Assembly (NCBI RefSeq): GCF_021209385.1
Contig: NZ_JAJOIL010000035.1
Coordinates: forward strand, 62,001-126,000
Direction of reading: 5' to 3'
Source: Seleniivibrio sp.
Lineage (GTDB): Bacteria; Chrysiogenota; Deferribacteres; Deferribacterales; Geovibrionaceae
Length of the DNA stretch: 64,000 nt
Shown: piece after piece, positions 1 to 64,000 of the stretch
Numbering within the stretch: the first letter of the stretch is position 1
Layout of the letters: every line of letters begins with the position of its first letter
Position numbers and translations under genes: made by a program
The notes under the pieces: model-generated
What the model was told of the DNA's origin: nothing
The model's input: the letters and a program-made list of their open reading frames with translations, nothing else
Databases searched by the model: none

Positions 1-123
1 GAGGTCGGCGGAATCCACCCTGAGTTCGAGGATGGCGGCCTTTTCGCCTTCAACCTCTTTAAGCTCCACAGCCTCGGGTTTATCGACCAGAGACTTTACG
101 ATGAATTCAACAAGCTCTTTCAT
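1..123 (-). CDS. khpA: KH-domain RNA-binding protein KhpA (YlqC), N-terminal part only
   Basis: The first 41 residues are visible; the gene runs off the left edge. It starts MKELVEFIVKSLVDKP and continues with a Val/Glu-rich stretch, the usual opening of the small (about 75 aa) single-KH-domain KhpA/YlqC proteins. The family binds RNA in the cytoplasm and pairs with KhpB in bacteria where it has been studied. It lies 24 bp downstream of rpsP on the same strand, the conserved ffh-rpsP-khpA order, which supports the call. A GAGGTG ribosome site sits just before the ATG. The rest of the protein, including the GxxG loop, is outside the window. Confidence 0.85.
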   Translation of the reverse strand, partial: MKELVEFIVKSLVDKPEAVELKEVEGEKAAILELRVDSADL

Positions 124-147
124 GGTTCACCTCGTAATTATCGGTGC

Positions 148-411
148 TTATTTGGATGCTGCGTACTCAGCGATAACGCCTTGTTTAGACAGCAGGTTTT
201 TCACTGTGTCAGAGGGCTGTGCGCCTTTTCTCAGCCAATCCAGAGCTTTTTCGGTGTCTATTTTCACTTCTGCCTCTGCGGGCATAGGGTTGTAATAGCC
301 GAGGATCTCGATGAAGTTACCGTTACGTCTCTCCTGAGCATCACATACAACGATTCTGTAGAAGGGTCTTTTTTTACGTCCAAGTCTTACAAGTCTGATT
401 CTGGTAGCCAC
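148..411 (-). CDS. rpsP: 30S ribosomal protein S16
   Basis: An 87-residue protein starting [20 protein letters not shown], the S16 signature, with the conserved GYYNP segment near residue 40 and [16 protein letters not shown] near residues 59-74. S16 is a primary 16S-rRNA-binding protein needed for assembly of the 30S subunit. The length is normal for the family. It is followed by khpA and preceded by ffh, all on the minus strand, an order typical of many bacteria and probably one transcript. Nothing in the sequence is unusual. Confidence 0.98.
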
Positions 412-445
412 TTAAATGTACCTCACTTTTGTACTTATATTATTG

Positions 446-1798
446 TTATCTCATTTTGAGAAAATCTCTCATCATGGCAGGGTTCAGCTTATTGGAGCCA
501 CCCAGTTTCTTTTTCATCTGCTTCATCATCTTGTTCATCTGATTAAGCTGATTGACCAGTCTATTAACATCGGCAACGGAGGTTCCGCTGCCCTTTGCTA
601 TCCTTTTTCTCCTGCCGGAGTTGAGTATCTTGGCATTCTTACGCTCATGACGTGTCATGGAGAAGATTATAGCCTCGATCTTTTTGAACTGTTTTTCGTC
701 CATGTCGCCCATGGAAACGTTGCCCAGTCCGGGTATCATACGCATGATGCTCTCAAGGGAGCCCATCTTCTTTATCATCTTGAACTGTTTGAGCATGTCG
801 TCAAAGTCGAGACCGTATTTCGCCATCTTTTCGGCCATGTCTTCCGCATCGCCGTCTTCAATGGATTCCTGTGCTCTTTCAACCAGTGTGACGATATCGC
901 CCATGCCGAGTATTCTTGACGCCATCCTGTCGGGATAGAACGCCTCGAACTCAGTCATTTTTTCGCCCGTACCGATGAATTTAAGAGGTTTACCTGTCAC
1001 TTCCTTAATGGAAAGCGCGGCTCCGCCTCGTGCATCACCGTCCATTTTGGTAAGGATTATACCTGTCGCTTCAAGGCTTTCGTTAAAGCTTTTGGCAACG
1101 TTTACTGCATCCTGACCTGTCATGGCATCCGCAACGAAGAGTATTTCGTCGGGGGTTACAGCCTCTTTTGTACGGACAAGTTCCGCCATCAGCTCTTCAT
1201 CAATGTGAAGTCGTCCGGCGGTATCTATAATAACCACGTCTTTCGCGGTCTTTTTTGCATATGCAAGAGCGTCTGACGCAATTTTAACGGCATCTTTGCT
1301 CTGTTTGTCGGAGTAAACGTCGCAGTTAAGCTGTTTACCCAGAGTTTCAAGCTGGTCTATCGCTGCTGGACGGTAAATATCGCCCGCAACAAGCAGAACG
1401 TTTCTTTTCTGCTTCATAAGAAGTCCGGCGAGCTTGCCCGCGGACGTAGTTTTACCCGAACCCTGAAGACCTGCCATCATGATAACGGTTGGCGGCTGTG
1501 AGTTCAGTCTTATCTTGCCCTCATCATAGTCCTTTCCGCCGAGTATCTCAACAAGCTCGTCATGCACTATCTTAATGAAGACCTGATCCGGTGTGAGGCT
1601 CTTTAAAACCTCTTCGCCCAGAGCCTTCGCCTGAACGCTTCCTATAAAGTTTTTTACGACTTTATAGTTGACATCCGCCTCCAGCAGAGCCATCCGCACC
1701 ATTTTAAGTGCTTCCTGTATATTGCTTTCATCAAGGCGTACCTGCTTCTTGAGCTTCTTGAATACGCCGTTGAGCTTGTCGTTCAAAGTAGCAAACAT
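446..1798 (-). CDS. ffh: Signal recognition particle protein Ffh
   Basis: About 450 residues. The N-terminal four-helix domain starts MFATLNDKLNGVFKKLK. It is followed by the GTPase G domain with P-loop GLQGSGKTT, the DTAGR switch motif and TKMDGDARGG, and then a methionine-rich M domain ending in KLNPAMMRDFLKMR. Ffh binds 4.5S RNA and signal sequences and delivers ribosomes to FtsY at the membrane. An in-frame GTG lies four codons upstream at 1810, but it falls inside the ribosome site (AGAGGTG), so the ATG at 1798 is the better start. It heads the rpsP-khpA operon. Confidence 0.97.
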   Translation of the reverse strand: MFATLNDKLNGVFKKLKKQVRLDESNIQEALKMVRMALLEADVNYKVVKNFIGSVQAKALGEEVLKSLTPDQVFIKIVHDELVEILGGKDYDEGKIRLNSQPPTVIMMAGLQGSGKTTSAGKLAGLLMKQKRNVLLVAGDIYRPAAIDQLETLGKQLNCDVYSDKQSKDAVKIASDALAYAKKTAKDVVIIDTAGRLHIDEELMAELVRTKEAVTPDEILFVADAMTGQDAVNVAKSFNESLEATGIILTKMDGDARGGAALSIKEVTGKPLKFIGTGEKMTEFEAFYPDRMASRILGMGDIVTLVERAQESIEDGDAEDMAEKMAKYGLDFDDMLKQFKMIKKMGSLESIMRMIPGLGNVSMGDMDEKQFKKIEAIIFSMTRHERKNAKILNSGRRKRIAKGSGTSVADVNRLVNQLNQMNKMMKQMKKKLGGSNKLNPAMMRDFLKMR

Positions 1799-1903
1799 TT
1801 TTAAGCGCACCTCTAGGACGTTATAAGGGTGAACTAAAGTTTATAGGTGAAACACCCCTCGCTGTCAATGAATTTTTGCTTATGGAAGGTCATTTATGTA
1901 TGA

Positions 1904-3175
1904 TTATTCTTCCGTATTCAGCCTGCTCAAAGCGGCATCGGTCTGTTTGAGCCGTCCGCAAAGAGTTGACATCACGCGGCGGGAAAGAACGTAGCTGTCT
2001 TTCATTATTTCGTCAAACTCATAGGGCGAAAGCACCAGCAGTTCAGTGTCGCGGTCCGCCTGCAAAGTCGCACTGCGCGCCTCCTGCGTTATATGCGCCA
2101 TCTCGCCGAATATCTCACCTTCGCCGACTGTGCCGACAAGCCTGCCGTCGATGATGATGCGCATACGCCCTTCCTTTATATAATAAACGTCGTAACTTTT
2201 ATCCCCTTCATGAAAAAGCGTTTCGCCCTCTTTCAGCTTTCTGGTGAATTTTGACAGCAGGTGGCTGTTCATCCGCATGAACATAGGCGACGGTTTTTCA
2301 TAGGAAAAAAGCTTATTCAGAATTAGGATATCCGCACGGTAGCAGACGAACACAAACTGAGCGCAGTAGAGGTATATCATGAAAACAAAATATGCCCATA
2401 CAAGTATTACTATAACTGACCCGACGATGCCGTATGCCGTGCTGACGCTGAACAGATGGAACATCCCGAAAGCCGCGAATTTCACCGCGCCGTAAAGCAC
2501 AATGAACAGCACCGCGCCCTTTGCGGCGCTTTTGTTGTCCGGTTTTTTAACGGGTATATATTTAAAGCTGGCAAACACCAGCATAAAACTCATCATGACT
2601 GCCACGACACTTGACGCTATGGAAATACCCTGAACAACCAGAGTTCCCGTCATATTGAAAAACGTAAGATACTCTATAATAAGCCCTTTCAGACCACTAA
2701 AGACTGCAAGCAGAAGCACCAGAGCAAACACAACGGGCAGTATTATAAACGCAATAAAATTCTCCATAACGAAATTGCGCTTGTTCTCGGAGGGGAAAAT
2801 CACAAAGAACGCCCGCTGGATGGAAACCAGTATCAGGCGGCTCGACCACACAAGGTTCAGAAGTCCCAATATCCCCAAAGCGCTTCCTGCACTGCCAGAT
2901 ATGCCAAGATCGCGAAACATTTTAGGCGATATGTTCTCATTGAAAGTATAAAGGAGATAGAACAGTTCCTCAGAAAAATTCGGATATTTAGACAGAAAGG
3001 TGTCAAATATATAAAACAGGAACAGTACCAGAGGGATAAGTGACAAAAGCATATAATATGCCGCAGCAGCCGCGTGGTTGCGCAGTTCGTTGCTTATATA
3101 ATAGCTGTAGCTGAGTGTAAGCCGTTGAAAAAACGACAGCACATGCCTTTCAAGTGTTCTGTAAAATCCTGACAT
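1904..3175 (-). CDS. YihY/BrkB-family membrane protein with C-terminal cyclic-nucleotide-binding domain
   Basis: The product is 423 residues. Residues about 35-285 hold roughly six hydrophobic segments of the YihY/BrkB (formerly 'ribonuclease BN') family, including the AAAAAYYMLLSLIPL opening and the AYGIVGSVIVILVWAYF block. Residues about 305-415 form a CRP-like cNMP-binding domain with the phosphate-cassette pattern FGEMA (356-360) and ARSAT (366-370), so ligand binding looks possible. The transport or structural role of YihY proteins is not settled. The ATG at 3175 overlaps the stop of the upstream peptidase gene (TGATG), implying translational coupling. A GTG seven codons earlier is possible but would lie inside that gene. 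The fusion is the odd feature. Confidence 0.85.
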   Translation of the reverse strand: MSGFYRTLERHVLSFFQRLTLSYSYYISNELRNHAAAAAYYMLLSLIPLVLFLFYIFDTFLSKYPNFSEELFYLLYTFNENISPKMFRDLGISGSAGSALGILGLLNLVWSSRLILVSIQRAFFVIFPSENKRNFVMENFIAFIILPVVFALVLLLAVFSGLKGLIIEYLTFFNMTGTLVVQGISIASSVVAVMMSFMLVFASFKYIPVKKPDNKSAAKGAVLFIVLYGAVKFAAFGMFHLFSVSTAYGIVGSVIVILVWAYFVFMIYLYCAQFVFVCYRADILILNKLFSYEKPSPMFMRMNSHLLSKFTRKLKEGETLFHEGDKSYDVYYIKEGRMRIIIDGRLVGTVGEGEIFGEMAHITQEARSATLQADRDTELLVLSPYEFDEIMKDSYVLSRRVMSTLCGRLKQTDAALSRLNTEE

Positions 3176-4014
3176 CAGACCACTTTCACATGCCACGGCT
3201 CAAAGCGAACACCGTAGGGGTTCTTCTCGTCATAGCGGATGCGCATATATCCGCCGTGTATAAGGCTTGCGTATTCTTTTGTGGTGGCAAAGCGGTCGGT
3301 AAAATTGTCCGCACCCCAGTTTCTGATACCCACATCGAAATCGCCAACCCCATGGAACGAATATCCCACAGGTGCAAGGGAGCGGGAAGCCATTGAAAGG
3401 TTGCCTCTGGTCTGAACGGCTTTGTTAAGAAACAGATAAAGCTGCTTAACAATACCTCGTATGCCGGATGTCAGCGTAAGACTGCGCATATCCTTCATGA
3501 TCTTGTCGTGGGTGGAAACCGCTTCCTTATATATATAATGTCCGGTTCTGGGTATCTTGACTATCTCGCTGCGGTCTATGTTGTCAGTGAGCGAGGTCAT
3601 CACCTTTTCGCCGAAAAAACCGTACACTGCCGCATCTCTGGCAAAAAGCTCCTCAACATATTTCTGTTCTCTGGCGTTAAGCCCCTGAATTCTTGATATC
3701 CGCCCCATCGTTTTGAGCATTTCGTCATAGTTCATGATGTTGAAGTTGGCATAGCCGACATAGTTCATAACAGAGCGTATCTTGGCATGGCAGGAGCGTA
3801 TATGTGCGAATTCTTCAGCGGACGCCATGAAATCGTCAGGAAAACTGCGGTCGAAATCCTTTATCTTGCGGAAGTAATCCCTGCTGAAAAACAGACTGTC
3901 TTTGACCTCCGGTTCGGCATTGAATTTATGCAGAACCTCGCCGAAAGCCGCGGCAGGCGAAACGGAAAGTGCAGCGATGCAGGATATCCTTAAAAGATCC
4001 CTTCTTGACAGCAT
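3175..4014 (-). CDS. Tat-exported D-alanyl-D-alanine carboxypeptidase-like protein (peptidase M15, VanY type)
   Basis: The product is 279 residues from the chosen ATG. It opens with a twin-arginine signal (MLSRRDLLRISCIAALS) ending near AAAFGE. The C-terminal half has the M15B/VanY metal site: SFHGVGDFDVG with His221 and Asp227, and EPWH with Glu272 and His275. SGIRG near residue 183 fits the conserved S-x-x-R strand. Members cut D-Ala-D-Ala or peptide stems in the periplasm; the substrate here is unknown. An alternative ATG eight codons upstream (4038) cannot be excluded; the AGGGAG site sits about 12 bases before 4014. It is coupled to the downstream YihY-cNMP gene by a one-base overlap. 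Confidence 0.8.
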   Translation of the reverse strand: MLSRRDLLRISCIAALSVSPAAAFGEVLHKFNAEPEVKDSLFFSRDYFRKIKDFDRSFPDDFMASAEEFAHIRSCHAKIRSVMNYVGYANFNIMNYDEMLKTMGRISRIQGLNAREQKYVEELFARDAAVYGFFGEKVMTSLTDNIDRSEIVKIPRTGHYIYKEAVSTHDKIMKDMRSLTLTSGIRGIVKQLYLFLNKAVQTRGNLSMASRSLAPVGYSFHGVGDFDVGIRNWGADNFTDRFATTKEYASLIHGGYMRIRYDEKNPYGVRFEPWHVKVV

Positions 4015-4089
4015 AGAGCTACATGTCTCCCTGTTCATTTTTGCAATTATGATACTGGATTTGATTACCAAAGAAAAGAGAAAAGGAAA

Positions 4090-4112
4090 GGGCGCAGCTT
4101 CAATCTGCGCCC
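4090..4112 (-). terminator. Rho-independent terminator after the OmpP1/FadL gene
   Basis: GGGCGCAG / CTGCGCCC, an 8-bp GC-rich stem with a 7-base loop. Read on the minus strand it is followed by a run rich in T. It begins 8 bases past the stop codon at 4120. Confidence 0.85.
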
Positions 4113-4119
4113 TGTTAAA

Positions 4120-5556
4120 TTAAAATTTATAAGAAACTGTTACACCGAAACTCCAGATGTGTCCGCCTGCAACTGCGGAAACATCCGCGTCGTGCATACC
4201 GGGTCTGGAATAGCTGTCGTCAAGGTTTTCAGAGGAACCGGAATCTATCGTAACCTCTTTTACAAGGATGTACTGAACAACAGTATCCACTGTCACTTGA
4301 CCGAAGTTAAGACCAACGCCGCCGGAGAAGACGTGTTTGTCAGAGTCAGGCCAGAGTACATCGAATGTGTCCTCGGGAACCACAGTGGGGTCATAATAGT
4401 AGCCGGCCCTAAGGGCAACAGTGTCGTTCAGCAGATACTCTGCACCTACCCTGTACTGCCATGTGTCTTTCCAGTTTCTCTCAAAATGCTCTTCGTTCGC
4501 ACCTGGAATAAGTGTGGGGTCAAGCTCGGACTGGAGCAGATAGTCGTCCATATACACTGTGTAAGAACCGATGCGGCTCCAGAAAGTACGCACGATGTCC
4601 GCTTCCACTTTAAACTTGGGAGTGACCTTGTATTCAAGACCGAACTGGATAGAATCGGGAGTGTCCACAGCCGTATTGGAATCAAGATTCTCGTTTTTCC
4701 AGTATGCCATTTCGGGGGTTACTTCCGCATCCCCTTCAAGGTCAATATTTGAATAACTGCGGTAAGTTATACCGCCAGTAAGCTTATCTGTGAATTTATA
4801 AAGAACACCGATGTTATATGACCAGTTGAAGTTGTCCTCATATTCCATATCAATGTCAGCGCCGTCAAGCTCTGTATATGCCGCCGCAAGAGCAGCACCA
4901 ACAGCGGGTGCATCCGCAGAAGAAACACCGTTCGCCTGTGCAACGCCCGCCATATAAGTTGAGTTCTTCATCTTTTCGGGGACGTATCTTTTTCTTTCGT
5001 TGCCTGCCTTCGCCTTGCCGATGGAGATGCCTGCACCGATAGAGAGTTTATCGTTCACTTTGTAAGACAGAGAAGGTGTTACAACCTCTCTCATATACCA
5101 TGAGTGGTATGTGTTGTAAGCAGCGGGGTTTTCGTTCTCGTCTGCGTTCCATTTCAGGTCGAGACCGTAGGGAACGTAAAAAGCCACGCCGAAAGTCAGT
5201 TTGTCGTTGATAGGGTAAACGTAACCCATGTGGGGTACGATAAGCAGGTCGGCTTCGTCTTTGATGCCGTCTGCACCGAACGAATCGTCTGCGAGAGTGC
5301 CGGATGTGTTTACTCTGTATTGTTTAATAGTGAGGTGCGGGTCTACAAGGTGAGTACCCACAGAAAGCATTGGCTGTTTGATGTTTGACATTGCCGCAGG
5401 GTTGTAATATACGGCGAAAGGATCGTCGATACCGGCAACAACTGCTCCGCCCATCGAGGTCGCCTTTGAACCGATACCATATGTATCGACGTGTCCTGCA
5501 AAGGCAGTAAATACCGATGTGATCAGCAGCGCCGAAAGTAATAAAGTTTTTTTCAT
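4120..5556 (-). CDS. OmpP1/FadL/TodX-family outer-membrane transporter
   Basis: The product is 478 residues. A signal peptide (MKKTLLLSALLITSVFTAFAG) is followed by the FadL-family N-terminus, including GSKATSMGGAVVAGIDDPFAVYYNPA in two adjacent pieces. Alternating beta-strand segments run to a C-terminal ...SYKF, the terminal-Phe pattern of outer-membrane barrels. Family members pass long-chain fatty acids or aromatic hydrocarbons across the outer membrane; the substrate is not predictable here. The start is fixed by GGAGGATTT before the ATG at 5556. The gene stands alone with its own promoter and terminator. Confidence 0.92.
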   Translation of the reverse strand: MKKTLLLSALLITSVFTAFAGHVDTYGIGSKATSMGGAVVAGIDDPFAVYYNPAAMSNIKQPMLSVGTHLVDPHLTIKQYRVNTSGTLADDSFGADGIKDEADLLIVPHMGYVYPINDKLTFGVAFYVPYGLDLKWNADENENPAAYNTYHSWYMREVVTPSLSYKVNDKLSIGAGISIGKAKAGNERKRYVPEKMKNSTYMAGVAQANGVSSADAPAVGAALAAAYTELDGADIDMEYEDNFNWSYNIGVLYKFTDKLTGGITYRSYSNIDLEGDAEVTPEMAYWKNENLDSNTAVDTPDSIQFGLEYKVTPKFKVEADIVRTFWSRIGSYTVYMDDYLLQSELDPTLIPGANEEHFERNWKDTWQYRVGAEYLLNDTVALRAGYYYDPTVVPEDTFDVLWPDSDKHVFSGGVGLNFGQVTVDTVVQYILVKEVTIDSGSSENLDDSYSRPGMHDADVSAVAGGHIWSFGVTVSYKF

Positions 5557-5587
5557 AAATCCTCCACAATAACGGTCAGAAAACATT

Positions 5588-5617
5588 ATTATATCGCAAA
5601 GGATTTATCAACAACAA
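5588..5617 (-). promoter_or_regulatory. Candidate sigma-70 promoter of the OmpP1/FadL gene
   Basis: On the minus strand TTGTTG (5612-5617) and TATAAT (5588-5593) are separated by 18 bp, about 30 bp upstream of the ATG. The -10 is a consensus match; the -35 is weak. Confidence 0.5.
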
Positions 5618-5663
5618 AGTTTACAGATTAATTAAACAATATAATTAATTACTATGCTAATAA

Positions 5664-5683
5664 CTTAACATCTTTGTGTTAAG
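5664..5683 (-). terminator. Possible weak terminator after ppsR
   Basis: CTTAACA / TGTTAAG, a 7-bp AT-rich stem with a 6-base loop, 19 bp after the ppsR stop. It has no strong T-tract on the minus strand, so this is only a candidate. Confidence 0.35.
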
Positions 5684-5701
5684 TTTATGACAGAAATGTA
5701 G

Positions 5702-8477
<2,776 letters not shown>

Positions 8478-8481
8478 TTAT

Positions 8482-8549
8482 GAGATCGCTTCGTCGCAAG
8501 CTCCTCGCGAAGACGTCTCTGCGAGGAAGCCGAAGGCTGACGCGGCAGT
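8482..8549. repeat. Two-armed REP/BIME-like palindromic element
   Basis: The left arm, read in reverse complement, is GCGAGGAGCTTGCGACGAAG followed by CGATCTC. The right arm is GCGAGGAAGCCGAAGGCTGA followed by CGCGGCAGTCT. Both have the GCGAGGA...CGA..G...TCT layout of a repeat family found in many genomes, and TCCTCGC/GCGAGGA forms the central stem. It fills the gap between the TrhP-like stop codon and ligA. A diverged relative lies at 63660-63705. Confidence 0.7.
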
Positions 8550-9755
8550 CTATTCTTTCTCGTAACGTCTTATTATACTTCCGGCGGGCAGGGTTATGCC
8601 TTTCAGAATGCATCTGATACCGGGTTTTGTGAACTCCACCGGATTGCCGTTCGGTTCGGTTATCTTACCTGTGAGAATATCAGTTTCGTCCATATCCGGT
8701 GTCAGCACGCTGACAGCCTCGTTCGGTGCGAATTTCGCTTTCGCCTCGATGAGTGTACCGCCCTCAACAGGTTCAAGAACCTGCCCGAGGTATTCGCATC
8801 CTCTGATATAGCTGGACGTGCCGTAGTTCATGGTTTTGTGGTCTGCGTCACCGTCGTAAAAAGCTTCCGTGTATTCTCTGTGGCTCACACTGGAAAGCAT
8901 ATTGAACCATTTTTTGTCTGCGGCATATTCGCCTGCGCCAATTCTGTCGATAGCCTGCCTGTACACACCTGTAACAACGGAGACGTACATGACGCTCTTC
9001 ATCCGCCCTTCTATTTTCAGGCTCGTAACGCCGGCATCGGCGAGTTCGCCTATCCGGTCGATAAGGCATAAATCCTTGCTGTTATAGAAATAAGTGCCGC
9101 GCTCGTCCTCTTCAACAGGATAATACTGACCGTCTCGGTTCTGCTCCACCAGAGCATAGTTCCACCTGCATGACTGGGCGCAGTCGCCTGCGTTTGCATC
9201 CCTGCCTGTCATATAGTTGCTGATGAGACATCTGCCGGACATTGATATGCACATTGCGCCGTGGACGAAAACCTCCACTTCGCATTTTGTATTCCTGCAT
9301 ATGTATTTTATCTCTTCGCCTGAAAGCTCACGCGCCAGAATCACCCGCTCCGCTCCTAGTTCGTGCCAGAACCCCACAGCGGAAAGGTTCGTAACATTCG
9401 CCTGTGTGCTGATGTGTATCGGCACTTTAGGCGCGTATTTCTTCGCATATCTGAAAACTCCTGGGTCTGAAACTATTACGGAATCAGGCTTTATTTCGGA
9501 AAGCTGACCGAAGTATTCTTTCAGTCCGTCGAATTCGTTATTCTTAAGGTAGGCGTTTACTGTGACATATCCTTTTTTCCCGTTTGCGCGGAGAAAGCTG
9601 AACGCCCTGTCCATCTCATCAAGGTCAAAGTTGCCTGCTCTCGCCCTCAGTCCGAACCCGCTCCCCGCGAAATAAACCGCGTCGGCGCCGTACTGCACAG
9701 CCGCCTGCATCTTTTCAAAACTTCCTGCCGGAGCAAGCAGTTCCGGTTTTTTCAT
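8550..9755 (-). CDS. Peptidase U32-family protein, probable tRNA uridine-34 hydroxylase (TrhP/YrrO-like)
   Basis: The product is 401 residues, starting MKKPELLAPAGSFEKM with GADAVYFAG, the U32 signature. A cysteine set for an iron-sulfur cluster is visible (HGAMC, SGRC, CAQSC near residues 170-195), and KIEGRMKS follows. Members once called collagenase-like peptidases include TrhP, which hydroxylates the wobble uridine of tRNA using prephenate. The call rests partly on context: the upstream gene, overlapped by four bases (ATGA), resembles the methyltransferase TrmR, and in Bacillus yrrM-yrrN-yrrO the two activities make mo5U34. The RNA-modifying role is an inference; other U32 subfamilies exist. 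GAGGAAAGG precedes the ATG. Confidence 0.8.
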   Translation of the reverse strand: MKKPELLAPAGSFEKMQAAVQYGADAVYFAGSGFGLRARAGNFDLDEMDRAFSFLRANGKKGYVTVNAYLKNNEFDGLKEYFGQLSEIKPDSVIVSDPGVFRYAKKYAPKVPIHISTQANVTNLSAVGFWHELGAERVILARELSGEEIKYICRNTKCEVEVFVHGAMCISMSGRCLISNYMTGRDANAGDCAQSCRWNYALVEQNRDGQYYPVEEDERGTYFYNSKDLCLIDRIGELADAGVTSLKIEGRMKSVMYVSVVTGVYRQAIDRIGAGEYAADKKWFNMLSSVSHREYTEAFYDGDADHKTMNYGTSSYIRGCEYLGQVLEPVEGGTLIEAKAKFAPNEAVSVLTPDMDETDILTGKITEPNGNPVEFTKPGIRCILKGITLPAGSIIRRYEKE

Positions 9756-10321
9756 CCTTTCCTCTTCGCCGCAACGACAACTCCGCCCGTAAGTGGGAGC
9801 ACGCTGCAAACTGTCGTATTCTTTATATGCGCTATGAGTTCGCGCAGGGCTGTTGTCGCCCCGGCGTAGCGTTTGGGTATCTCGCAGTCGGCATCAAAAA
9901 CGTGTCCGTACATGAACATATCATCCAGAACGATAAATCCGCCGTCGTTGAGCAGTTTTTCTGCATAATAGTAAGCTATGGGGTACTGCCTCTTCATGGA
10001 GTCGATGAATATCATGTCGAAACTCTCTTTGCAGTCCCTCATGAATTCCACTCCGTCGGCATTTATGAAATTTGCATCTGGAAATTCCCCGCAGATGCGC
10101 CTTGCCTGTTCCAGCCGCATTTCGTTGCGGTCGATGCAGGTCATCTTCGCACCGCCAGATCCTTTCGCCATATAATAACTTGAAACACCTATTCCGCAGC
10201 CTATCTCAAGTATGCTCTTCGGTCTCAGCGCCATGGTGAAGGTTTCCAGAAATTCACCTACGTCCGGTTCAACGGACGGCGTCTGGAACCTCACCGCCTC
10301 TTCATGCAAAAACGGATACAT
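9752..10321 (-). CDS. SAM-dependent O-methyltransferase, TrmR/YrrM-like
   Basis: The product is 189 residues with a class I methyltransferase fold: motif I LEIGCGIGVSS near residue 37, an acidic CIDRNEMRLEQA motif II, and FDMIFIDSMKRQYP followed by DGGFIVLDDMF. This matches the O-methyltransferase family 3 layout. In B. subtilis the relative TrmR (YrrM) methylates 5-hydroxyuridine 34 in tRNA. The following U32 gene would provide that substrate, so the same role is plausible here. The start overlaps the MotE-like stop by one base (TAATG), placing it at the distal end of the flagellar operon. Confidence 0.8.
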   Translation of the reverse strand: MYPFLHEEAVRFQTPSVEPDVGEFLETFTMALRPKSILEIGCGIGVSSYYMAKGSGGAKMTCIDRNEMRLEQARRICGEFPDANFINADGVEFMRDCKESFDMIFIDSMKRQYPIAYYYAEKLLNDGGFIVLDDMFMYGHVFDADCEIPKRYAGATTALRELIAHIKNTTVCSVLPLTGGVVVAAKRKG

Positions 10322-10806
10322 TACTGCTGTACGCCCTGAACCTTGTCCGGTGTAAGCCTTTCGGATATCTTTGCCGCAAATGCCGCATCTATGGTTCCCA
10401 TAGCGGAGAGTATCTTACCCGCTGTCATGGAGGGCAGACGCTGAAAAAGCTGTACAGCCTTGTCCAGATCCATCTTAACAATGACCTGTGCGGCGTTCTT
10501 AGCCTTTGCGGAGCTGTAGTCCTTAGCCAGCTTATCGAGGTTTTTGTCCTCCTGAACTTTTATCTCTTTCAGGCGCGCCGTAACGGCACTCTGCATTTTG
10601 CGTATCTCTATCTCTTTCTGGATAAGGTTGTCTTCAAGAGCTTTAACCCTTTCCTCTCTGGTTTTGATATTTTTTTCACGGTTGTCCAGATCTTTTTTTC
10701 TGGCGTCGAGCTGTTTCGATATCGCCTGAAGATCAGCCAGATTTTCCGCATGTACGGATGTGAATGCCAGCGCCGTAAAAAGCACCGCCGTCAGTATCTT
10801 AGTCAT
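10321..10806 (-). CDS. MotE/MgtE-N-like flagellar-associated periplasmic protein
   Basis: The product is 161 residues with a signal peptide (MTKILTAVLFTALAFTSVHA), then a strongly charged coiled coil (about residues 25-85). It ends in an MgtE-N-like helical domain (IVKMDLDKAVQLFQRLPSMTAGKILSAM). This layout matches MotE, the periplasmic chaperone of the stator protein MotC/MotB described in epsilonproteobacteria, and related proteins that follow fliJ in flagellar operons. The function here is inferred. The ATG overlaps the fliJ stop by 8 bases. An upstream in-frame start at 10833 would lengthen the N-terminus ahead of the signal peptide and is less likely. Confidence 0.7.
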   Translation of the reverse strand: MTKILTAVLFTALAFTSVHAENLADLQAISKQLDARKKDLDNREKNIKTREERVKALEDNLIQKEIEIRKMQSAVTARLKEIKVQEDKNLDKLAKDYSSAKAKNAAQVIVKMDLDKAVQLFQRLPSMTAGKILSAMGTIDAAFAAKISERLTPDKVQGVQQ

Positions 10807-11227
10807 TTCCTCTTCCGCTCCTTGAGACGGCAAGCTCGTCTATGAGCTTCATCTCCTCTTTGTTAAGGTACGCCTTAAAATCTTCTATATGCTTTTCTTT
10901 CAGTTTTTCCATAACTTTGTGCCGCTCAATGGATTCCATTACCTTTTTTTTCTGTATCTCCACTGCGGTTTCAAGCTGCTTTCTTGTTTTGATAAGCTGA
11001 GCTTTCTGATCGTTCAGTTTTTTTATGTATTTGTCGAAAAGAAGCATCATGGCGGCGGGTGCCGTGTCGCTCTCCTCAATCTTTAAGTCTATCTCTTTCT
11101 GTGTCGCCATTATGGCGTTGCGGTTCTCCAGCAGTCTGGTGTTAAGCACGGAAAGCTTGCCCTTTTCAACCTCGACAATACGCTCTCTGTATTCCAGCAC
11201 CTTCTGCAATCTGAACTGCTTTTTCAT
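10799..11227 (-). CDS. fliJ: Flagellar export protein FliJ
   Basis: The product is 142 residues, almost entirely predicted coiled coil, starting MKKQFRLQKVLEYRERIVEVEKG in two blocks, typical of FliJ. FliJ sits in the centre of the FliI ATPase ring and escorts substrates to the export gate. It overlaps the fliI stop by 4 bases (ATGA). Sequence conservation in this family is low, so the position between fliI and the MotE-like gene is an important part of the evidence. Confidence 0.88.
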   Translation of the reverse strand: MKKQFRLQKVLEYRERIVEVEKGKLSVLNTRLLENRNAIMATQKEIDLKIEESDTAPAAMMLLFDKYIKKLNDQKAQLIKTRKQLETAVEIQKKKVMESIERHKVMEKLKEKHIEDFKAYLNKEEMKLIDELAVSRSGRGND

Positions 11228-12534
11228 GCCGTGCCGACTATTTTATCTATCATAACGGCGCTGTCTTCAAGGGTAAACGACTCGTCTATCTTCTGTTTCA
11301 GAAATCCGTTCATGTCGTTTATCTTCGCCATGGATTCGTCGATCTTCGGGTTGCTGCCTTTGACATACGCGCCGATGTTTACAAGGTCTTCCGCCTCGTT
11401 GTATGTGGCGAGCAGGTCGCGGAAGCGTCCGGCATTGTCGTACTGCTTCTCCGTTACTATCTCTTTCATAAGTCTGCTTGCGCTGTTGAGAACGTCTATG
11501 GCCGGGTAATGGTTCTTACCTGCCAGCGCCCTTGAAAGCACGATGTGACCGTCTATGATAGAACGGACGGTGTCACCTATGGGGTCGTTCATGTCGTCCG
11601 CCTCAACCAGTACTGTGTAAAGTCCTGTTATGGTACCCTTCCCCTTCTTTGTACCTGCACGCTCAAGAAGCTTCGGGAGAAGTCCGAAAACAGAAGGGGT
11701 GTAGCCCTTTGTTGTTGGCGGTTCGCCCACAGTAAGCCCTATTTCCCGCTGCGCCATTGCAAAACGGGTGACCGAGTCCATCATAAGCATGACATTGAGC
11801 CCTTTGCTGCGAAAATACTCCGCAATCGCCGTTCCAACAAACGCACCCAGCTTTCGTACAAGCGCTGACTGATCGGACGTCGCCACGACGACAACGCTCC
11901 GTTTCAAGCCCTCTTCGCCCAGATCTCTCTCTATGAATTCGCGCACTTCACGTCCGCGCTCACCTATAAGTGCGATAACGTTGACATCTGCGCTGGTGTT
12001 TCTGGCTATCATACCAAGAGTCACCGACTTACCGACGCCCGAACCGGCGAAAATGCCGACCCTCTGACCTCTTCCGACGGTTATCAGGTTGTCTATGGTT
12101 TTTATCCCGGTTGCTATCGGGTCTTTGATTATCTCTCTGTCAAGAGCCTGAGGCGGGCTGTTGTAAACGTTGACCAGCTCGAAATCTCGGATGGGTCCTT
12201 TGCCGTCCATGGGGTTTCCCAGTCCGTCCAGAACTCTGCCGAGCAGATTGTCGCTGACCTTAACAGTGTTGCCGTAGGATTCGTTTGTAACGGGTGCGCC
12301 TGGGGCTATCCCCTCGCTCTCTCCGTATGGCATAAGAACGATTCTGTCATCTTTGAAACCAACTATCTCTGCAAGTATCTCACTGCCGCCGTGACCTTCG
12401 ATACGGCATCTGGTGCCTATGCCGAGCAGCGGTCCGTCCGCCTCTATTGTGAGACCGACAATCTTCGTAACCTTGCCCTTTATCTGTACAGTGGGTTTAT
12501 GATCAACTGCCTTCAGGCGTGCTAAATTCTTCAT
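11224..12534 (-). CDS. fliI: Flagellum-specific ATPase FliI
   Basis: The product is 436 residues from the ATG at 12534. It has the Walker A motif GIFAGSGVGKS, the GERGREVREF segment, Walker B in LMMDSVTRFAMAQREIGL, and the GLYTVLVEADDMNDPIGD block common to FliI/YscN/F1-beta ATPases. It powers unfolding and entry of export substrates. The start at MKNLARLK is supported by AAGGATAC just upstream; the gene then overlaps fliH by 32 bases. Confidence 0.96.
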   Translation of the reverse strand: MKNLARLKAVDHKPTVQIKGKVTKIVGLTIEADGPLLGIGTRCRIEGHGGSEILAEIVGFKDDRIVLMPYGESEGIAPGAPVTNESYGNTVKVSDNLLGRVLDGLGNPMDGKGPIRDFELVNVYNSPPQALDREIIKDPIATGIKTIDNLITVGRGQRVGIFAGSGVGKSVTLGMIARNTSADVNVIALIGERGREVREFIERDLGEEGLKRSVVVVATSDQSALVRKLGAFVGTAIAEYFRSKGLNVMLMMDSVTRFAMAQREIGLTVGEPPTTKGYTPSVFGLLPKLLERAGTKKGKGTITGLYTVLVEADDMNDPIGDTVRSIIDGHIVLSRALAGKNHYPAIDVLNSASRLMKEIVTEKQYDNAGRFRDLLATYNEAEDLVNIGAYVKGSNPKIDESMAKINDMNGFLKQKIDESFTLEDSAVMIDKIVGTA

Positions 12535-13372
12535 GTATCCTTTCCACGAATTCGGCAAGCATCCGTTCAATCACGAAATCAAGCTCGCCTACGTTGGTTT
12601 GAACTTTTAGACTGCCCTTAACGACATTTCTGTCGGGCAATGTTTCATAATCAGGAAAAACGGAGTTCATGGCATCCACATCTTGCGGATTCACCAGAAA
12701 AATTATCTTCTCCATCTCTTTCAGAGCATCCATACTCTTTTTCGCGATGGATACAACAAGCTGATCGTTTATCTTTCTCTCCACGCCGATAATGTCAGTT
12801 ACCATGGAAGAGACAATATCAGGAAGCTGATTGTCAAGCTGCCCCACGGCATCTTTAAAAACACCCGCTTCTTTTATAACCTCGTTATATGTTGCCTGAA
12901 GCTTCGCCAGATAGTCCGTCTGTTCCGCCTCATATGCTTTTCTTGCTTTCTGTTCTCCGTCAGCCTGTCCACGGACAAGCCCGTCCGCCATACCCCTCTG
13001 GTATGCTTCGCGGCGTATCTCTTCAAGTTCTTCTTCTGTTATGGAAGGCTTTTCCGGCTCCGGTTCAGGTTCCGAAACCACATCTTCGGGTTCTTTCTGA
13101 ACTACCAGTTCTTTAGGGTGATTATCGAATGATTCCGGTACGAATTTTTTTGAACGGACCACAGCGTCCTGAACAACTATGGCTCTGTGCAGCTCAACTT
13201 CCTCGTCGAAACTGGCGACATGAAGCTCAACTTCGCCGGGGGTATATTCCATTTCACCCACTTTTGCGAAGTTATAATCCCTCTGCCCGCGTTCAACCTC
13301 TTCATACACAGTGAAGTCGAAACTGCGCAGTTTTTTCGGGTTCAGGTTCTGGTCTTTGATTATTTTAGACAT
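12503..13372 (-). CDS. fliH: Flagellar assembly protein FliH
   Basis: The product is 289 residues. The N-terminal third is low in complexity and acidic/proline-rich (EPEPEPEKP near residue 100). Next come a glycine-spaced helix (YQRGMADGLVRGQADGEQ) and a C-terminal FliH/YscL domain. FliH binds FliI and tethers it to FliM/FliN at the C-ring. It lies 19 bp after fliG and overlaps fliI. At 289 residues it is somewhat longer than E. coli FliH, because of the N-terminal extension. Confidence 0.92.
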   Translation of the reverse strand: MSKIIKDQNLNPKKLRSFDFTVYEEVERGQRDYNFAKVGEMEYTPGEVELHVASFDEEVELHRAIVVQDAVVRSKKFVPESFDNHPKELVVQKEPEDVVSEPEPEPEKPSITEEELEEIRREAYQRGMADGLVRGQADGEQKARKAYEAEQTDYLAKLQATYNEVIKEAGVFKDAVGQLDNQLPDIVSSMVTDIIGVERKINDQLVVSIAKKSMDALKEMEKIIFLVNPQDVDAMNSVFPDYETLPDRNVVKGSLKVQTNVGELDFVIERMLAEFVERIHEEFSTPEGS

Positions 13373-13391
13373 ATTTTACCCCCACCCGCTT

Positions 13392-14390
13392 TTAAACGTA
13401 CTGCTCTTCGTCGCCTCCGCCGATGCTGACGATTCCCTCTTCCTCAAGCTCGCGTACGATGGAAACGATCTCGTGCTGAGCTTTTTCCACCTCTTTCAGC
13501 TTGACAGGTCCCATGTATTCCATCTCTTCCTTCATGGTCTCAACAGCACGCTTGGACATATTGCGGAAGAAACGCTCCTGCATCTCCTCGTCGGTGCCTT
13601 TGAGCGCCATGGTAAGAGCCTTTTTGTCGGCCTTTTTCAGTATCTCCTGAAGAGCGACGTCGTTGAGAGCTTTGATATCCTCGAAAACGAACATCATATC
13701 TCTGATTGCCGCAACAAGTTCGGGGCTTTCCTTTTCCAGTTTTTCCAAAGTATTCTTGCTGGTGGTTCTGTCCATACGGTTGAATATTTCGGCAACGGAC
13801 TTAACACCGCCCACTTCAACATTGTAGGAAGACAGCGACTCGAATCTTTCCTCAAGAACCCTTGCAAGGGTTTTTACAACCGATGGCGAAATATCCTGCA
13901 GGTTCGAGATACGAAGAGTTATGTCCGCCTTCATGTCCTCGGGAAGCTGTGCCAGAGACTCAGCCGCCTGCGAAGGGTCAAGGTGCGCAAGGATAAGCGC
14001 TATCGTCTGCGGGTGTTCGGTCTGTATAAATTTCGCAAGCTGTTTCGGGTCTATCTTCGCAAGGAAGTCAAAGCCCGAAGACTGTTCCAGCATTTTTGTA
14101 AGTCTGTCGATGATCTTTCTGGCGCGTTCCGGTCCCAGTGATTTCACAAGAACGCTTTTCGCGTACTCAAGACCGCCTTTGGCGATGAATTTTTTGGCGA
14201 GCATCATATTGTAGAAATCTTCTATGTACTCGTCCATTTTTTCAGGAGCAACGATCCTTGTGGTTGCTATCTCTTTTGAAAGTTCCGCAACCTCATCCTC
14301 GTCAAGATGAGCCATGACGGGCGCGATTATCTCCTCGCCCAATGCTATCATTATAGCGGCCGCCCGCTTAAGTCCGTCTTCAGACAGCAT
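13392..14390 (-). CDS. fliG: Flagellar motor switch protein FliG
   Basis: The product is 332 residues. The N-terminal domain binds FliF. The middle domain has the diagnostic EHPQTIALILAHLDPSQAA segment (near residues 128-147). The C-terminal torque-generating domain carries charged residues and a GTDEEMQERFFRNMSKRA block. FliG joins the MS ring to the switch complex and contacts the stator. It begins 6 bp after fliF, with AAAGGAG at the fliF end serving as the ribosome site. Confidence 0.97.
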   Translation of the reverse strand: MLSEDGLKRAAAIMIALGEEIIAPVMAHLDEDEVAELSKEIATTRIVAPEKMDEYIEDFYNMMLAKKFIAKGGLEYAKSVLVKSLGPERARKIIDRLTKMLEQSSGFDFLAKIDPKQLAKFIQTEHPQTIALILAHLDPSQAAESLAQLPEDMKADITLRISNLQDISPSVVKTLARVLEERFESLSSYNVEVGGVKSVAEIFNRMDRTTSKNTLEKLEKESPELVAAIRDMMFVFEDIKALNDVALQEILKKADKKALTMALKGTDEEMQERFFRNMSKRAVETMKEEMEYMGPVKLKEVEKAQHEIVSIVRELEEEGIVSIGGGDEEQYV

Positions 14391-14396
14391 AAACCG

Positions 14397-16064
14397 TTAA
14401 TCTCCTTTCAAAAGGCTTTTGACAAGGTTTGCCATTGCCTCAGGGTCTTCAGTAGCGAATTCTTCTATTTTCTTGAGCATAACTTTTGACTTCACTGTCT
14501 CAACATCAAGCGGAGCACCTTCGTTAAGCTCGTTTTCAATTTCTTTTTCAAGCTCTTCCAGAGATTTGGGATATCTCTCGTTCATATTAAGGTCAAGACC
14601 TACGTCGTCACGACCAAGCTCTCCGTATGTGATGGAACCGTCTTCGTGAACAGTGACGGGTTTGTCCATCTTTTTGAGTATCCTGCGGATGACGAGGAAA
14701 TAGAAAAGAAGCACAATGACCACTGCAAGAGCATATTTAGACAACATGGTAACAAGTTCCATTGTCTTCTCCCGTTTGAGCTCGGTGTTCTCCTGATCTT
14801 TCGCCGTTGTGTCAAATGAGATATTCGTCACCTCAACCTGATCTTTGCGGTCGGCGTTAAAACCGACAGCCATGGACACAAGGTTTTTGATGGACTGTAT
14901 CTCAGCCTGTGTTCTGGGTTTGCCAACAAGTATGTCGTTGCCCTTATCGTCTTTGCCCGGCTCTTTCTTGTCGTCAACAACGACGGCAACGGTAACACGC
15001 TTTATAGTGCCGTAAGGTTTCTGCTCAACCGTTACAGTCTTGCCAACCTCAAAGTTCTGTGTCTCCTCACTCTTATTATACTCCTGATTTTGTCCGGTTG
15101 GGGTAATATCAGGTTCGGCGAGGTTGCTTTGTACCCCCGGGACGCCTTCCGGCGTCTGGGGACTGTTTGTACTGTTTATTTCGAGTGACTGCTGTGAACG
15201 CAGTACAGGGTTGGGGTCATATTCCTCTTTCGTAATGTCCCGTTTGGCAAAGTCAATGTCCGCCGTGACTTTCGCCACAGCGCTTCCCTGACCGAGAGTT
15301 CTTCCGAGAATCTCATTAACCTTATTCTCAAGGTCTTTTTCAACCTTGCGCTGATACTCAAGCTGGGTCTGGGTCAGCATAAGAGGTTCCGCATCGTCAG
15401 TCAGGAATTCGCTTAAAAGTCTGCCGGACGTATCAACTATCTGAACGTTCTCTTTTTTAAGCCCCTTAACAGCACCTGAAACCAGTGCAGCTATCGCTTT
15501 GACCTCTTCACGACCTAAGTTCTCGCCGTTTCTCAGACGCAAAACAACGGAGGCCTTCGCCTCCTCTTCGTCTGAAATGAACAGTCTGTCCTTGGGAAGT
15601 GTAAGGTGTACCCTCGCCTCAGCTACTTCTTTGATTGAAGAGATGGTGCGGGCAAGTTCACCCTGAAGTGCGCGCTGATAGTTTATGTTCTGCATGAACT
15701 CGGTCATGCCGAATGATGATTTATCAAAGAGTTCAAGACCCGCTCCGCCGCCTGTGGGGATGCCCTCTTTTGCGAGACTGAGCCTTGTTTCATAGACATA
15801 TTGTTCGGGAACGGTGATCTTTCCGCCGTTGTCTTCAAGCTTATACGGAACTCTCTCCGCTTTCAGTTTTTCGATAACGGATGCCGCATCTTCCTGTGTG
15901 AGACCTGCGAAAAGCATCTTATAGACGGGGCGGTTTGCCCAGTAGACAATAACGACAACAGAAATAACAACGGCCGCAACGGCAGCGACAACAGAAGCTT
16001 TCTGCAGAAGAGTAAGTTTTTTAAAAGTTTCCTGAAACTGGGAAACTATGTCCCCAAGAGCCAT
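14397..16064 (-). CDS. fliF: Flagellar MS-ring protein FliF
   Basis: The product is 555 residues. A first transmembrane helix lies at about residues 22-42 (ASVVAAVAAVVISVVVIVY), followed by periplasmic YscJ/FliF ring-building domains, including RVHLTLPKDRLF. A second helix lies at about 445-465 (KYALAVVIVLLFYFLVIRRI), followed by an acidic C-terminal tail ending ATEDPEAMANLVKSLL, the FliG-binding end. It forms the inner-membrane ring on which export apparatus and rotor assemble. A 192-bp gap with imperfect hairpin repeats separates it from fliE. Confidence 0.97.
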   Translation of the reverse strand: MALGDIVSQFQETFKKLTLLQKASVVAAVAAVVISVVVIVYWANRPVYKMLFAGLTQEDAASVIEKLKAERVPYKLEDNGGKITVPEQYVYETRLSLAKEGIPTGGGAGLELFDKSSFGMTEFMQNINYQRALQGELARTISSIKEVAEARVHLTLPKDRLFISDEEEAKASVVLRLRNGENLGREEVKAIAALVSGAVKGLKKENVQIVDTSGRLLSEFLTDDAEPLMLTQTQLEYQRKVEKDLENKVNEILGRTLGQGSAVAKVTADIDFAKRDITKEEYDPNPVLRSQQSLEINSTNSPQTPEGVPGVQSNLAEPDITPTGQNQEYNKSEETQNFEVGKTVTVEQKPYGTIKRVTVAVVVDDKKEPGKDDKGNDILVGKPRTQAEIQSIKNLVSMAVGFNADRKDQVEVTNISFDTTAKDQENTELKREKTMELVTMLSKYALAVVIVLLFYFLVIRRILKKMDKPVTVHEDGSITYGELGRDDVGLDLNMNERYPKSLEELEKEIENELNEGAPLDVETVKSKVMLKKIEEFATEDPEAMANLVKSLLKGD

Positions 16065-16095
16065 ACACCCTCACAAATTAGGCTTACTTTAAAAT

Positions 16096-16245
16096 AGCGT
16101 CCTGTCTTTTAAAGCAACGCTTCACACAGGATTAACCTGTGGTGCGCTCACACTACACATAAATTCTGTCGTAAACAACATAAATTTATGTTTCGCTGCG
16201 CCTAAGACTTTCCTTAAAAGCGTTCTGTTATTTTAAAGTTACGCT
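16096..16245. repeat. Pair of similar hairpin motifs between fliE and fliF
   Basis: Two related units, AGCGT...ACGCT at 16096-16121 and 16219-16245, share the internal string TTTTAAAG and resemble each other as direct repeats. Each can also fold on itself. Between them lies an ACATAAATT...AATTTATGT inverted repeat. The unit looks like a small non-coding mobile or regulatory element in the operon; its role is unknown. Confidence 0.5.
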
Positions 16246-16256
16246 ATCGAAAAAAA

Positions 16257-16562
16257 CTAGACCTGTGTTCTCAGAATCTCCTGATATGCGTCCATTATTT
16301 TGTTACGCACTTCAAGCATCATTTTAAGAGAAACGTCGGCCTTTTGCAGGGCGATCATTGTTGAATGTATGTCTTTGCTCTCTCCGCTGAGAACTTTCTG
16401 CACAGCATCATCGGCAGTAAGCTGCGCATCGTTAACGTCTTTAAGGGCGTCTTTGAGCAGAGCGGAGAAATCCACTGTGTTCTCAGATTTTGCAGTCTGA
16501 GAAGGAGTGTTTGTATCCAGCTTGTTGGGCAGTAAAAAATTCAACTTATTTATTTCGGACAT
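16257..16562 (-). CDS. fliE: Flagellar hook-basal body protein FliE
   Basis: The product is 101 residues, with a polar N-terminus and a C-terminal helical domain (LQKADVSLKMMLEVRNKIMDAYQEI with the diagnostic V-R-N-K-I-x-x-A-Y-x-E-I). FliE is the adaptor between the MS ring and the proximal rod and is an early export substrate. It lies 96 bp after flgC. The ribosome site GGAGCAGGGG precedes the ATG. A possible weak promoter (TTGTAA...TATTAT on the minus strand) lies in the flgC-fliE gap but is not convincing enough to list alone. Confidence 0.95.
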   Translation of the reverse strand: MSEINKLNFLLPNKLDTNTPSQTAKSENTVDFSALLKDALKDVNDAQLTADDAVQKVLSGESKDIHSTMIALQKADVSLKMMLEVRNKIMDAYQEILRTQV

Positions 16563-16658
16563 ACCTGACCCCTGCTCCTATAATATAATATACTCGGCCC
16601 TTGTTTTACAACCTTTTTATCAAATCAGAAAATAACTTCCTGACATTTCACGCGTATG

Positions 16659-17063
16659 TTAAGCTTTGCCTATCTCAAGCGCTCTCATGGCAAGCTGTTT
16701 CGCCGTATTGAGCATAGTTGTGTTCGCTTCATAGCTTCTGGATGCCTCCAGCATATTCACCATCTCTTCGATGGGGTTTATGTTGGGATATGCAACATAT
16801 CCTTCCTCGTTCGCATCAGGATGCTGAGGCTCGTATTTAAGAAGGGGCGGTTTTTCATCGGCGACAACCCTGTCAACCTTAACTCCGCCGCTGTTCTCTC
16901 CTTCCATTATCGTCTGAAAAATGACATCCTTGCGTTTATAAGGTCCGCCTTCGGCAGTTTTTGTGGTCTGCGCGTTTGCGAGGTTTGAAGAAATAGCGGA
17001 AATTCTTATCCGCTGTGCGCTCATTCCTGTGGCGGCTACGCCCATTATGTCAAAATAGCTCAT
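16659..17063 (-). CDS. flgC: Flagellar basal-body rod protein FlgC
   Basis: The product is 134 residues. It starts MSYFDIMGVAATGMSAQRIR, with the rod-protein N-terminal motif ISSNLANAQTT. It ends with the shared C-terminal helix NPIEEMVNMLEASRSYEANTT. FlgC is a proximal rod subunit exported through the flagellar apparatus. Standard length; 14 bp after flgB. Confidence 0.97.
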   Translation of the reverse strand: MSYFDIMGVAATGMSAQRIRISAISSNLANAQTTKTAEGGPYKRKDVIFQTIMEGENSGGVKVDRVVADEKPPLLKYEPQHPDANEEGYVAYPNINPIEEMVNMLEASRSYEANTTMLNTAKQLAMRALEIGKA

Positions 17064-17077
17064 GTCTGCCTCTTACC

Positions 17078-17485
17078 CTATCTGCTCTGAATTATCTCTT
17101 TCAGCTTGGTGAACTTACCCGCTGTCATCTGCGAAAGCATCTGATAACGAACGCTGTTTTCTGCCAACTGGCTCATTTCATAATCCTCGTTGACATCGTT
17201 TCCGTCGTTGCGCACAGAGGGGTTATTCTGGTCATAAACGAAAGAAGAAGGATCCATAACCATATCTGCGGGAGGAAGATGCTTCTCATTCGTCCTTGTA
17301 AGGGGTAATTTTTTCCCGTCGCCAAGGTACTCGTTCATAACATCAAAAAATTTCAGGTCTTTTGCCTTGTATCCGGGAGTATCAACATTAGCAATGTTTT
17401 GCGAGATAACGTCGTTTCTGACAGAAGATGTTGTCAGCGCGTATCCCAGTTTGTCGATTCCCATTTTGCTGAATAAACCGTCCAT
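17078..17485 (-). CDS. flgB: Flagellar basal-body rod protein FlgB
   Basis: The product is 135 residues with the rod-protein motif DVISQNIANVDTPGYKAKDL near the N-terminus and a C-terminal helical stretch (YQMLSQMTAGKFTKLKEII). FlgB is the most proximal rod subunit. It is the first gene of the minus-strand flagellar operon. ACGGAGG lies 6 bases before the ATG, and a sigma-54-type promoter lies immediately upstream, giving a very short leader. Confidence 0.97.
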   Translation of the reverse strand: MDGLFSKMGIDKLGYALTTSSVRNDVISQNIANVDTPGYKAKDLKFFDVMNEYLGDGKKLPLTRTNEKHLPPADMVMDPSSFVYDQNNPSVRNDGNDVNEDYEMSQLAENSVRYQMLSQMTAGKFTKLKEIIQSR

Positions 17486-17508
17486 TTTTTCCTCCGTGCA
17501 TAAGATAG

Positions 17509-17524
17509 AGCAATATTCATGCCT
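17509..17524 (-). promoter_or_regulatory. Sigma-54 promoter of the flagellar operon
   Basis: On the minus strand AGGCATGAATATTGCT matches the -24/-12 consensus: GG and GC are separated by exactly 10 bp, and the TTGC element is intact. The predicted start is about 12 bases downstream, leaving roughly a 13-base leader that contains the flgB ribosome site. The adjacent gene encodes a FlrC-type sigma-54 activator. Confidence 0.8.
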
Positions 17525-17587
17525 GAATTAAAGAAAAATGTAGAAAATATGGAATTTTACTAAAGATTTTATGGATTTTGACGAACG

Positions 17588-17607
17588 GGTTGCGACAAAG
17601 GTCGCAA
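17588..17607 (-). terminator. Hairpin after the FlrC-like gene
   Basis: GTTGCGAC / GTCGCAAC, a perfect 8-bp stem with a 4-base loop, 37 bp past the regulator's stop. The T-tract is poor on either strand, so it may be a rho-assisted terminator or a regulator site upstream of flgB, possibly the activator's enhancer. Confidence 0.45.
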
Positions 17608-17643
17608 CAAAACATTTTTGCCTTTTATAATAGATACTTATTA

Positions 17644-19068
17644 TCAGTCGCCGGAAATATCTATCCCCATCTCGCGGTATTCGTTCAGCTTGTTCCGCAG
17701 AGTTCGCACAGTTATCCCGAGCATCTCGGCAGCGCGGGTTCTGTTGCCGTCGGTCTGCTTCAGGGTATTAAGTATAAGCTCCCTCTCCATGTCGGCTATG
17801 GTGCCGCCAAATGGAATACCGTTAGCTTTCTCCTCCACTGCGGGTGCCGGTTCCGCTGCGGGGCAATCTCCGGATGCGGCAGAAATTTCCTGTTTATCAA
17901 GCAGAAACTGATTTATCGTTATTCCGTGCAGGAAAAGATTCTTCTCGTTTATCATATCGTCGCGGCAGAGAACAACAGCGCGCTCTATGGTGTGTTCCAG
18001 CTCACGGACGTTACCAGGCCAGTCGTAATTCATAAGAGCGTTCCTGGCATCCTCTCCCAGTTTACAAATATTTTTTCCGTTTATCTGACAATACTTTTCA
18101 ATAAAGAAAGATACCAGTTCAAAAATATCGTCCTTTCTGTCGCGCAGAGGCGGAAGCTCTATGGAAATCACGTTCAGGCGGTAGAACAAATCTTCACGGA
18201 AATTGCCGGATTCGACCTCTTTTTTAAGGTCGCGGTTGGTTGTGGCAAGTATGCGTACGTTTATACGCACGGGTTTAGTTCCGCCCAGCCTTTCAATCTC
18301 TTTTTCCTGCAGAACCCGAAGCAGCTTCGCCTGCAAATGAAGAGGTATCTCGCCCAACTCATCAAGGAGTATCGTACCGCCCTCCGCAAGCTCAAATTTA
18401 CCCGGCTTGCGGTTGACAGCTCCGGTAAAGGCTCCCTTTTCGTAACCGAAAAGCTCTGATTCTATGAGGTTGTCAGGGAGTGCCGCGCAGTTGACGGCAA
18501 CAAACGGACCGTTCTTTCTGTTTGAATTTTCATGTATGTATCTGGCGAACACCTCTTTACCGGTACCGGATTCGCCTGTGATAAGCACGGTTGCCTCACT
18601 GGCGGCAACATCACGGGCAAGTGAAAAGAGCTGTGCCATGAAAGCACTGCGGAAAATAGCAGTGTTCTTCTTGCGTTTAGAAGCGGGTGCAACGTCCTCA
18701 AGTTCAAGAACACGGCGCACCAGTTCTTCGATAACCTCCGGCGCAAACGGTTTAAGAATATAGTCAAAGGCGCCCATTTTCAGAGCATCCACAGCGTTGT
18801 TGACCGTTCCGAAAGCGGTAACGAAACATACCGGAGATGTAACACCGGAACTCATCATGAGATTCAGCATCCCCATGCCGTCCACAACGGGCATACGCAT
18901 GTCGCTGATCACAAGATCATATGGGATTCTAGAAGCTTTTTCAAAGCCCTCCTGCCCGTCACATGCATGGTCAACGGAAACGCCCATGCGGCGGACGGTC
19001 TCGACCATCGCTTCGCGCATATTATCATCATCATCGACAATAAGTAATCTCTTAGATGAAAGATCCAT
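17644..19068 (-). CDS. Sigma-54-dependent response regulator, FlrC/FleR-like
   Basis: The product is 474 residues. The receiver domain is at 1-120 (acidic pair VDDDDN, phospho-acceptor Asp in LVISDMRMP, Lys in YILKPF). The AAA+ domain is at about 140-370 with Walker A GESGTGKE and the sigma-54 contact loop GAFTGA, followed by the RLGGTKP and REDLFYRLNV segments. A Fis-type helix-turn-helix lies at the C-terminus (RTRAAEMLGITVRTLRNKL). It is encoded 15 bp after its likely partner kinase and next to a sigma-54 promoter for the flagellar operon, which supports a role as class III flagellar activator. That role is inferred from context. Confidence 0.92.
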   Translation of the reverse strand: MDLSSKRLLIVDDDDNMREAMVETVRRMGVSVDHACDGQEGFEKASRIPYDLVISDMRMPVVDGMGMLNLMMSSGVTSPVCFVTAFGTVNNAVDALKMGAFDYILKPFAPEVIEELVRRVLELEDVAPASKRKKNTAIFRSAFMAQLFSLARDVAASEATVLITGESGTGKEVFARYIHENSNRKNGPFVAVNCAALPDNLIESELFGYEKGAFTGAVNRKPGKFELAEGGTILLDELGEIPLHLQAKLLRVLQEKEIERLGGTKPVRINVRILATTNRDLKKEVESGNFREDLFYRLNVISIELPPLRDRKDDIFELVSFFIEKYCQINGKNICKLGEDARNALMNYDWPGNVRELEHTIERAVVLCRDDMINEKNLFLHGITINQFLLDKQEISAASGDCPAAEPAPAVEEKANGIPFGGTIADMERELILNTLKQTDGNRTRAAEMLGITVRTLRNKLNEYREMGIDISGD

Positions 19069-19083
19069 ACCTACCCCTTATTT

Positions 19084-20211
19084 TTAAACAGGAAATTCAA
19101 CAATGAATCTGGTATATGTCGCTCCGTCGCTGTCAACGGATATCTGCCCGCTGTGGGCTTTCAGAATCTTATAAACTATTGCCAGTCCAAGCCCCGTTCC
19201 TTTCGCTTTTGTGGTCTGGAACGGAATGAACAGTTTTTTGCGCATAGATTCGCTTATGCCGCTGCCGTTATCTGTAACGGTGAAGCCCGACCTTTCGTCT
19301 TCGCTGAATGATTCTATCACGATCTGTCCGCCTTCGGGAACGGCTTCGATGGCATTGTGGACAATGTTCATCACTATCTGCTTGCAAAGCTCTGTGTCGC
19401 AGCGGACAACATGGTCTTCATTTATCTTATTGATGAATTTTATATTTTTTTCTTTCATCAGGTGCTGCAGATACAGTACTACGTCGTCGACGATATCAGC
19501 AACGAACCTGTTCTGAGGTTCAAGCTTTATCTCTTTGGTGAACAACAGAATATTCGATATTATCGAATTTATTGTGCGAACCCCTTTAACGATAGACCTC
19601 GTGAGCTTAGTACCCGACTCGTCGTTTCTCAGATCGCGCTCAAGGAGTGACGCAAAAAGCTCTATACTGCCCAGCGGGTTGCGTATCTCGTGGGCTATGT
19701 TCGCCGCCATTTCGCCCATAAGAACGAGTTTCTCGTCTCTCTGGCGCTCCGCTTCAAGCTGTTTGATATGGCTCACATCGTCTATAATATAAACGTACCC
19801 TCTAAGTTCCAGATTCTCCAGTCTGCCCACGGATATACGGAAAGTTCTTCCGTCCTCTTCATGGTCGAACACCCCCGGTTCTCTATGGAGATTCAGCATA
19901 GAAGTAAAAGCCTCTTCCCCCAGTTCGGAGATGAAACACTCAGCCACAGGATTTTTCACAAGAACCGTTCCGGAATCGTCTGAGGCAAGAACACAGCTGT
20001 TCGAGTTATTCAGCACAGATTCGAGAAGCCCGCTTAGTTTTGAAAGTTCAGAGTTCTTCTCCTCAACCTCTTCGCGCAGTTTTTTAGCTTCCTCTTCTAT
20101 GATGGAGTATTTCTGTTCAAGCTTTGTTGATGCTTCGCTGAAAGCCGCAAAAGCCTGTGCCAGCATCTCCATTTCGCCTGTTTTGTCTAGTTTTTCAGGG
20201 AGTTCCGCCAC
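19084..20211 (-). CDS. PAS-domain sensor histidine kinase, FlrB/FleS-like
   Basis: The product is 375 residues without transmembrane segments. An N-terminal coiled coil (to about 65) and a PAS-like region (about 65-155) precede a HisKA domain with phospho-acceptor His in NIAHEIRNPLGSIELF and an HATPase domain (DNGSGI, KGTGLGLAIV). Soluble PAS kinases next to FlrC-like activators control flagellar class III genes in several proteobacteria; the same is likely here. The GTG start at 20211 is chosen because GGAGG lies 7 bases upstream. The gene overlaps the TPR gene by 25 bases. Confidence 0.9.
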   Translation of the reverse strand: MAELPEKLDKTGEMEMLAQAFAAFSEASTKLEQKYSIIEEEAKKLREEVEEKNSELSKLSGLLESVLNNSNSCVLASDDSGTVLVKNPVAECFISELGEEAFTSMLNLHREPGVFDHEEDGRTFRISVGRLENLELRGYVYIIDDVSHIKQLEAERQRDEKLVLMGEMAANIAHEIRNPLGSIELFASLLERDLRNDESGTKLTRSIVKGVRTINSIISNILLFTKEIKLEPQNRFVADIVDDVVLYLQHLMKEKNIKFINKINEDHVVRCDTELCKQIVMNIVHNAIEAVPEGGQIVIESFSEDERSGFTVTDNGSGISESMRKKLFIPFQTTKAKGTGLGLAIVYKILKAHSGQISVDSDGATYTRFIVEFPV

Positions 20212-22802
20212 TTAGTATCCTCCAGCTCGGATTTTGCCGCGGATGCGTAGACCGATTTCGGCACGCTCTCCATCAGCTCCATATATGCGTTTCTGCTCTG
20301 ATCGGGCTTGCCGAGCTTCTGATATGCCTTACCGAGATAATACAGCCCTTCGGCGCGTTTGTCATCACGGGCGGCATGAACAAGCTTGAACTGTTCCAGA
20401 ACCTTTACGGCGCTGTCAAAATTATTCCGTTTAAAGAACGAAATGCCCGTATCAAGATATATTTCGTCATAACCTTTAAAGCGCGATTTCGGGTCGGAAT
20501 CCACTTTCATATAAAGGTCGAACAGCATTTTTTCCCGTTTAATATCGTCAAAAACACCCTTGCTGATGCCATAGGTTTCCTGTGCGGCATATGCGGGATC
20601 CTTGGTGTATTTAGAGAGCAGATGCAGAAGGAGATCAGGGTTCTTTTTTTCAAGCTCCTGAACAAGATAGTCCATCATGCCTCTGGTAAATATATTCGGG
20701 TTAACATCAGGAACCGCACGTCCCAGCATCAGAGAGGTAAGGATATAATACGGGTTTTTACCGTTCCTGTTGCGGTCGAGAATCTTTTCCGCTTTTGCGG
20801 ACATTCCGAGCTTATAAAGCGCAAACGCCGTATAGCTGTTCATCCTGTCCCTGAAATCCGCATTGCGGCTTGTAAGGATGGTGTTCTGGTTCTTGTCATA
20901 TGTACCGACAAGCTGTATGTATGCCTGTTTTTTATAAGCGTCGGTTATCACGGCGGCTATTGAAGCCTCAAGCATCTTTCGAACGTCGTCCTTATGCTTG
21001 CCATTAGGGAAAGACACAAGGTACTCACCGGCAACGGCAATGGTTCCGTTATAATTTTTGGCGGCGAAAACCTGTCTGGTATAGTTATATTTCGCGTCTT
21101 CAAGCATTGCCAGCCATTTGGCGGGACTTACAATGTCCGGATTATCCGCCAGATATTTATTAAGACTGTCGATGGTGTCCTTATATTTTCCGGCGAGGAA
21201 CATATCCCTTATGCCGCCGAAGCTGATATCCTGCAATATCTCAAGCGCCTCTTTCTTATAAGGAGTGTCCGGATACTCTTTCAGTATGCCTTCGGTTACT
21301 GTTTTCGCCTGAGCGTAGTTTGATTTTTTATATGCATCCTTCGCCTTTGTAAGCAGGATGCGCTGACGGATATTATATATCTCCTGAAGGTGATCCGACG
21401 TATAGTTGCGCTTTATGAACTCCGCAACCTTTTTGTCAGCCGCATCATATTGACCCTCGCGGAACAGAGAACGGATTATGAGCAATTCCGCCTCCGAGCG
21501 GAGGTCTATGTCCTGCGAAGTGAGCGGACCTTTCAGGAAATCCGACCACTGGTCAGACGTTCTTTTCGTAAGGTGTCTTTCAGCAAACGCAACGGAACAG
21601 AGCATGCCGCCTTTTTTCTTGCCGAATGTTTTGGCACAGTATTGGAGGCGCGCGTCGAGTACCTGCGGATTTGTATTTTTAAGCAGCATCGCCGATCTGT
21701 ATGCCGCCATATCTGCCTGAGAACTTGTGGGAAATTTGGAATATACCCGTTCATAAAGCCCTCTTGCCGTGTCGGGCTGTGACTTCTTCTCGAATATGTC
21801 AGCCATGGTATAAAGCACTTCGGGACCGAGCTTGTCCAGATCGGTTCCGCTGTTTACAACCGTAAGGAAGGACGAATATGCGAGGTCATAATCTTTCATC
21901 CTCGATTGCAGCATGCCTATTTTGGCATTCTGGGGTCCCGCCTCAGACTTGAACTTCGCTGCTATCTGGTTGCGGACGTCTATCGCCTCTTTAAATTTGC
22001 CCATTTCGGTATTTATGTCTGCTATGCGTTCGTATGCCGTTTTTATAACATCCGGCGCCCGAAGGGTTCTGATGACATTATTATATGCAAAGATAGCTTC
22101 GTTATAAAGCTGTGCGGATTCCTTCGCCTCTGCGGATTTTATCATAGCGTCCTTTTTACGGAACGAATCCGGATATTGTTTCAGGAAATCATCGAAAAGC
22201 TGGGATGCAAATACATAGTTGTTATAGTTGTCCTTGCCGGTATAGAGATATATGAGACCCTGACGGAAGTAGGCTTCCTGTTTGTAATATCCGTCAGGCT
22301 GAGATTTCACTATGCTCTCGGCAAGGTTCATCGCTTCCGTATAGTTCTTTGAAGCTATCAGACCGTCCACTCTGGCAAGAGCCGCGTCGAGGTCTGTATT
22401 CTCAACACTTATCATATCTTTGGTTGCGACAGGCTTTTCTATGCCGTATCCCGTTTTTATGGTTTCAGTCTGTTTCTTCTTGGCTACCACAAGCTTGAAA
22501 TCTTTTCCCGACGTGTTCACAGTGTAGTCGTTGCCAGGAAAAAGAGAGATGGTGAGTATCCGACCGTTAACGGCAATGGATCTGATGAAAGGGTCATGGA
22601 TGCGTGAACCGTCCATACCGGAAAGCACCGCCGACGATTCAACGGCGAGCATATCGCTCCCCTTGCTCACAGACAATATCCTGTCCGCTATGCCGGGAAT
22701 GACAAGCTCGCTGAAATGACCTCTGTTGCGCAGGTATATACCCGCAGCCCAGGCATCGGCACACAGCAATGAAATAAGAAATATACCGAACAATTTTCGC
22801 AT
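20187..22802 (-). CDS. Large periplasmic tetratricopeptide-repeat protein
   Basis: The product is 871 residues with an N-terminal signal peptide (MRKLFGIFLISLLCADAWAAG), then a beta-rich stretch of about 110 residues, then TPR-like helix pairs over the rest. Clear repeats include KEAIDVRNQIAAKF, DTARGLYERVYSKFPTSSQA, YAQAKTVTEGILKEYPDTPY and a final YYLGKAYQKLGKPDQSRNAY. No catalytic domain is visible. TPR arrays are protein-interaction scaffolds. The overlap with the flagellar kinase gene suggests co-translation and a possible link to motility or envelope assembly, but the function is unknown. The ribosome site is weak. Confidence 0.8.
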   Translation of the reverse strand: MRKLFGIFLISLLCADAWAAGIYLRNRGHFSELVIPGIADRILSVSKGSDMLAVESSAVLSGMDGSRIHDPFIRSIAVNGRILTISLFPGNDYTVNTSGKDFKLVVAKKKQTETIKTGYGIEKPVATKDMISVENTDLDAALARVDGLIASKNYTEAMNLAESIVKSQPDGYYKQEAYFRQGLIYLYTGKDNYNNYVFASQLFDDFLKQYPDSFRKKDAMIKSAEAKESAQLYNEAIFAYNNVIRTLRAPDVIKTAYERIADINTEMGKFKEAIDVRNQIAAKFKSEAGPQNAKIGMLQSRMKDYDLAYSSFLTVVNSGTDLDKLGPEVLYTMADIFEKKSQPDTARGLYERVYSKFPTSSQADMAAYRSAMLLKNTNPQVLDARLQYCAKTFGKKKGGMLCSVAFAERHLTKRTSDQWSDFLKGPLTSQDIDLRSEAELLIIRSLFREGQYDAADKKVAEFIKRNYTSDHLQEIYNIRQRILLTKAKDAYKKSNYAQAKTVTEGILKEYPDTPYKKEALEILQDISFGGIRDMFLAGKYKDTIDSLNKYLADNPDIVSPAKWLAMLEDAKYNYTRQVFAAKNYNGTIAVAGEYLVSFPNGKHKDDVRKMLEASIAAVITDAYKKQAYIQLVGTYDKNQNTILTSRNADFRDRMNSYTAFALYKLGMSAKAEKILDRNRNGKNPYYILTSLMLGRAVPDVNPNIFTRGMMDYLVQELEKKNPDLLLHLLSKYTKDPAYAAQETYGISKGVFDDIKREKMLFDLYMKVDSDPKSRFKGYDEIYLDTGISFFKRNNFDSAVKVLEQFKLVHAARDDKRAEGLYYLGKAYQKLGKPDQSRNAYMELMESVPKSVYASAAKSELEDTKWRNSLKN

Positions 22803-23122
22803 TTTTTAATATTACATCATAGAGCAAAAGAGGGCAAGAGCAAGAACAGTGCTTAAGTTTTGACCGTTCAACGGAATCGCTCCGGCGAGATGCGGGCAGA
22901 ACAAGGAAGTTATTCCGAGCGGGCTGTGAGCAAAAAGTCTCCGGCGAGATGCGAGTTATGCAAGAAAGACGGAGCGAGACGAGCAAAAGCATACTGATGT
23001 AGTATGCGTTGCGAGCGAACAACGTCTGACGCAGCAGAACGACGCATATCGCCGGAGACTGAGTAAAAAGATTGAAACGGATGAATAATCGTGTTACCCT
23101 AGTACAATATGAGAGGTCGGAT
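22803..23122. other. Divergent intergenic region with palindromic repeat element
   Basis: This is a 320-bp gap between the TPR gene (minus) and cheV (plus), with no credible coding potential. Most of it is occupied by a repeat: a partial copy from about 22880 and a complete symmetric copy at 22936-23060 (listed separately). I could not identify convincing promoters for either gene. Confidence 0.7.
22936..23060. repeat. 125-bp symmetric palindromic element
   Basis: The end arms AGTCTCCGGCGAGATGCG (22936-22953) and CGCATATCGCCGGAGACT (23043-23060) pair at 17 of 18 positions. A second stem, GCATACT/AGTATGC (22989-22995 and 23001-23007), sits exactly at the centre. A partial direct copy of the left half (CTCCGGCGAGATGCG, then a diverged tail ending GAGCAAAA) precedes it from about 22880. 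No ORF is present. Confidence 0.75.
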
Positions 23123-24013
23123 ATGGCATTAGATCACGGTATACTTCTTGAAACAGGTACCAATGAATTTGAGATTGTAGAATTTATAATCCGCACAGAC
23201 ACAAAAGAACATCATTTCTGCATCAACGTCGCTAAGGTTCGGGAGGTCATCAGGTTTCCCCAGATAGTGCGCGTTCCCGATGCCCACCCCTCTGTTGTCG
23301 GCACTGCAAACATCAGACAAAAGCTTATCCCCATCATCGACCTTGCGCAGTGGCTGGGGCTTAAATACGAAAACGACTACACAGACAAAAAGATAATAGT
23401 CACCTTCTTCAACCATGAATACAACGGATTTGTAGTTGACGAGGTTGTACGCATACACAGGATAACATGGGCGGATATCAAAGATTATTCGTCAATGACT
23501 GATTTCAGTCTTGTGGAAACCGTTCTCGGTGTTATAGACATAGGCGGAAACCTTATCCAGCTTCTTGACTTTGAAAAGATCGTGCTGGAGCTTAACCCTG
23601 ACACCGCCCTTAAAGACATTAACATCGACTTTTCAAAATCTGAACAGAGACAGGGAAAGGTTGTCTATCTTGCAGAGGACTCATCGGTCATAAGACGTTT
23701 CCTCTCGACACATCTTGAACAGGCCGGATACACCATATTCGCTTTTGAAAACGGAAAACTTCTGCTTGATCAGGTTATGAAACAAACACCGGATCTGGTG
23801 ATTACCGATCTTGAGATGCCCGTCACAGACGGCGCATTCGTTGTTAAGACCATCAGAAGTCTGGAAGCAACAAAGACAATACCTGTTATCGTATTCTCCT
23901 CTCTGGCTTCCGAGGAGAACGAAAGAAAGGTGCTGGGCGTCGGAGCAAACCTTTTCATAGGAAAACCCGACACAGACATACTTATACAGAAAGTGGACGC
24001 TTTCCTGTTATAA
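23123..24013 (+). CDS. cheV: Chemotaxis coupling protein CheV (CheW domain plus receiver)
   Basis: The product is 296 residues from the ATG at 23123, chosen because it matches the usual CheV opening (GILLETGTNEFEIVEF) and has GAGGTCGG just upstream; an ATG 17 codons earlier is poorly supported. Residues about 15-165 form a CheW-like domain. Residues about 175-296 form a receiver with acidic residues in LAEDSS, phospho-acceptor Asp in LVITDLEMP and Lys in FIGKP. CheV couples chemoreceptors to CheA and adapts by phosphorylation. It is followed 14 bp later by a CpoB-like lipoprotein gene. Confidence 0.94.
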   Translation: MALDHGILLETGTNEFEIVEFIIRTDTKEHHFCINVAKVREVIRFPQIVRVPDAHPSVVGTANIRQKLIPIIDLAQWLGLKYENDYTDKKIIVTFFNHEYNGFVVDEVVRIHRITWADIKDYSSMTDFSLVETVLGVIDIGGNLIQLLDFEKIVLELNPDTALKDINIDFSKSEQRQGKVVYLAEDSSVIRRFLSTHLEQAGYTIFAFENGKLLLDQVMKQTPDLVITDLEMPVTDGAFVVKTIRSLEATKTIPVIVFSSLASEENERKVLGVGANLFIGKPDTDILIQKVDAFLL

Positions 24014-24027
24014 CAAAAGGAGGAGTA

Positions 24028-24804
24028 ATGAAAAAGGCCGCCGTAGTTATTCTTGCCGGACTGGCTCTGTCAGCTTGCGGAAGCGACGAACTGCTTATCC
24101 AGAAAAGCATGAACAACATCAAGGATGAAATGCTGGGCATCCAGTCCACAATGGGCGACATGCAGATCAAAATTCAGGATCTTGACAAAAACATCAGGAT
24201 AAATTCCGAAAACATCAACAAGAACTCCGATGCGCTGACACAGCTTCGCGAAGAGATGACCGTTATGAACACAGACATCATCGACCTGAAAGATCGTGTT
24301 ACCGCACTTGAAAAAGGCACAACAACATCAGCAAAAGACGCTCCCCTGCCCTCTCCGGCAGACTCTGAACCGTCTATGAGCGCATCTGTCAAGGGTCCAT
24401 CCGATGTTATAATCATCGAAGACAACATGCAGGACAAGCTGAGCCTTTATACATATGCTTATGAGCTTTACAGAAATGGCAAATACCCCGAAAGTGAAGC
24501 GAAATTCAACGAATTCCTTAAAAAATATCCCAATGATGAGCGTTCAGACAACGCGATGTACTGGATTGGCGAAATAAGATACGGAATGAAGGATTACAAC
24601 GGTGCGGCGGCGAAATTCAAAGAGCTGCTGGACGAATATCCCAACGGCAACAAGGTTCCCGATGCCATGCTTAAACTGGCATACAGCTACGGCAGCCTTT
24701 CCGACAAGGACAACAGCATCGCAACCCTGCAAAAACTCATCGCGGACTATCCCGATTCCGATGCCGCGAGACTGGCAAAACAAAAACTTGCCCAATGGAA
24801 ATAA
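24028..24804 (+). CDS. CpoB/YbgF-like TPR lipoprotein
   Basis: The product is 258 residues. The signal peptide ends in a lipobox (LSAC, Cys18), so the protein is probably lipid-anchored. Residues about 30-95 are a coiled coil, a polar linker follows, and the C-terminal half has three TPR-like repeats (YRNGKYPESEAKFNEFLKKY, DYNGAAAKFKELLDEYPNG, DNSIATLQKLIADYP). This is the YbgF/CpoB layout, coordinating Tol-Pal and peptidoglycan synthesis in E. coli. The coiled coil plus lipobox differ from E. coli CpoB, and no tol genes are nearby, so the precise role is uncertain. GGAGGAG precedes the ATG. Confidence 0.78.
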   Translation: MKKAAVVILAGLALSACGSDELLIQKSMNNIKDEMLGIQSTMGDMQIKIQDLDKNIRINSENINKNSDALTQLREEMTVMNTDIIDLKDRVTALEKGTTTSAKDAPLPSPADSEPSMSASVKGPSDVIIIEDNMQDKLSLYTYAYELYRNGKYPESEAKFNEFLKKYPNDERSDNAMYWIGEIRYGMKDYNGAAAKFKELLDEYPNGNKVPDAMLKLAYSYGSLSDKDNSIATLQKLIADYPDSDAARLAKQKLAQWK

Positions 24805-24831
24805 GACTTTAAAAAACTGTAATTTTCAAAG

Positions 24832-24857
24832 GCACCCTGAAAAGGGTGCTTTTTTTT
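24832..24857 (+). terminator. Rho-independent terminator after the CpoB-like gene
   Basis: GCACCCT / AGGGTGC, a 7-bp stem with a GAAA tetraloop and eight Ts. It ends the cheV-cpoB unit. Confidence 0.93.
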
Positions 24858-24920
24858 CGTCCTTGTTCTAAAAGCTGCACATTTTATAGTCATTTTTGTG
24901 ATTATTCACCATTACTTTTG

Positions 24921-24949
24921 TTGATTATTTTTTCATCATGGTGTATAGT
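24921..24949 (+). promoter_or_regulatory. Sigma-70 promoter of the second sigma-54 activator gene
   Basis: TTGATT (24921-24926) and TATAGT (24944-24949) are separated by exactly 17 bp. The predicted start site is at about 24956, the A of the proposed start codon, implying a leaderless mRNA. Confidence 0.65.
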
Positions 24950-24955
24950 CTCTCC

Positions 24956-26350
24956 ATGAGAAAAATTCGTGTACTTGCCGTTGACGATGAAACAAACATC
25001 TTATGGCTTTTAAAAGAAGGACTTACAGACGAGAAGATTGATGTTTTAACCACAGAAGATCCTTATATGGCAGAGAATTACCTTTCAAAAGGTGTGGACA
25101 TCTGTTTTGTGGACATCTTCCTCGGCGAACACAACGGTATAAGACTGACCGAAAAATGGGCAGCCATATATAAGGATACCCATTTCATCATCATGACGGC
25201 ACAGGACACAGGTTCAAACGTCATAGAATCCATCAAATCAGGTGCAAAGGACTTCTTCCCGAAGCCTTTCGACCTCAACCAGCTCAAAAACAAGGTCATT
25301 GCTCTCTGCGGAAAAATTGAGCAGCACCCAATAGCAGACATAAAAGAATATGACTTTGAAACCAAAAACAAAAAGATGCTTGAGATATACAAGCTTATCG
25401 GCAAGATATCCAAGACGAATATAAACGTGCTTATCCTCGGTGAATCCGGAACGGGAAAAGAGGTCGTGGCGAGGATGATACACCGCCAGTCCGCCCGTTT
25501 TGACAAACCCTTCATCCCCATTAACATGGCGGCGATACCAAACGAACTTCTCGAAAGTGAGCTTTTCGGTCACGAAAAAGGTTCGTTCACAGGTGCCGTA
25601 ACCGATAAAAAGGGTAAGTTTGAAGAAGCTCACACAGGTACGATATTCCTTGACGAAATTTCCGAGATGGACATGGGGCTTCAATCGAAACTGCTTCGCG
25701 TCATTCAGGAAAAAGAGGTTACAAAAGTCGGTTCAAGCCGCACCCTGAAGCTGGACACCAGAATAATAGCCGCGTCCAACCGCAACCTTGAAGAACTCGT
25801 TGCGCAGGGCAAATTCCGCGAAGACCTTTACTACAGACTGAATGTAGTATCCATCGAACTTCCGCCCCTTTACGAACGCAAAGAGGATACGGCTTACCTT
25901 ACAAACCACTTTCTGCACAAACACAAAAACATCAAAGACAGGGTGCTGACATGCTCCGAAGAGGCGCTTGAAGCACTTACTGCATACAGATGGCCCGGCA
26001 ATATCCGCGAACTGGAGAACACCATCCAATACGCGATAGTCAATGCCGAAACCGACATTATAATGCCGGAGAATCTGCCGACGAAGATATTTGAACATAA
26101 CCCAGCGGCAGGGTCGAAAAGCACTTCCAACGACCTGTACAAACTGGCGCTGGACATAATCGAGTCCGAAACACTTTCAGACGGCAACAATGCATATGAA
26201 GAATATATGAAAATAGTGGAATTCCCTCTCATGAAAGCGGTTCTTGACAAGACTGGAAATAATAAGTCGATTTCCGCAAAAATCTTAGGTATAAACAGGA
26301 ATACCTTTAGAAAAAAAGTGAGGGAACACGACCTTGAGCAGGATTCTTAA
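24956..26350 (+). CDS. Sigma-54-dependent response regulator (NtrC family)
   Basis: The product is 464 residues. The receiver at 1-120 has AVDDETN, phospho-acceptor Asp in CFVDIFLG and Lys in FFPKPF. The AAA+ domain has Walker A GESGTGKE, but the contact loop reads GSFTGA rather than GAFTGA. A Fis-type HTH closes the protein (NKSISAKILGINRNTFRKKV). No kinase gene adjoins it and the target genes are unknown. An ATG at 24938 is also in frame, but it overlaps the promoter -10 region. No ribosome site is visible before either start. The rnr gene overlaps its 3' end by 17 bp. Confidence 0.9.
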   Translation: MRKIRVLAVDDETNILWLLKEGLTDEKIDVLTTEDPYMAENYLSKGVDICFVDIFLGEHNGIRLTEKWAAIYKDTHFIIMTAQDTGSNVIESIKSGAKDFFPKPFDLNQLKNKVIALCGKIEQHPIADIKEYDFETKNKKMLEIYKLIGKISKTNINVLILGESGTGKEVVARMIHRQSARFDKPFIPINMAAIPNELLESELFGHEKGSFTGAVTDKKGKFEEAHTGTIFLDEISEMDMGLQSKLLRVIQEKEVTKVGSSRTLKLDTRIIAASNRNLEELVAQGKFREDLYYRLNVVSIELPPLYERKEDTAYLTNHFLHKHKNIKDRVLTCSEEALEALTAYRWPGNIRELENTIQYAIVNAETDIIMPENLPTKIFEHNPAAGSKSTSNDLYKLALDIIESETLSDGNNAYEEYMKIVEFPLMKAVLDKTGNNKSISAKILGINRNTFRKKVREHDLEQDS

Positions 26351-28397
26351 AACTATAAAAAGTGCGGGCAAACCCCTCACATTCAAACAGCTCCTATCAA
26401 TGACACAGGAAGATCCGAAACTGCTCAAAGCCGAGCTTAAGGAACTTACCCGTAAACGCCGCATAAAGGCTAATCGCAACGGTACATACAGCGCACCCCA
26501 GACAAGAGAGAAAGAAGAGACAAAAACTCTCTCCGGAAAGGTGGATCTGCACCCCGACGGCTACGGATTTCTCACTGTTGACGGCGGCGGACGCGATCTT
26601 TTCATCCCAAGAAACAAGATGGGCGGCGCTCTGCACGGCGACCGCGTAAAGGTATCGCTGGAATCTTTCCGGGGCAAACCCGAAGGCAAGGTAATAGAGA
26701 TAACCGAACGCTCCGTTCAGCAGATAATCGGCAGGGCGGAAAACCTCGCAGGTATACTGCGTGTCGTCCCCATGACCAAAAAATTCAATTCCTACATATA
26801 TGTGTCGGCGGCATCCGCCAAGGGTATCGAAAATGACGACGTGGTAATGGTGGAACTCACCTCTTACCCCGACGGACAAAAAGCGGGCAGAGGACAGATA
26901 ACAAAACGTCTGGGCAAACTGACAGACCCTCGCATTGAAGACCTGATAGTCCTCAACCGATACGGCATAGTGCGTGAATACCCGCAGGATGTTGAAAAAT
27001 ACGTCGAATCCGTTGCCCAGAAACTCCTTAAGGAACCGGGCAAACGCACGGATTTCCGCGAGCTGACCACAGTCACCATCGACGGCGAGACAGCAAAAGA
27101 CTTCGACGATGCGATATCAGTTGACGTTACCGACAGCGGATACGTTCTGTATGTTCACATAGCAGACGTAAGCCACTTCGTTCACCCCGAAACCCCTGTG
27201 GACAAAGAGGCGTTTGCACGCGGCACCAGCTTCTATTTCCCGGAATTCGCAGTTCCTATGCTTCCGGAGATGCTCTCCAACAACCTTTGCAGTCTGCGCC
27301 CCAACGAAGAGAAGCTCACGCTCACCGCGAAGATAACCTACGACGAAAAGGGACACAGAAAACGCACCGATCTTTACCGCTCCATCATAAAAAGCAACAA
27401 AAGACTTACCTATACTTATGTGCAGGGTGTAATAGACGGAAAAGAGACGGAAGACAACAAAGACGTTCTTCAGCTTATAAAAGATTCTGAAAGACTGGCG
27501 CTTCTCATCATGAAGCGCAGGAAAAAGGAAGGGATGCTCGATTTCGACTTCCCCGAAACTGAGTTCGACCTCGACAAAAACGGTGAGGTGACGGCTGTCC
27601 GTGCTTCCGAAAGGCACCTTTCGCACCGTATCATTGAGCATTTCATGATAGAGGCGAACGAGGTTGTTTCCGAATTTCTTGAAAAGAACGTCGATAAATC
27701 CGTTTACCGCATACACGACAAACCAGACCCTCTTAAACTGAAAGATTTTTCATCACTCGCCGAATCCTTCGGATTGGCTGTAGTAATAAAAGAAGTTACG
27801 CCGAAAGAAGTTGCGAAAGCAAGCGACATAGTTTCCGCATCCCCTTACGGGGATATTCTCGGTCCCGCACTGGTCAGAACCATGGCGAAAGCGGAGTATA
27901 ACTCTAACAATATCGGTCACTTCGGACTTGCTTCAGAATCATACACGCACTTCACCAGCCCCATCCGCCGCTACCCAGACCTAATGGTGCACAGATTGAT
28001 ATGCAACAGGCTGTTTTCAGCACATTACAACAGTGCAACAGACATAGACACGGCATGTCAGAAGTCTACAGAGAACGAACAGCGCGCGGAAAATGCCGAA
28101 CGGGACATTGAACGTTTCAAGAAAATCAAGTATCTGATGAAACACATGGATGAGCCGTTCGCGGCAATAATAACATCCGTCGGTCCTTTCGGACTTTCGG
28201 TCTATCTGCCCACACTGATGCTGAAAGGCACCGTAACACTGGAATCTATTCAGGGTGACGTGTATCAGTACATCAAAAAAGCTGAACTGGTTAAGGGCAG
28301 GCGCACAGGGGTTATGTACCGTGCGGCAGACCCCATCGAAGTCATGGCGGAACGTATAGATTTTGACATTCAGGAAGCGTATTTTTACCCTGTTTAA
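26334..28397 (+). CDS. rnr: Ribonuclease R
   Basis: The product is 687 residues. It has an N-terminal winged-helix-like segment, cold-shock domains (from about residue 65, SGKVDLHPDGYGFL), the RNB catalytic domain with TVTIDGETAKDFDDAISVD (near 247-265) and RRYPDLMVHR, then an S1 domain. It is a processive 3'-5' exoribonuclease acting on structured RNA. The start is TTG at 26334 inside the preceding gene, with GAGGGAA upstream; no better start is seen. It is at the short end for the family because the basic C-terminal tail is missing. Confidence 0.95.
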   Translation: MSRILKTIKSAGKPLTFKQLLSMTQEDPKLLKAELKELTRKRRIKANRNGTYSAPQTREKEETKTLSGKVDLHPDGYGFLTVDGGGRDLFIPRNKMGGALHGDRVKVSLESFRGKPEGKVIEITERSVQQIIGRAENLAGILRVVPMTKKFNSYIYVSAASAKGIENDDVVMVELTSYPDGQKAGRGQITKRLGKLTDPRIEDLIVLNRYGIVREYPQDVEKYVESVAQKLLKEPGKRTDFRELTTVTIDGETAKDFDDAISVDVTDSGYVLYVHIADVSHFVHPETPVDKEAFARGTSFYFPEFAVPMLPEMLSNNLCSLRPNEEKLTLTAKITYDEKGHRKRTDLYRSIIKSNKRLTYTYVQGVIDGKETEDNKDVLQLIKDSERLALLIMKRRKKEGMLDFDFPETEFDLDKNGEVTAVRASERHLSHRIIEHFMIEANEVVSEFLEKNVDKSVYRIHDKPDPLKLKDFSSLAESFGLAVVIKEVTPKEVAKASDIVSASPYGDILGPALVRTMAKAEYNSNNIGHFGLASESYTHFTSPIRRYPDLMVHRLICNRLFSAHYNSATDIDTACQKSTENEQRAENAERDIERFKKIKYLMKHMDEPFAAIITSVGPFGLSVYLPTLMLKGTVTLESIQGDVYQYIKKAELVKGRRTGVMYRAADPIEVMAERIDFDIQEAYFYPV

Positions 28398-28466
28398 TAA
28401 TATCAGTTGCTTATAACACCTTTCATACGGTATCATTGAGAATATCGTTATTAATCAGGGAGTAAC

Positions 28467-30884
28467 ATGCTCGGCAAATATCTCAATGAGAATAACATAG
28501 GGCGTATAAGTCTGATGAATATGGTAATTGTGATCCTCATAATTACTATTGCCATGATTGTTTTTATCGCCAACCAAACAAGAAACGAATACGAAGCCGA
28601 GCGTTCCCAGCTCGTCAAGTCGTTCATTGAGAACAAAAAAACTATCTTAAACAACGAATTGGACAGAATGTTCGGGATGGTTGACTACTACTCCTCACGA
28701 AGCAAACTTGCCATGTCTGAAACGGCTAAAGACAGAGTGGATCACGCCATTGACGTAGCCAGATTTCTCACTGAAAACATACATTTCAGTCATTACACAT
28801 ACAAAACGGCATTTGAAAAATACATCATCCAATACGATAAAGACAATTCTCCGGGAAACATCTACATCATCGACAAACAAGGAACAGTTGTGTACCATCC
28901 TATTTTCCCGAAAGGAACCAATCTTTTCAACCTTAAATCGCCTTACGGACTTTTCCCCATACGCGACGAAATCACAGCCGCAAAAGACAAAGGCGTATTT
29001 ATGGAAAACACCATGCCCACTGAGGCAAAAGGTACACGTTTCCTGCAGCAGACAACATACATACGCAATATACCGAATACCGACTGGTATCTCGGCTCAG
29101 CATTCAACCGCGCAGAACTTAAAGAGAATGTAACAAAACAGCTCATTGCCCGCGTGGATTCCGTACGATTCGACGGAAAAGGACATTATATCATGCTGAG
29201 TACCGACGGAACCGGCATAGCAATACCCGGCAACTCTCAGCTTATCGGAACAAATCTTACCGATATAAAAGACTCCAGCGGAGTTAAATATTTCAAGGAA
29301 CTTATCTCCGGTTCCATGCAGGAGAGTAATCCATACGTTTTCTATGAGCAGGAATACAAAGACTGGAACCAGACCGCACAGGTTATAGCAAACTGCCGGA
29401 TGATGGAACAATGGGGATGGCTCATGTGCGCCGCAGTCAATATTGACGATCTTTCTACCATTGTTGCAGAAAAAAATACTGCCGTTCAGGAAAAACTGAA
29501 CAGAAACACAAAATACTCTCTCATTCTGTTTATGTTTTCAGCCATTTTTGCTGCAGGCATCTCATGGTATTTCTCAAGACACGTTCAGAAAATATTCTCT
29601 AAATACAAAAAAGATATCGAGACCCGCAACAAGGATCTTGAAGAACTGAACATCGAACTTACCAATCAGCTTTATACAGACCATCTTACAGGTCTGCCCA
29701 ACCGCAACAAGCTGGTAAGCGACCTGAACAGTATAAAAATGCCCCTGCTGATACTTCTGAACATAGACTCATTCAAAAAAATAAACGAAACTTACGGATT
29801 CATAATAGGCGATTTTGTCCTCATTGATGTGGGCGAACGCATAAACTCTTTTCAATGCGACATAACTTTTGAGTGCTACAAATTCCACGGCAATGAATAC
29901 GCACTTCTTGCCGACGCAGAAATGAAACGGTCGGAACTTGATGCCCTGATGTCAAAGCTCAGTGATCACCTTGAATTTGCCGTAAAATATGAAGAACTTG
30001 AAATAGAAATAGATATCTCTGTAACAGCCGGTGTTTCCGCCGAAAAGGGCAACGTATTTGAAAAGGCAGGCATGGCGATGCGCCTTGCCGAAAAGAAAAA
30101 ACAACCATACGTCATATATGACACCAGTATGGACATGGTGGATGAATATGAAAAAGATATCCGCTGGACAAAAATCGTTAAACGGGCATTGAACGAAAAT
30201 AACCTTGTCCCCTACTACCAGCCTATCGCCAACTCGAAAACAGGTATAGTGGAAAAATTTGAGTGCCTCGTGCGTATCATAGACAACGACGAGGTGATAA
30301 CTCCGTTCCAGTTTCTTGATATAATCAAGAAAACCAAACTATACCAGCACATTACAAAGCGTATGATGGCAAAATCGTTCGAGACCTTTTCCCATAACAA
30401 CTTCATGTTCACAATAAACCTGTCCATTGAGGATATCATGGACGAATCTACATCCAGATTCATTCTGGAAATGCTGAAAAACAGCGGAATAGCCAACAGA
30501 GTAATATTTGAACTCCTTGAATCCGAAGGTATCGAAAGTTTCGCGGTAGTCAACGATTTCATAAAAGACCTGAAAAAAACGGGCGCAATGGTAGCTATTG
30601 ACGATTTCGGCTCCGGTTATTCAAACTTCGTCTATCTGTCCGAACTGAACGTCGATATCATCAAGATAGACGGCTCACTCATAAAGAACATCGACCACGA
30701 CAGGCAGTCGCAGATAATCGTTGAAACGATAATCAAATTTGCTAATCAGCTCAATATCAAGACAGTCGCCGAGTTTGTACATTCCGAAAGCGTCCGCAGA
30801 AAGGTCATAGACATGGGCATCGACTATATTCAGGGCTACCATGTCGGCAAACCCACAGCAAACATCACAGATTATCTGAACTAG
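28467..30884 (+). CDS. dCache sensor with degenerate GGDEF and EAL domains (probable c-di-GMP phosphodiesterase)
   Basis: The product is 805 residues. A transmembrane helix at about 20-37, a periplasmic tandem Cache region (about 60-340), a second helix at about 350-370 and a short coiled coil precede a GGDEF-family domain (from about 400). Its signature is HGNEY (474-478), so cyclase activity is unlikely. The EAL domain (about 570-800) has ECL in place of EAL (599-601). It keeps the catalytic acidic and metal-binding set: ELLESEG, DDFGSGYSN (712-720), KIDGSLIK, AEFVHSE and QGYHVGKP. It therefore probably hydrolyses c-di-GMP in response to an extracytoplasmic ligand. Ribosome site GGGAGTAAC. 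Monocistronic. Confidence 0.88.
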   Translation: MLGKYLNENNIGRISLMNMVIVILIITIAMIVFIANQTRNEYEAERSQLVKSFIENKKTILNNELDRMFGMVDYYSSRSKLAMSETAKDRVDHAIDVARFLTENIHFSHYTYKTAFEKYIIQYDKDNSPGNIYIIDKQGTVVYHPIFPKGTNLFNLKSPYGLFPIRDEITAAKDKGVFMENTMPTEAKGTRFLQQTTYIRNIPNTDWYLGSAFNRAELKENVTKQLIARVDSVRFDGKGHYIMLSTDGTGIAIPGNSQLIGTNLTDIKDSSGVKYFKELISGSMQESNPYVFYEQEYKDWNQTAQVIANCRMMEQWGWLMCAAVNIDDLSTIVAEKNTAVQEKLNRNTKYSLILFMFSAIFAAGISWYFSRHVQKIFSKYKKDIETRNKDLEELNIELTNQLYTDHLTGLPNRNKLVSDLNSIKMPLLILLNIDSFKKINETYGFIIGDFVLIDVGERINSFQCDITFECYKFHGNEYALLADAEMKRSELDALMSKLSDHLEFAVKYEELEIEIDISVTAGVSAEKGNVFEKAGMAMRLAEKKKQPYVIYDTSMDMVDEYEKDIRWTKIVKRALNENNLVPYYQPIANSKTGIVEKFECLVRIIDNDEVITPFQFLDIIKKTKLYQHITKRMMAKSFETFSHNNFMFTINLSIEDIMDESTSRFILEMLKNSGIANRVIFELLESEGIESFAVVNDFIKDLKKTGAMVAIDDFGSGYSNFVYLSELNVDIIKIDGSLIKNIDHDRQSQIIVETIIKFANQLNIKTVAEFVHSESVRRKVIDMGIDYIQGYHVGKPTANITDYLN

Positions 30885-30951
30885 AACCGCTTAAGACAAT
30901 CAGAAGTAAGCTACGAGATCCTTCCTATATGATTTATAACCATCATTAATA

Positions 30952-31545
30952 TCATTGATTGAAAATTTGCGTATCCTTCGGGACTGCGGGATTAAATATA
31001 CTGTCCGCGATATCGGGATCTGTTTTGATATTGGTAAGCAATATGCTCGTATTGTTGCCGTTCTGATCTTTGGTTGTGATACCCGTGACGACTCCGTTCT
31101 TAACTGTAAAAGTGATGGCGCCGATGCCGGAATCCTTTTTAACAGGCGTAAGCGTAAGCCTGTCGGTTGCGTCGTTAAAAGTCGCAGTGAAATCCTTTCT
31201 CATGTCGGCAGGGTTATACATCAGTCTCATGAAAGCGTTTGACGTGGGGTCAAGCTTCTGCTTAACGAGCTGTTTCGTTTCGCTGTCATAAAACTGCATC
31301 ATTTTAGCATCGAAAAGATAGAACTGTCTGTAGGGTTTCTGATAATCCCACAGAGCCTTGCTTCTGCTTTTGATATACAGCTTGCCGGAATATGTGTCCG
31401 CTCCGAACCCTTCAAGCTCGGTCTTCTGTACGAAATCAGCCGAATAGCTCTTTATCTTATCAAGGGCGGCGATCACGCTTTCAACAGTTTCCGCATAGCA
31501 TGTCACGGATATCATTATCATAAGCAGCAGCATTATTTTCTTCAT
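30952..31545 (-). CDS. lolA: Outer-membrane lipoprotein carrier protein LolA
   Basis: The product is 197 residues from the ATG at 31545 (GAGGTG five bases upstream). The signal peptide MKKIMLLLMIMISVTCYA leads into a LolA fold: a KIKSYSADFVQ helix, GKLYIKSRSKALWDYQKPYRQ, the KMMQFYD strand, and the C-terminal NNTSILLTNIKTDPDI region. LolA ferries lipoproteins across the periplasm to LolB. It stands alone here, convergent with the EAL gene and divergent from pyc. Confidence 0.87.
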   Translation of the reverse strand: MKKIMLLLMIMISVTCYAETVESVIAALDKIKSYSADFVQKTELEGFGADTYSGKLYIKSRSKALWDYQKPYRQFYLFDAKMMQFYDSETKQLVKQKLDPTSNAFMRLMYNPADMRKDFTATFNDATDRLTLTPVKKDSGIGAITFTVKNGVVTGITTKDQNGNNTSILLTNIKTDPDIADSIFNPAVPKDTQIFNQ

Positions 31546-31882
31546 CTGACACCTCAATATATAAGTATTGACTATATAACCAAACGTTTGTTCTGTAAAG
31601 ATAAATAGACTTATATGCCATTGATATAAAAACCTATTATTATAAATGAGATAAAATACATGTTTCAGTGTATTATAAATACATTCAATAGATAGTAACA
31701 ACTCTATCTAATTTAATATCTAAAAAAATATTTTAATACTGATACCAAATAAAAAATGCATATATAACACGGTTTACAGTATATATACTATAGAACCCCT
31801 GATTATAATAGGATTTTAGACTATTGACATTTTAGATATGCTGTTATATTATCCGAGCAGAAGTACACAACAGGGAGTAAAT
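31546..31882. other. AT-rich divergent region between lolA and pyc
   Basis: A 337-bp non-coding stretch. It contains a CAAACGTTTG palindrome near 31582, an AGTATATATACT palindrome near 31780, and the pyc promoter (separate entry). I see no RNA gene. Confidence 0.6.
31824..31852 (+). promoter_or_regulatory. Near-consensus sigma-70 promoter of pyc
   Basis: TTGACA (31824-31829), a 17-bp spacer and TATTAT (31847-31852). The predicted start is near 31859, 24 bases before the ATG, leaving room for the GGGAG ribosome site. Confidence 0.85.
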
Positions 31883-34800
31883 ATGAGAATTAAAAAGCTT
31901 ATGTCTGCCAACAGAGGTGAAATTGCCATCCGTACGTTCAGAGCCTGCACGGAACTCGGTATAAGAACGGTTGCTGTGTATTCGGACGAAGATAAATACT
32001 CTCTTCACAGATACAAGGCGGACGAGGCATATCTCATCGGCAAAGGACTTGACCCTGTTGCCGCGTACCTGAACATGGACGAGATGATTCAGCTCGCCAT
32101 TCATAAAAAAATTGACGCAATCCACCCGGGCTACGGTTTCCTTTCGGAAAATGCCGTCTTTGCACAGAAATGCAGAGACGCAGGCATCATTTTCGTGGGT
32201 CCCAACCCGGAAACAATAGATATGTTCGGTGACAAAAAGAATGCAAAAATACTTGCAAAAGAGTGCGGAATTCCGGTCATAGAAGGTTCCGCTGGTGTTG
32301 TGCCGACCCTTAACGACGCTGTCAAAACCTCAGAAGCCATCGGCTACCCCGTACTTATAAAGGCTGTGGCAGGCGGCGGCGGACGCGGCATACGCGTTGC
32401 CCTTAACCGTAAGGATGTCGAAGACAACTTTGAATCCGCCAGAAGCGAAGCTCTGAAAGCTTTCGGCAACGGCGATGTGATAATCGAAAAATACATTGAA
32501 CAGCCTAAACATATAGAGGTTCAGCTGCTTGCCGACAAACACGGCAACATAGTACACCTGTTCGAGCGCGACTGCTCCATCCAGCGCCGTCACCAGAAAC
32601 TCATCGAGATAGCGCCCTCCGTTAACGTGGCGCAGGCGACACTGGACAAAATGTATGAAGCCGCCATAGCAATCGGCAAACGTTCAGGACTTGTAAATGC
32701 GGCAACTGTAGAGTTTCTGGTTGATAAAAATCAGGATTTCTATTTCCTTGAGGTCAACCCCAGACTTCAGGTCGAACACACTATAACAGAAAACATCACC
32801 GGAATAGACATTGTTCAAAGCCAAATTTTTGTAAGTTCAGGCGAGCCATTAAGCTCGTCACACATAGACATGGCGTCACAGGACACCATACGGAAGAACG
32901 GATATGCCATACAGTGCCGTGTCACAACAGAAGATCCGGAAAACAACTTCTTCCCGGACACAGGGGAGATAGAAGCATACAGAGTTGCCACAGGGTTCGG
33001 CGTGCGGTTGGATGCCGGTAATGGTTTTGCAAACGCCAAAATATCACCTCACTATGACTCCCTCTTGGTGAAGGTGTCCACCCACGCCCACTCTTTCGAC
33101 CAGTCAGTAATGAAAATGGTCAGAGCGCTCAGTGAGTTTCGTATCAGAGGTGTAAAAACCAACATTCCGTTCCTTCAGAATGTGCTTAACCACCGCAGTT
33201 TCCGTGACGGTTCGGCATCAACCACCTTCGTGGACAGTTCAAAAGAGCTTTTTGAATTCAAAAGACCTATGGACAGAGCCACAAAATCCCTGAAATTTCT
33301 TGCAAACAACATCGTGAATAACCCGTCGGGTTCCACGCTGACCAAAGGCATGGTGCTTCCGGCAATAAATCCTCCCAGAGTTCCGTTCGGCACAGAGATG
33401 CCCACCGGAACCAAGGACATACTGAACCGCAAAGGCGTCGATGGCATCATACAGCATCTGCGCACATCGAAAGAGGCGCTGTTCACAGACACCACCTTCC
33501 GCGATGCGCATCAGTCTCTTCTGGCCACACGTCTGCGCACAAAGGACATGCTTGAGATAGCGGATGTTTACGCTCACAACATGAGCGGACTTTTCTCAAT
33601 GGAGATGTGGGGCGGCGCGACATACGACGTTTCCTACAGATTTCTGAAAGAATCCCCATGGGACAGGCTGGCACAGCTGCGCGAACGTATCCCGAACATT
33701 CTGTTCCAGATGCTTCTGCGCGCATCAAACGCAGTGGGCTACACAAACTATCCCGACAACGTGGTTAAAGAATTCATCCGCCTCGCCTGCGAAAACGGAA
33801 TGGATATTTTCCGGATATTCGACTGCTTCAACTGGGTTGACCAGATGAAACCCGCCATAGCCGAGGTGAAAAAACACGGGCGCATAGCGGAAGCGGCAAT
33901 ATGCTACACAGGAGATATAACAGATCCGAAACGCACCAAGTATTCACTTAAATATTACACATCTCTTGCCAAAGAGCTTTCCGAGGCGGGAACCGATATA
34001 ATCGGCATAAAGGATATGGCAGGACTGCTTAAGCCCTATGCTGCAAAGGCTCTAATCAAAGCAATCAAGGAAGAAACAGGGCTTCCGGTTCATTTCCACA
34101 CCCACAATACCAGCGGAAATGCGGAAGCGGCAACTCTGATGGCATTTGAAGCCGGCGCGGACATAATCGACGCGGCTGTAAGCGCCATGAGCGGACTCAC
34201 CAGCCAGCCGAACATGAACTCCATTATGGCGGCTCTGGACGGTCAGCCCAAGACGTCATCACTTGATAAGCATACAACACAGCAGGTTTCTGACTATTTC
34301 GACCGCGTACGCAGATATTACTTCCCCTTTGAATCGGGACTTAAGGCTTCCACAGCAGAAGTATATATTCACGAAATACCCGGCGGGCAGTATTCAAACC
34401 TGATAGTTCAGGTGGAGGCGATGGGACTCATCGACAGATGGGAAGAGGTTCGCCATATGTATACCAGCGTTAACGAAGAGCTTGGAGACATCATAAAAGT
34501 AACTCCATCGTCAAAAGTTGTGGGTGATCTGGCACTGTTTCTCGTGCGCAATAACCTGACAGTTGACGACATCTATACAAAGGGCGAAACGCTCAACTTC
34601 CCCGACTCTGTCGTTTCATTCTTCAAAGGGATGCTGGGACAACCCTACGGCGGGTTCCCGAAAGAACTCCAGCGCATAGTGCTTAAAGGTGAAAAACCTC
34701 TGGACTGCCGCCCCGGAGAACTGCTTGAAGATTATGATTTTGAAAAGGCTCACAGCGAGCTGAAGGCAAAATTCGGACGCAGCTTCACACCGGAGGAACA

Positions 34801-35317
34801 GATATCAAACGCTCTGTACCCTGCCGTTTTCAAAGATTACGTCACATTCGTAAACGAATACGGTGACGCTTCGGTTTTCGAGACTAAAGACTACTTCTAC
34901 CCGCTCCACAGAGAAGAGGAGATAGAAGTCGATATCGAAGAGGGAAAAACCCTGATTATCAGATATGTAAATATCAGCGAACCGGACGAAAAGGGACGCA
35001 GAAAAGTGTACTTCGAGCTGAACGGTCAGCCGCGCTCTGTAATGGTGAAAGATGAAAGCCTCGCAGCTGTCATTAAATCCAACGCCAAAGGGGATATAGC
35101 AGACCCGAAGGACGTGTGCGCGACAATGCCAGGAAAGATAACAAAAATGAACGTGAAAAAAGGCGATAAAGTTAAGAAAGGCGATATTCTGCTCATCACA
35201 GAAGCTATGAAGATGGAAACCAAAATTGCGGCAGCCATCGACTCCGTTGCAGAAGAGATTCTGTTATTGGAAGGGGACAAGATCGAGGCGGGCGACCTGC
35301 TCATACGCCTTGCCTGA
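31883..35317 (+). CDS. pyc: Pyruvate carboxylase
   Basis: A single 1144-residue chain. The biotin carboxylase domain (1 to about 450) opens MRIKKLMSANRGEIAIR and has the ATP-grasp glycine loop AGGGGRGIR and EVNPRLQVEHTITE. The carboxyltransferase domain (from about 530) has TFRDAHQSLLATR and HFHTHNTSGN. The C-terminal biotinyl domain has EAMKMET with Lys1110. It converts pyruvate, bicarbonate and ATP to oxaloacetate, feeding the TCA enzymes encoded at 48-64 kb. An in-frame start at 31838 lies within the promoter and is rejected. A strong terminator follows, so it is monocistronic. Confidence 0.97.
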   Translation: MRIKKLMSANRGEIAIRTFRACTELGIRTVAVYSDEDKYSLHRYKADEAYLIGKGLDPVAAYLNMDEMIQLAIHKKIDAIHPGYGFLSENAVFAQKCRDAGIIFVGPNPETIDMFGDKKNAKILAKECGIPVIEGSAGVVPTLNDAVKTSEAIGYPVLIKAVAGGGGRGIRVALNRKDVEDNFESARSEALKAFGNGDVIIEKYIEQPKHIEVQLLADKHGNIVHLFERDCSIQRRHQKLIEIAPSVNVAQATLDKMYEAAIAIGKRSGLVNAATVEFLVDKNQDFYFLEVNPRLQVEHTITENITGIDIVQSQIFVSSGEPLSSSHIDMASQDTIRKNGYAIQCRVTTEDPENNFFPDTGEIEAYRVATGFGVRLDAGNGFANAKISPHYDSLLVKVSTHAHSFDQSVMKMVRALSEFRIRGVKTNIPFLQNVLNHRSFRDGSASTTFVDSSKELFEFKRPMDRATKSLKFLANNIVNNPSGSTLTKGMVLPAINPPRVPFGTEMPTGTKDILNRKGVDGIIQHLRTSKEALFTDTTFRDAHQSLLATRLRTKDMLEIADVYAHNMSGLFSMEMWGGATYDVSYRFLKESPWDRLAQLRERIPNILFQMLLRASNAVGYTNYPDNVVKEFIRLACENGMDIFRIFDCFNWVDQMKPAIAEVKKHGRIAEAAICYTGDITDPKRTKYSLKYYTSLAKELSEAGTDIIGIKDMAGLLKPYAAKALIKAIKEETGLPVHFHTHNTSGNAEAATLMAFEAGADIIDAAVSAMSGLTSQPNMNSIMAALDGQPKTSSLDKHTTQQVSDYFDRVRRYYFPFESGLKASTAEVYIHEIPGGQYSNLIVQVEAMGLIDRWEEVRHMYTSVNEELGDIIKVTPSSKVVGDLALFLVRNNLTVDDIYTKGETLNFPDSVVSFFKGMLGQPYGGFPKELQRIVLKGEKPLDCRPGELLEDYDFEKAHSELKAKFGRSFTPEEQISNALYPAVFKDYVTFVNEYGDASVFETKDYFYPLHREEEIEVDIEEGKTLIIRYVNISEPDEKGRRKVYFELNGQPRSVMVKDESLAAVIKSNAKGDIADPKDVCATMPGKITKMNVKKGDKVKKGDILLITEAMKMETKIAAAIDSVAEEILLLEGDKIEAGDLLIRLA

Positions 35318-35349
35318 TCCGATACTGCTCAAGCGCCGCATAAAATAGG

Positions 35350-35377
35350 AAAAGCCCGTCGTTGTGACGGGCTTTTT
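35350..35377 (+). terminator. Rho-independent terminator after pyc
   Basis: AAAAGCCCGTC / GACGGGCTTTTT with a 5-base loop: an 11-bp stem ending in a T-run, 33 bp past the stop codon. Confidence 0.93.
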
Positions 35378-35382
35378 CATAT

Positions 35383-35540
35383 TTTGCGCAAAAATGCGAA
35401 GTGTCAAGCCAATTATTGCTTAGAACCTAGCAGTTTAAGGCGGCGGAGGAACAATTGTTCGCAGTGTATATTAAATACATAAGAACAACTTTTTCATACG
35501 GCAACGCAAAAATGCGAAGTGTTATAAGCAATAATGCAAT
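35383..35540. repeat. Dispersed repeat with paired CGCAAAAATGCG units
   Basis: CGCAAAAATGCGAAGTGT occurs twice (35387-35404 and 35505-35522), 118 bp apart. Each copy is followed by a related A/T-rich tail (AGCCAATTATTGC and ATAAGCAATAATGC). A perfect 12-bp palindrome GAACAATTGTTC (35449-35460) lies between. A third, diverged copy (AAATGCGAAGTTTATAAGCA) is at 61934-61953. This fills the gap between pyc and the converging barrel gene. Confidence 0.65.
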
Positions 35541-35544
35541 GGTA

Positions 35545-36789
35545 TCAGAACGACCAGCCGAAGTTAAACGTAAATCCATCCGCATTATCAGCAGTCATGT
35601 AAGTAACACCTGCGCGCAGATTGTTCAGATAGCTCTTAGTTTTGCCGTCTTTTTCCTTAATAGTGTTTTTCAGGAAACCGTATGAAAAACCTATCTCGTT
35701 GTACTGATCAATGTACAGGTCGGAACCGAAGTATCTTGTGTCAGTCACAAACAGATCGAGAGATTTAGTTTTAGCCTCGCCAAAAGGTATTATGAAGTTG
35801 AAACCGTTGCGGACAACAGTATTCTGGATGTCAGGGTCGATATCATAATCACCGCTTTTGAAGGGAAGCGTTTTGTAATAACCAGCCATGTTTCCCATGT
35901 TGAGAAGATATTTCCCCGGATGGAACATATAGGAACTTGTGAGAGAACCGGAAACTATCTGACCGACAGACCCGAGGTCAATTGAACCCACAGCACCGTA
36001 ACCGACAGCGGGAATAATACGCCAGTTATCTGTTGCCTGATAGCCAAGGGCAAGTCCAAGCCCTACGTTATAAGCTTTTGAATCCTCAACTGTCACCTGA
36101 GACATAGGAAGCCTGATTGCCAGAGTGTTCTTAGAACCGTTGAAGCGGATTGTATACGCAAGGGGGAGCGCATATTCCTTGCTTTTAACGCCGTCAACTT
36201 TGTAGTTGCTGTATTTCGCGAAAACGGAGATAAGGTTAGCGTTAAGATCCGGATTCTGCTGACCGTTGATCTCGATAACGCTGGATTCGGGGTTCACAGC
36301 CATATCATAATCCATTGCCGACATACGGCTCATCAGTGACGAAGGGTTACCGGCAATCGGATCTGTTCCCGTATCGGAAGCCAGTTTTTTCATTATTTTA
36401 GTGATAGCATCCCCGCCATCCTTTTTGAACCAGTCTTCAAGCTTATCGGAACTTTCGTCCCTTGTCGCGCCGTCAAATTCTTCGTATACTCCAACCGACG
36501 GTATACTGAGAATATATTTGTTAGAGTTGGACGCGATGGTCAGATATGCCGGCAGACCTCTGAAATCTATCACAAGATCAGCACCAGACGTATCTTCATC
36601 GAAGCTTGTGAAGTGAGATGATATCTCCTCAACATCAAAGTTGTCGAAAAGATCCTCAACTTTTGAGAAGTTTTCGGTATAAGAATCACCGCCTGACGTG
36701 ACAGTCAGGTCGAAAAGACCGGCAAAAGCCGATGATGGCAGCAGAAGCGCGGCTGCTGCGGCAGTTAGCAATAACCTTTTAACCTTCAT
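35545..36789 (-). CDS. Outer-membrane barrel-like protein of unknown function
   Basis: The product is 414 residues. A clear signal peptide (MKVKRLLLTAAAAALLLPSSAFA) is followed by about 200 residues with no recognised domain. Amphipathic strand-like segments then run to a C-terminal FTFNFGWSF, the aromatic ending of an outer-membrane beta barrel. I do not recognise the family. It has its own promoter and the ribosome site GGAGGATTT, identical in form to that of the OmpP1 gene. The 5' neighbour uvrC is functionally unrelated. Confidence 0.72.
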   Translation of the reverse strand: MKVKRLLLTAAAAALLLPSSAFAGLFDLTVTSGGDSYTENFSKVEDLFDNFDVEEISSHFTSFDEDTSGADLVIDFRGLPAYLTIASNSNKYILSIPSVGVYEEFDGATRDESSDKLEDWFKKDGGDAITKIMKKLASDTGTDPIAGNPSSLMSRMSAMDYDMAVNPESSVIEINGQQNPDLNANLISVFAKYSNYKVDGVKSKEYALPLAYTIRFNGSKNTLAIRLPMSQVTVEDSKAYNVGLGLALGYQATDNWRIIPAVGYGAVGSIDLGSVGQIVSGSLTSSYMFHPGKYLLNMGNMAGYYKTLPFKSGDYDIDPDIQNTVVRNGFNFIIPFGEAKTKSLDLFVTDTRYFGSDLYIDQYNEIGFSYGFLKNTIKEKDGKTKSYLNNLRAGVTYMTADNADGFTFNFGWSF

Positions 36790-36816
36790 AAATCCTCCTT
36801 TAAAGTACTCTGCACA

Positions 36817-36844
36817 ATTTTACCATAATAATTATAATTTTCAA
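36817..36844 (-). promoter_or_regulatory. Sigma-70 promoter of the barrel-protein gene
   Basis: On the minus strand TTGAAA (36839-36844), a 16-bp spacer and TAAAAT (36817-36822), about 28 bp upstream of the ATG. Confidence 0.6.
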
Positions 36845-36895
36845 ATTATTGGTAATGAGACAATGTGAGATAGGAGAATGATTAAGGAGTTAATA

Positions 36896-38695
36896 TTAAA
36901 TGGATTTCACAAAAGAAACCACTTTTTCAGCAAGATTCAGCGGTATTTTGCACAATGAAGCAAGCTCTTCGGCTGCAAGTTCTTTTTCACGATAAATATC
37001 CGGATATGCCTCCAGTATTTTTTTCAAAGATTTTTCACCCATTCCGGCTATATCAAGCAGAGGGGATTTTTTGAAGTCTTTGAGCGCGAGTTTACGGCTG
37101 TAAGTTATGGCGAAGCGGTGCGCCTCGTCCCTTATCTTCTGCACAAACAGCAGAACCGGACTGTTCTTTTTCAGGTTCAGCGGATTTTTTCTGCCGGGGA
37201 GGTGGATAGACTCTATGGAATCCTCCTGCCTGTCCTTCATAAACTTTATAGAGCGACCTTTGGAAATTGATATGAAATTGGCGCTGACGCCCTGCTCCTG
37301 CATGGCTCTCACTGCGCTGTTAAGCTGACCTATGCCGCCATCGACAATATACAGGTCTGCCAGAGGTTCGCTGCCCTCTTTAATATTTTCAAACTTGCGT
37401 GAGAACAGCTCATATATGGAAACGAAGTCATCGTTCTCCGCCGTTTTTATCTTATATTTTCTGTACTGCGGAGGCGCGAAATCTCCGTCCACAGTGACAA
37501 CGGACACGCCCACCGTACCTTTCCCGCCAAGGTGTGATATGTCAACACATTCAACTCGCTTGATCTCCCCTTCGTATTCGGTTATCTCTTTGAGACGAAG
37601 GCTGATATCCCGCCTGCGGCTGAGTTTTTTCAGATATAGTTCCGTCTGTATCTTTCCGTTCTCAAGCCCCAAAGCGTAAAGCTGTGCAAAACCGCGCTTT
37701 CGCAGAACTACCTTGCGTCCGGCGCTTCGTTCCACAGCATCGTGAAGCGTGTCGGTGTCCTCCAGCCCGAAAACCGATATCATATCCGGAAAACTTACCA
37801 CGGATGAATAAAGCTGTAAAATATACGATTCCAGAACCTCTTCGGGATTCTCATCCTCAAAGATATCCGTGCGGCTGCCGACGAGCTTTCCGCCGCGGAC
37901 AAAAAGAACCGTGATGCCGGATACGTTCTCCATAGTGTGCGGAACAAAAACGTCAATGCTCCGCCTGTCTTCTGCCAGAACAACCGTCTGCTTTATGAAC
38001 AGCCTTTCGATGTTGCGTATCCTGTCGCGCAGTTTCGCCGCCTCTTCAAAATCCATGCGGTCGGAAAGGCGCATCATCTCGGACGTCAGACGCTCCTTTA
38101 TGCTCTCATAGTCTCCGTTGAAGAAGTCGCGAACCTCTTTAACCATGTCGGAATATCTGTTGCGGCTAATGAGATTTTCGCAGGGACCAAGACACTGCTT
38201 TATCTGATATTTCAGGCACACCCTGCCCTCTTTAAACTTAGTGTCGGTGCAGGTGCGCAGAGGGAACGCTCTGAGAATTTCCTCAGTGATGCCGCGCAGA
38301 GCCGTAACATCGGTGTAAGGACCGAAATATTCTCCGGCATGTCCGGATTCGCGGGTGATAAGCAGTTTAGGATAGTCCCCGTCTGTGATACGAATATATG
38401 GGTAGCTTTTGGAATCCTTAAGCCGGACGTTATATCTCGGCTTTTCGGTTTTGATAAAATTATTTTCAAGGAGCAGTGCTTCCGCTTCGCTTGTTGTCAC
38501 AACAAACCGGAAATCCCTCGCCGCCTCCAGCATTTTCAGTGTTTTCAGCGGTTTATGCTCCATATCGGTAAAATACGACGAGACCCTGTTTTTCAGGTTC
38601 TTCGCTTTGCCAACATAGAGAATTTCGTCATTCTTTCCGATATAAAGGTAAACCCCGGGATTTTCGGGGACATCTTTCAGTTCAGGCTTAAACAT
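36896..38695 (-). CDS. uvrC: Excinuclease ABC subunit C
   Basis: The product is 599 residues. The N-terminal GIY-YIG nuclease (GVYLYIGKNDEILYVGKAKN), a cysteine cluster (CLKYQIKQCLGPCE), the UVR motif (MDFEEAAKLRDRI), the RNase H-like C-terminal nuclease (ECVDISHLGGKGTVGVSVV, YIVDGGIGQLN) and terminal HhH repeats are all visible. With UvrAB it makes the dual incisions in nucleotide excision repair. Its ATG overlaps the stop of the NifX-like gene by one base (TGATG), so the two are likely coupled. Confidence 0.97.
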   Translation of the reverse strand: MFKPELKDVPENPGVYLYIGKNDEILYVGKAKNLKNRVSSYFTDMEHKPLKTLKMLEAARDFRFVVTTSEAEALLLENNFIKTEKPRYNVRLKDSKSYPYIRITDGDYPKLLITRESGHAGEYFGPYTDVTALRGITEEILRAFPLRTCTDTKFKEGRVCLKYQIKQCLGPCENLISRNRYSDMVKEVRDFFNGDYESIKERLTSEMMRLSDRMDFEEAAKLRDRIRNIERLFIKQTVVLAEDRRSIDVFVPHTMENVSGITVLFVRGGKLVGSRTDIFEDENPEEVLESYILQLYSSVVSFPDMISVFGLEDTDTLHDAVERSAGRKVVLRKRGFAQLYALGLENGKIQTELYLKKLSRRRDISLRLKEITEYEGEIKRVECVDISHLGGKGTVGVSVVTVDGDFAPPQYRKYKIKTAENDDFVSIYELFSRKFENIKEGSEPLADLYIVDGGIGQLNSAVRAMQEQGVSANFISISKGRSIKFMKDRQEDSIESIHLPGRKNPLNLKKNSPVLLFVQKIRDEAHRFAITYSRKLALKDFKKSPLLDIAGMGEKSLKKILEAYPDIYREKELAAEELASLCKIPLNLAEKVVSFVKSI

Positions 38696-39054
38696 CAGCT
38701 GTTACAGTCGCAGTTGCCTTCGTCATAACCGTAAACGGTGAGGCATCCTTTCTTATAGTTCTCAAGGTCTTCTTCAACAATGCCCGTCTTTGCCTGCATG
38801 ACATGAACGCCGTTGTCCATGAGTCTCTGCAAAGCTCCGGGACCGATGCCGCCGGTAATGACAACTTCCACACCCTGATTGGCAAGCTCTATGGAAGGAT
38901 TGCACGAACCGGTCGTCTGGAGATCCTGGGCATAGATAAGCCCTGCCTCTTTGGTATCCGTTTCATAAGTGATAAAACAGGGAGCCGCACCGAAATGATG
39001 AGTAATCACACTTTTCATACCCTGAAAAGAATCTACAGGAAAACATATTTTCAT
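38695..39054 (-). CDS. NifX/NifB-associated (dinitrogenase iron-molybdenum cofactor) family protein, copy 1
   Basis: The product is 119 residues with the single-domain NifX_NafY fold: MKICFPVDSFQG start, FGAAPCFITYETD, and VEVVITGGIGPGALQRL. The C-terminus carries a short Cys-rich tail (GNCDC). Family members bind iron-sulfur or Fe-Mo cofactor intermediates. Free-standing copies without other nif genes, as here, are common in anaerobes and of unclear function. About 50% similar by eye to the neighbouring copy. Its ribosome site (AAAGGGGG) lies inside a 10-bp hairpin. It is translationally coupled to uvrC. Confidence 0.87.
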   Translation of the reverse strand: MKICFPVDSFQGMKSVITHHFGAAPCFITYETDTKEAGLIYAQDLQTTGSCNPSIELANQGVEVVITGGIGPGALQRLMDNGVHVMQAKTGIVEEDLENYKKGCLTVYGYDEGNCDCNS

Positions 39055-39059
39055 AAGGA

Positions 39060-39094
39060 ACCCCCTTTGAGCTTAAAAATTACCCAAAGGGGGT
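39060..39094 (-). promoter_or_regulatory. Hairpin enclosing the ribosome site of NifX-like copy 1
   Basis: ACCCCCTTTG / CAAAGGGGGT form a perfect 10-bp stem with a 15-base loop on the minus strand. The 3' arm contains the AAAGGGGG Shine-Dalgarno sequence, 6 bases before the ATG at 39054. It may be a terminator for copy 2, a translational switch, or both. Confidence 0.6.
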
Positions 39095-39118
39095 CGTTTG
39101 TCAAGAAGTTTGGAAATG

Positions 39119-39496
39119 TTAGTGGTTGCAGGAATGGCTTCCGCCGCCGCAGAGCTGTTCCTTTCCGCCAAGCTTTGTCAGCCTGTTGTTTATGAAATTT
39201 TCCACATCGGCGTTAACTTTGCCGTCCCTTGCCTGATAAACACTTACACCGTCAGACATAAGTCTCGTCATTGCCCCCTGACCTATGCCGCCGACCACGA
39301 CAGCATCCACACCCGCGCCGGAAAGAGCAGCGGCTGGGTTACATGCGCCATGTTCGTGAACCGCATCGCGGTTGTTTATAAAACCAGCCTGTTTTGTGTC
39401 AGTATCGAATGTCACAAAACCGGGCGCTGAACCGAAATGTCCGTATATCGGACTTTCAAGTCCTTTGTCCTGTTCAACAGGAAAACATATCTTCAT
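39119..39496 (-). CDS. NifX/NifB-associated family protein, copy 2
   Basis: The product is 125 residues, a paralogue of the downstream copy: MKICFPVEQDKG start, FGSAPGFVTFDTD, VDAVVVGGIGQGAMTRL, and a tail of CGGGSHSCNH that could bind a metal ion. It is the first gene of a probable transcript copy 2-copy 1-uvrC. The upstream region has a GGCATATGCC dyad inside a possible promoter. No nitrogenase genes are in the window, so a role in another iron-sulfur or metal pathway is more likely. Confidence 0.87.
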   Translation of the reverse strand: MKICFPVEQDKGLESPIYGHFGSAPGFVTFDTDTKQAGFINNRDAVHEHGACNPAAALSGAGVDAVVVGGIGQGAMTRLMSDGVSVYQARDGKVNADVENFINNRLTKLGGKEQLCGGGSHSCNH

Positions 39497-39560
39497 GGTA
39501 CCACCTCGTTGTGTATAATTACCATTTATATGATATGGGCATATGCCAATAAGTCAAGAA

Positions 39561-41561
39561 CTATTTTACTTTAAACCTCTCCATACTCCGTTTAAGACTG
39601 TCGGAAATCTCTGCCAGACCTGAAGAATTCTCTGCTATACTGTCAGCAGTATTTTTTACTTCAGAGGAAATCACCGCAACGTTTTTAATATCGTTATATA
39701 TCTGGTCGCTGGTAGCCGCCATTTCGTGTGTTGCCGAGGAGATGTTGCCAACCATGTTCTGAAGCTTTGAAACCTCCTGTTCCAACTCGTTCAGAATAAC
39801 GGATATCCTCTCGGAAGATTCAACTCCGGCGCTGACCTGTCTCGTAACGCCGCCCATGGAGGTCGTAACCTTGCTGACCTCTGTGCGGGTACCTGAAACC
39901 AGTGAAGATATCTCTGTAGTTGCCTGCTGCGTTCTCTCTGCCAGCTTGCGCACCTCGTCTGCAACGACGGCAAAACCTCTGCCGTTTTCACCGGCACGCG
40001 CTGCTTCAATAGCGGCATTGAGTGCCAGCAGGTTTGTCTGGTCTGCGATATCGCTTATCACGCCGACAATGTTGCTTATCTCGTCCGACTTCTCGCCAAG
40101 CCCTGTCACAAGAATGGATGATTCATCAACCGTATCCTTTATACGCATAACTCCTGTGAGAGATTCTTCCACAGCACCCTTGCCCGTATGCACCTTTTCC
40201 CATGTGAGGCGGGCAAACTCGGAAATATCACTGAGATTTTTGGCTATGTCATTGGTAGTGCTTGTCATCTCTGTTGCGGAAGTTGCTATCACAGCCGTAC
40301 TGCCTGACTGTTCCGCCATGCCTGCGGAAAGCTCTACTGCACCGGATGACAGATCAGCACTTGATGTTTTAAGGGTGTCTGCAGTCTCCTGAAGCTCTTT
40401 TATCATATCGCCAAGGCTATTTGTCATCAGTTTGACAGAATGGACAAGACTGGAAGAATCGTCCGCTTTAACATGCATATCCGCCGTGAAATCGCCGCCT
40501 GCAACCTTCTGCATAACGTCGATAACAACGTCCGGCTCTCCGCCGAGCCTCCTGACAAGCTTGTTAACGGTCACCAGCACTATTAAGACAATTATTGCCG
40601 TTGCGATCACCGCTATAATAAAAATAGTGTTTTTCAGGATTGCAAGAACTGCGAATATCTCTGAGTAAGGTATCTCAACCCCGAAAAGATATGTATAATC
40701 AACACCGTCTATTTTAACAGGGCAATAGATAATAAAATCGTCGTTGCTGACTACGCTCACAGGCAGACCTTTTTCTGCCGCTTCAGCGGCTTCCGGTTCG
40801 GTGAGTTTCTGCCCTTCTTTTGTTTTATCTTTATGCGATATTACCGTCATGCTATTGGTCGCCAGAAAGGCAAAACCTGTATCATAAACTTTTATGCTGC
40901 TTATCATGCTTTTGACGTCGTCAAGAAGAACATCCACTCCGGCAACGCCTATGATTTTTCCGTTAACAGTGAAAGGGTAACTTACTGTAACAGTAGTAAT
41001 ATTTTTCCCGTCAAACGAATAAGTGGCTGGCTCTGCTACATAGGGCTTGCCACTGTTCAAAGGTTTCTGATACCAATCGCTCACAGAACCGGTATCATAC
41101 ATTGAACTCGCAAAAGACCTCGCTATGCCGCCTTTATCGCGATAAGGCATTGGGCAGAACTGTCCTTTTTCGTTTGTGCCATCAGCATTTCCGCCTGCAA
41201 GTTCGGCATCTTTACCGTCATACTGGTTCGGTTCCCAGACTATCCAGACGTCAAACAAATTCGGATTTTTTTCCAGAACACGCTCCAACATGTCCAAAAC
41301 CTCTTTTCTGGAAACAGTGGCTCCTGATGCTGAGAGCATGGAAGCAGTGTCAGAGAGTGTTCTGGCAACTGACAGAGCAGAACCTACGTCCTCTTTCAGT
41401 TCGTTGCCATATCGGTTTGCAAGATTGTCTGCACTTGTGGAAGCAATGGAGCTGATATCGCCTTTCAATCCGTTATAAATGAAAATGTCAGCGGCTATAA
41501 AAGCAACAACCACCGCTGTAATGACCGGTACAAGCACCTTCATTTTGAATGACAGTTTCAT
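39561..41561 (-). CDS. Methyl-accepting chemotaxis protein with dCache sensor domain
   Basis: The product is 666 residues from the ATG at 41561 (AGGAGG seven bases upstream). Transmembrane helix 1 is at about 10-28. The periplasmic dCache_1 domain (about 35-285) includes the [14 protein letters not shown] and [20 protein letters not shown] segments. Helix 2 is at about 305-330, then a HAMP region and a signalling domain with the conserved hairpin tip [19 protein letters not shown]. dCache receptors of this style often sense amino acids, amines or carboxylates; the ligand is unknown. The C-terminus ends MERFKVK without a CheR-binding pentapeptide. Confidence 0.95.
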
Positions 41562-41726
41562 AGTTCCTCCTTGTTCAATCATTATACCTTTTTTGTATGT
41601 AACTATTTTTAGTATAGATGTCATATTTTTATATTTATAAGTTTACCCTATGTTCCAAACCAATCAAATAGAAATAGACTTATAAATAATTATAGAAATA
41701 TACGAACGGGAGGGAACCAGTGACAA

Positions 41727-41758
41727 AAAAGCCCCTCATGTTTCCATGTGGGGCTTTT
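41727..41758 (-). terminator. Rho-independent terminator after the MerR gene
   Basis: AAAAGCCCC / GGGGCTTTT, extended by CATG/CATG after one mismatch, with a 4-base loop. The minus-strand continuation is T-rich. The structure lies between the MerR stop and the MCP promoter region. Confidence 0.88.
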
Positions 41759-41802
41759 AATACCAGAGAAAATCAATTTTTTAATGTAATATTCAGTCTC
41801 TT

Positions 41803-42627
41803 TTATTCAACAGGAATCCAATATTCATAATAAATTCTTCCAGCGTTAATATTTGAATGAAGTTGTCTCTCTTTATCAATGAACAATTGGCAACCAAACA
41901 TATCACCATTAACAGTATAATTGTTTTCTTTAATATATTTATTTATCAATCTGACAGATTCCAATCTGCTTTCTTGAGTGGAACCATGCGACTGGACAGT
42001 ATACAGGCATTTTCGGGCTTCCAAACGTTTCGTCAGTCCGCGTTGTTCAAAATCGCTTTGATCAATAAACTTAGAGTCAATTGAATAACCATGATAGCTT
42101 TTCCATACACAATCTTTAAGTAATTCATCCTGTTTAACCAACATAAAGAAATGAACAAGAGGCAGATAATGCAGCCATTTGGCAATAAGTTGTACTAATT
42201 CAGAGTTGCATACTATTTTTCTGTCATATGAATTGATAAGATAAGATATTTCAGGGCTTTCGCAAATTGAAAATGTACCAAGTTTCTTGGGAATATTAGT
42301 AATTTTTGATCTATAATCTGTAAGAACTCTGCTAACCTCAAGTAACCTTTTAGATTCTCTTTGAAGTTCTTCCTCTTTCATTTTCAGTTTATCTTCAATA
42401 TCGAGGATAGTTCCGTTTTTCATAATATCTATAGTTTCTTTCACAGAAAATCCGCAAGACCTGAAAAAAGCACACTTGACAAGCTGTTTAAGATGCTGAG
42501 CTTCGTAATACCTGTAGCTGTTTCTGTAATCCCGTTCAGGTATGACTACTTTTTCATTTTCATAAAACCGTAGTGCTTCTGTGGTGCAATTGAACATCTT
42601 TGCAACTTCAGCAATTTTCAAACTCAT
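41803..42627 (-). CDS. MerR-family transcriptional regulator with GyrI-like effector domain
   Basis: The product is 274 residues. The N-terminal MerR HTH (MSLKIAEVAKMFNCTTEALRFYENE in two blocks, with the RFYE signature) leads to a dimerising coiled coil (about 75-115). The C-terminal domain of about 155 residues ends RIYYEYWIPVE, the BmrR/GyrI-type small-molecule-binding fold. Such regulators untwist promoters with long spacers when a ligand binds. The divergent cytochrome gene has exactly such a promoter. GGAG lies seven bases before the ATG at 42627; a TTG four codons earlier is less likely. The gene is noticeably AT-rich compared with the flanking housekeeping genes. Confidence 0.88.
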   Translation of the reverse strand: MSLKIAEVAKMFNCTTEALRFYENEKVVIPERDYRNSYRYYEAQHLKQLVKCAFFRSCGFSVKETIDIMKNGTILDIEDKLKMKEEELQRESKRLLEVSRVLTDYRSKITNIPKKLGTFSICESPEISYLINSYDRKIVCNSELVQLIAKWLHYLPLVHFFMLVKQDELLKDCVWKSYHGYSIDSKFIDQSDFEQRGLTKRLEARKCLYTVQSHGSTQESRLESVRLINKYIKENNYTVNGDMFGCQLFIDKERQLHSNINAGRIYYEYWIPVE

Positions 42628-42679
42628 CCCCGTCTCCAAACGACTAAGTATTCTTAATGAAGTTTTTTCAAAATGAGCA

Positions 42680-42710
42680 TTGACCTTAAAGCTTCTTTAT
42701 ACCTTATAGT
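42680..42710 (+). promoter_or_regulatory. MerR-type promoter with 19-bp spacer and central dyad
   Basis: TTGACC (42680-42685), a 19-bp spacer and TATAGT (42705-42710). The spacer contains an imperfect dyad TTAAAG-CTT-CTTTAT. Overlong 19-bp spacers holding a dyad are the hallmark of promoters activated by MerR proteins. It points into the cytochrome/flavoprotein operon, and the MerR gene is divergent. Confidence 0.82.
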
Positions 42711-42798
42711 CCGATTAATAGCTAGCTAATTTACATGAACCGACGGGTTTAAAGGAGATTCTAATGGGTTAACTATTTGTAGCAAAGACAAGTAAAAA

Positions 42799-42823
42799 AA
42801 CCGGGAATTTTCTGTTTCCGGTT
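42799..42823 (-). terminator. Minus-strand terminator or leader hairpin upstream of the cytochrome gene
   Basis: AACCGGGAA / TTTCCGGTT, a 9-bp stem (one G-T pair) with a 7-base loop. On the minus strand it is followed by seven Ts, so it should stop antisense transcripts heading toward merR. On the plus strand it sits in the leader without a T-run. Confidence 0.6.
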
Positions 42824-42873
42824 GCTATTTAAGGTTTTGAACAGTTTTAAATTAGTTAAAAGAGGAAATAAAT

Positions 42874-43374
42874 ATGATGATATTTACAAAGTATCTGACA
42901 GCCATTTTATCAACGTTTTTGGTCATATTCTCATTGAGCGGACACGTTGACGCAGGTGAAAAAGACAACAGTTCTCAAACTGTTAAACATTATTACGACT
43001 CCATAAAATCAGAGAATAATCTTGCAAAAGTACACGGTGATGCCGGGCTCAGCTGCATCGACTGCCACAGTGACTATACTGCAAAAGGAAACAGCAAAAG
43101 CGATACCTCTGTTTTAAAACTCAAAAGTTCAGGCGATGAATTATGTCTAAAATGTCACGATCTTAAAGAGGTTGACAATAAAGTTGTTTATAAAGGTCAG
43201 GGACCATCAGGTGCTGATGTCCGCCCGCACTCACAACACGTTGCCGACATCCATTGCGCAACCTGCCACAGCATGCACAGAAAATCCAATCTGATGTGTG
43301 CAAAATGCCATGTCCAAAAATGGATGAAAACTCTTCCCAAACGTTGGAATACACCGCTCAAAACTGAAAATTAA
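42874..43374 (+). CDS. Periplasmic tetrahaem cytochrome c
   Basis: The product is 166 residues with a signal peptide (cleavage likely after GHVDA) and four CXXCH haem sites at residues 61, 91, 128 and 142, plus extra histidines for axial ligation. The layout resembles the cytochrome c3-like tetrahaem domain of Shewanella flavocytochrome c fumarate reductase and the small cytochrome of methacrylate reductase systems. It probably carries electrons from a membrane quinol dehydrogenase to the flavoprotein encoded 20 bp downstream. No membrane quinol oxidase (CymA/NrfH type) is in the window. Ribosome site AGAGGAAA. Confidence 0.9.
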   Translation: MMIFTKYLTAILSTFLVIFSLSGHVDAGEKDNSSQTVKHYYDSIKSENNLAKVHGDAGLSCIDCHSDYTAKGNSKSDTSVLKLKSSGDELCLKCHDLKEVDNKVVYKGQGPSGADVRPHSQHVADIHCATCHSMHRKSNLMCAKCHVQKWMKTLPKRWNTPLKTEN

Positions 43375-43394
43375 TTGTAACAAAGAGGGAAATG

Positions 43395-45032
43395 ATGAAT
43401 TCAAAAAATAAAAAAACAACGGATATGTCACGAAGAAGCTTCATGAAAACAAGTGCTATGTCAGCACTGGGAGTTGCATCTGCAAGTCTGATATCAGGTG
43501 TTGCTCCGGAAGTTGAGGCAAAAACAGCACTAGTACAAAGTAACGGTAAATATGGCTTTGAAACTCCTCCAAGCCCGATTCCATCACGTATGATCAGGGA
43601 ATTCGCAACTGCTGACGTTATCGTCGTCGGCGGAGGAATCTCAGGCGTTATGGCTGCAAAATCAGCACAGGAAAATGGAGCAAAAGTTATAGTGCTTCAG
43701 AAAGGACCTGTCGTAATGTGCCACGGTTTTTCTATGGGCTGCATAGATTCAAAAATCCAGATTGAGAAAAACATAAGAATCAACAAAATGAATGCAATTA
43801 CAGAATTGAACTATCAGAGCCTGAACAAACCGAAATTTGAACTGTTGAAACTCTGGGCAGAACACAGTGGGGAAACTTTCAATTGGATTGATGATATGAC
43901 CACCAAACACGGAGTCAAAGGTATTTTCATTCCTAATGCAGGGACAGAATCCGGAGAAAGTGGAGGAAAATACTGGTTCAATTCTTACTGTACAGGGCAC
44001 AAATGGAAAGGCGGGATGATCGTAGCAATAAATCTCGTTGCTAAAGAAGCTGTCAAAGCGGGTGTTGAATTCCGCTTCAACACTCCGGGCAAACAACTAG
44101 TGCAGGACAAAAGCGGCAGAATTACCGGAGTAATAGCTAAACACGAAATAACAGGAGACTACATACAATTCAATGCAAAAAAAGGTGTGATCCTGTGTAC
44201 TGGTGATTACGGCAACAATCCAGACATGCTACAAAAATATTGCCCTGCTGCTGTTGGTCTCAAAAGTTATTATACACCACGCCACAATACAGGCGATGGG
44301 CATTTAATGGGTATCTGGGTTGGAGCCGAAATGGAAAACGGCATCCATACTAAAATGGCACATGTCCACTCCACGCCTGACTTTGCAGACAGTGACGCAC
44401 CCGGACGCGGAATGCCGTGGCTTGCTGTCCAAAAAGAGGGAAAACGCTTATGTAACGAAGACATTCCTTTTTATTTGATGGCAAATCAGACTCTGAATGC
44501 AACAAACCCTGACGGTCTTTATTACAACATTCTCGACTCTGACTGGGAGGAAAACCTTAAACAATTTCCTCCGCGCGTTGCCGGTGCAATAGACCGTCAA
44601 TCTTTTGACGAAGCTCTTAGCAGAGGGTTAATTATTAAAGCGGATAAAATAGAAGAACTGGCAAACAAGCTGAATCTGCCGGCAGAAACATTTTCAAAAA
44701 CTGTTGCAAGATACAATGAACTTGTCGAAAAAGGTGTTGATGAAGATTTCGGAAAAATAGCAGTTGACCTTTCATTTATCAAAAAAGCCCCGTTCTACGG
44801 AATACCGAGATTATGTTGCATATCTGCTATCCTTGGCGGGATCAATATCAATACAAAAATGCAAGTTCTCGATAAAGAACAACACATTATACATGGGTTG
44901 TATGCTGCCGGTAATGTGTCAGGAGGATTTTTCGGAGGAGCAAATGATTACCCTTTCCCAATTATAGGCTTAAGCGTCGGAAGAGCCACTACTTTTGGTC
45001 GACTTGCTGGCAGGTATGCCGCAAAAGGCTGA
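43395..45032 (+). CDS. Tat-exported FAD-dependent reductase of the fumarate-reductase flavoprotein superfamily, substrate unknown
   Basis: The product is about 545 residues (the adjacent ATG at 43392 is also possible; GAGGGAA precedes both). The twin-arginine signal MSRRSFMKTS is followed by the FAD dinucleotide motif DVIVVGGGISGVMAA (about 74-88) and a C-terminal FAD segment (GLYAAGNVSGG...GRATTFGRLAG). Key substrate residues of flavocytochrome c fumarate reductase are not conserved: the proton-donor TTRD region reads EDIPF, the VHHT region reads RLCCIS, and the GANRLGG region reads GANDYPFP. It is therefore probably not a fumarate, urocanate or methacrylate reductase. It is paired with the tetrahaem cytochrome and followed by a terminator. 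Confidence 0.85.
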   Translation: MNSKNKKTTDMSRRSFMKTSAMSALGVASASLISGVAPEVEAKTALVQSNGKYGFETPPSPIPSRMIREFATADVIVVGGGISGVMAAKSAQENGAKVIVLQKGPVVMCHGFSMGCIDSKIQIEKNIRINKMNAITELNYQSLNKPKFELLKLWAEHSGETFNWIDDMTTKHGVKGIFIPNAGTESGESGGKYWFNSYCTGHKWKGGMIVAINLVAKEAVKAGVEFRFNTPGKQLVQDKSGRITGVIAKHEITGDYIQFNAKKGVILCTGDYGNNPDMLQKYCPAAVGLKSYYTPRHNTGDGHLMGIWVGAEMENGIHTKMAHVHSTPDFADSDAPGRGMPWLAVQKEGKRLCNEDIPFYLMANQTLNATNPDGLYYNILDSDWEENLKQFPPRVAGAIDRQSFDEALSRGLIIKADKIEELANKLNLPAETFSKTVARYNELVEKGVDEDFGKIAVDLSFIKKAPFYGIPRLCCISAILGGININTKMQVLDKEQHIIHGLYAAGNVSGGFFGGANDYPFPIIGLSVGRATTFGRLAGRYAAKG

Positions 45033-45047
45033 TTTATATAGTTGTTT

Positions 45048-45085
45048 CCTGTCCGACAGCAAAATTTCTGTCGGACAGGTTTTTT
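45048..45085 (+). terminator. Strong terminator between the flavoprotein and porin genes
   Basis: CCTGTCCGACAG / CTGTCGGACAGG, a perfect 12-bp stem with an 8-base loop and six Ts. It ends 21 bp before the porin start, so porin expression needs read-through or a promoter not seen here. It may set a lower porin level. Confidence 0.92.
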
Positions 45086-45106
45086 AATCTTAACGGGAGA
45101 AATGTG

Positions 45107-46351
45107 ATGCAAAAATTCATAACATTAAAACTTTTTTTATGTCTGGTATTTTTAACCTATTATTCAGACGCAAATGCCGCAACTACGCTTCAGGAAGCAT
45201 TTTCACAAGGAACTATCAGAGGAGAATTAAGAGCGAACTTCTTCAGCAGAGATTTTGAAGATAGTAACAAAAAGGATCGAGAAGATTTTGCAGCAGGTAC
45301 ATCTTTGTATTATCACACTGCACCGATGTATGGACTCAGTGCAGGAGCGGCATTTGCTTCAGCCAATGATATTGACAGCGACAGAGATAAAGCAACATAT
45401 GGAATGCTTGCCGCAGATCATGAAAATGTTGCCAGACTGCAGGAGTTCTATATTCAGGGAGACTGGTTTAAAACAACTTTGAAGTATGGCGCTCAGGAAT
45501 TGGAAACACCGTTCATGAATACTCACGATATACGTCTTTTACCAAGAACCTATAAAGGGTTATCCATCAAAAACAATAGTATTGATAACATGAAACTTTC
45601 CGCTTATTACATAACGGAGTCCGCAGGCTGGACAGATGATGATTTTGTTACTCTGTCGCAAGCTGTGGCTGCAGAATCAGGCGGTGCATCATCAATACCG
45701 GATGAAAAAGCAATGGTAATTCTAGGTGCCGAATACAATATTCCCACTGATATTGTTAAATCGAATGTTCAGGGTTGGTATTACACTATGACAGACGTGT
45801 TTAATCAAACCTATCTTAAAACTTCAGTATCTAAAAATCTCAACAACGTTACAATCTATACAACCCCTTCTGTTTTATGGCAAAAATCTCAGGGTGATGA
45901 ACTGAACGGTAATCTCAGTACATATCAATACGGGCTTAATGCAGGAGTAAAAGCTTTAGGATTTAACCTGACGGGTTATTATGCAAAGACAGGAGATGAT
46001 GCCATTCTTGCTCCTTGGGGAGATGAAAAAATTGTTATCCTGCAGCTTTATCACTCTGAAAGAGCAGAGGAAGACACATACGCCTTAAAGCTTAACTATG
46101 ATTTTAGTAAAATCGGAATAAAAGGACTCAGTTCATACATTTTTTATGCTAATTTTGACACTCCTGATTCCGGTGCAAACGCCTCGTCTGATGCCTCTGA
46201 AACAGATTTAAGCGCGACATATTCTTTTCATGGTGCTCTTGAAGGTGTCAGCATTAGAGCAAGATATGCAATGGTCAACATTAAAGACGGCAAAGATATT
46301 AATGATTTAAGGTTTTACGTTAGCTTTAAATTCGGGTCGAAATCAAAATAA
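45107..46351 (+). CDS. Outer-membrane porin-like protein (OprD/Campylobacterota-type)
   Basis: The product is 414 residues. The signal peptide ends near DANAA; then come TLQEAFSQGTIRGELRANFFSRDF and GLSAGAAFASANDI, typical of the OprD-like 'Opr' porins of epsilonproteobacteria and relatives. The C-terminal strand is NDLRFYVSFKFGSKSK; four extra residues follow the aromatic strand. It probably admits the substrate, or releases the product, of the neighbouring reductase. This is an inference from position. ATG at 45107 is chosen over the adjacent GTG because GGGAG is seven bases upstream. Confidence 0.8.
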   Translation: MQKFITLKLFLCLVFLTYYSDANAATTLQEAFSQGTIRGELRANFFSRDFEDSNKKDREDFAAGTSLYYHTAPMYGLSAGAAFASANDIDSDRDKATYGMLAADHENVARLQEFYIQGDWFKTTLKYGAQELETPFMNTHDIRLLPRTYKGLSIKNNSIDNMKLSAYYITESAGWTDDDFVTLSQAVAAESGGASSIPDEKAMVILGAEYNIPTDIVKSNVQGWYYTMTDVFNQTYLKTSVSKNLNNVTIYTTPSVLWQKSQGDELNGNLSTYQYGLNAGVKALGFNLTGYYAKTGDDAILAPWGDEKIVILQLYHSERAEEDTYALKLNYDFSKIGIKGLSSYIFYANFDTPDSGANASSDASETDLSATYSFHGALEGVSIRARYAMVNIKDGKDINDLRFYVSFKFGSKSK

Positions 46352-46372
46352 GCTCGTCCTCCTGTCATTTTA

Positions 46373-46447
46373 CACAACGGAGCTGTAGGTACTCTGTTGT
46401 GGTCTATTCCAGTGCTGGGTACCTGTTTTCGACAACAGGTACCCAGC
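46373..46447. terminator. Tandem hairpins between the convergent porin and MFS genes
   Basis: The first is ACAACGGAG / CTCTGTTGT with one mismatch. The second (46414-46447) is a perfect 14-bp stem GCTGGGTACCTGTT / AACAGGTACCCAGC with a 6-base loop. They lack long T-runs but are placed to end both converging transcripts. Confidence 0.6.
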
Positions 46448-46519
46448 TTAATTCACACCATCTGCTATTTAAATATATCTAAAAATGTCTGCTCTCATTT
46501 CCCCACAGACTTATATGGT

Positions 46520-47683
46520 TTATTTCAGAATATGATTTCTGTAGCTTTTAAGCACAAACATATAAAACATAATAAAAGGAATAATATTCATAACACCGAC
46601 GGAAGTATAGAGAATATTCAAAGGCATTGATTCCGTTATCTTTCCGCAAAAAACCGCACCAGCAACAATACCCATTGAATATGCACACTCAAGCGTTGAA
46701 TTTGCTCGACCGATAGATTCTTTTCTGACAATTTTTGATGCCATTACCGGCAACATAGTGTGTTCAACTCCCACACCGAATCCTATCAGTAACCCACCGC
46801 TTATCATGCTGAAATAATCTGTTGCGTTACCGAATATGTAATACCCTATAATATAAAGTACATAAGATAACCATGCGATGTAGCCCGGGTCACGTTTATC
46901 CAGAACATAGCCAGCAAGAGGGCGCATAATAAAATTCCCCAAAGCATATGCCATTATCACAACACCGGCATTCATTACACCTTCGTTTCTGGCGTGGATA
47001 ACAGCATACGACATAAATAACCCATGCCACATACTTGCTACAAATCTGAGAAATGCCAGAGAAAGCACTCTATATTCTATGAAGCATTCTAAAGACAGTT
47101 TGCGTTTTGGAATCTGTGTTTGTTCAATCTTTATAAATAATACCGGAATAATGAGAATAAACCCCGTAATTGTCAGTAGAGCAAAAAGAGTTCTATATGA
47201 TTCTATATCAATTATATAAAACACAGATGATGATGCCAACAACATGCCAAAAACGGATGTCATGCCAATTAGTCCTAACCCTCTTCCTGCATTTTCCTTG
47301 TTGACAATATCTATTGTCAGTGCAGGATATATTGCCCGAACCGCTCCGGAACCAACGCCATGAAGCAATCTGACAAACAAAAGGAGCATGAAAACTGCGG
47401 CAAAATAATATAAACCTGTACACGCTATACATAATAATAAACCAAAAATAAAAACTGTTTTTCGCCCAATTCTGTCCGTTATGTATCCAATAAAAAACTT
47501 AATAAACAATGCTGATACTGAAAAAATACCTATGAATAGACCAATATAACTCCTGCTATAATCCATATTTTCAGATATATATACAGGGAAGATCGCTATT
47601 ATGCTGTATTCAACAATAGAAAATAGTGACATGGAGAAAAACAAGAGCAACATATTAAAAGACATCAGCCGATACTTTGCCAT
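46520..47683 (-). CDS. Major facilitator superfamily transporter
   Basis: The product is 387 residues with about 12 hydrophobic segments. MFS motif A GYITDRIGRKT follows helix 2, and an RLLHGVGSGAVRAIYPAL segment resembles motif B. Length and layout fit a small-solute carrier or drug-efflux protein; the substrate is unknown. It faces the porin gene and shares the AT-rich composition of the merR-cytochrome-flavoprotein-porin block, so it may move the same compound across the inner membrane. AGGA is about 11 bases before the ATG; MSFNML six codons later is an alternative start. Confidence 0.88.
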   Translation of the reverse strand: MAKYRLMSFNMLLLFFSMSLFSIVEYSIIAIFPVYISENMDYSRSYIGLFIGIFSVSALFIKFFIGYITDRIGRKTVFIFGLLLCIACTGLYYFAAVFMLLLFVRLLHGVGSGAVRAIYPALTIDIVNKENAGRGLGLIGMTSVFGMLLASSSVFYIIDIESYRTLFALLTITGFILIIPVLFIKIEQTQIPKRKLSLECFIEYRVLSLAFLRFVASMWHGLFMSYAVIHARNEGVMNAGVVIMAYALGNFIMRPLAGYVLDKRDPGYIAWLSYVLYIIGYYIFGNATDYFSMISGGLLIGFGVGVEHTMLPVMASKIVRKESIGRANSTLECAYSMGIVAGAVFCGKITESMPLNILYTSVGVMNIIPFIMFYMFVLKSYRNHILK

Positions 47684-47848
47684 AACAATCAGTTCCTATC
47701 AGTATCTTTTCCTGTTGAAAGATATTTTGTATGTAAACATTATATATCTGACCAACAGATTTTTAAACAAAATACTGTATCTGCCTTAACAAAATAATAA
47801 CATTAACTTTTATATGTAATAGGAACTCAATAAAATGCTTCATCATAA

Positions 47849-47880
47849 AAAAAGCCCTGCGGAAAACCACAGGGCTTTTT
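47849..47880 (-). terminator. Rho-independent terminator after korC
   Basis: AAAAAGCCCTG / CAGGGCTTTTT, an 11-bp stem with a 10-base loop and T-run, 23 bp past the korC stop on the minus strand. Confidence 0.92.
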
Positions 47881-47902
47881 AAATTTAGGCTTTAAAAATC
47901 GC

Positions 47903-48451
47903 TTACAGAGCTTTTGCAGCTTTCGCCAGTTCGATACCGGCGTTAATAGCGTTTTTATTAAGTTCTTCTGTGCCTTTGGGAACTCTGGAAAGAACCGCTT
48001 TTTCAAGGGTTTCGGGTTTAACGAAACCACAGATTTCGTTAAGTGCGCCGAGAGTTACCACGTTTGCAACCATCGCTTTACCCACTTTTTCAGCGGCTGT
48101 GCGGATGATAGGCATCATGTAAACTTTCCAGTTGCCTTTGGGCGCGGTTTTGACCATAAGGTCGTCCAGAATAAGGATACCGCCGTCCACAAGGTCTTTG
48201 GAATATTTGTCTGCTGCTTCCTGAGTAAGGGCAACCAGAACATCGGGAGCCATTACTTTCGGATAGTAGATTTCTTCGTCACTGATAATAACTTCCGCCT
48301 TGGAAGCACCACCGCGCGCCTCAGGTCCGTAGGATTGAGACTGGATAGCTTTTTTACCCTCAAGAACGGATGCGCCGGCTGCGAGGATGATACCTGCCGT
48401 GATCATACCCTGACCGCCTGAACCGCTGAGTCTGATTTGATGTCTAGCCAT
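47903..48451 (-). CDS. korC: 2-oxoglutarate:ferredoxin oxidoreductase, gamma subunit
   Basis: The product is 182 residues, starting MARHQIRLSGSGGQGMITAG, the glycine-rich opening of the gamma family, followed by SYGPEARGGASKAEVIIS. The subunit completes the KorDABC complex, which interconverts 2-oxoglutarate plus CoA and succinyl-CoA plus CO2 with ferredoxin. It is last in the operon, 11 bp after korB, and is followed by a strong terminator. The substrate assignment relies on the neighbouring TCA genes, as other 2-oxoacid enzymes share this architecture. Confidence 0.92.
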   Translation of the reverse strand: MARHQIRLSGSGGQGMITAGIILAAGASVLEGKKAIQSQSYGPEARGGASKAEVIISDEEIYYPKVMAPDVLVALTQEAADKYSKDLVDGGILILDDLMVKTAPKGNWKVYMMPIIRTAAEKVGKAMVANVVTLGALNEICGFVKPETLEKAVLSRVPKGTEELNKNAINAGIELAKAAKAL

Positions 48452-48462
48452 TATATCACCTC

Positions 48463-49269
48463 TTAGCTCAGCCCGACGTTAGCATCATATGCTTCAACGT
48501 ATTCGGGCTTTTCAACGTCATGAAGAACGCCTATCGGGAATTTGCCTGCTTTTTCTTCTTCAGACATTTTTTCCCACTGTGCTATTGCCACAGAGTGCTC
48601 TTTCTGCCATTCGATCATACCTGCGGGGCTCGCAAGTTTGTTTTTACGTCCGTAGCCTGTGGGGCATCCGGCGATGATCTCAACAATAGAGAAACCTTTG
48701 TGCTCAAAAGCCTGTTTCATCAGTTTTTCCATAGGAACAGCGTGGTAAGTTGTTGTTCTTGCAACAAATGTAGCACCTGCGCCGATAGCCAGCTGAGCAA
48801 TATCGAACTGGTTGTCGGAGTTACCGAAAGGAGCTGTAGTCGCACGTGAGCCTTTGGGCGTTGTGGGCGAATACTGACCGCCGGTCATACCATAGATGAA
48901 GTTGTTGAACACGAAACAAGTGATGTTAATGTTACGACGGCAAGCGTGGATGAAGTGGTTACCACCGATAGCCGTCATGTCGCCGTCACCGCCCATAGCG
49001 ATAACATTGAGTTTGGGGTTTGCAACTTTAACGCCTGTTGCGAAAGCAAGTGAACGTCCGTGTGTTGTGTGGAGTGTGTTGAAATCCACATAACCGGGAA
49101 GACGTGAAGCGCAACCGATACCTGATGTCATAACAACATCATCTTTTTCCCAGCCGATGCTGTCGATTGCTCTTATCATAGATTTCATAATGATACCATA
49201 GCCGCAGCCGGGGCACCAGATATGAGGGATTTTACCTTTTCTGAGGTATTTGCTGTAATCGTAGGACAT
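48463..49269 (-). CDS. korB: 2-oxoglutarate:ferredoxin oxidoreductase, beta subunit
   Basis: The product is 268 residues. It has the IWCPGCGYGIIM cluster-binding region near residue 17, GIGCASRLPGYV, and the thiamine-diphosphate motif GGDGDMTAIGGNHFIHA (about 93-109). It lacks an internal ferredoxin domain, as expected for the Kor type. It overlaps the korA stop by one base, so the two catalytic subunits are translationally coupled. Confidence 0.94.
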   Translation of the reverse strand: MSYDYSKYLRKGKIPHIWCPGCGYGIIMKSMIRAIDSIGWEKDDVVMTSGIGCASRLPGYVDFNTLHTTHGRSLAFATGVKVANPKLNVIAMGGDGDMTAIGGNHFIHACRRNINITCFVFNNFIYGMTGGQYSPTTPKGSRATTAPFGNSDNQFDIAQLAIGAGATFVARTTTYHAVPMEKLMKQAFEHKGFSIVEIIAGCPTGYGRKNKLASPAGMIEWQKEHSVAIAQWEKMSEEEKAGKFPIGVLHDVEKPEYVEAYDANVGLS

Positions 49270-50402
49270 TATTTACCCCCCTTGATTTTGTTGAGGATGG
49301 TAATGGGGTTGATAGGTTCTGAGTCAATCTGGAATATTCCTTCAACTTCAGGGGAGCCTTTCAGCACTCTTTCAACTTCAAGAGCTGTCTGTCCGAGGTT
49401 CATTTCGGGCACGATAACTCTTTTAACTTTACCTTTGTATTTCAGAAGGTGTTTGTCAGGGAAAGGCCAGATTGTAAGAGGTCTGAAAAGACCGACTTTA
49501 ATGCCTTCCGCTCTTGCCATCTGAACTGCTTCTTTTGCGGAACGTGCTGTAGAACCGAATGCAAAGATAAGGATTTCCGCATCGTCGCACATCATTTCGT
49601 CAACAACAACGATCTCGTCGTAATGGTCGTCCACTTTCTTCTGCTGGCGGATTTCGTCAGCCTGAGCCAGTTTACCGTCGTTTGAAGGGAAACCGTCGGG
49701 AAGGTGGTTAAGACCTGTTATGTGATAGCGATAGCCTGAACCGAAATCGGCCATAGGAGCTACGCCGTCAGCTTCGGGTTTGTAGGGCAGATAGTCTTTG
49801 GGGTCGCAAGTAGGACGCTTGCGGTCAATAACTGTAAGATCGCCGGGTTCGGGCATCTCAACTGCTTCTCTCATGTGACCGATGATCTCATCTGTAAGAA
49901 GGATAACGGGCATACGGTATTTTTCAGCAAGGTTGAAAGCTCTTACGGTTTCGTTGAGTTGTTCCTGTACAGTCGAGGGAGTCAGAGCTATACAGGGGTG
50001 GTCTCCGTGTGTACCCCAGCGTGCCTGCATAACATCAGACTGTCCGGGACCTGTGGGAAGACCTGTAGAGGGTCCGCCTCTCATAACGTTAACAATAACG
50101 CAGGGAATCTCGGTCAGGTAACCGTAACCAAGGTTCTCCATTTTAAGGCTCATACCGGGACCGGATGTAGCGGTCAGTGATTTTTTTCCGGCTATAGAGC
50201 CGCCAAGAGTAGCCGCCATAGCAGCAAGCTCGTCTTCCATTTGGATAAATCTTCCGCCCAGTTTGGGCAGTCTCGCAGCAAGTATCTCTGCGACTTCAGT
50301 GGAAGGTGTGATAGGATAGCCGGCATAAAAACGGCAGCCCGCATAAAGAGCACCTTCACATACAGCCTCATTCCCCTGAAGGAACTTTACTTGTTTAGCC
50401 AC
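49269..50402 (-). CDS. korA: 2-oxoglutarate:ferredoxin oxidoreductase, alpha subunit
   Basis: The product is 377 residues. It begins MAKQVKFLQGNEAVCEGALYAGC in two blocks, with the YPITPSTEVAE motif near residue 29 and TSGPGMSLKMENLGY near 79. The domain III region is DAEILIFAFGSTARSAKEAV. Alpha subunits bind the pyrimidine side of thiamine diphosphate and the 2-oxoacid. It lies between korD and korB; ribosome site AGGAGG. Confidence 0.95.
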   Translation of the reverse strand: MAKQVKFLQGNEAVCEGALYAGCRFYAGYPITPSTEVAEILAARLPKLGGRFIQMEDELAAMAATLGGSIAGKKSLTATSGPGMSLKMENLGYGYLTEIPCVIVNVMRGGPSTGLPTGPGQSDVMQARWGTHGDHPCIALTPSTVQEQLNETVRAFNLAEKYRMPVILLTDEIIGHMREAVEMPEPGDLTVIDRKRPTCDPKDYLPYKPEADGVAPMADFGSGYRYHITGLNHLPDGFPSNDGKLAQADEIRQQKKVDDHYDEIVVVDEMMCDDAEILIFAFGSTARSAKEAVQMARAEGIKVGLFRPLTIWPFPDKHLLKYKGKVKRVIVPEMNLGQTALEVERVLKGSPEVEGIFQIDSEPINPITILNKIKGGK

Positions 50403-50417
50403 AAATTCCTCCTAATA

Positions 50418-50612
50418 TTATTTCTTATAAACTTCGATAGCAAAATCAGGACATCTAAGCTCGCACTGCATGCAGGCGATACACTTGTCGAGATCTTTAA
50501 CGGCGGCCTTGAAATCTTTCATTTCAAGGGCGTCAACAGGGCAAAGTTCTACGCAAATCTCGCAGCCTTTGCAGAGATTGACGTAAATTTCAATTTTTTC
50601 TGCCTTAGCCAT
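50418..50612 (-). CDS. korD: 2-oxoglutarate:ferredoxin oxidoreductase, delta (ferredoxin-like) subunit
   Basis: The product is 64 residues with two 4Fe-4S motifs: CKGCEICVELCPVDAL and CIACMQCELRCPDFAI. It is the electron-transfer subunit of the Kor complex and the first gene of the korDABC set, 15 bp before korA. Length and motif spacing are normal. Confidence 0.94.
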   Translation of the reverse strand: MAKAEKIEIYVNLCKGCEICVELCPVDALEMKDFKAAVKDLDKCIACMQCELRCPDFAIEVYKK

Positions 50613-50653
50613 TTACCTCTCCTTATCGAATTTGAGACATTCCCATTCTATTT

Positions 50654-50677
50654 AAAACCGTAAATTGAAACGGTTTT
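50654..50677 (-). terminator. Candidate terminator between sucD and korD
   Basis: AAAACCGT / ACGGTTTT, an 8-bp stem with an 8-base loop, 7 bp after the sucD stop on the minus strand. It is followed by A/T-rich sequence with only a short T-run, so read-through into korDABC is plausible. Confidence 0.45.
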
Positions 50678-50684
50678 TAATCCT

Positions 50685-51563
50685 TTATTTCCCCAGAACC
50701 TCGGCAACCTTTCTGCCGATGTCCGCAGGTGAGTGAACAACATGAACGCCGCACTTTTCAAGGGCTTCCATCTTCGCTGCGGCTGTGTCATCGCCGCCTG
50801 AAATAATGGCTCCCGCGTGTCCCATCCTCTTTCCCTTAGGCGCCGTCTGTCCCGCAATAAAGCTGACGACGGGTTTGGAAAAATTCTGTTTTATCCACTC
50901 GCCCGCCTTAACCTCCGCCTGTCCGCCTATCTCTCCGATAAGCACGACACACTCGGTCTGGGCGTCGTATTCAAACATCTCAAGCAGGTCTATATATTTA
51001 AGTCCGATAATGGGGTCGCCGCCTATGCCTATGCACGTTGACTGACCGAACCCGAACGAACTTACCTGTTTAACCGCTTCATATGTAAGGGTTCCCGATT
51101 TGCTTATTATTCCCACTGTTCCGGGTGCGTGTATCTCGCCCGGCATGATGCCCATTTTACATTCACCGGGGGTGATTACGCCGGGGCAGTTGGGACCCAC
51201 AAGCATTGTGCGGGATGTACCCGTCTTCATCATTCTTTTGACCTTGAGCATGTCCTTAACAGGTATGCCCTCGGTGATGCACACGCAGAGGTCGAGGTTA
51301 GCGTCCACAGCCTCCATAACGGAGTCGGCAGCGAATGCCGGCGGAACGTAAACTATCGAAGCGTTGCAGCCTGTCTTTCTGACAGCTTCCATCATTGTGT
51401 CGAAAACCGGAGTTCCGTCCACCTCGGTTCCGCCCTTGCCCGGCACAACGCCCGCAACAATGTTGGTTCCGTATTCTTTCATTCTGGCCGCGTGGAATCT
51501 GCCCTGCGAACCGGAAAGACCCTGCACCACCACTTTGGTTCTGTTGTTAACAAGTATGCTCAT
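50685..51563 (-). CDS. sucD: Succinyl-CoA synthetase alpha subunit
   Basis: The product is 292 residues. It starts [21 protein letters not shown], with the CoA-binding Rossmann domain, [19 protein letters not shown], and the phospho-histidine in [10 protein letters not shown] near residue 248. It interconverts succinyl-CoA and succinate with nucleotide triphosphate formation. It lies 11 bp after sucC on the same transcript and upstream of korDABC, which makes or uses succinyl-CoA. Confidence 0.97.
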
Positions 51564-51574
51564 GCGACCTCTCC

Positions 51575-52777
51575 TTACTTCTTGACAGAGCGTTTGTGCG
51601 GCTCTGATTTTGCAAGTTCAACAGCTTTCTGTGCGGCGTCAGCCATGGTATCGCCCGTTACGATGTTGATACCTTTCGCGGATGCGCCCTCTTCCAGAAT
51701 TTTTCTGCCTTCCGCCACATGGGTTCCATCCAGTCTTACAACTATGTGCCTGTCTCCGGGCACCTCGTCAGACGCTTTCAGAACGCCCTCGGCTATGAGG
51801 TCACAGCGGACTATGCCGCCGAATATATTTACGAATATCACCTTGACCTTGGGGTCGGTGAGGATAATCTTAAACGCTTCACGAACCTTATTGACGTCTG
51901 CGCCGCCGCCGACATCAAGGAAATTCGCAGGCTGACCGCCAAAAGACTTTATGATGTCCATGGTTGCCATCGCAAGACCCGCGCCGTTGACCATACATCC
52001 GATATTTCCTTCCATACTCACATAAGACAGGTCGAAAATGGACGCCCTGACCTCCTGCGGTTCAAGCTCGCCGTAATCCTTCATCTCTTCAATTTTCGGA
52101 TGTCTGAAAAGAGCGTTGTCGTCAACGGTCATTTTGGCATCCAGACACACTATCTCGCTTTCGCCTGTGACAACCAGAGGGTTTATCTCAAGCATCATAG
52201 CGTCGTGGTTTACAAAACACTGATAGAGTCTCTCTGCGATGTCTGCGAACTTGTTCAGAAGGTTTGACGGAAGCCCTATCTTCTTCGCTATCTTGCGTCC
52301 GGTGAACTGGGAAAGACCCAGAACGGGACTGATATGTTCTTTAACAATCGCCGCAGGGTTGCTCTTCGCAACCTCTTCGATCTCAACGCCGCCCTCGGAG
52401 CTTGCTATGATCATATGCTGCTCTGAGTCGCGGTCTACAAGAAAGCTGAGATATATCTCCTGACGGATATCCGTCGCTTTCTCTACCAGTATTCTGTGGA
52501 CAATCTTGCCCTCTTCCCCCGTCTGCTTGGTGACGAGTTTCATACCGAGCATCTGGGTCGCCTCGTCGTATACGTCGCCGTATGCGCTGACAACCTTAAC
52601 GCCGCCCGCCTTGCCTCTGCCTCCGGCATGAACCTGAGCCTTAATGACCCATTTTTCGCCTTTAAGCGATTTAGCCACCCTTAAAGCGTCGCTGGCAGTC
52701 GATGCCACTCCGCCATCGGGAACAGGAACACCGTAGGATCTCAAAAGACCCTTCGCTTGAAATTCATGCAAATACAT
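51575..52777 (-). CDS. sucC: Succinyl-CoA synthetase beta subunit
   Basis: The product is 400 residues. It starts [20 protein letters not shown], with an ATP-grasp domain ([16 protein letters not shown]), [10 protein letters not shown], and the C-terminal ligase domain ([26 protein letters not shown]). It provides the nucleotide and succinate sites of the SucCD complex. First gene of the sucCD unit; AGGAGGGTGAGCC precedes the ATG. Confidence 0.97.
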
Positions 52778-52846
52778 GGCTCACCCTCCTGTAGTCATTA
52801 CGGTTCAGAATTTTAGCATTTACGTTCATAAATACCTTTTTTGCAA

Positions 52847-52863
52847 CCCTTTTCTGCAAAGGG
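52847..52863 (-). terminator. Weak hairpin between mdh and sucC
   Basis: CCCTTT / AAAGGG, a 6-bp stem with a 5-base loop, followed on the minus strand by TTGCAAAAAA rather than a T-run. It may partly separate mdh from sucCD. Confidence 0.3.
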
Positions 52864-52914
52864 CGAGCCATGTTTTTTACTTTTAATTACAAGTCAAAAT
52901 TATTTGACTTATGC

Positions 52915-53895
<981 letters not shown>

Positions 53896-53933
53896 TTAAG
53901 CCCCCTACATTATTTTTATTCGTAGTATAAAAA

Positions 53934-53960
53934 GGCGCCCGCTCTCTTTAAACGGGCGCC
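53934..53960 (-). terminator. Rho-independent terminator after icd
   Basis: GGCGCCCG / CGGGCGCC, an 8-bp all-GC stem with an 11-base loop, followed on the minus strand by a T-run. It starts 10 bp past the icd stop. Confidence 0.92.
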
Positions 53961-53969
53961 AAAGCTGCA

Positions 53970-56216
<2,247 letters not shown>

Positions 56217-56399
56217 TTATTCGACTTAATCCTCTTCTCTATCGTTATATGTTACCCGTTTTAGTAAAATCTTAAAAGCGGTGATGCGCTTTCAAGAAAT
56301 GTGCCGCATGCAGAACGTTCCGATTCGCCTGCTCATTTAAGACTGTCGCGGAGCGTAAAAGTTTTCTTGGCGACTTCTATAATGCTATTATTTTTTATA

Positions 56400-56418
56400 A
56401 CTGTATACAGTATACTGT
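56400..56418 (-). promoter_or_regulatory. Paired palindromic operator at the icd promoter
   Basis: Two perfect 12-bp palindromes overlap: ACTGTATACAGT (56400-56411) and ACAGTATACTGT (56407-56418), giving two GTATAC cores 7 bp apart. They overlap the downstream edge of the -10 element. The same core spacing occurs upstream of acnB. Confidence 0.75.
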
Positions 56419-56444
56419 TATATATTTTACTAAGTTTTTGTCAA
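56417..56444 (-). promoter_or_regulatory. Sigma-70 promoter of icd
   Basis: On the minus strand TTGACA (56439-56444), a 16-bp spacer and TATAAC (56417-56422). The predicted start is near 56410, inside the operator. Confidence 0.75.
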
Positions 56445-56805
56445 GCATTATTGCCCTTTTCTATGATAAAACATTATTTAAATTTTATTTTCCTCACACT
56501 GCCAATCTTTTGCAAGTGGAATTTTTTTAACATACCAAAATGCGTCTGACAAACCTCTGAAATGCCTGCCAAGAAAGAACTATAGAATATATTGAATATT
56601 TCAATATCAAATTGAAATATTGTTACAAAAATCACATTCAAGTATAAACCTTGTTTTAAAATGGCGACTTTGATAATAAATATTAAACGGTGTTTGTATT
56701 TGAAATGAGCTGCATCTTAAAAAACATCATCGGTTCGTAATTTTTTTACAGAAAGACCGCGGATGTCTTTTAACAGAATAAAAGCACAGCTGAATTGTTA
56801 ACAGA

Positions 56806-57588
56806 TCAATGCATCAGATAAAGCAGAACTCCGAAAAACGACAGACATAAAGCGGAAAAACGCGTAATAAGTTGATATTTATCTTCAAAAGATGAAAAAA
56901 GACCCTTTCCGGCATAACCTGCCGTAACAGACGCCAGAGAAGTGGTCACCATCATCCCCAACGTCAGAGCAAGCGTACCCGCAAAAGCCATAACCGGCAT
57001 TCTTACAGCCAGAAAAAAAGTGCCTACAGTAAAGGTCGCAGGACACGGTATCATTCCGGAAATAAAGGTAAAAATTAAATTACCCTCTTTGCGTGGCTCC
57101 TGCTTTCTGAATGACGCGGCAAACAGATACAGACCGAAAAGTATAAGCGAAACCGAGCTTACCGATGCAAATACATTACCGTAACTGTCTATCGCACCGC
57201 TAAGATGCATATCGGTCAAATAATATACGCCGAAAACAAGACACATCGACATCAGTCCATGGAACATTCCGGACAAAGCACCGACAAAAGCCGCTTTAAC
57301 GCCCGAAATTCCTCTCGAAACAGTATAGGCGGAAACGGCTGCCTTGTTATGCCCCGGACCGGCCGCATGCACCAATCCGTAGACAAACGAGAACAGCACA
57401 ATCAGAAACACTCCTTTCGATGAGCCAGTAGCGCGATACTCTGCCGCCTTTCCGGTTATAGTGCTTCTCAGACTGTACTGCATCTCTGTCAGATGAGAAA
57501 GAAATCCTGACCAGACGTTGCTTTTATAAAGCGCATACAGCACCGCTGCCATCGCCATAGCCAACAATGCAGCAAATATTTTTTTCAT
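56806..57588 (-). CDS. NicO/RcnA-type nickel or cobalt transporter
   Basis: The product is 260 residues with about six transmembrane segments. It has the family motifs VYGLVHAAGPGHNKAAVSAY (His/Pro/Gly/His set, near residues 69-88) and SGMIPCPATFTVGTF. NicO proteins move Ni2+ or Co2+ across the inner membrane, inward or outward depending on the subgroup. It overlaps the DUF1007 gene by four bases; DUF1007 proteins commonly accompany NicO carriers as periplasmic partners. The position between icd and acnB has no obvious metabolic reason. Confidence 0.87.
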   Translation of the reverse strand: MKKIFAALLAMAMAAVLYALYKSNVWSGFLSHLTEMQYSLRSTITGKAAEYRATGSSKGVFLIVLFSFVYGLVHAAGPGHNKAAVSAYTVSRGISGVKAAFVGALSGMFHGLMSMCLVFGVYYLTDMHLSGAIDSYGNVFASVSSVSLILFGLYLFAASFRKQEPRKEGNLIFTFISGMIPCPATFTVGTFFLAVRMPVMAFAGTLALTLGMMVTTSLASVTAGYAGKGLFSSFEDKYQLITRFSALCLSFFGVLLYLMH

Positions 57589-58154
57589 TTTTTACCCCTA
57601 AGCATGACCGCATCCGGACTTATCTGTCCGAAGTAGTATTTCAAGGAATCAAACACGGCTATTTTCGCAGTAACTTTTTTACTGTCTCCGCCGGAAACGG
57701 ATGCAGAATTCACCTTTACGCTGTTGTAATATGCAGGGTCATAGATCAGGATATCAGATCCGGAAACAGGAACCGCCACAGACATCTCCAATCTGAATCC
57801 GCAGGAAAGCCTGCCGTTTATGACATTCGGCATAAAATCAGTTGCTCTGGTGAATTTGACAGTATTCTTTCCGTTTCTTATAAAAGTAAAATAGGAACTC
57901 TCCGAAAATTGGTCAAAATACCCCTTTTTGAATGCAGCAACCTCGTCGAGATCAAGCCTGCCGTTACGGTTTTTATCGTAATCCATGATCATCATGGCTG
58001 AAAACATATCATCAAACAGCCAAGACTGTTCTATCGCAGTGATCCGACCCTGACCAGTTTCTATGGAAACATCCACATCAACAAAGACGTGCGGATGCGC
58101 AAATACCGGGGCAGCTGTCAGAATAATCAATAATGTAACTAAAAAAACTTTCAT
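57585..58154 (-). CDS. DUF1007 periplasmic protein, partner of the NicO transporter
   Basis: The product is 189 residues. The signal peptide MKVFLVTLLIILTAAPVFA is followed immediately by HPHVFVDV; a near-N-terminal His pair after cleavage could bind metal. An EF-hand-like loop DYDKNRNGRLDLDE lies near residue 58. The family is uncharacterised but regularly precedes NicO/RcnA genes, as here (ATGA overlap). A metal-delivery or sensing role is an inference. Ribosome site AAGGGAG. Confidence 0.85.
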   Translation of the reverse strand: MKVFLVTLLIILTAAPVFAHPHVFVDVDVSIETGQGRITAIEQSWLFDDMFSAMMIMDYDKNRNGRLDLDEVAAFKKGYFDQFSESSYFTFIRNGKNTVKFTRATDFMPNVINGRLSCGFRLEMSVAVPVSGSDILIYDPAYYNSVKVNSASVSGGDSKKVTAKIAVFDSLKYYFGQISPDAVMLRGKK

Positions 58155-58203
58155 AATAAACGGATTCGGAACTCCCTTCTTAAGTTCGACAGAAACATAT
58201 CAG

Positions 58204-58224
58204 ATAAATATCATTTATTTACAA
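58204..58224 (-). promoter_or_regulatory. Candidate promoter spacer dyad upstream of DUF1007-nicO
   Basis: A perfect 15-bp dyad ATAAAT-ATC-ATTTAT (58204-58218) lies just downstream of a possible -35 TTGTAA (minus strand, 58219-58224). A TGATAT -10 about 16 bp further is plausible. It could be the site of a metal-responsive regulator. Confidence 0.45.
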
Positions 58225-58226
58225 AA

Positions 58227-58254
58227 AAAGCCCGCCTTTTAAGGGGCGGGCTTT
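58227..58254 (-). terminator. Rho-independent terminator after acnB
   Basis: AAAGCCCGCC / GGCGGGCTTT, a 10-bp stem with an 8-base loop and a T-run on the minus strand, 20 bp after the acnB stop. Confidence 0.93.
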
Positions 58255-58274
58255 ATGATTAGAACTATCTAACC

Positions 58275-60830
58275 TTAGAATGCTACTGTTTCGACATATG
58301 AAAGTTCAAAATCGCCCATTTTATCGAACTCAAGATATTTGTATATCTCAGCCGCTTTCGGAGCAACTTTTGTGTTCATATACTCGAAGTATTTATCAAC
58401 AGAAGGGATTTCGCCCAGAACAGCGGCAATGGCTGTCAGCTCGGCAGAACCGAGGAAGACGTTTGCGCCGTCGCCTATTCTGTCGGGGAAGTTTCTTGTT
58501 GATGTGGAAAGAACTGTTGCGCCGGGAGCAACGCGACCCTGATTACCCATGCAGAGTGAGCATCCGGGAAGCTCTGTTCTTGCGCCGACTGATGAGAAGA
58601 TGCTGTAGTAGCCTTCTTCCTTAAGCTGCATTTCGTCCATCAGCGTGGGAGGAGTGAGCCACATGCGTGTTTTGGGATAAGGAACGCCTTCCCATATTTT
58701 ACCTGCCGCGCGGAAGTGACCTATGTTTGTCATACAGGAGCCGATGAAGGTCTCATCAACTTTTGTTCCCGCAACTTCGGAAAGAAGTTTGACATCATCG
58801 GGGTCGTTGGGGCATGCAAGGATAGGTTCTTTGATGTCCGCAAGGTCGATTTCTATTACAGCGGCATATTCAGCGTTCGCATCTCTTTCGAGCAGAACGG
58901 GATTTTTAAGCCATGCCTCACAGTCGTCGATACGTTTCTGCAGAGTGTTGGCATCCTGATAGCCTGCTTTTATCATCTTTTTCATCAGTGCGATGTTAGA
59001 TTTAATATATTCGGCAACTGATTTTTCGGAAAGTTTTATAGTACCGCCTGCGGCTGAACGCTCGGCAGTTGCATCAGTAAGCTCGAAAGCCTGTTCAACA
59101 GTGAGGTCGGGAAGACCTTCCATCTCAAGGATACGTCCGTTGAACACGTTTACTTTGTTCTTTTTGGGAACGGTGAGCAGACCCTGTTTGATAGCCCAGT
59201 AAGGAATAGCGTTCACAACGTCGCGAAGAGTGATGCCGGGGTTCAGTTTGCCTTTGAACTTAACAAGGACTGATTCCGGAACGTCAAGGGGCATGAAGCC
59301 CAGAGCGCCTGCAAAAGCAACCAGACCTGAACCCGCGGGCAGTGAAAGACCCATGGGGAAACGGGTGTGGGAGTCGCCGCCTGTTCCCAGTGTGTCGGGA
59401 AGCAGAAGTCTGTTAAGCCATGAGTGGATTACGCCGTCGCCGGGGCGGAGCGCAACGCCTTTTCTTGCCGCAACAAAATCGGGAAGAGATTTGTGCATCT
59501 TAACGTCAGCAGCCTTAGGATATGCCGCTGTGTGGCAGAATGACTGCATGAACATGGGTGAAAGGAACTCAAGACAAGCGAGTTCTTTGATCTCATCTCT
59601 TGTCATGGGACCTGTTGTATCCTGTGAACCGACTGTGGTCATTTTGGGTTCGCAAGCCGCTCCGGGAAGAACGCCTGCAAGTCCGCAAGCCTTTCCGATT
59701 ATCTTCTGTGCAAGAGTGTAGCCCTGACCGGGTTTTGCAACCGGGTTCTCTGCAATAGTGAACACTGTTGTTTCGCCGAGACCGAGAGCCGCTCTGGCTT
59801 TGCCTGTGAGCTGACGTCCGATGATGAGGTTAAGACGTCCGCCTGCTCTGTATTCGTCTTTCAGAGTGGCAGGTTTAACGGTGAAAGTGGAAAGCACTTT
59901 GCCAGCTTCGTCTTTTATCTCGCCTTTTTCTGTATTGATAACGATAACGTCGCCTGTGTTGAATGCGTCAACATTACAAGCGATGGGAAGACCGCCTGAA
60001 TCCTGAGTGGTGTTGAAGAAGATAGGCGCGATAACGTTACCGATGATTGTACCGCCGTTCTTTTTGTTGGGAACAAAGGGAATCTCGGAACCTATTCTCC
60101 ACATTACGGAGTTGCAGGCAGATTTTCTTGAAGAACCGGTACCCACAACGTCACCAACGAAAGCCACTTCAAAGCCTTCAGCCTTGTACTGCTCCATTGT
60201 TGCGTTGCCGTCGGGGAATCTTGTTTCGCCCATTGCAAGCGCGTGAAGAGGTATGTCAGGTCTGCTCCATGCGTGTTTTGCAGGGGAGAAGTCGTCTGTG
60301 TTTATCTCACCGGATACCTTGTATACTTTAACTTTGTACTCTTTGCGCAGTTCAGGTTTGGATGTGAACCATTCAGCATCCGCCCATGATTTAAGAACCG
60401 CCATAGCGTTAGCATTTGTTTTTGAAAGAGCAACCACTTCGTCGAAAGCGCCGTAAACAAGGATTGTTTTCTTAAGTGCTTCTGCGGCTTCCGCGCCGAG
60501 TTCAGCGTCTGTCAGAAGTTCCACGAGGGGTTTAACGTTGTAACCGCCGAGCATTGTTCCAAGAAGGAATACTGCTCTTTTTTTGTCGATAAGGGGGGAT
60601 TTGGTTTCGCCTTTTGCTACTTTTGCAAGCCAGTTCGCCTTAACTTCCGATGCAGGGTCAACACCGGGTGCGACTCTGTTTTCAATAAGATCCACAAGCT
60701 CTTTTGTAGCGGAAGACTGCTCAAGAAGTTTGCAAACTTCGGCAGTGAATTCGGGTGTGAGAGGCAGAGCAGGGATGCCCATTTTTGCCCTGTCTTCAAC
60801 CTGTTTCAGGTATTCCTGCATCAATGACAT
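58275..60830 (-). CDS. acnB: Aconitate hydratase B
   Basis: The product is 851 residues with the AcnB domain order: an N-terminal HEAT-like domain, then the swivel domain (TDDFSPAKHAWSRPDIPLHA), then the catalytic iron-sulfur domains. Cluster cysteines are visible in GSCMTNIGHFR and GCSLCMGNQGRVAPG. It isomerises citrate and isocitrate via aconitate. Start MSLMQEYLKQVEDR at 60830 is preferred over an ATG two codons upstream because AGGAG then has normal spacing. It has its own promoter with an operator shared with icd, and a terminator, so it is monocistronic. Confidence 0.97.
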   Translation of the reverse strand: MSLMQEYLKQVEDRAKMGIPALPLTPEFTAEVCKLLEQSSATKELVDLIENRVAPGVDPASEVKANWLAKVAKGETKSPLIDKKRAVFLLGTMLGGYNVKPLVELLTDAELGAEAAEALKKTILVYGAFDEVVALSKTNANAMAVLKSWADAEWFTSKPELRKEYKVKVYKVSGEINTDDFSPAKHAWSRPDIPLHALAMGETRFPDGNATMEQYKAEGFEVAFVGDVVGTGSSRKSACNSVMWRIGSEIPFVPNKKNGGTIIGNVIAPIFFNTTQDSGGLPIACNVDAFNTGDVIVINTEKGEIKDEAGKVLSTFTVKPATLKDEYRAGGRLNLIIGRQLTGKARAALGLGETTVFTIAENPVAKPGQGYTLAQKIIGKACGLAGVLPGAACEPKMTTVGSQDTTGPMTRDEIKELACLEFLSPMFMQSFCHTAAYPKAADVKMHKSLPDFVAARKGVALRPGDGVIHSWLNRLLLPDTLGTGGDSHTRFPMGLSLPAGSGLVAFAGALGFMPLDVPESVLVKFKGKLNPGITLRDVVNAIPYWAIKQGLLTVPKKNKVNVFNGRILEMEGLPDLTVEQAFELTDATAERSAAGGTIKLSEKSVAEYIKSNIALMKKMIKAGYQDANTLQKRIDDCEAWLKNPVLLERDANAEYAAVIEIDLADIKEPILACPNDPDDVKLLSEVAGTKVDETFIGSCMTNIGHFRAAGKIWEGVPYPKTRMWLTPPTLMDEMQLKEEGYYSIFSSVGARTELPGCSLCMGNQGRVAPGATVLSTSTRNFPDRIGDGANVFLGSAELTAIAAVLGEIPSVDKYFEYMNTKVAPKAAEIYKYLEFDKMGDFELSYVETVAF

Positions 60831-60879
60831 AAACATACTCCTGTATTTAAGGACGGAATACGACCTTTTGTTGTATCAG

Positions 60880-60898
60880 ATTGTATTCTGTATACAAT
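60880..60898 (-). promoter_or_regulatory. Palindromic operator over the acnB -10 element
   Basis: ATTGTATTCTGTATACAAT is a 19-bp near-perfect dyad holding GTATTC and GTATAC cores 7 bp apart, the same layout as upstream of icd. It covers the -10 hexamer. Confidence 0.75.
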
Positions 60899-60917
60899 TT
60901 TCCCTCGGGTTTGTCAA
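60889..60917 (-). promoter_or_regulatory. Sigma-70 promoter of acnB
   Basis: On the minus strand TTGACA (60912-60917), a 17-bp spacer and TATACA (60889-60894). The predicted start is about 50 bases upstream of the ATG. Confidence 0.82.
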
Positions 60918-61171
60918 AATGTTTTAGAACATTTTTCTAGTGATTCCGGTTTTAACACAGGCAATCAAAGCATATTCGGAAGCTATACACAATTAAATAT
61001 TTGATAAATATGATTAATGAGACACTACTTACATTTAAACGCTATTATCTTGTCAAAAAATTAACTATTAATTCAGAACGCTTACTCAAAACGGACATTA
61101 ACATAAAAACAATAAGAGATAAGTTTTTGATATATTGAGAAATCAAAACGGATAGTAATGAAATTGATATG

Positions 61172-61807
61172 TCAGCGGAGAAATGCCGCCGCCCTGACAG
61201 GCGAACCGTCGCCCTCTTTTATGTTCAGAGGGAAAATTCCGATGTCAAAATCCTTTCCCTCAAGCCTCTCAAGACCTTTCAGATTTTCACAGATGAATAT
61301 ATTTGCCGCAAAAAGGATGCGGTGAATATCAAGATTGAAACAGTCAACACCGTCAACGGATATCATATCACACGCAACACCCTTAACACCTGTTGATACC
61401 AGAAACTTAGCCGCTTCGGCATCCATTACCGGAAAGTTTTCAAAATATTTCTCATCACCCCAATATTTGTCCCATCCGCTCTGAAATACTGCAATTTTTG
61501 AGTCTTTCAGCGCCTTTTCATAGGGTTTCAGATGGTCTGAAGTGATTTTGCCTTTGACACTTCTGACATCTATGAGGCACCCTTTGCCGTAAAGGTCGTT
61601 CAGGTCTATCTGTGAAAGGGTCTTTTTGTTTTCAAGAACGTGTGCCGGAGCGTCCATATGGGTTCCTGTGTGGGAGACCATAGTAATGAGCTTTTCGGCA
61701 AACCCATGCTCCGCAACAGTATTAGCCTGTTTCAGAACAGGTGCTTCCGTACCCGGGTAAACTGGCATCCCTTCTGCAATTTCGTGTGTGAGGTCAATGA
61801 TTTTCAT
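61172..61807 (-). CDS. Cyclase-family metal-dependent hydrolase (kynurenine formamidase-like)
   Basis: The product is 211 residues. It starts MKIIDLTHEIAEGMPVYPG and has the family metal site HTGTHMDAPAH (near residues 49-59), then DLYGKGCLIDV and a SGWDKYWG segment. Characterised members hydrolyse N-formylkynurenine, isatin or related amides; the substrate cannot be assigned. No tryptophan-degradation genes are nearby. It lies downstream of fumC, separated by a repeat-rich gap. Confidence 0.88.
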   Translation of the reverse strand: MKIIDLTHEIAEGMPVYPGTEAPVLKQANTVAEHGFAEKLITMVSHTGTHMDAPAHVLENKKTLSQIDLNDLYGKGCLIDVRSVKGKITSDHLKPYEKALKDSKIAVFQSGWDKYWGDEKYFENFPVMDAEAAKFLVSTGVKGVACDMISVDGVDCFNLDIHRILFAANIFICENLKGLERLEGKDFDIGIFPLNIKEGDGSPVRAAAFLR

Positions 61808-62090
61808 ACGCGGTTTTTAAGATGAATATAGTGGAAAGTCAAGGAAGAAAATCCACCCAAACCCTCCTTTGTCAAAGGAGGGCTTTCAGATCCCCCTTTA
61901 ATAAAGGGGGACTGAGGGGGATTTACATTTATGAAATGCGAAGTTTATAAGCAGTAAAAACGTCAGGATTACGTTCGTGGAATGAATGAAACCTGCTTTG
62001 CAGGTTGAATGAAAGGAACGTGAGCGCAGGGAGGCTATGCCGAGTGGAGCGTTAGCGGGATTTCCCAAGGAGGGGAAATCCCGCATAAAC
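61808..62090. repeat. Cluster of small dispersed repeats between fumC and the cyclase gene
   Basis: The segment is a mosaic of palindromes: CCCTCCTTT/AAAGGAGGG (61862-61882); TCCCCCTTTAATAAAGGGGG then A (61891-61911); a diverged CGAAGT-type repeat (61934-61953) related to 35505-35522; an AACCTGC/GCAGGTT stem near 61989-62005 flanked by ACGTTC...GAACGT; and the fumC-proximal hairpin. No gene is present. Confidence 0.65.
62055..62084 (-). terminator. Hairpin after fumC
   Basis: GCGGGATTTCCC / GGGAAATCCCGC, a perfect 12-bp stem with a 6-base loop, 6 bp past the fumC stop. It lacks a T-run on the minus strand, so it may be rho-assisted or part of the repeat cluster. Confidence 0.6.
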
Positions 62091-63479
62091 TTATTTAGGT
62101 CCGGTCATGTTTTCAGGTATAACATACTCATCAAACTGCTCTTCCGTAAGGAATCCCAGTTTAACAGCAGCCTCTTTCAATGTGGATTTGTCCGCATGTG
62201 CTGTTTTGGCTATCTTTGCCGCCTTGTCATATCCGATATGCGGGTTGAGTGCCGTGACCAGCATCAGAGAATTTCTGAGATTGTGGTCGATTTTGTCCCT
62301 GTTCGCTTTTATGCCCACCGCGCAATGCTCATTGAACGACAATATAGCATCTGCCAGCAGTTTGACCGATTGCAGGAAGTTATAGATTATCACGGGTTTG
62401 AACACGTTCAGCTCAAAGTTGCCCTGACTTGCGGCAAAACCGATGGTGGCATCGTTGCCGAACACCTGACATGCAACCATAGTAACCGCTTCCGCCTGCG
62501 TAGGGTTCACCTTTCCGGGCATAATGGAGCTGCCCGGTTCGTTCTCAGGTATCTCAAGTTCCCCTATTCCGCATCTGGGACCTGAGGCGAGCCAGCGCAC
62601 GTCGTTTGCTATCTTCATCATGTTGGCTGCAAGCGCTTTGAGGCTTCCGCTGGCGCCTGTGAGCGCGTCATGAGATGTGAGTGCCTGAAATTTATTGGAT
62701 GCAGATTTGAATTTTTTACCTGTAAATTTGGATATCTCTTCCGCCGCCATCACAGAGAGTTTCGGATGCGCGTTAAGTCCTGTTCCCACCGCAGTACCGC
62801 CGATTGCAAGCTCGCGCACATGCTCTATGCACTCGGTTACCTGTCGGATATTTGTATCAAGCATTGCGACATAGCCTGAAAATTCCTGACCCAGCGTAAG
62901 AGGGGTCGCATCCTGAAGGTGTGTCCTGCCTATCTTAACGATCCCTGAAAATTCGTCGGATTTCTGTTTCAGCGTGTCGCGCAGAACAGCTATCGCAGGG
63001 AGCAGGTCGTCCTCCACAGCTATCACCGCGGCGATATGCATAGCCGTCGGGAAAGTATCGTTTGAGCTTTGGGACATATTGACATGATCGTTGGGATGTA
63101 TCAGCCTTTCCGAACGAAAATCACCGCCCATGATTTCAGTGGCGCGGTTGGCTATAACTTCGTTTAAATTCATATTGGTCTGTGTTCCGCTGCCTGTCTG
63201 CCATATGGCAAGGGGGAACTGATCTTCCAGTTTTCCGGCGAGTATTTCGTCACAAGCCTTTGTAATGGCTTCACATTTCTGCTCTTCAAGTTTGCCCAGA
63301 CGGTTGTTCACCACCGCCAGAGAACGCTTAAGCACAGCAAACGCGCTGATAAGGTTAACGGGCATTTTTTCCCAGCCTATTTTGAAATTCTCAAGGCTCC
63401 TCTGTGTCTGCGCTGCCCAGTAAACATCTATCGGGACATTGATTTCTCCCATAGTGTCCTTTTCTTTCCTGTACTGCAT
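62091..63479 (-). CDS. fumC: Fumarate hydratase, class II
   Basis: The product is 462 residues. It starts [20 protein letters not shown], with the [11 protein letters not shown] segment, [50 protein letters not shown] and the signature [11 protein letters not shown]. It reversibly hydrates fumarate to malate without an iron-sulfur cluster. A class I enzyme gene begins divergently at 63753, so the cell has both kinds. The ribosome site (GGGGGCAG) is only fair. Confidence 0.96.
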
Positions 63480-63659
63480 AACTGCCCCCGGATTATTTAT
63501 ATGATTAATTATACTATATGCCTCTTTTTTCTCCAGAGAAATAGTTCATCACCGGATTTTAAAACTCCGTTCAATAAATATCCTTGTTTTTTGGGCGGGT
63601 TTTGAGTAATAATATCGGGTATTTTGGTTAACATTAGGGCAAAACCGATTTACAAAACA

Positions 63660-63705
63660 GAGACCGATACCGTCTCCGCGAGGAATAATATGACGAAGCG
63701 GTCTC
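63660..63705. repeat. Diverged copy of the GCGAGGA...GACGAAGC repeat
   Basis: Flanked by an inverted repeat GAGACCG...CGGTCTC. It contains GCGAGGA followed by GACGAAGC and TCTC, the same frame as the element at 8482-8549. It lies in the 273-bp gap between divergent fumC and the class I fumarase gene. Confidence 0.5.
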
Positions 63706-63752
63706 ATAAGTAATTCTTTGTACTACCAATAAATATCTATTGCGAGGTGGCT

Positions 63753-64000
63753 ATGGAACTCAAAAACGCAATGCTTGAGCTGATCCGCAGAGCTTCCACC
63801 GATCTCTCCCCCGACGTGGAAGCGGCTCTCGTACAGGCATACGACAGAGAGGACGACGGCACTCCCGCCAAAAGCGTTTTCGGAACAATACTTGAAAACG
63901 TGAAACTGGCCAGGGAAGCGTCAACCCCCGTCTGTCAGGACACAGGTTCGGTGATAATGTACATCGACTTTCCCGTGGGACAATCTGAAAAAGTTTACAA
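63753..64000 (+). CDS. Class I fumarate hydratase, alpha subunit (or fused enzyme), N-terminal part
   Basis: The first 82 residues are present before the window ends. MELKNAMLELIRRASTDL leads to LENVKLAREASTPVCQDTGS, with the cysteine that starts the 4Fe-4S ligand set of class I fumarases and L-tartrate dehydratases (TtdA family). The product is probably the alpha subunit of a two-subunit fumarase; tartrate dehydratase is the alternative. Ribosome site GCGAGGTGG. The 3' end is outside the window. Confidence 0.87.
   Translation, partial: MELKNAMLELIRRASTDLSPDVEAALVQAYDREDDGTPAKSVFGTILENVKLAREASTPVCQDTGSVIMYIDFPVGQSEKVY

Follow-up and report, generated by a model that had tools for sequence, protein, structure and literature searches.

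The window, by which we mean the whole stretch of Seleniivibrio sp. DNA analysed here (64,000 nucleotides), carries an imperfect palindrome between a TPR-repeat protein gene and cheV. The features are given below with the scores of two covariance models, R1, which was built from Seleniivibrio copies alone (126 positions), and R2, which is broader (125 positions) and has no ERIC inside.

20187..22802, minus strand: TPR-repeat protein gene, divergent upstream neighbour outside the element
22880..22931, plus strand: left half of a second element, of another subfamily, ending near its own centre
22936..23060, plus strand: complete ERIC-like hairpin element, 125 bp (R1 120.7 bits, this copy being a member of the R1 training set; R2 106.4 bits, E 2.6e-22 in the window; fold z -7.5)
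22936..22947, plus strand: left outer arm AGTCTCCGGCGA, with a sequence particular to this site
22989..23007, plus strand: apical stem-loop GCATACT-GATGT-AGTATGC, the part of the family most similar to the ERIC centre
23049..23060, plus strand: right outer arm TCGCCGGAGACT, complement of the left arm
23123..24013, plus strand: cheV (CheW domain and receiver domain), downstream neighbour outside the element
35411..35536, plus strand: second, diverged family copy in the window (R1 52.2 bits; R2 70.2 bits, E 6.4e-14)

An earlier note, made from the sequence alone, had described an element symmetric at its ends and centre with a partial tandem copy upstream, and these observations are confirmed. 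The arms at 22936-22953 and 23043-23060 are complementary at 17 of their 18 nt (94%) with 89 nt between them, and the central stem of GCATACT (22989-22995) and AGTATGC (23001-23007) has its midpoint at 22998, which is the midpoint of 22936-23060 as well. The left half is repeated upstream at 22880-22909 with 77% identity over 30 nt and a spacing of 59, and the arm of this half copy (22880..22931), CTCCGGCG, matches the complete copy in its right arm as well. The remark that the design is far from random agrees with RNA folding: the + strand of 22936-23060 reaches -58.4 kcal/mol against a shuffled mean of -32.4 (z -7.5), and 0 of 200 shuffles fold as well. No credible reading frame lies inside the element, as had been claimed, a 127-aa minus-strand TTG frame being mechanical; the most plausible cheV start is the ATG at 23123, 62 nt past the element end, which is the spacing given before. 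Searches with the Rfam 15 models show no match in 22700-23300 of the window up to E 5, and at 20 other element loci only tRNA and the cobalamin riboswitch reach the gathering score.

Copies in Seleniivibrio and in distant genomes

To count copies, we searched the element's own genome (G000), a draft of 96.6% completeness. A DNA search yielded 21 matches at E<=10, with 11 at other places having E below 1e-3, and these matches, once extended, share the same 125-bp design. When 150 candidates were scored with each model, R1 found 41 copies (E<=1) and R2 found 42 (E<=0.01), and R2 places two family copies in the 64-kb window. A single copy kept within cheV regulation, which the earlier note had set against its own proposal, is refuted by these 41-42 copies. 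Among relatives, R1 counts 2 copies in G001, 47 in G002, 49 in G003 and 48 in G004 of the same genus; 4 in G009 and 16 in G011 of the same family, with 0 in five others; and 36 in G028 of the same order, with 1 to 4 in eight more genomes. Altogether 16 of the 59 genomes in this search, the own one included, are R1-positive. Some copies abut head to tail in arrays, for example at 83715-83839-83962-84086 on contig C5 of G004. Among the copies listed for G002, G003 and G004, those on one contig are mostly co-oriented (in G004, all + on C5 and all - on C3 from 308,773 on), which is expected if copies follow gene orientation.

The family is also present in distant genomes. Searching a named genome collection with an exact 21-letter pattern matched 15 stretches, five in S. 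woodruffii, six in UBA6793, two in a Clostridia MAG and one each in R. cellobioparum and a Herpetosiphon MAG; the Herpetosiphon match (L111) was not accepted by R1, and the other 14 were. In a set of 384 genomes, 30 are positive with R1 and 44 with R2 at E<=1e-4, the copy numbers in this search being lower bounds because 9 candidates were scored per genome. Among the 44 R2-positive genomes, 24, from 22 families, are related to Seleniivibrio sp. at domain level only (at most 334 of the 384 genomes are of this kind). Training loci of R2 came from 17 of these 24; the seven outside the training are G082, G135, G137, G138, G141, G224 and G344. R1 had already picked up two of these seven, G135 and G224, and a third, G138, belongs to the same genus as the training genome G278. 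No match was found by blastn in plasmids and phages, and viral contigs gave 0 matches for the apical pattern and one for the left pattern, which R1 did not accept. The best reading is that the range of the family extends far beyond the Enterobacteriaceae and Vibrionaceae reported for ERIC (PMC10969869) and includes Seleniivibrio, Ruminiclostridium and other lineages; the portions of the literature consulted contain no report of ERIC relatives in other phyla.

The folded strand and its position relative to genes

Across the family, the 120-130-nt + strand forms one long hairpin. Its outer arms vary by site; conservation is seen in the internal loops, which are purine-rich (GA..., CAAGG..., ...ACG), and in the apical stem, GAGCRTAC/GTAYGTGA, which includes a G-U wobble. 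In an alignment of 11 copies (A1), RNAalifold predicts 37 pairs, 31 of which show double compensatory changes. A larger alignment (A2) holds 97 matches from 85 loci in 95 distinct rows; 92.6% of its cells are paired vs 65.3% in shuffles, slid versions drop to 25-43%, and double-change cells number 934 vs a shuffled mean of 261, all pair counts from A2, those of G-T and A-C below included, leaning toward the structure of the model because A2 was fitted to it. The unpaired conserved letters of A2 include CAAGG and ACG. It is also evident that wobbles in A2 are asymmetric, with 194 G-T pairs vs 50 A-C mismatches (57 vs 13 in the outer arms alone), as are the mismatches, with 85 G-A vs 19 T-C. A single G-T pair, present in 83 of 94 rows, is almost invariant, and leaving it out gives a G-T:A-C ratio of 111:50. 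Because G-T pairs exceed A-C mismatches, the folded + strand seems to be the conserved form, and the object of conservation is likely this strand, as RNA or as single-stranded DNA. The earlier proposal of a non-autonomous mobile element or a structured RNA is thus supported in both halves, by a dispersed, non-coding, multi-copy repeat and by compensatory changes that keep its structure.

We then examined the neighbouring genes of 89 copies, using simple ORF calling and ignoring ORFs that overlap the element by >60 bp. In 55 of the 85 copies having a right neighbour, the right end lies <=70 bp from the 3' end of an opposing gene, and the mirror case, a + gene whose 3' end lies at the element's left end, is seen in 8 of 85; the copies comprise the best 30 of 41 from G000, 19 of 25 hits from G003 (partial, cut and weakest ones dropped) and one or two from each other genome, orthologous and tandem copies being non-independent. 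The 3'-end rule is followed by 20 of 27 copies in G000, 12 of 19 in G003, 9 of 10 in kin of the order, 8 of 18 in distant genomes and 0 of 3 in R. cellobioparum. Eight loci gathered after the rule was spotted, from eight genomes of which five have another copy in the earlier sets, fit it in 6 of 8 cases vs 0 of 8 for the mirror case. Moreover, a terminator-like hairpin of the opposing strand ends at the right end of the element in 9 of 29 copies in G000 and 10 of 19 in G003, against 0 of 29 and 0 of 19 on the mirror side and 13 of 3998 random positions; outside Seleniivibrio, facing terminators number 2 of 29 vs 1 for the mirror. In most copies the conserved strand is antisense to the neighbouring gene. 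The cheV copy breaks the 3'-end rule, sitting between divergent genes.

Several other settings were seen. In rRNA operon leaders of R. cellobioparum (L112, L215 and L217, on C14, C63 and C44), one or two elements are oriented with transcription, in contrast to the antisense placement elsewhere, and boxA-like motifs lie beside these elements. In some distant genomes (L201, L211 and L213), inspection by eye places the element inside the loop of a host inverted repeat that is longer (17-20 bp), as though it had entered a hairpin that was already there. In several distant genomes tRNA genes are found near elements (L195, L204 and L205), and at L204 the symmetry seems to extend into the start of a tRNA.

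To explore the relationship with ERIC, both models were applied to E. coli, where we marked ERIC with a 44-mer joining the two ERIC primers (matches in 5375 of 5426 E. coli genomes). R1 scores the two ERIC loci at 26.0 and 24.8 bits (E 7.6e-5 and 1.5e-4 in 10 kb) and finds nothing besides them in the same 10 kb up to E 5. In 150 kb of E. coli K-12, R2 gives exactly two matches up to E 10 (E 2.8e-4 and 3.3e-4), which are the same two ERIC copies that blastn finds there; the E-values of both models are rough, and the matches are moderate, best in the apical half and poor in the lower stem. By blastn, ERIC aligns with the 97 elements over short stretches only, with four matches at E<=1 and a best of 0.012. 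Because kinship with ERIC rests on moderate covariance-model matches and the blastn matches are short, the family could instead be a separate one that converged on the apical motif of ERIC alone, a reading that the insignificant blastn similarity and the poorly aligning lower stem would favour. We regard such convergence as unlikely, since the two ERIC copies (2 of 2) are the sole R2 matches in 150 kb, and the length, the strand and the GA-flanked G-U wobble all equal those of ERIC. Next to ybhI, moreover, ERIC and the stop codon of an opposing gene are about 6 nt apart, again as in the family; the ERIC between pgk and fbaA is a mirror case, with its left end about 60 nt behind pgk.

Site history and the search for a mobilizer

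The cheV site, which holds one complete and one half copy in G000, varies among the genomes compared. At the orthologous sites R2 gives a tandem array of three copies in G002 and a single copy in G004; inspection by eye adds a left half in G004 and shows a right half alone in G003. R2 (E<=1) finds no element at the cheV loci of G001, G007, G009 and G011. We located both flanks of 13 G000 sites in 1.58 Mb of G003, and the element is present at nine of them, three of the remainder show apparent remnants by eye and one (L026) is without the element. Recent movement was thus not caught in this comparison of 13 sites, and the orthologous sites of G000 and G003 are too diverged to read a target duplication.

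We compared the arms and cores of ten orthologous element pairs, leaving a further G002 pair out of the counts. Both outer arms agree (identity >=0.75 on each side) in six pairs; in two of these the cores are clearly orthologous (0.92 and 0.85), whereas in the other four the core identities of 0.51-0.65 are hardly above those of random pairs (mean 0.55). In the remaining four of the ten, neither the core nor both arms agree, so that these are perhaps different array members. Like arms with unlike cores at orthologous sites suggest that at some sites the core has been exchanged and the arms kept. Tandem copies with like arms and unlike cores (L022/L037 and the half copy at cheV) agree with core exchange.

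The earlier note had proposed looking for empty sites, and one is provided by a paralogous rRNA leader of R. cellobioparum without the element (C23), these leaders being called rRNA operons by homology and from the 16S start visible in C63. The C23 leader reads ...AAGGTAACAA|ATGGACTTTG..., and C14 reads ...AAGGTATCAA-[118 bp]-ATGGACTTTG..., the identity of the flanks being 79% on the left (114 query bases) and 99% on the right (184). The pair fits a discrete insertion; a clean loss from C23 would be the alternative. This one paralogous site (n=1) shows no plain target duplication and no plain TA duplication, the TCAA/TTGA at its edges being assignable to either host or element. We considered whether the host flank, copied in inverted form, gave rise to the outer arms, and did not adopt this view, because the left arms in G003 share by eye a consensus near TTGGCGTTTA and only about 4 nt are in doubt at the C23 site.

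These observations bear on the possibility that the repeat is an immobile, cis-acting structured RNA or 3'-UTR element under selection. Its strong covariation, its fixed position relative to genes and the occupancy in G003 of most G000 sites located there would fit such an element, as would the reported change of transcript stability by Yersinia ERIC (PMC10969869, PMC2229807). We nevertheless consider it improbable, since 41-42 copies lie beside different genes in G000, yet 2 are found in a congener, and since arrays, different cores at one site and a paralogous rRNA leader without the element all speak against immobility. The conserved strand, moreover, is antisense to the neighbouring gene in most copies.

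Movement could depend on a dedicated enzyme, and two families were searched for. Y1_Tnp (PF01797) has matches in 15 of 29 genomes tested, including RAYT-like proteins of 217-218 aa, and no match in G000, G002, G003 and G004, which carry 41-49 copies each, or in G028 and G271. A repeat of the REP/BIME type moved by a RAYT (Y1 HUH, IS200/IS605-like) transposase would be palindromic, intergenic and multi-copy as the element is, and in G011 a RAYT-like gene lies about 1.5 kb from an element; yet the richest carriers show no Y1_Tnp match, R1, which is weak on distant copies, finds an element in 1 of 20 regions around Y1 matches, and the elements are several times longer than REPs, which measure 20-40 bp and bear a GTAG or CGTC tag (PMC3733652). 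We thus give this mobilizer slightly less credence than the immobile RNA. Just as doubtful is a bacterial SINE, in which a reverse transcriptase would copy the + strand RNA from DNA 3' ends at terminators: the + strand is conserved, and the placement would make the host strand ending in the gene or the terminator T-run the primer, but RVT_1 (PF00078) is found in only 8 of 29 genomes and in none of G000, G002, G003, G011, G028 and G227. That neither enzyme family is common to the carriers would fit a host function.

Interpretation and comparison with known systems

We conclude, with a probability of roughly 0.77, that the feature beside cheV is a copy of an ERIC-type repeat, a MITE-like, non-coding hairpin found dispersed in the genome. 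Such an element would spread as a folded single strand, either RNA or single-stranded DNA, and a putative trans activity, perhaps encoded by the host, may recognise this strand and place it behind the ends of genes or transcripts. After insertion the site would be long-lived while the core could be swapped, possibly by ectopic conversion or by tandem insertion and loss. The copy at cheV would then be an old insertion common to Seleniivibrio genomes, located between two divergent genes a short way before the cheV start, and a role in the control of cheV is not needed to explain it. Much more tentatively, ERIC itself may be the enterobacterial twig of an ancient or horizontally spread superfamily of mobile hairpins, which would move as folded single strands and be delivered antisense behind gene 3' ends by common host machinery with no dedicated transposase, their cores being replaceable and their arms a stable socket.

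The repeat at cheV is real and looks ordinary, yet the ERIC-like family to which it belongs is surprisingly broad and strongly favours certain positions relative to genes. The earlier note foresaw neither this very wide distribution nor the likeness to ERIC, nor did it foresee that copies favour gene 3' ends and that cores are exchanged. With a family that spans many lineages, keeps one folded strand and is so selective about its sites, the movement of ERIC-type elements becomes a comparative question, namely which gene or host function is common to the carriers and which mark lies on the target. In many genomes, copies located at gene 3' ends may also influence where transcripts end.

Among known systems, integron attC sites have the boxes RYYYAAC/GTTRRRY, and an attC identity was set aside because these boxes seem not to fit. 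REP/BIME repeats with RAYT are likewise dispersed intergenic palindromes; the 125-bp element differs from their tagged palindromes of 20-40 bp, and the four element-rich Seleniivibrio genomes are without a Y1_Tnp match. Several elements (in the flanks of L002, L011, L044 and L046, and about 176850 on C14 of G003) have next to them another dispersed palindromic repeat, GATTGCTTCGTCGCT...CCTCGCAAAGACG with its complement; by eye it resembles the CGTC-tagged REPs, which seem to be without a dedicated transposase (PMC3733652). NEMIS/Correia, RUP and YPAL/RU-2, compared by description only, are also non-autonomous hairpins of about 100-200 bp; YPAL inserts at or beside dyad symmetry, and RUP ends are reported to resemble insertion-sequence ends (PMC2229807).

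ERIC, also called IRU or RU-1, is the closest of these: it too is an imperfect palindrome of about 125-127 bp, multi-copy, intergenic and non-coding. In size and shape (about 127 bp, one imperfect hairpin, non-coding) the element agrees with it at 125 bp and z -7.5, and in dispersal (multi-copy, intergenic) with 41-42 copies. The apical motif of ERIC, GAGCNTAC...GTANGTGA with its G-U wobble, is matched by models trained without ERIC. ERIC is reported to be added to gene 3' ends in some cases and to make TA target duplications (PMC2759123), with TA at its termini (PMC2759123, PMC2229807); its movement by transposases is described as being without experimental support (PMC2229807), and Yersinia ERIC is reported to alter transcript stability (PMC10969869, PMC2229807). 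The element differs in having no clear blastn similarity to ERIC, in outer arms that vary by site, and in hosts outside the range reported for ERIC, being found beyond Enterobacteriaceae and Vibrionaceae. Because that host range is an observed range and not a structural definition, we call the family 'ERIC-like' and not 'ERIC'.

Follow-up and report, generated by a model that had tools for sequence, protein, structure and literature searches.

The locus studied here raises the question of how a multihaem cytochrome operon is switched on, and whether the regulator gene that diverges from it plays a part in this. In the window, that is, the entire 64-kb stretch of DNA that was analysed, a merR-type gene encoding a protein of 274 aa (41803..42627, minus strand; ATG at 42627, with an alternative TTG at 42639 in the open reading frame listing) lies back to back with the cytochrome gene, whose ATG is at 42874. 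The first-pass annotation had proposed that a classic MerR-activated promoter, consisting of TTGACC, a 19-bp spacer carrying a dyad, and TATAGT, is located between these genes at 42680-42710. On re-reading of the sequence, the coordinates proved exact and the position between the two genes was confirmed. We consider it very probable that this sequence element is a MerR-family repressor/activator promoter of the cytochrome/flavoprotein/porin operon, a reading that is supported by the spacer length, the dyad at -24, the conservation of the element beside homologous merR genes, and the BmrR-like predicted structure of the regulator.

Anatomy of the element and the chance of its occurrence

The -35 hexamer TTGACC (42680..42685), the spacer TTAAAGCTTCTTTATACCT (42686..42704) and the -10 hexamer TATAGT (42705..42710) are all read on the plus strand, and the two hexamers, which are sigma-70-like, together match the consensus at 10 of 12 positions. 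The dyad was found within the spacer as TAAAG-CTT-CTTTA (42687-42699, without strand), a predicted MerR operator with short arms (5 bp) that form five perfect pairs around a 3-nt centre. This centre falls on spacer base 8, which is -24 when the -10 hexamer is set as -12 to -7. The position of the -10 hexamer predicts a transcription start (+1) at 42717 on the plus strand. MerR promoters are characterized by a -35/-10 separation of 19-20 bp and by a palindromic operator within the spacer that is centred near -24, and both features are present here; in all respects testable by sequence, the anatomy of this putative promoter agrees with the known MerR mechanism. Binding, activation and the start site are predicted by analogy with this mechanism. 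A MerR dimer on the dyad would hold the promoter off until a ligand in the C-terminal domain makes the dimer kink and untwist the 19-bp spacer; the distorted spacer would then align the -35 and -10 hexamers as if they were 17 bp apart, enabling RNA polymerase to start near 42717 and to transcribe the genes for cytochrome c, flavoprotein and porin. The switch itself is an ordinary, well-known mechanism, and what is added here is the recurrent pairing of regulator and reductase across phyla, together with a hint at the signal.

A promoter-like string with a 19-bp spacer and a short dyad might also arise by chance in an AT-rich intergenic region. The GC content of the merR-cytochrome intergenic region is 31%, and the two strands of the 64-kb window contain 87 promoter-like sites that have a 19-bp spacer and match the consensus at 9 or more of 12 positions. 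The spacer length to which the first-pass annotation had appealed is therefore no evidence when taken alone. It does count in combination with the dyad, because 42680-42710 is the only one of these 87 sites that has a dyad (5/6 pairs) at -24, and such a site occurred in only about 0.5% of dinucleotide shuffles of the intergenic region (P ~0.005). The element is missed by a generic promoter scan because the scan covers spacers of 16-18 bp, which excludes 19 bp. The operator string TTGANNNTAAAGNNNCTTTA has a single exact match in the 2.9-Mb genome, which is the window site. We rejected the operator string alone as evidence, since an exact match to the operator pattern is present in 12 of the 46 genomes of the order, which is little above the outcome for a reversed-pattern control. 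Among ten operator matches that were fetched, a -10 hexamer (at least 4/6) at the 19-bp distance is present in only two, namely those beside this MerR in genomes G000 and G007.

Conservation beside homologous merR genes

A close homologue of this MerR was found in only one other genome, G007, among 46 of the order. This genome belongs to a different genus of the same family, and its MerR protein is 54% identical over the full length. As in the window, its merR gene diverges from matching cytochrome, flavoprotein (73% identical) and porin genes, whose order is unchanged. The 31-bp element of this locus (L003), TTGACT-ATAAAGCCACTTTATACCT-TAGATT, is identical to that of the window at 25 of 31 positions, with TTGAC of the -35 hexamer and the spacer length preserved, whereas its flanks are near background identity and the intergenic region has otherwise diverged. 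The G007 footprint reads TTGACTATAAAGCCACTTTATACCTTAGATT, and the L003 dyad, TATAAAG-CCA-CTTTATA, is better than that of the window. This already contradicts a chance origin, which we regard as extremely improbable. The regulatory link to the cytochrome operon, which the first-pass annotation took to be directly readable, stands by position and by conservation, and reaches as far as these two carry it. In the 16-kb stretch around the G007 homologue there is only one other site of this kind, TTGACT-CTATAGTTACTATAGGTTC-TATGTT (L005 1914-1944), located between the gene of a 152-aa metal-type MerR and that of a P-type ATPase; it is a textbook MerR arrangement and serves as a positive control.

A scan of genome contigs for close relatives with the single MerR protein gave no match, and a query made from the alignment of the two sequences led to loci in Clostridia. 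The distant homologues share 19-28% identity overall and are mostly from Clostridia; the first Clostridia set (23-26%) lies directly upstream of FMN_bind/FAD_binding_2 reductase genes. No further close members came up among 26 genomes of the genus to which one of these Clostridia belongs, nor among 295 of its order. The promoters of L006, L007 and L008, each located between merR and the reductase gene, are TTGAAT-CTAAAGTCGCTTAAATTTA-TATAAT, TTGAAT-CCAAAGCAGCTTTACCTCT-TATAAT and TTGAAT-CTAAAGCTGCTTTACATGC-TATACT, and their operators nearly equal the window operator, the dyads of L006 and L007 reaching 4/6. Two other loci with FAD_binding_2 neighbours, L070 and L088, have dyads of the TTGGTG-CTG-CACCAA and TTGGTA-TTAAC-TACCAA type. 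A TAAAG-N3-CTTTA dyad is present at L074 and L075, where the next gene encodes an old-yellow-enzyme-type oxidoreductase (Pfam Oxidored_FMN for L074), and other dyads are found at L072 (old-yellow-enzyme-type), L073 (sigma factor) and L076 (transporter permease). The spacer is 19 bp, the same as in the window, at L070, L088 and L072-L076. At L068 and L069 the 19-bp promoter lacks a clear dyad; for the latter locus, the site chosen by the script differs from that chosen by eye. In numbers that are indicative, as the 14 loci were partly picked after inspection and include all flavoprotein-linked loci found, the 19-bp site is the best or tied-best promoter in all 14 (4.4 expected), and 10 of them have a site that combines a match of 9/12 or better with a dyad at -24 of 5/6 or better (0.03 expected from shuffles). 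Such a site is also present in seven of the 11 remaining homologues (L077-L087), and in six of these it diverges from merR; the divergent promoters, which belong to a related MerR group (L079, L080, L083, L084, L086 and L087), have other dyads, for example TTGACA-TTGACATAATGTCAAGGCT-TAAAAT. In L074, L075 and L007, the operator recurs (CCTAAAGYNGCTTTAGG or CTAAAGTAGCTTTAAC) immediately before the merR start, an arrangement that suggests autoregulation.

These data also bear on whether the MerR protein might only repress at the dyad, or control only its own gene, while the operon is driven by another promoter down a leader of ~160 nt. MerR-type proteins that only repress do exist, CvkR being a MerR-type repressor (PMC9938897), and a second dyad directly before merR is seen in several homologues (L074, L075). 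However, when the plus strand of the intergenic region is read with any other spacer length between 15 and 22 bp, the best site scores 8 and none attains 9/12, and the -35 hexamer, the spacer length and the -10 hexamer are conserved along with the dyad, even at loci where merR and the target gene are co-directional. We consider this explanation very unlikely, and retain that of a promoter activated by the MerR protein. As to a promoter for merR itself, the minus strand of the intergenic region contains only weak, unconserved candidates.

The type of regulator

The N-terminal part of the regulator is a winged-helix MerR DNA-binding domain (Pfam MerR_1, PF13411, 9.8e-12, above the cut-off), and no Pfam match was found for its C-terminal part. 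An AF2 model based on five sequences had a pLDDT of 58; when repeated with 25 homologues, the pLDDT was 90.6. The putative long dimerisation helix is a single helix (74-115) in this monomer model. Over its full length, the model is best matched by structures of BmrR (Foldseek E 2e-12; VIA-align Z 15 with an rmsd of 4.2 over 261 residues), and its C-domain (residues 115-274) matches both GyrI of E. coli (1jyh, Z 10.7) and the drug-binding C-domain of BmrR (1bow, Z 10.5). This predicted fold places the regulator with the small-molecule (BmrR/EcmrR) type and not with the metal type, which the label "classic MerR" of the first-pass annotation suggests.

Distortion of the spacer DNA is the means by which both BmrR and EcmrR activate promoters of 19-bp spacing (PMC7722741, PMC8113463). 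The bmr promoter of Bacillus subtilis resembles that of the window in its 19-bp spacer and in its operator centre at -24 (PMC7722741), a likeness between the two operators that is one of centre position, not of alignment. BmrR also shares the predicted full-length fold (Z 15) and the GyrI-like ligand domain with the window regulator; sequence identity, on the other hand, is 14-18%, and the target of BmrR is a drug pump, not a reductase operon. Similarly, EcmrR of Escherichia coli combines a MerR DNA-binding domain with a GyrI-like C-domain and activates a promoter with a 19-bp spacer (PMC8113463), but it is 16% identical to the window regulator and has other ligands and another target. The metal regulators MerR, CueR and CadR likewise have promoters whose spacer, 19 or 20 bp long, contains a palindrome (PMC1526738), and they are often divergent from the genes that they regulate. 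They are short, however, and lack a large C-terminal domain, whereas the window MerR has a full predicted ligand C-domain and no efflux genes beside it.

It might be argued that the promoter is MerR-controlled but responds to a metal or redox signal, as in the case of MerR, CueR and SoxR, and not to an organic substrate. In a sequence profile search, the DNA-binding domains of CueR, MtaN and TipA were indeed closest to the regulator. Its scores, however, stay below the NCBIfam cut-offs for the metal sensors CueR (35.9 bits vs 147.4) and MerR (28 vs 150.85), the 274-aa protein has a predicted GyrI-like C-domain as do BmrR and EcmrR, and the neighbouring genes encode reductases, not metal efflux. 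Furthermore, the metal-type MerR of G007 is a separate protein with a dyad different from the window operator. We therefore regard a metal or redox signal as unlikely, and favour an organic one.

The target operon and a candidate inducer

The predicted operon, read on the plus strand, starts with an untranslated leader (42711..42873; about 157 nt when counted from the predicted start), followed by the gene of a 166-aa multihaem cytochrome c (42874..43374; domain match to Cytochrom_c3_2) and that of a 546-aa Tat-type FAD_binding_2 flavoprotein, which is flavocytochrome c/fumarate-reductase-like (43392..45032). An OprD-family outer-membrane porin gene (45104..46351; domain match) is probably the third gene of the operon, the gene order being equal in G007. 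The flavoprotein is related to the flavocytochrome c fumarate reductases of Shewanella and to urocanate reductase, a relationship at the level of the fold family only, as its score for the flavocytochrome c subfamily TIGR01813 is below the cut-off (190.5 bits vs 285.45). Alignment with 1D4D shows that the Arg of the RG motif, which we take to be the catalytic proton donor in flavocytochrome c fumarate reductase, is kept in the window flavoprotein (...DAPGRGMPW...). In place of the HHTMGG and GANRLGG segments of 1D4D, which presumably bind fumarate at its second carboxylate, the window flavoprotein has CISAILGG and GANDYPFP. The retention of this Arg, together with the changed carboxylate-binding segments, suggests that the flavoprotein is a C=C reductase whose substrate is other than a dicarboxylate.

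Among the 14 promoters, the gene driven encodes an FAD_binding_2 reductase in nine cases and an old-yellow-enzyme-type oxidoreductase in three, and the flavin-dependent enzymes behind these 12 promoters are probably C=C-reducing. The inducer would, on this basis, probably be an α,β-unsaturated substrate, and the nine and three reductase pairings are most simply explained by a ligand class common to them all, that of unsaturated organic compounds. That the ligand of the window regulator is the α,β-unsaturated substrate of its own flavoprotein is quite possible, if not quite probable. We also put forward, tentatively, that this BmrR-like MerR subfamily may be, across phyla, a dedicated sensor of α,β-unsaturated organic acids that activates flavin C=C reductases, whether extracytoplasmic or cytoplasmic, via an operator at -24 that reads TAAAG-N3-CTTTA or is related to it. 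If this is true, operator and regulator predict respiratory reductases that are induced by their substrate. The substrate of such flavin reductases can rarely be told by sequence alone, and for annotation the module of regulator, promoter and reductase offers a cheap handle on the substrates of flavin reductases of anaerobic respiration, as the pairing opens the inducer, and by way of the inducer the enzyme substrate, to testing.

The literature, in a search of incomplete coverage, yielded nothing that ties MerR to fumarate-, urocanate- or enoate-type reductases. A system of comparable make-up is the methacrylate redox system mrd-mcc of Geobacter sulfurreducens AM-1, for which homologues in Deferribacteres are described in the sections covered of its account (PMC4427408). 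According to these sections, the genes for a Tat-exported FAD flavoprotein and for a multihaem cytochrome c form one operon in that system, a likeness to the window that lies in operon make-up and not in an alignment with Mrd, while the gene order and the cytochrome differ. No MerR is named in the same sections (PMC4427408), whereas the window operon has a divergent merR.

The leader itself has several further features. Both genomes have a palindrome, AGCTAGCT, that spans +4 to +11 relative to the predicted start (42720-42727 in the window and 2412-2419 in L003); it is kept though the adjoining leader is not conserved, and might serve as a second operator or as a signal transcribed early. At 42751-42772, a strong RBS-like AAAGGAG precedes a two-codon frame, ATG-GGT-TAA, which is not conserved in L003. 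Finally, the leader contains an inverted repeat, AACCGGGAA/TTTCCGGTT, at 42799-42823, which is followed on the minus strand by a run of T and would form a terminator for transcription that runs from the cytochrome side toward merR.
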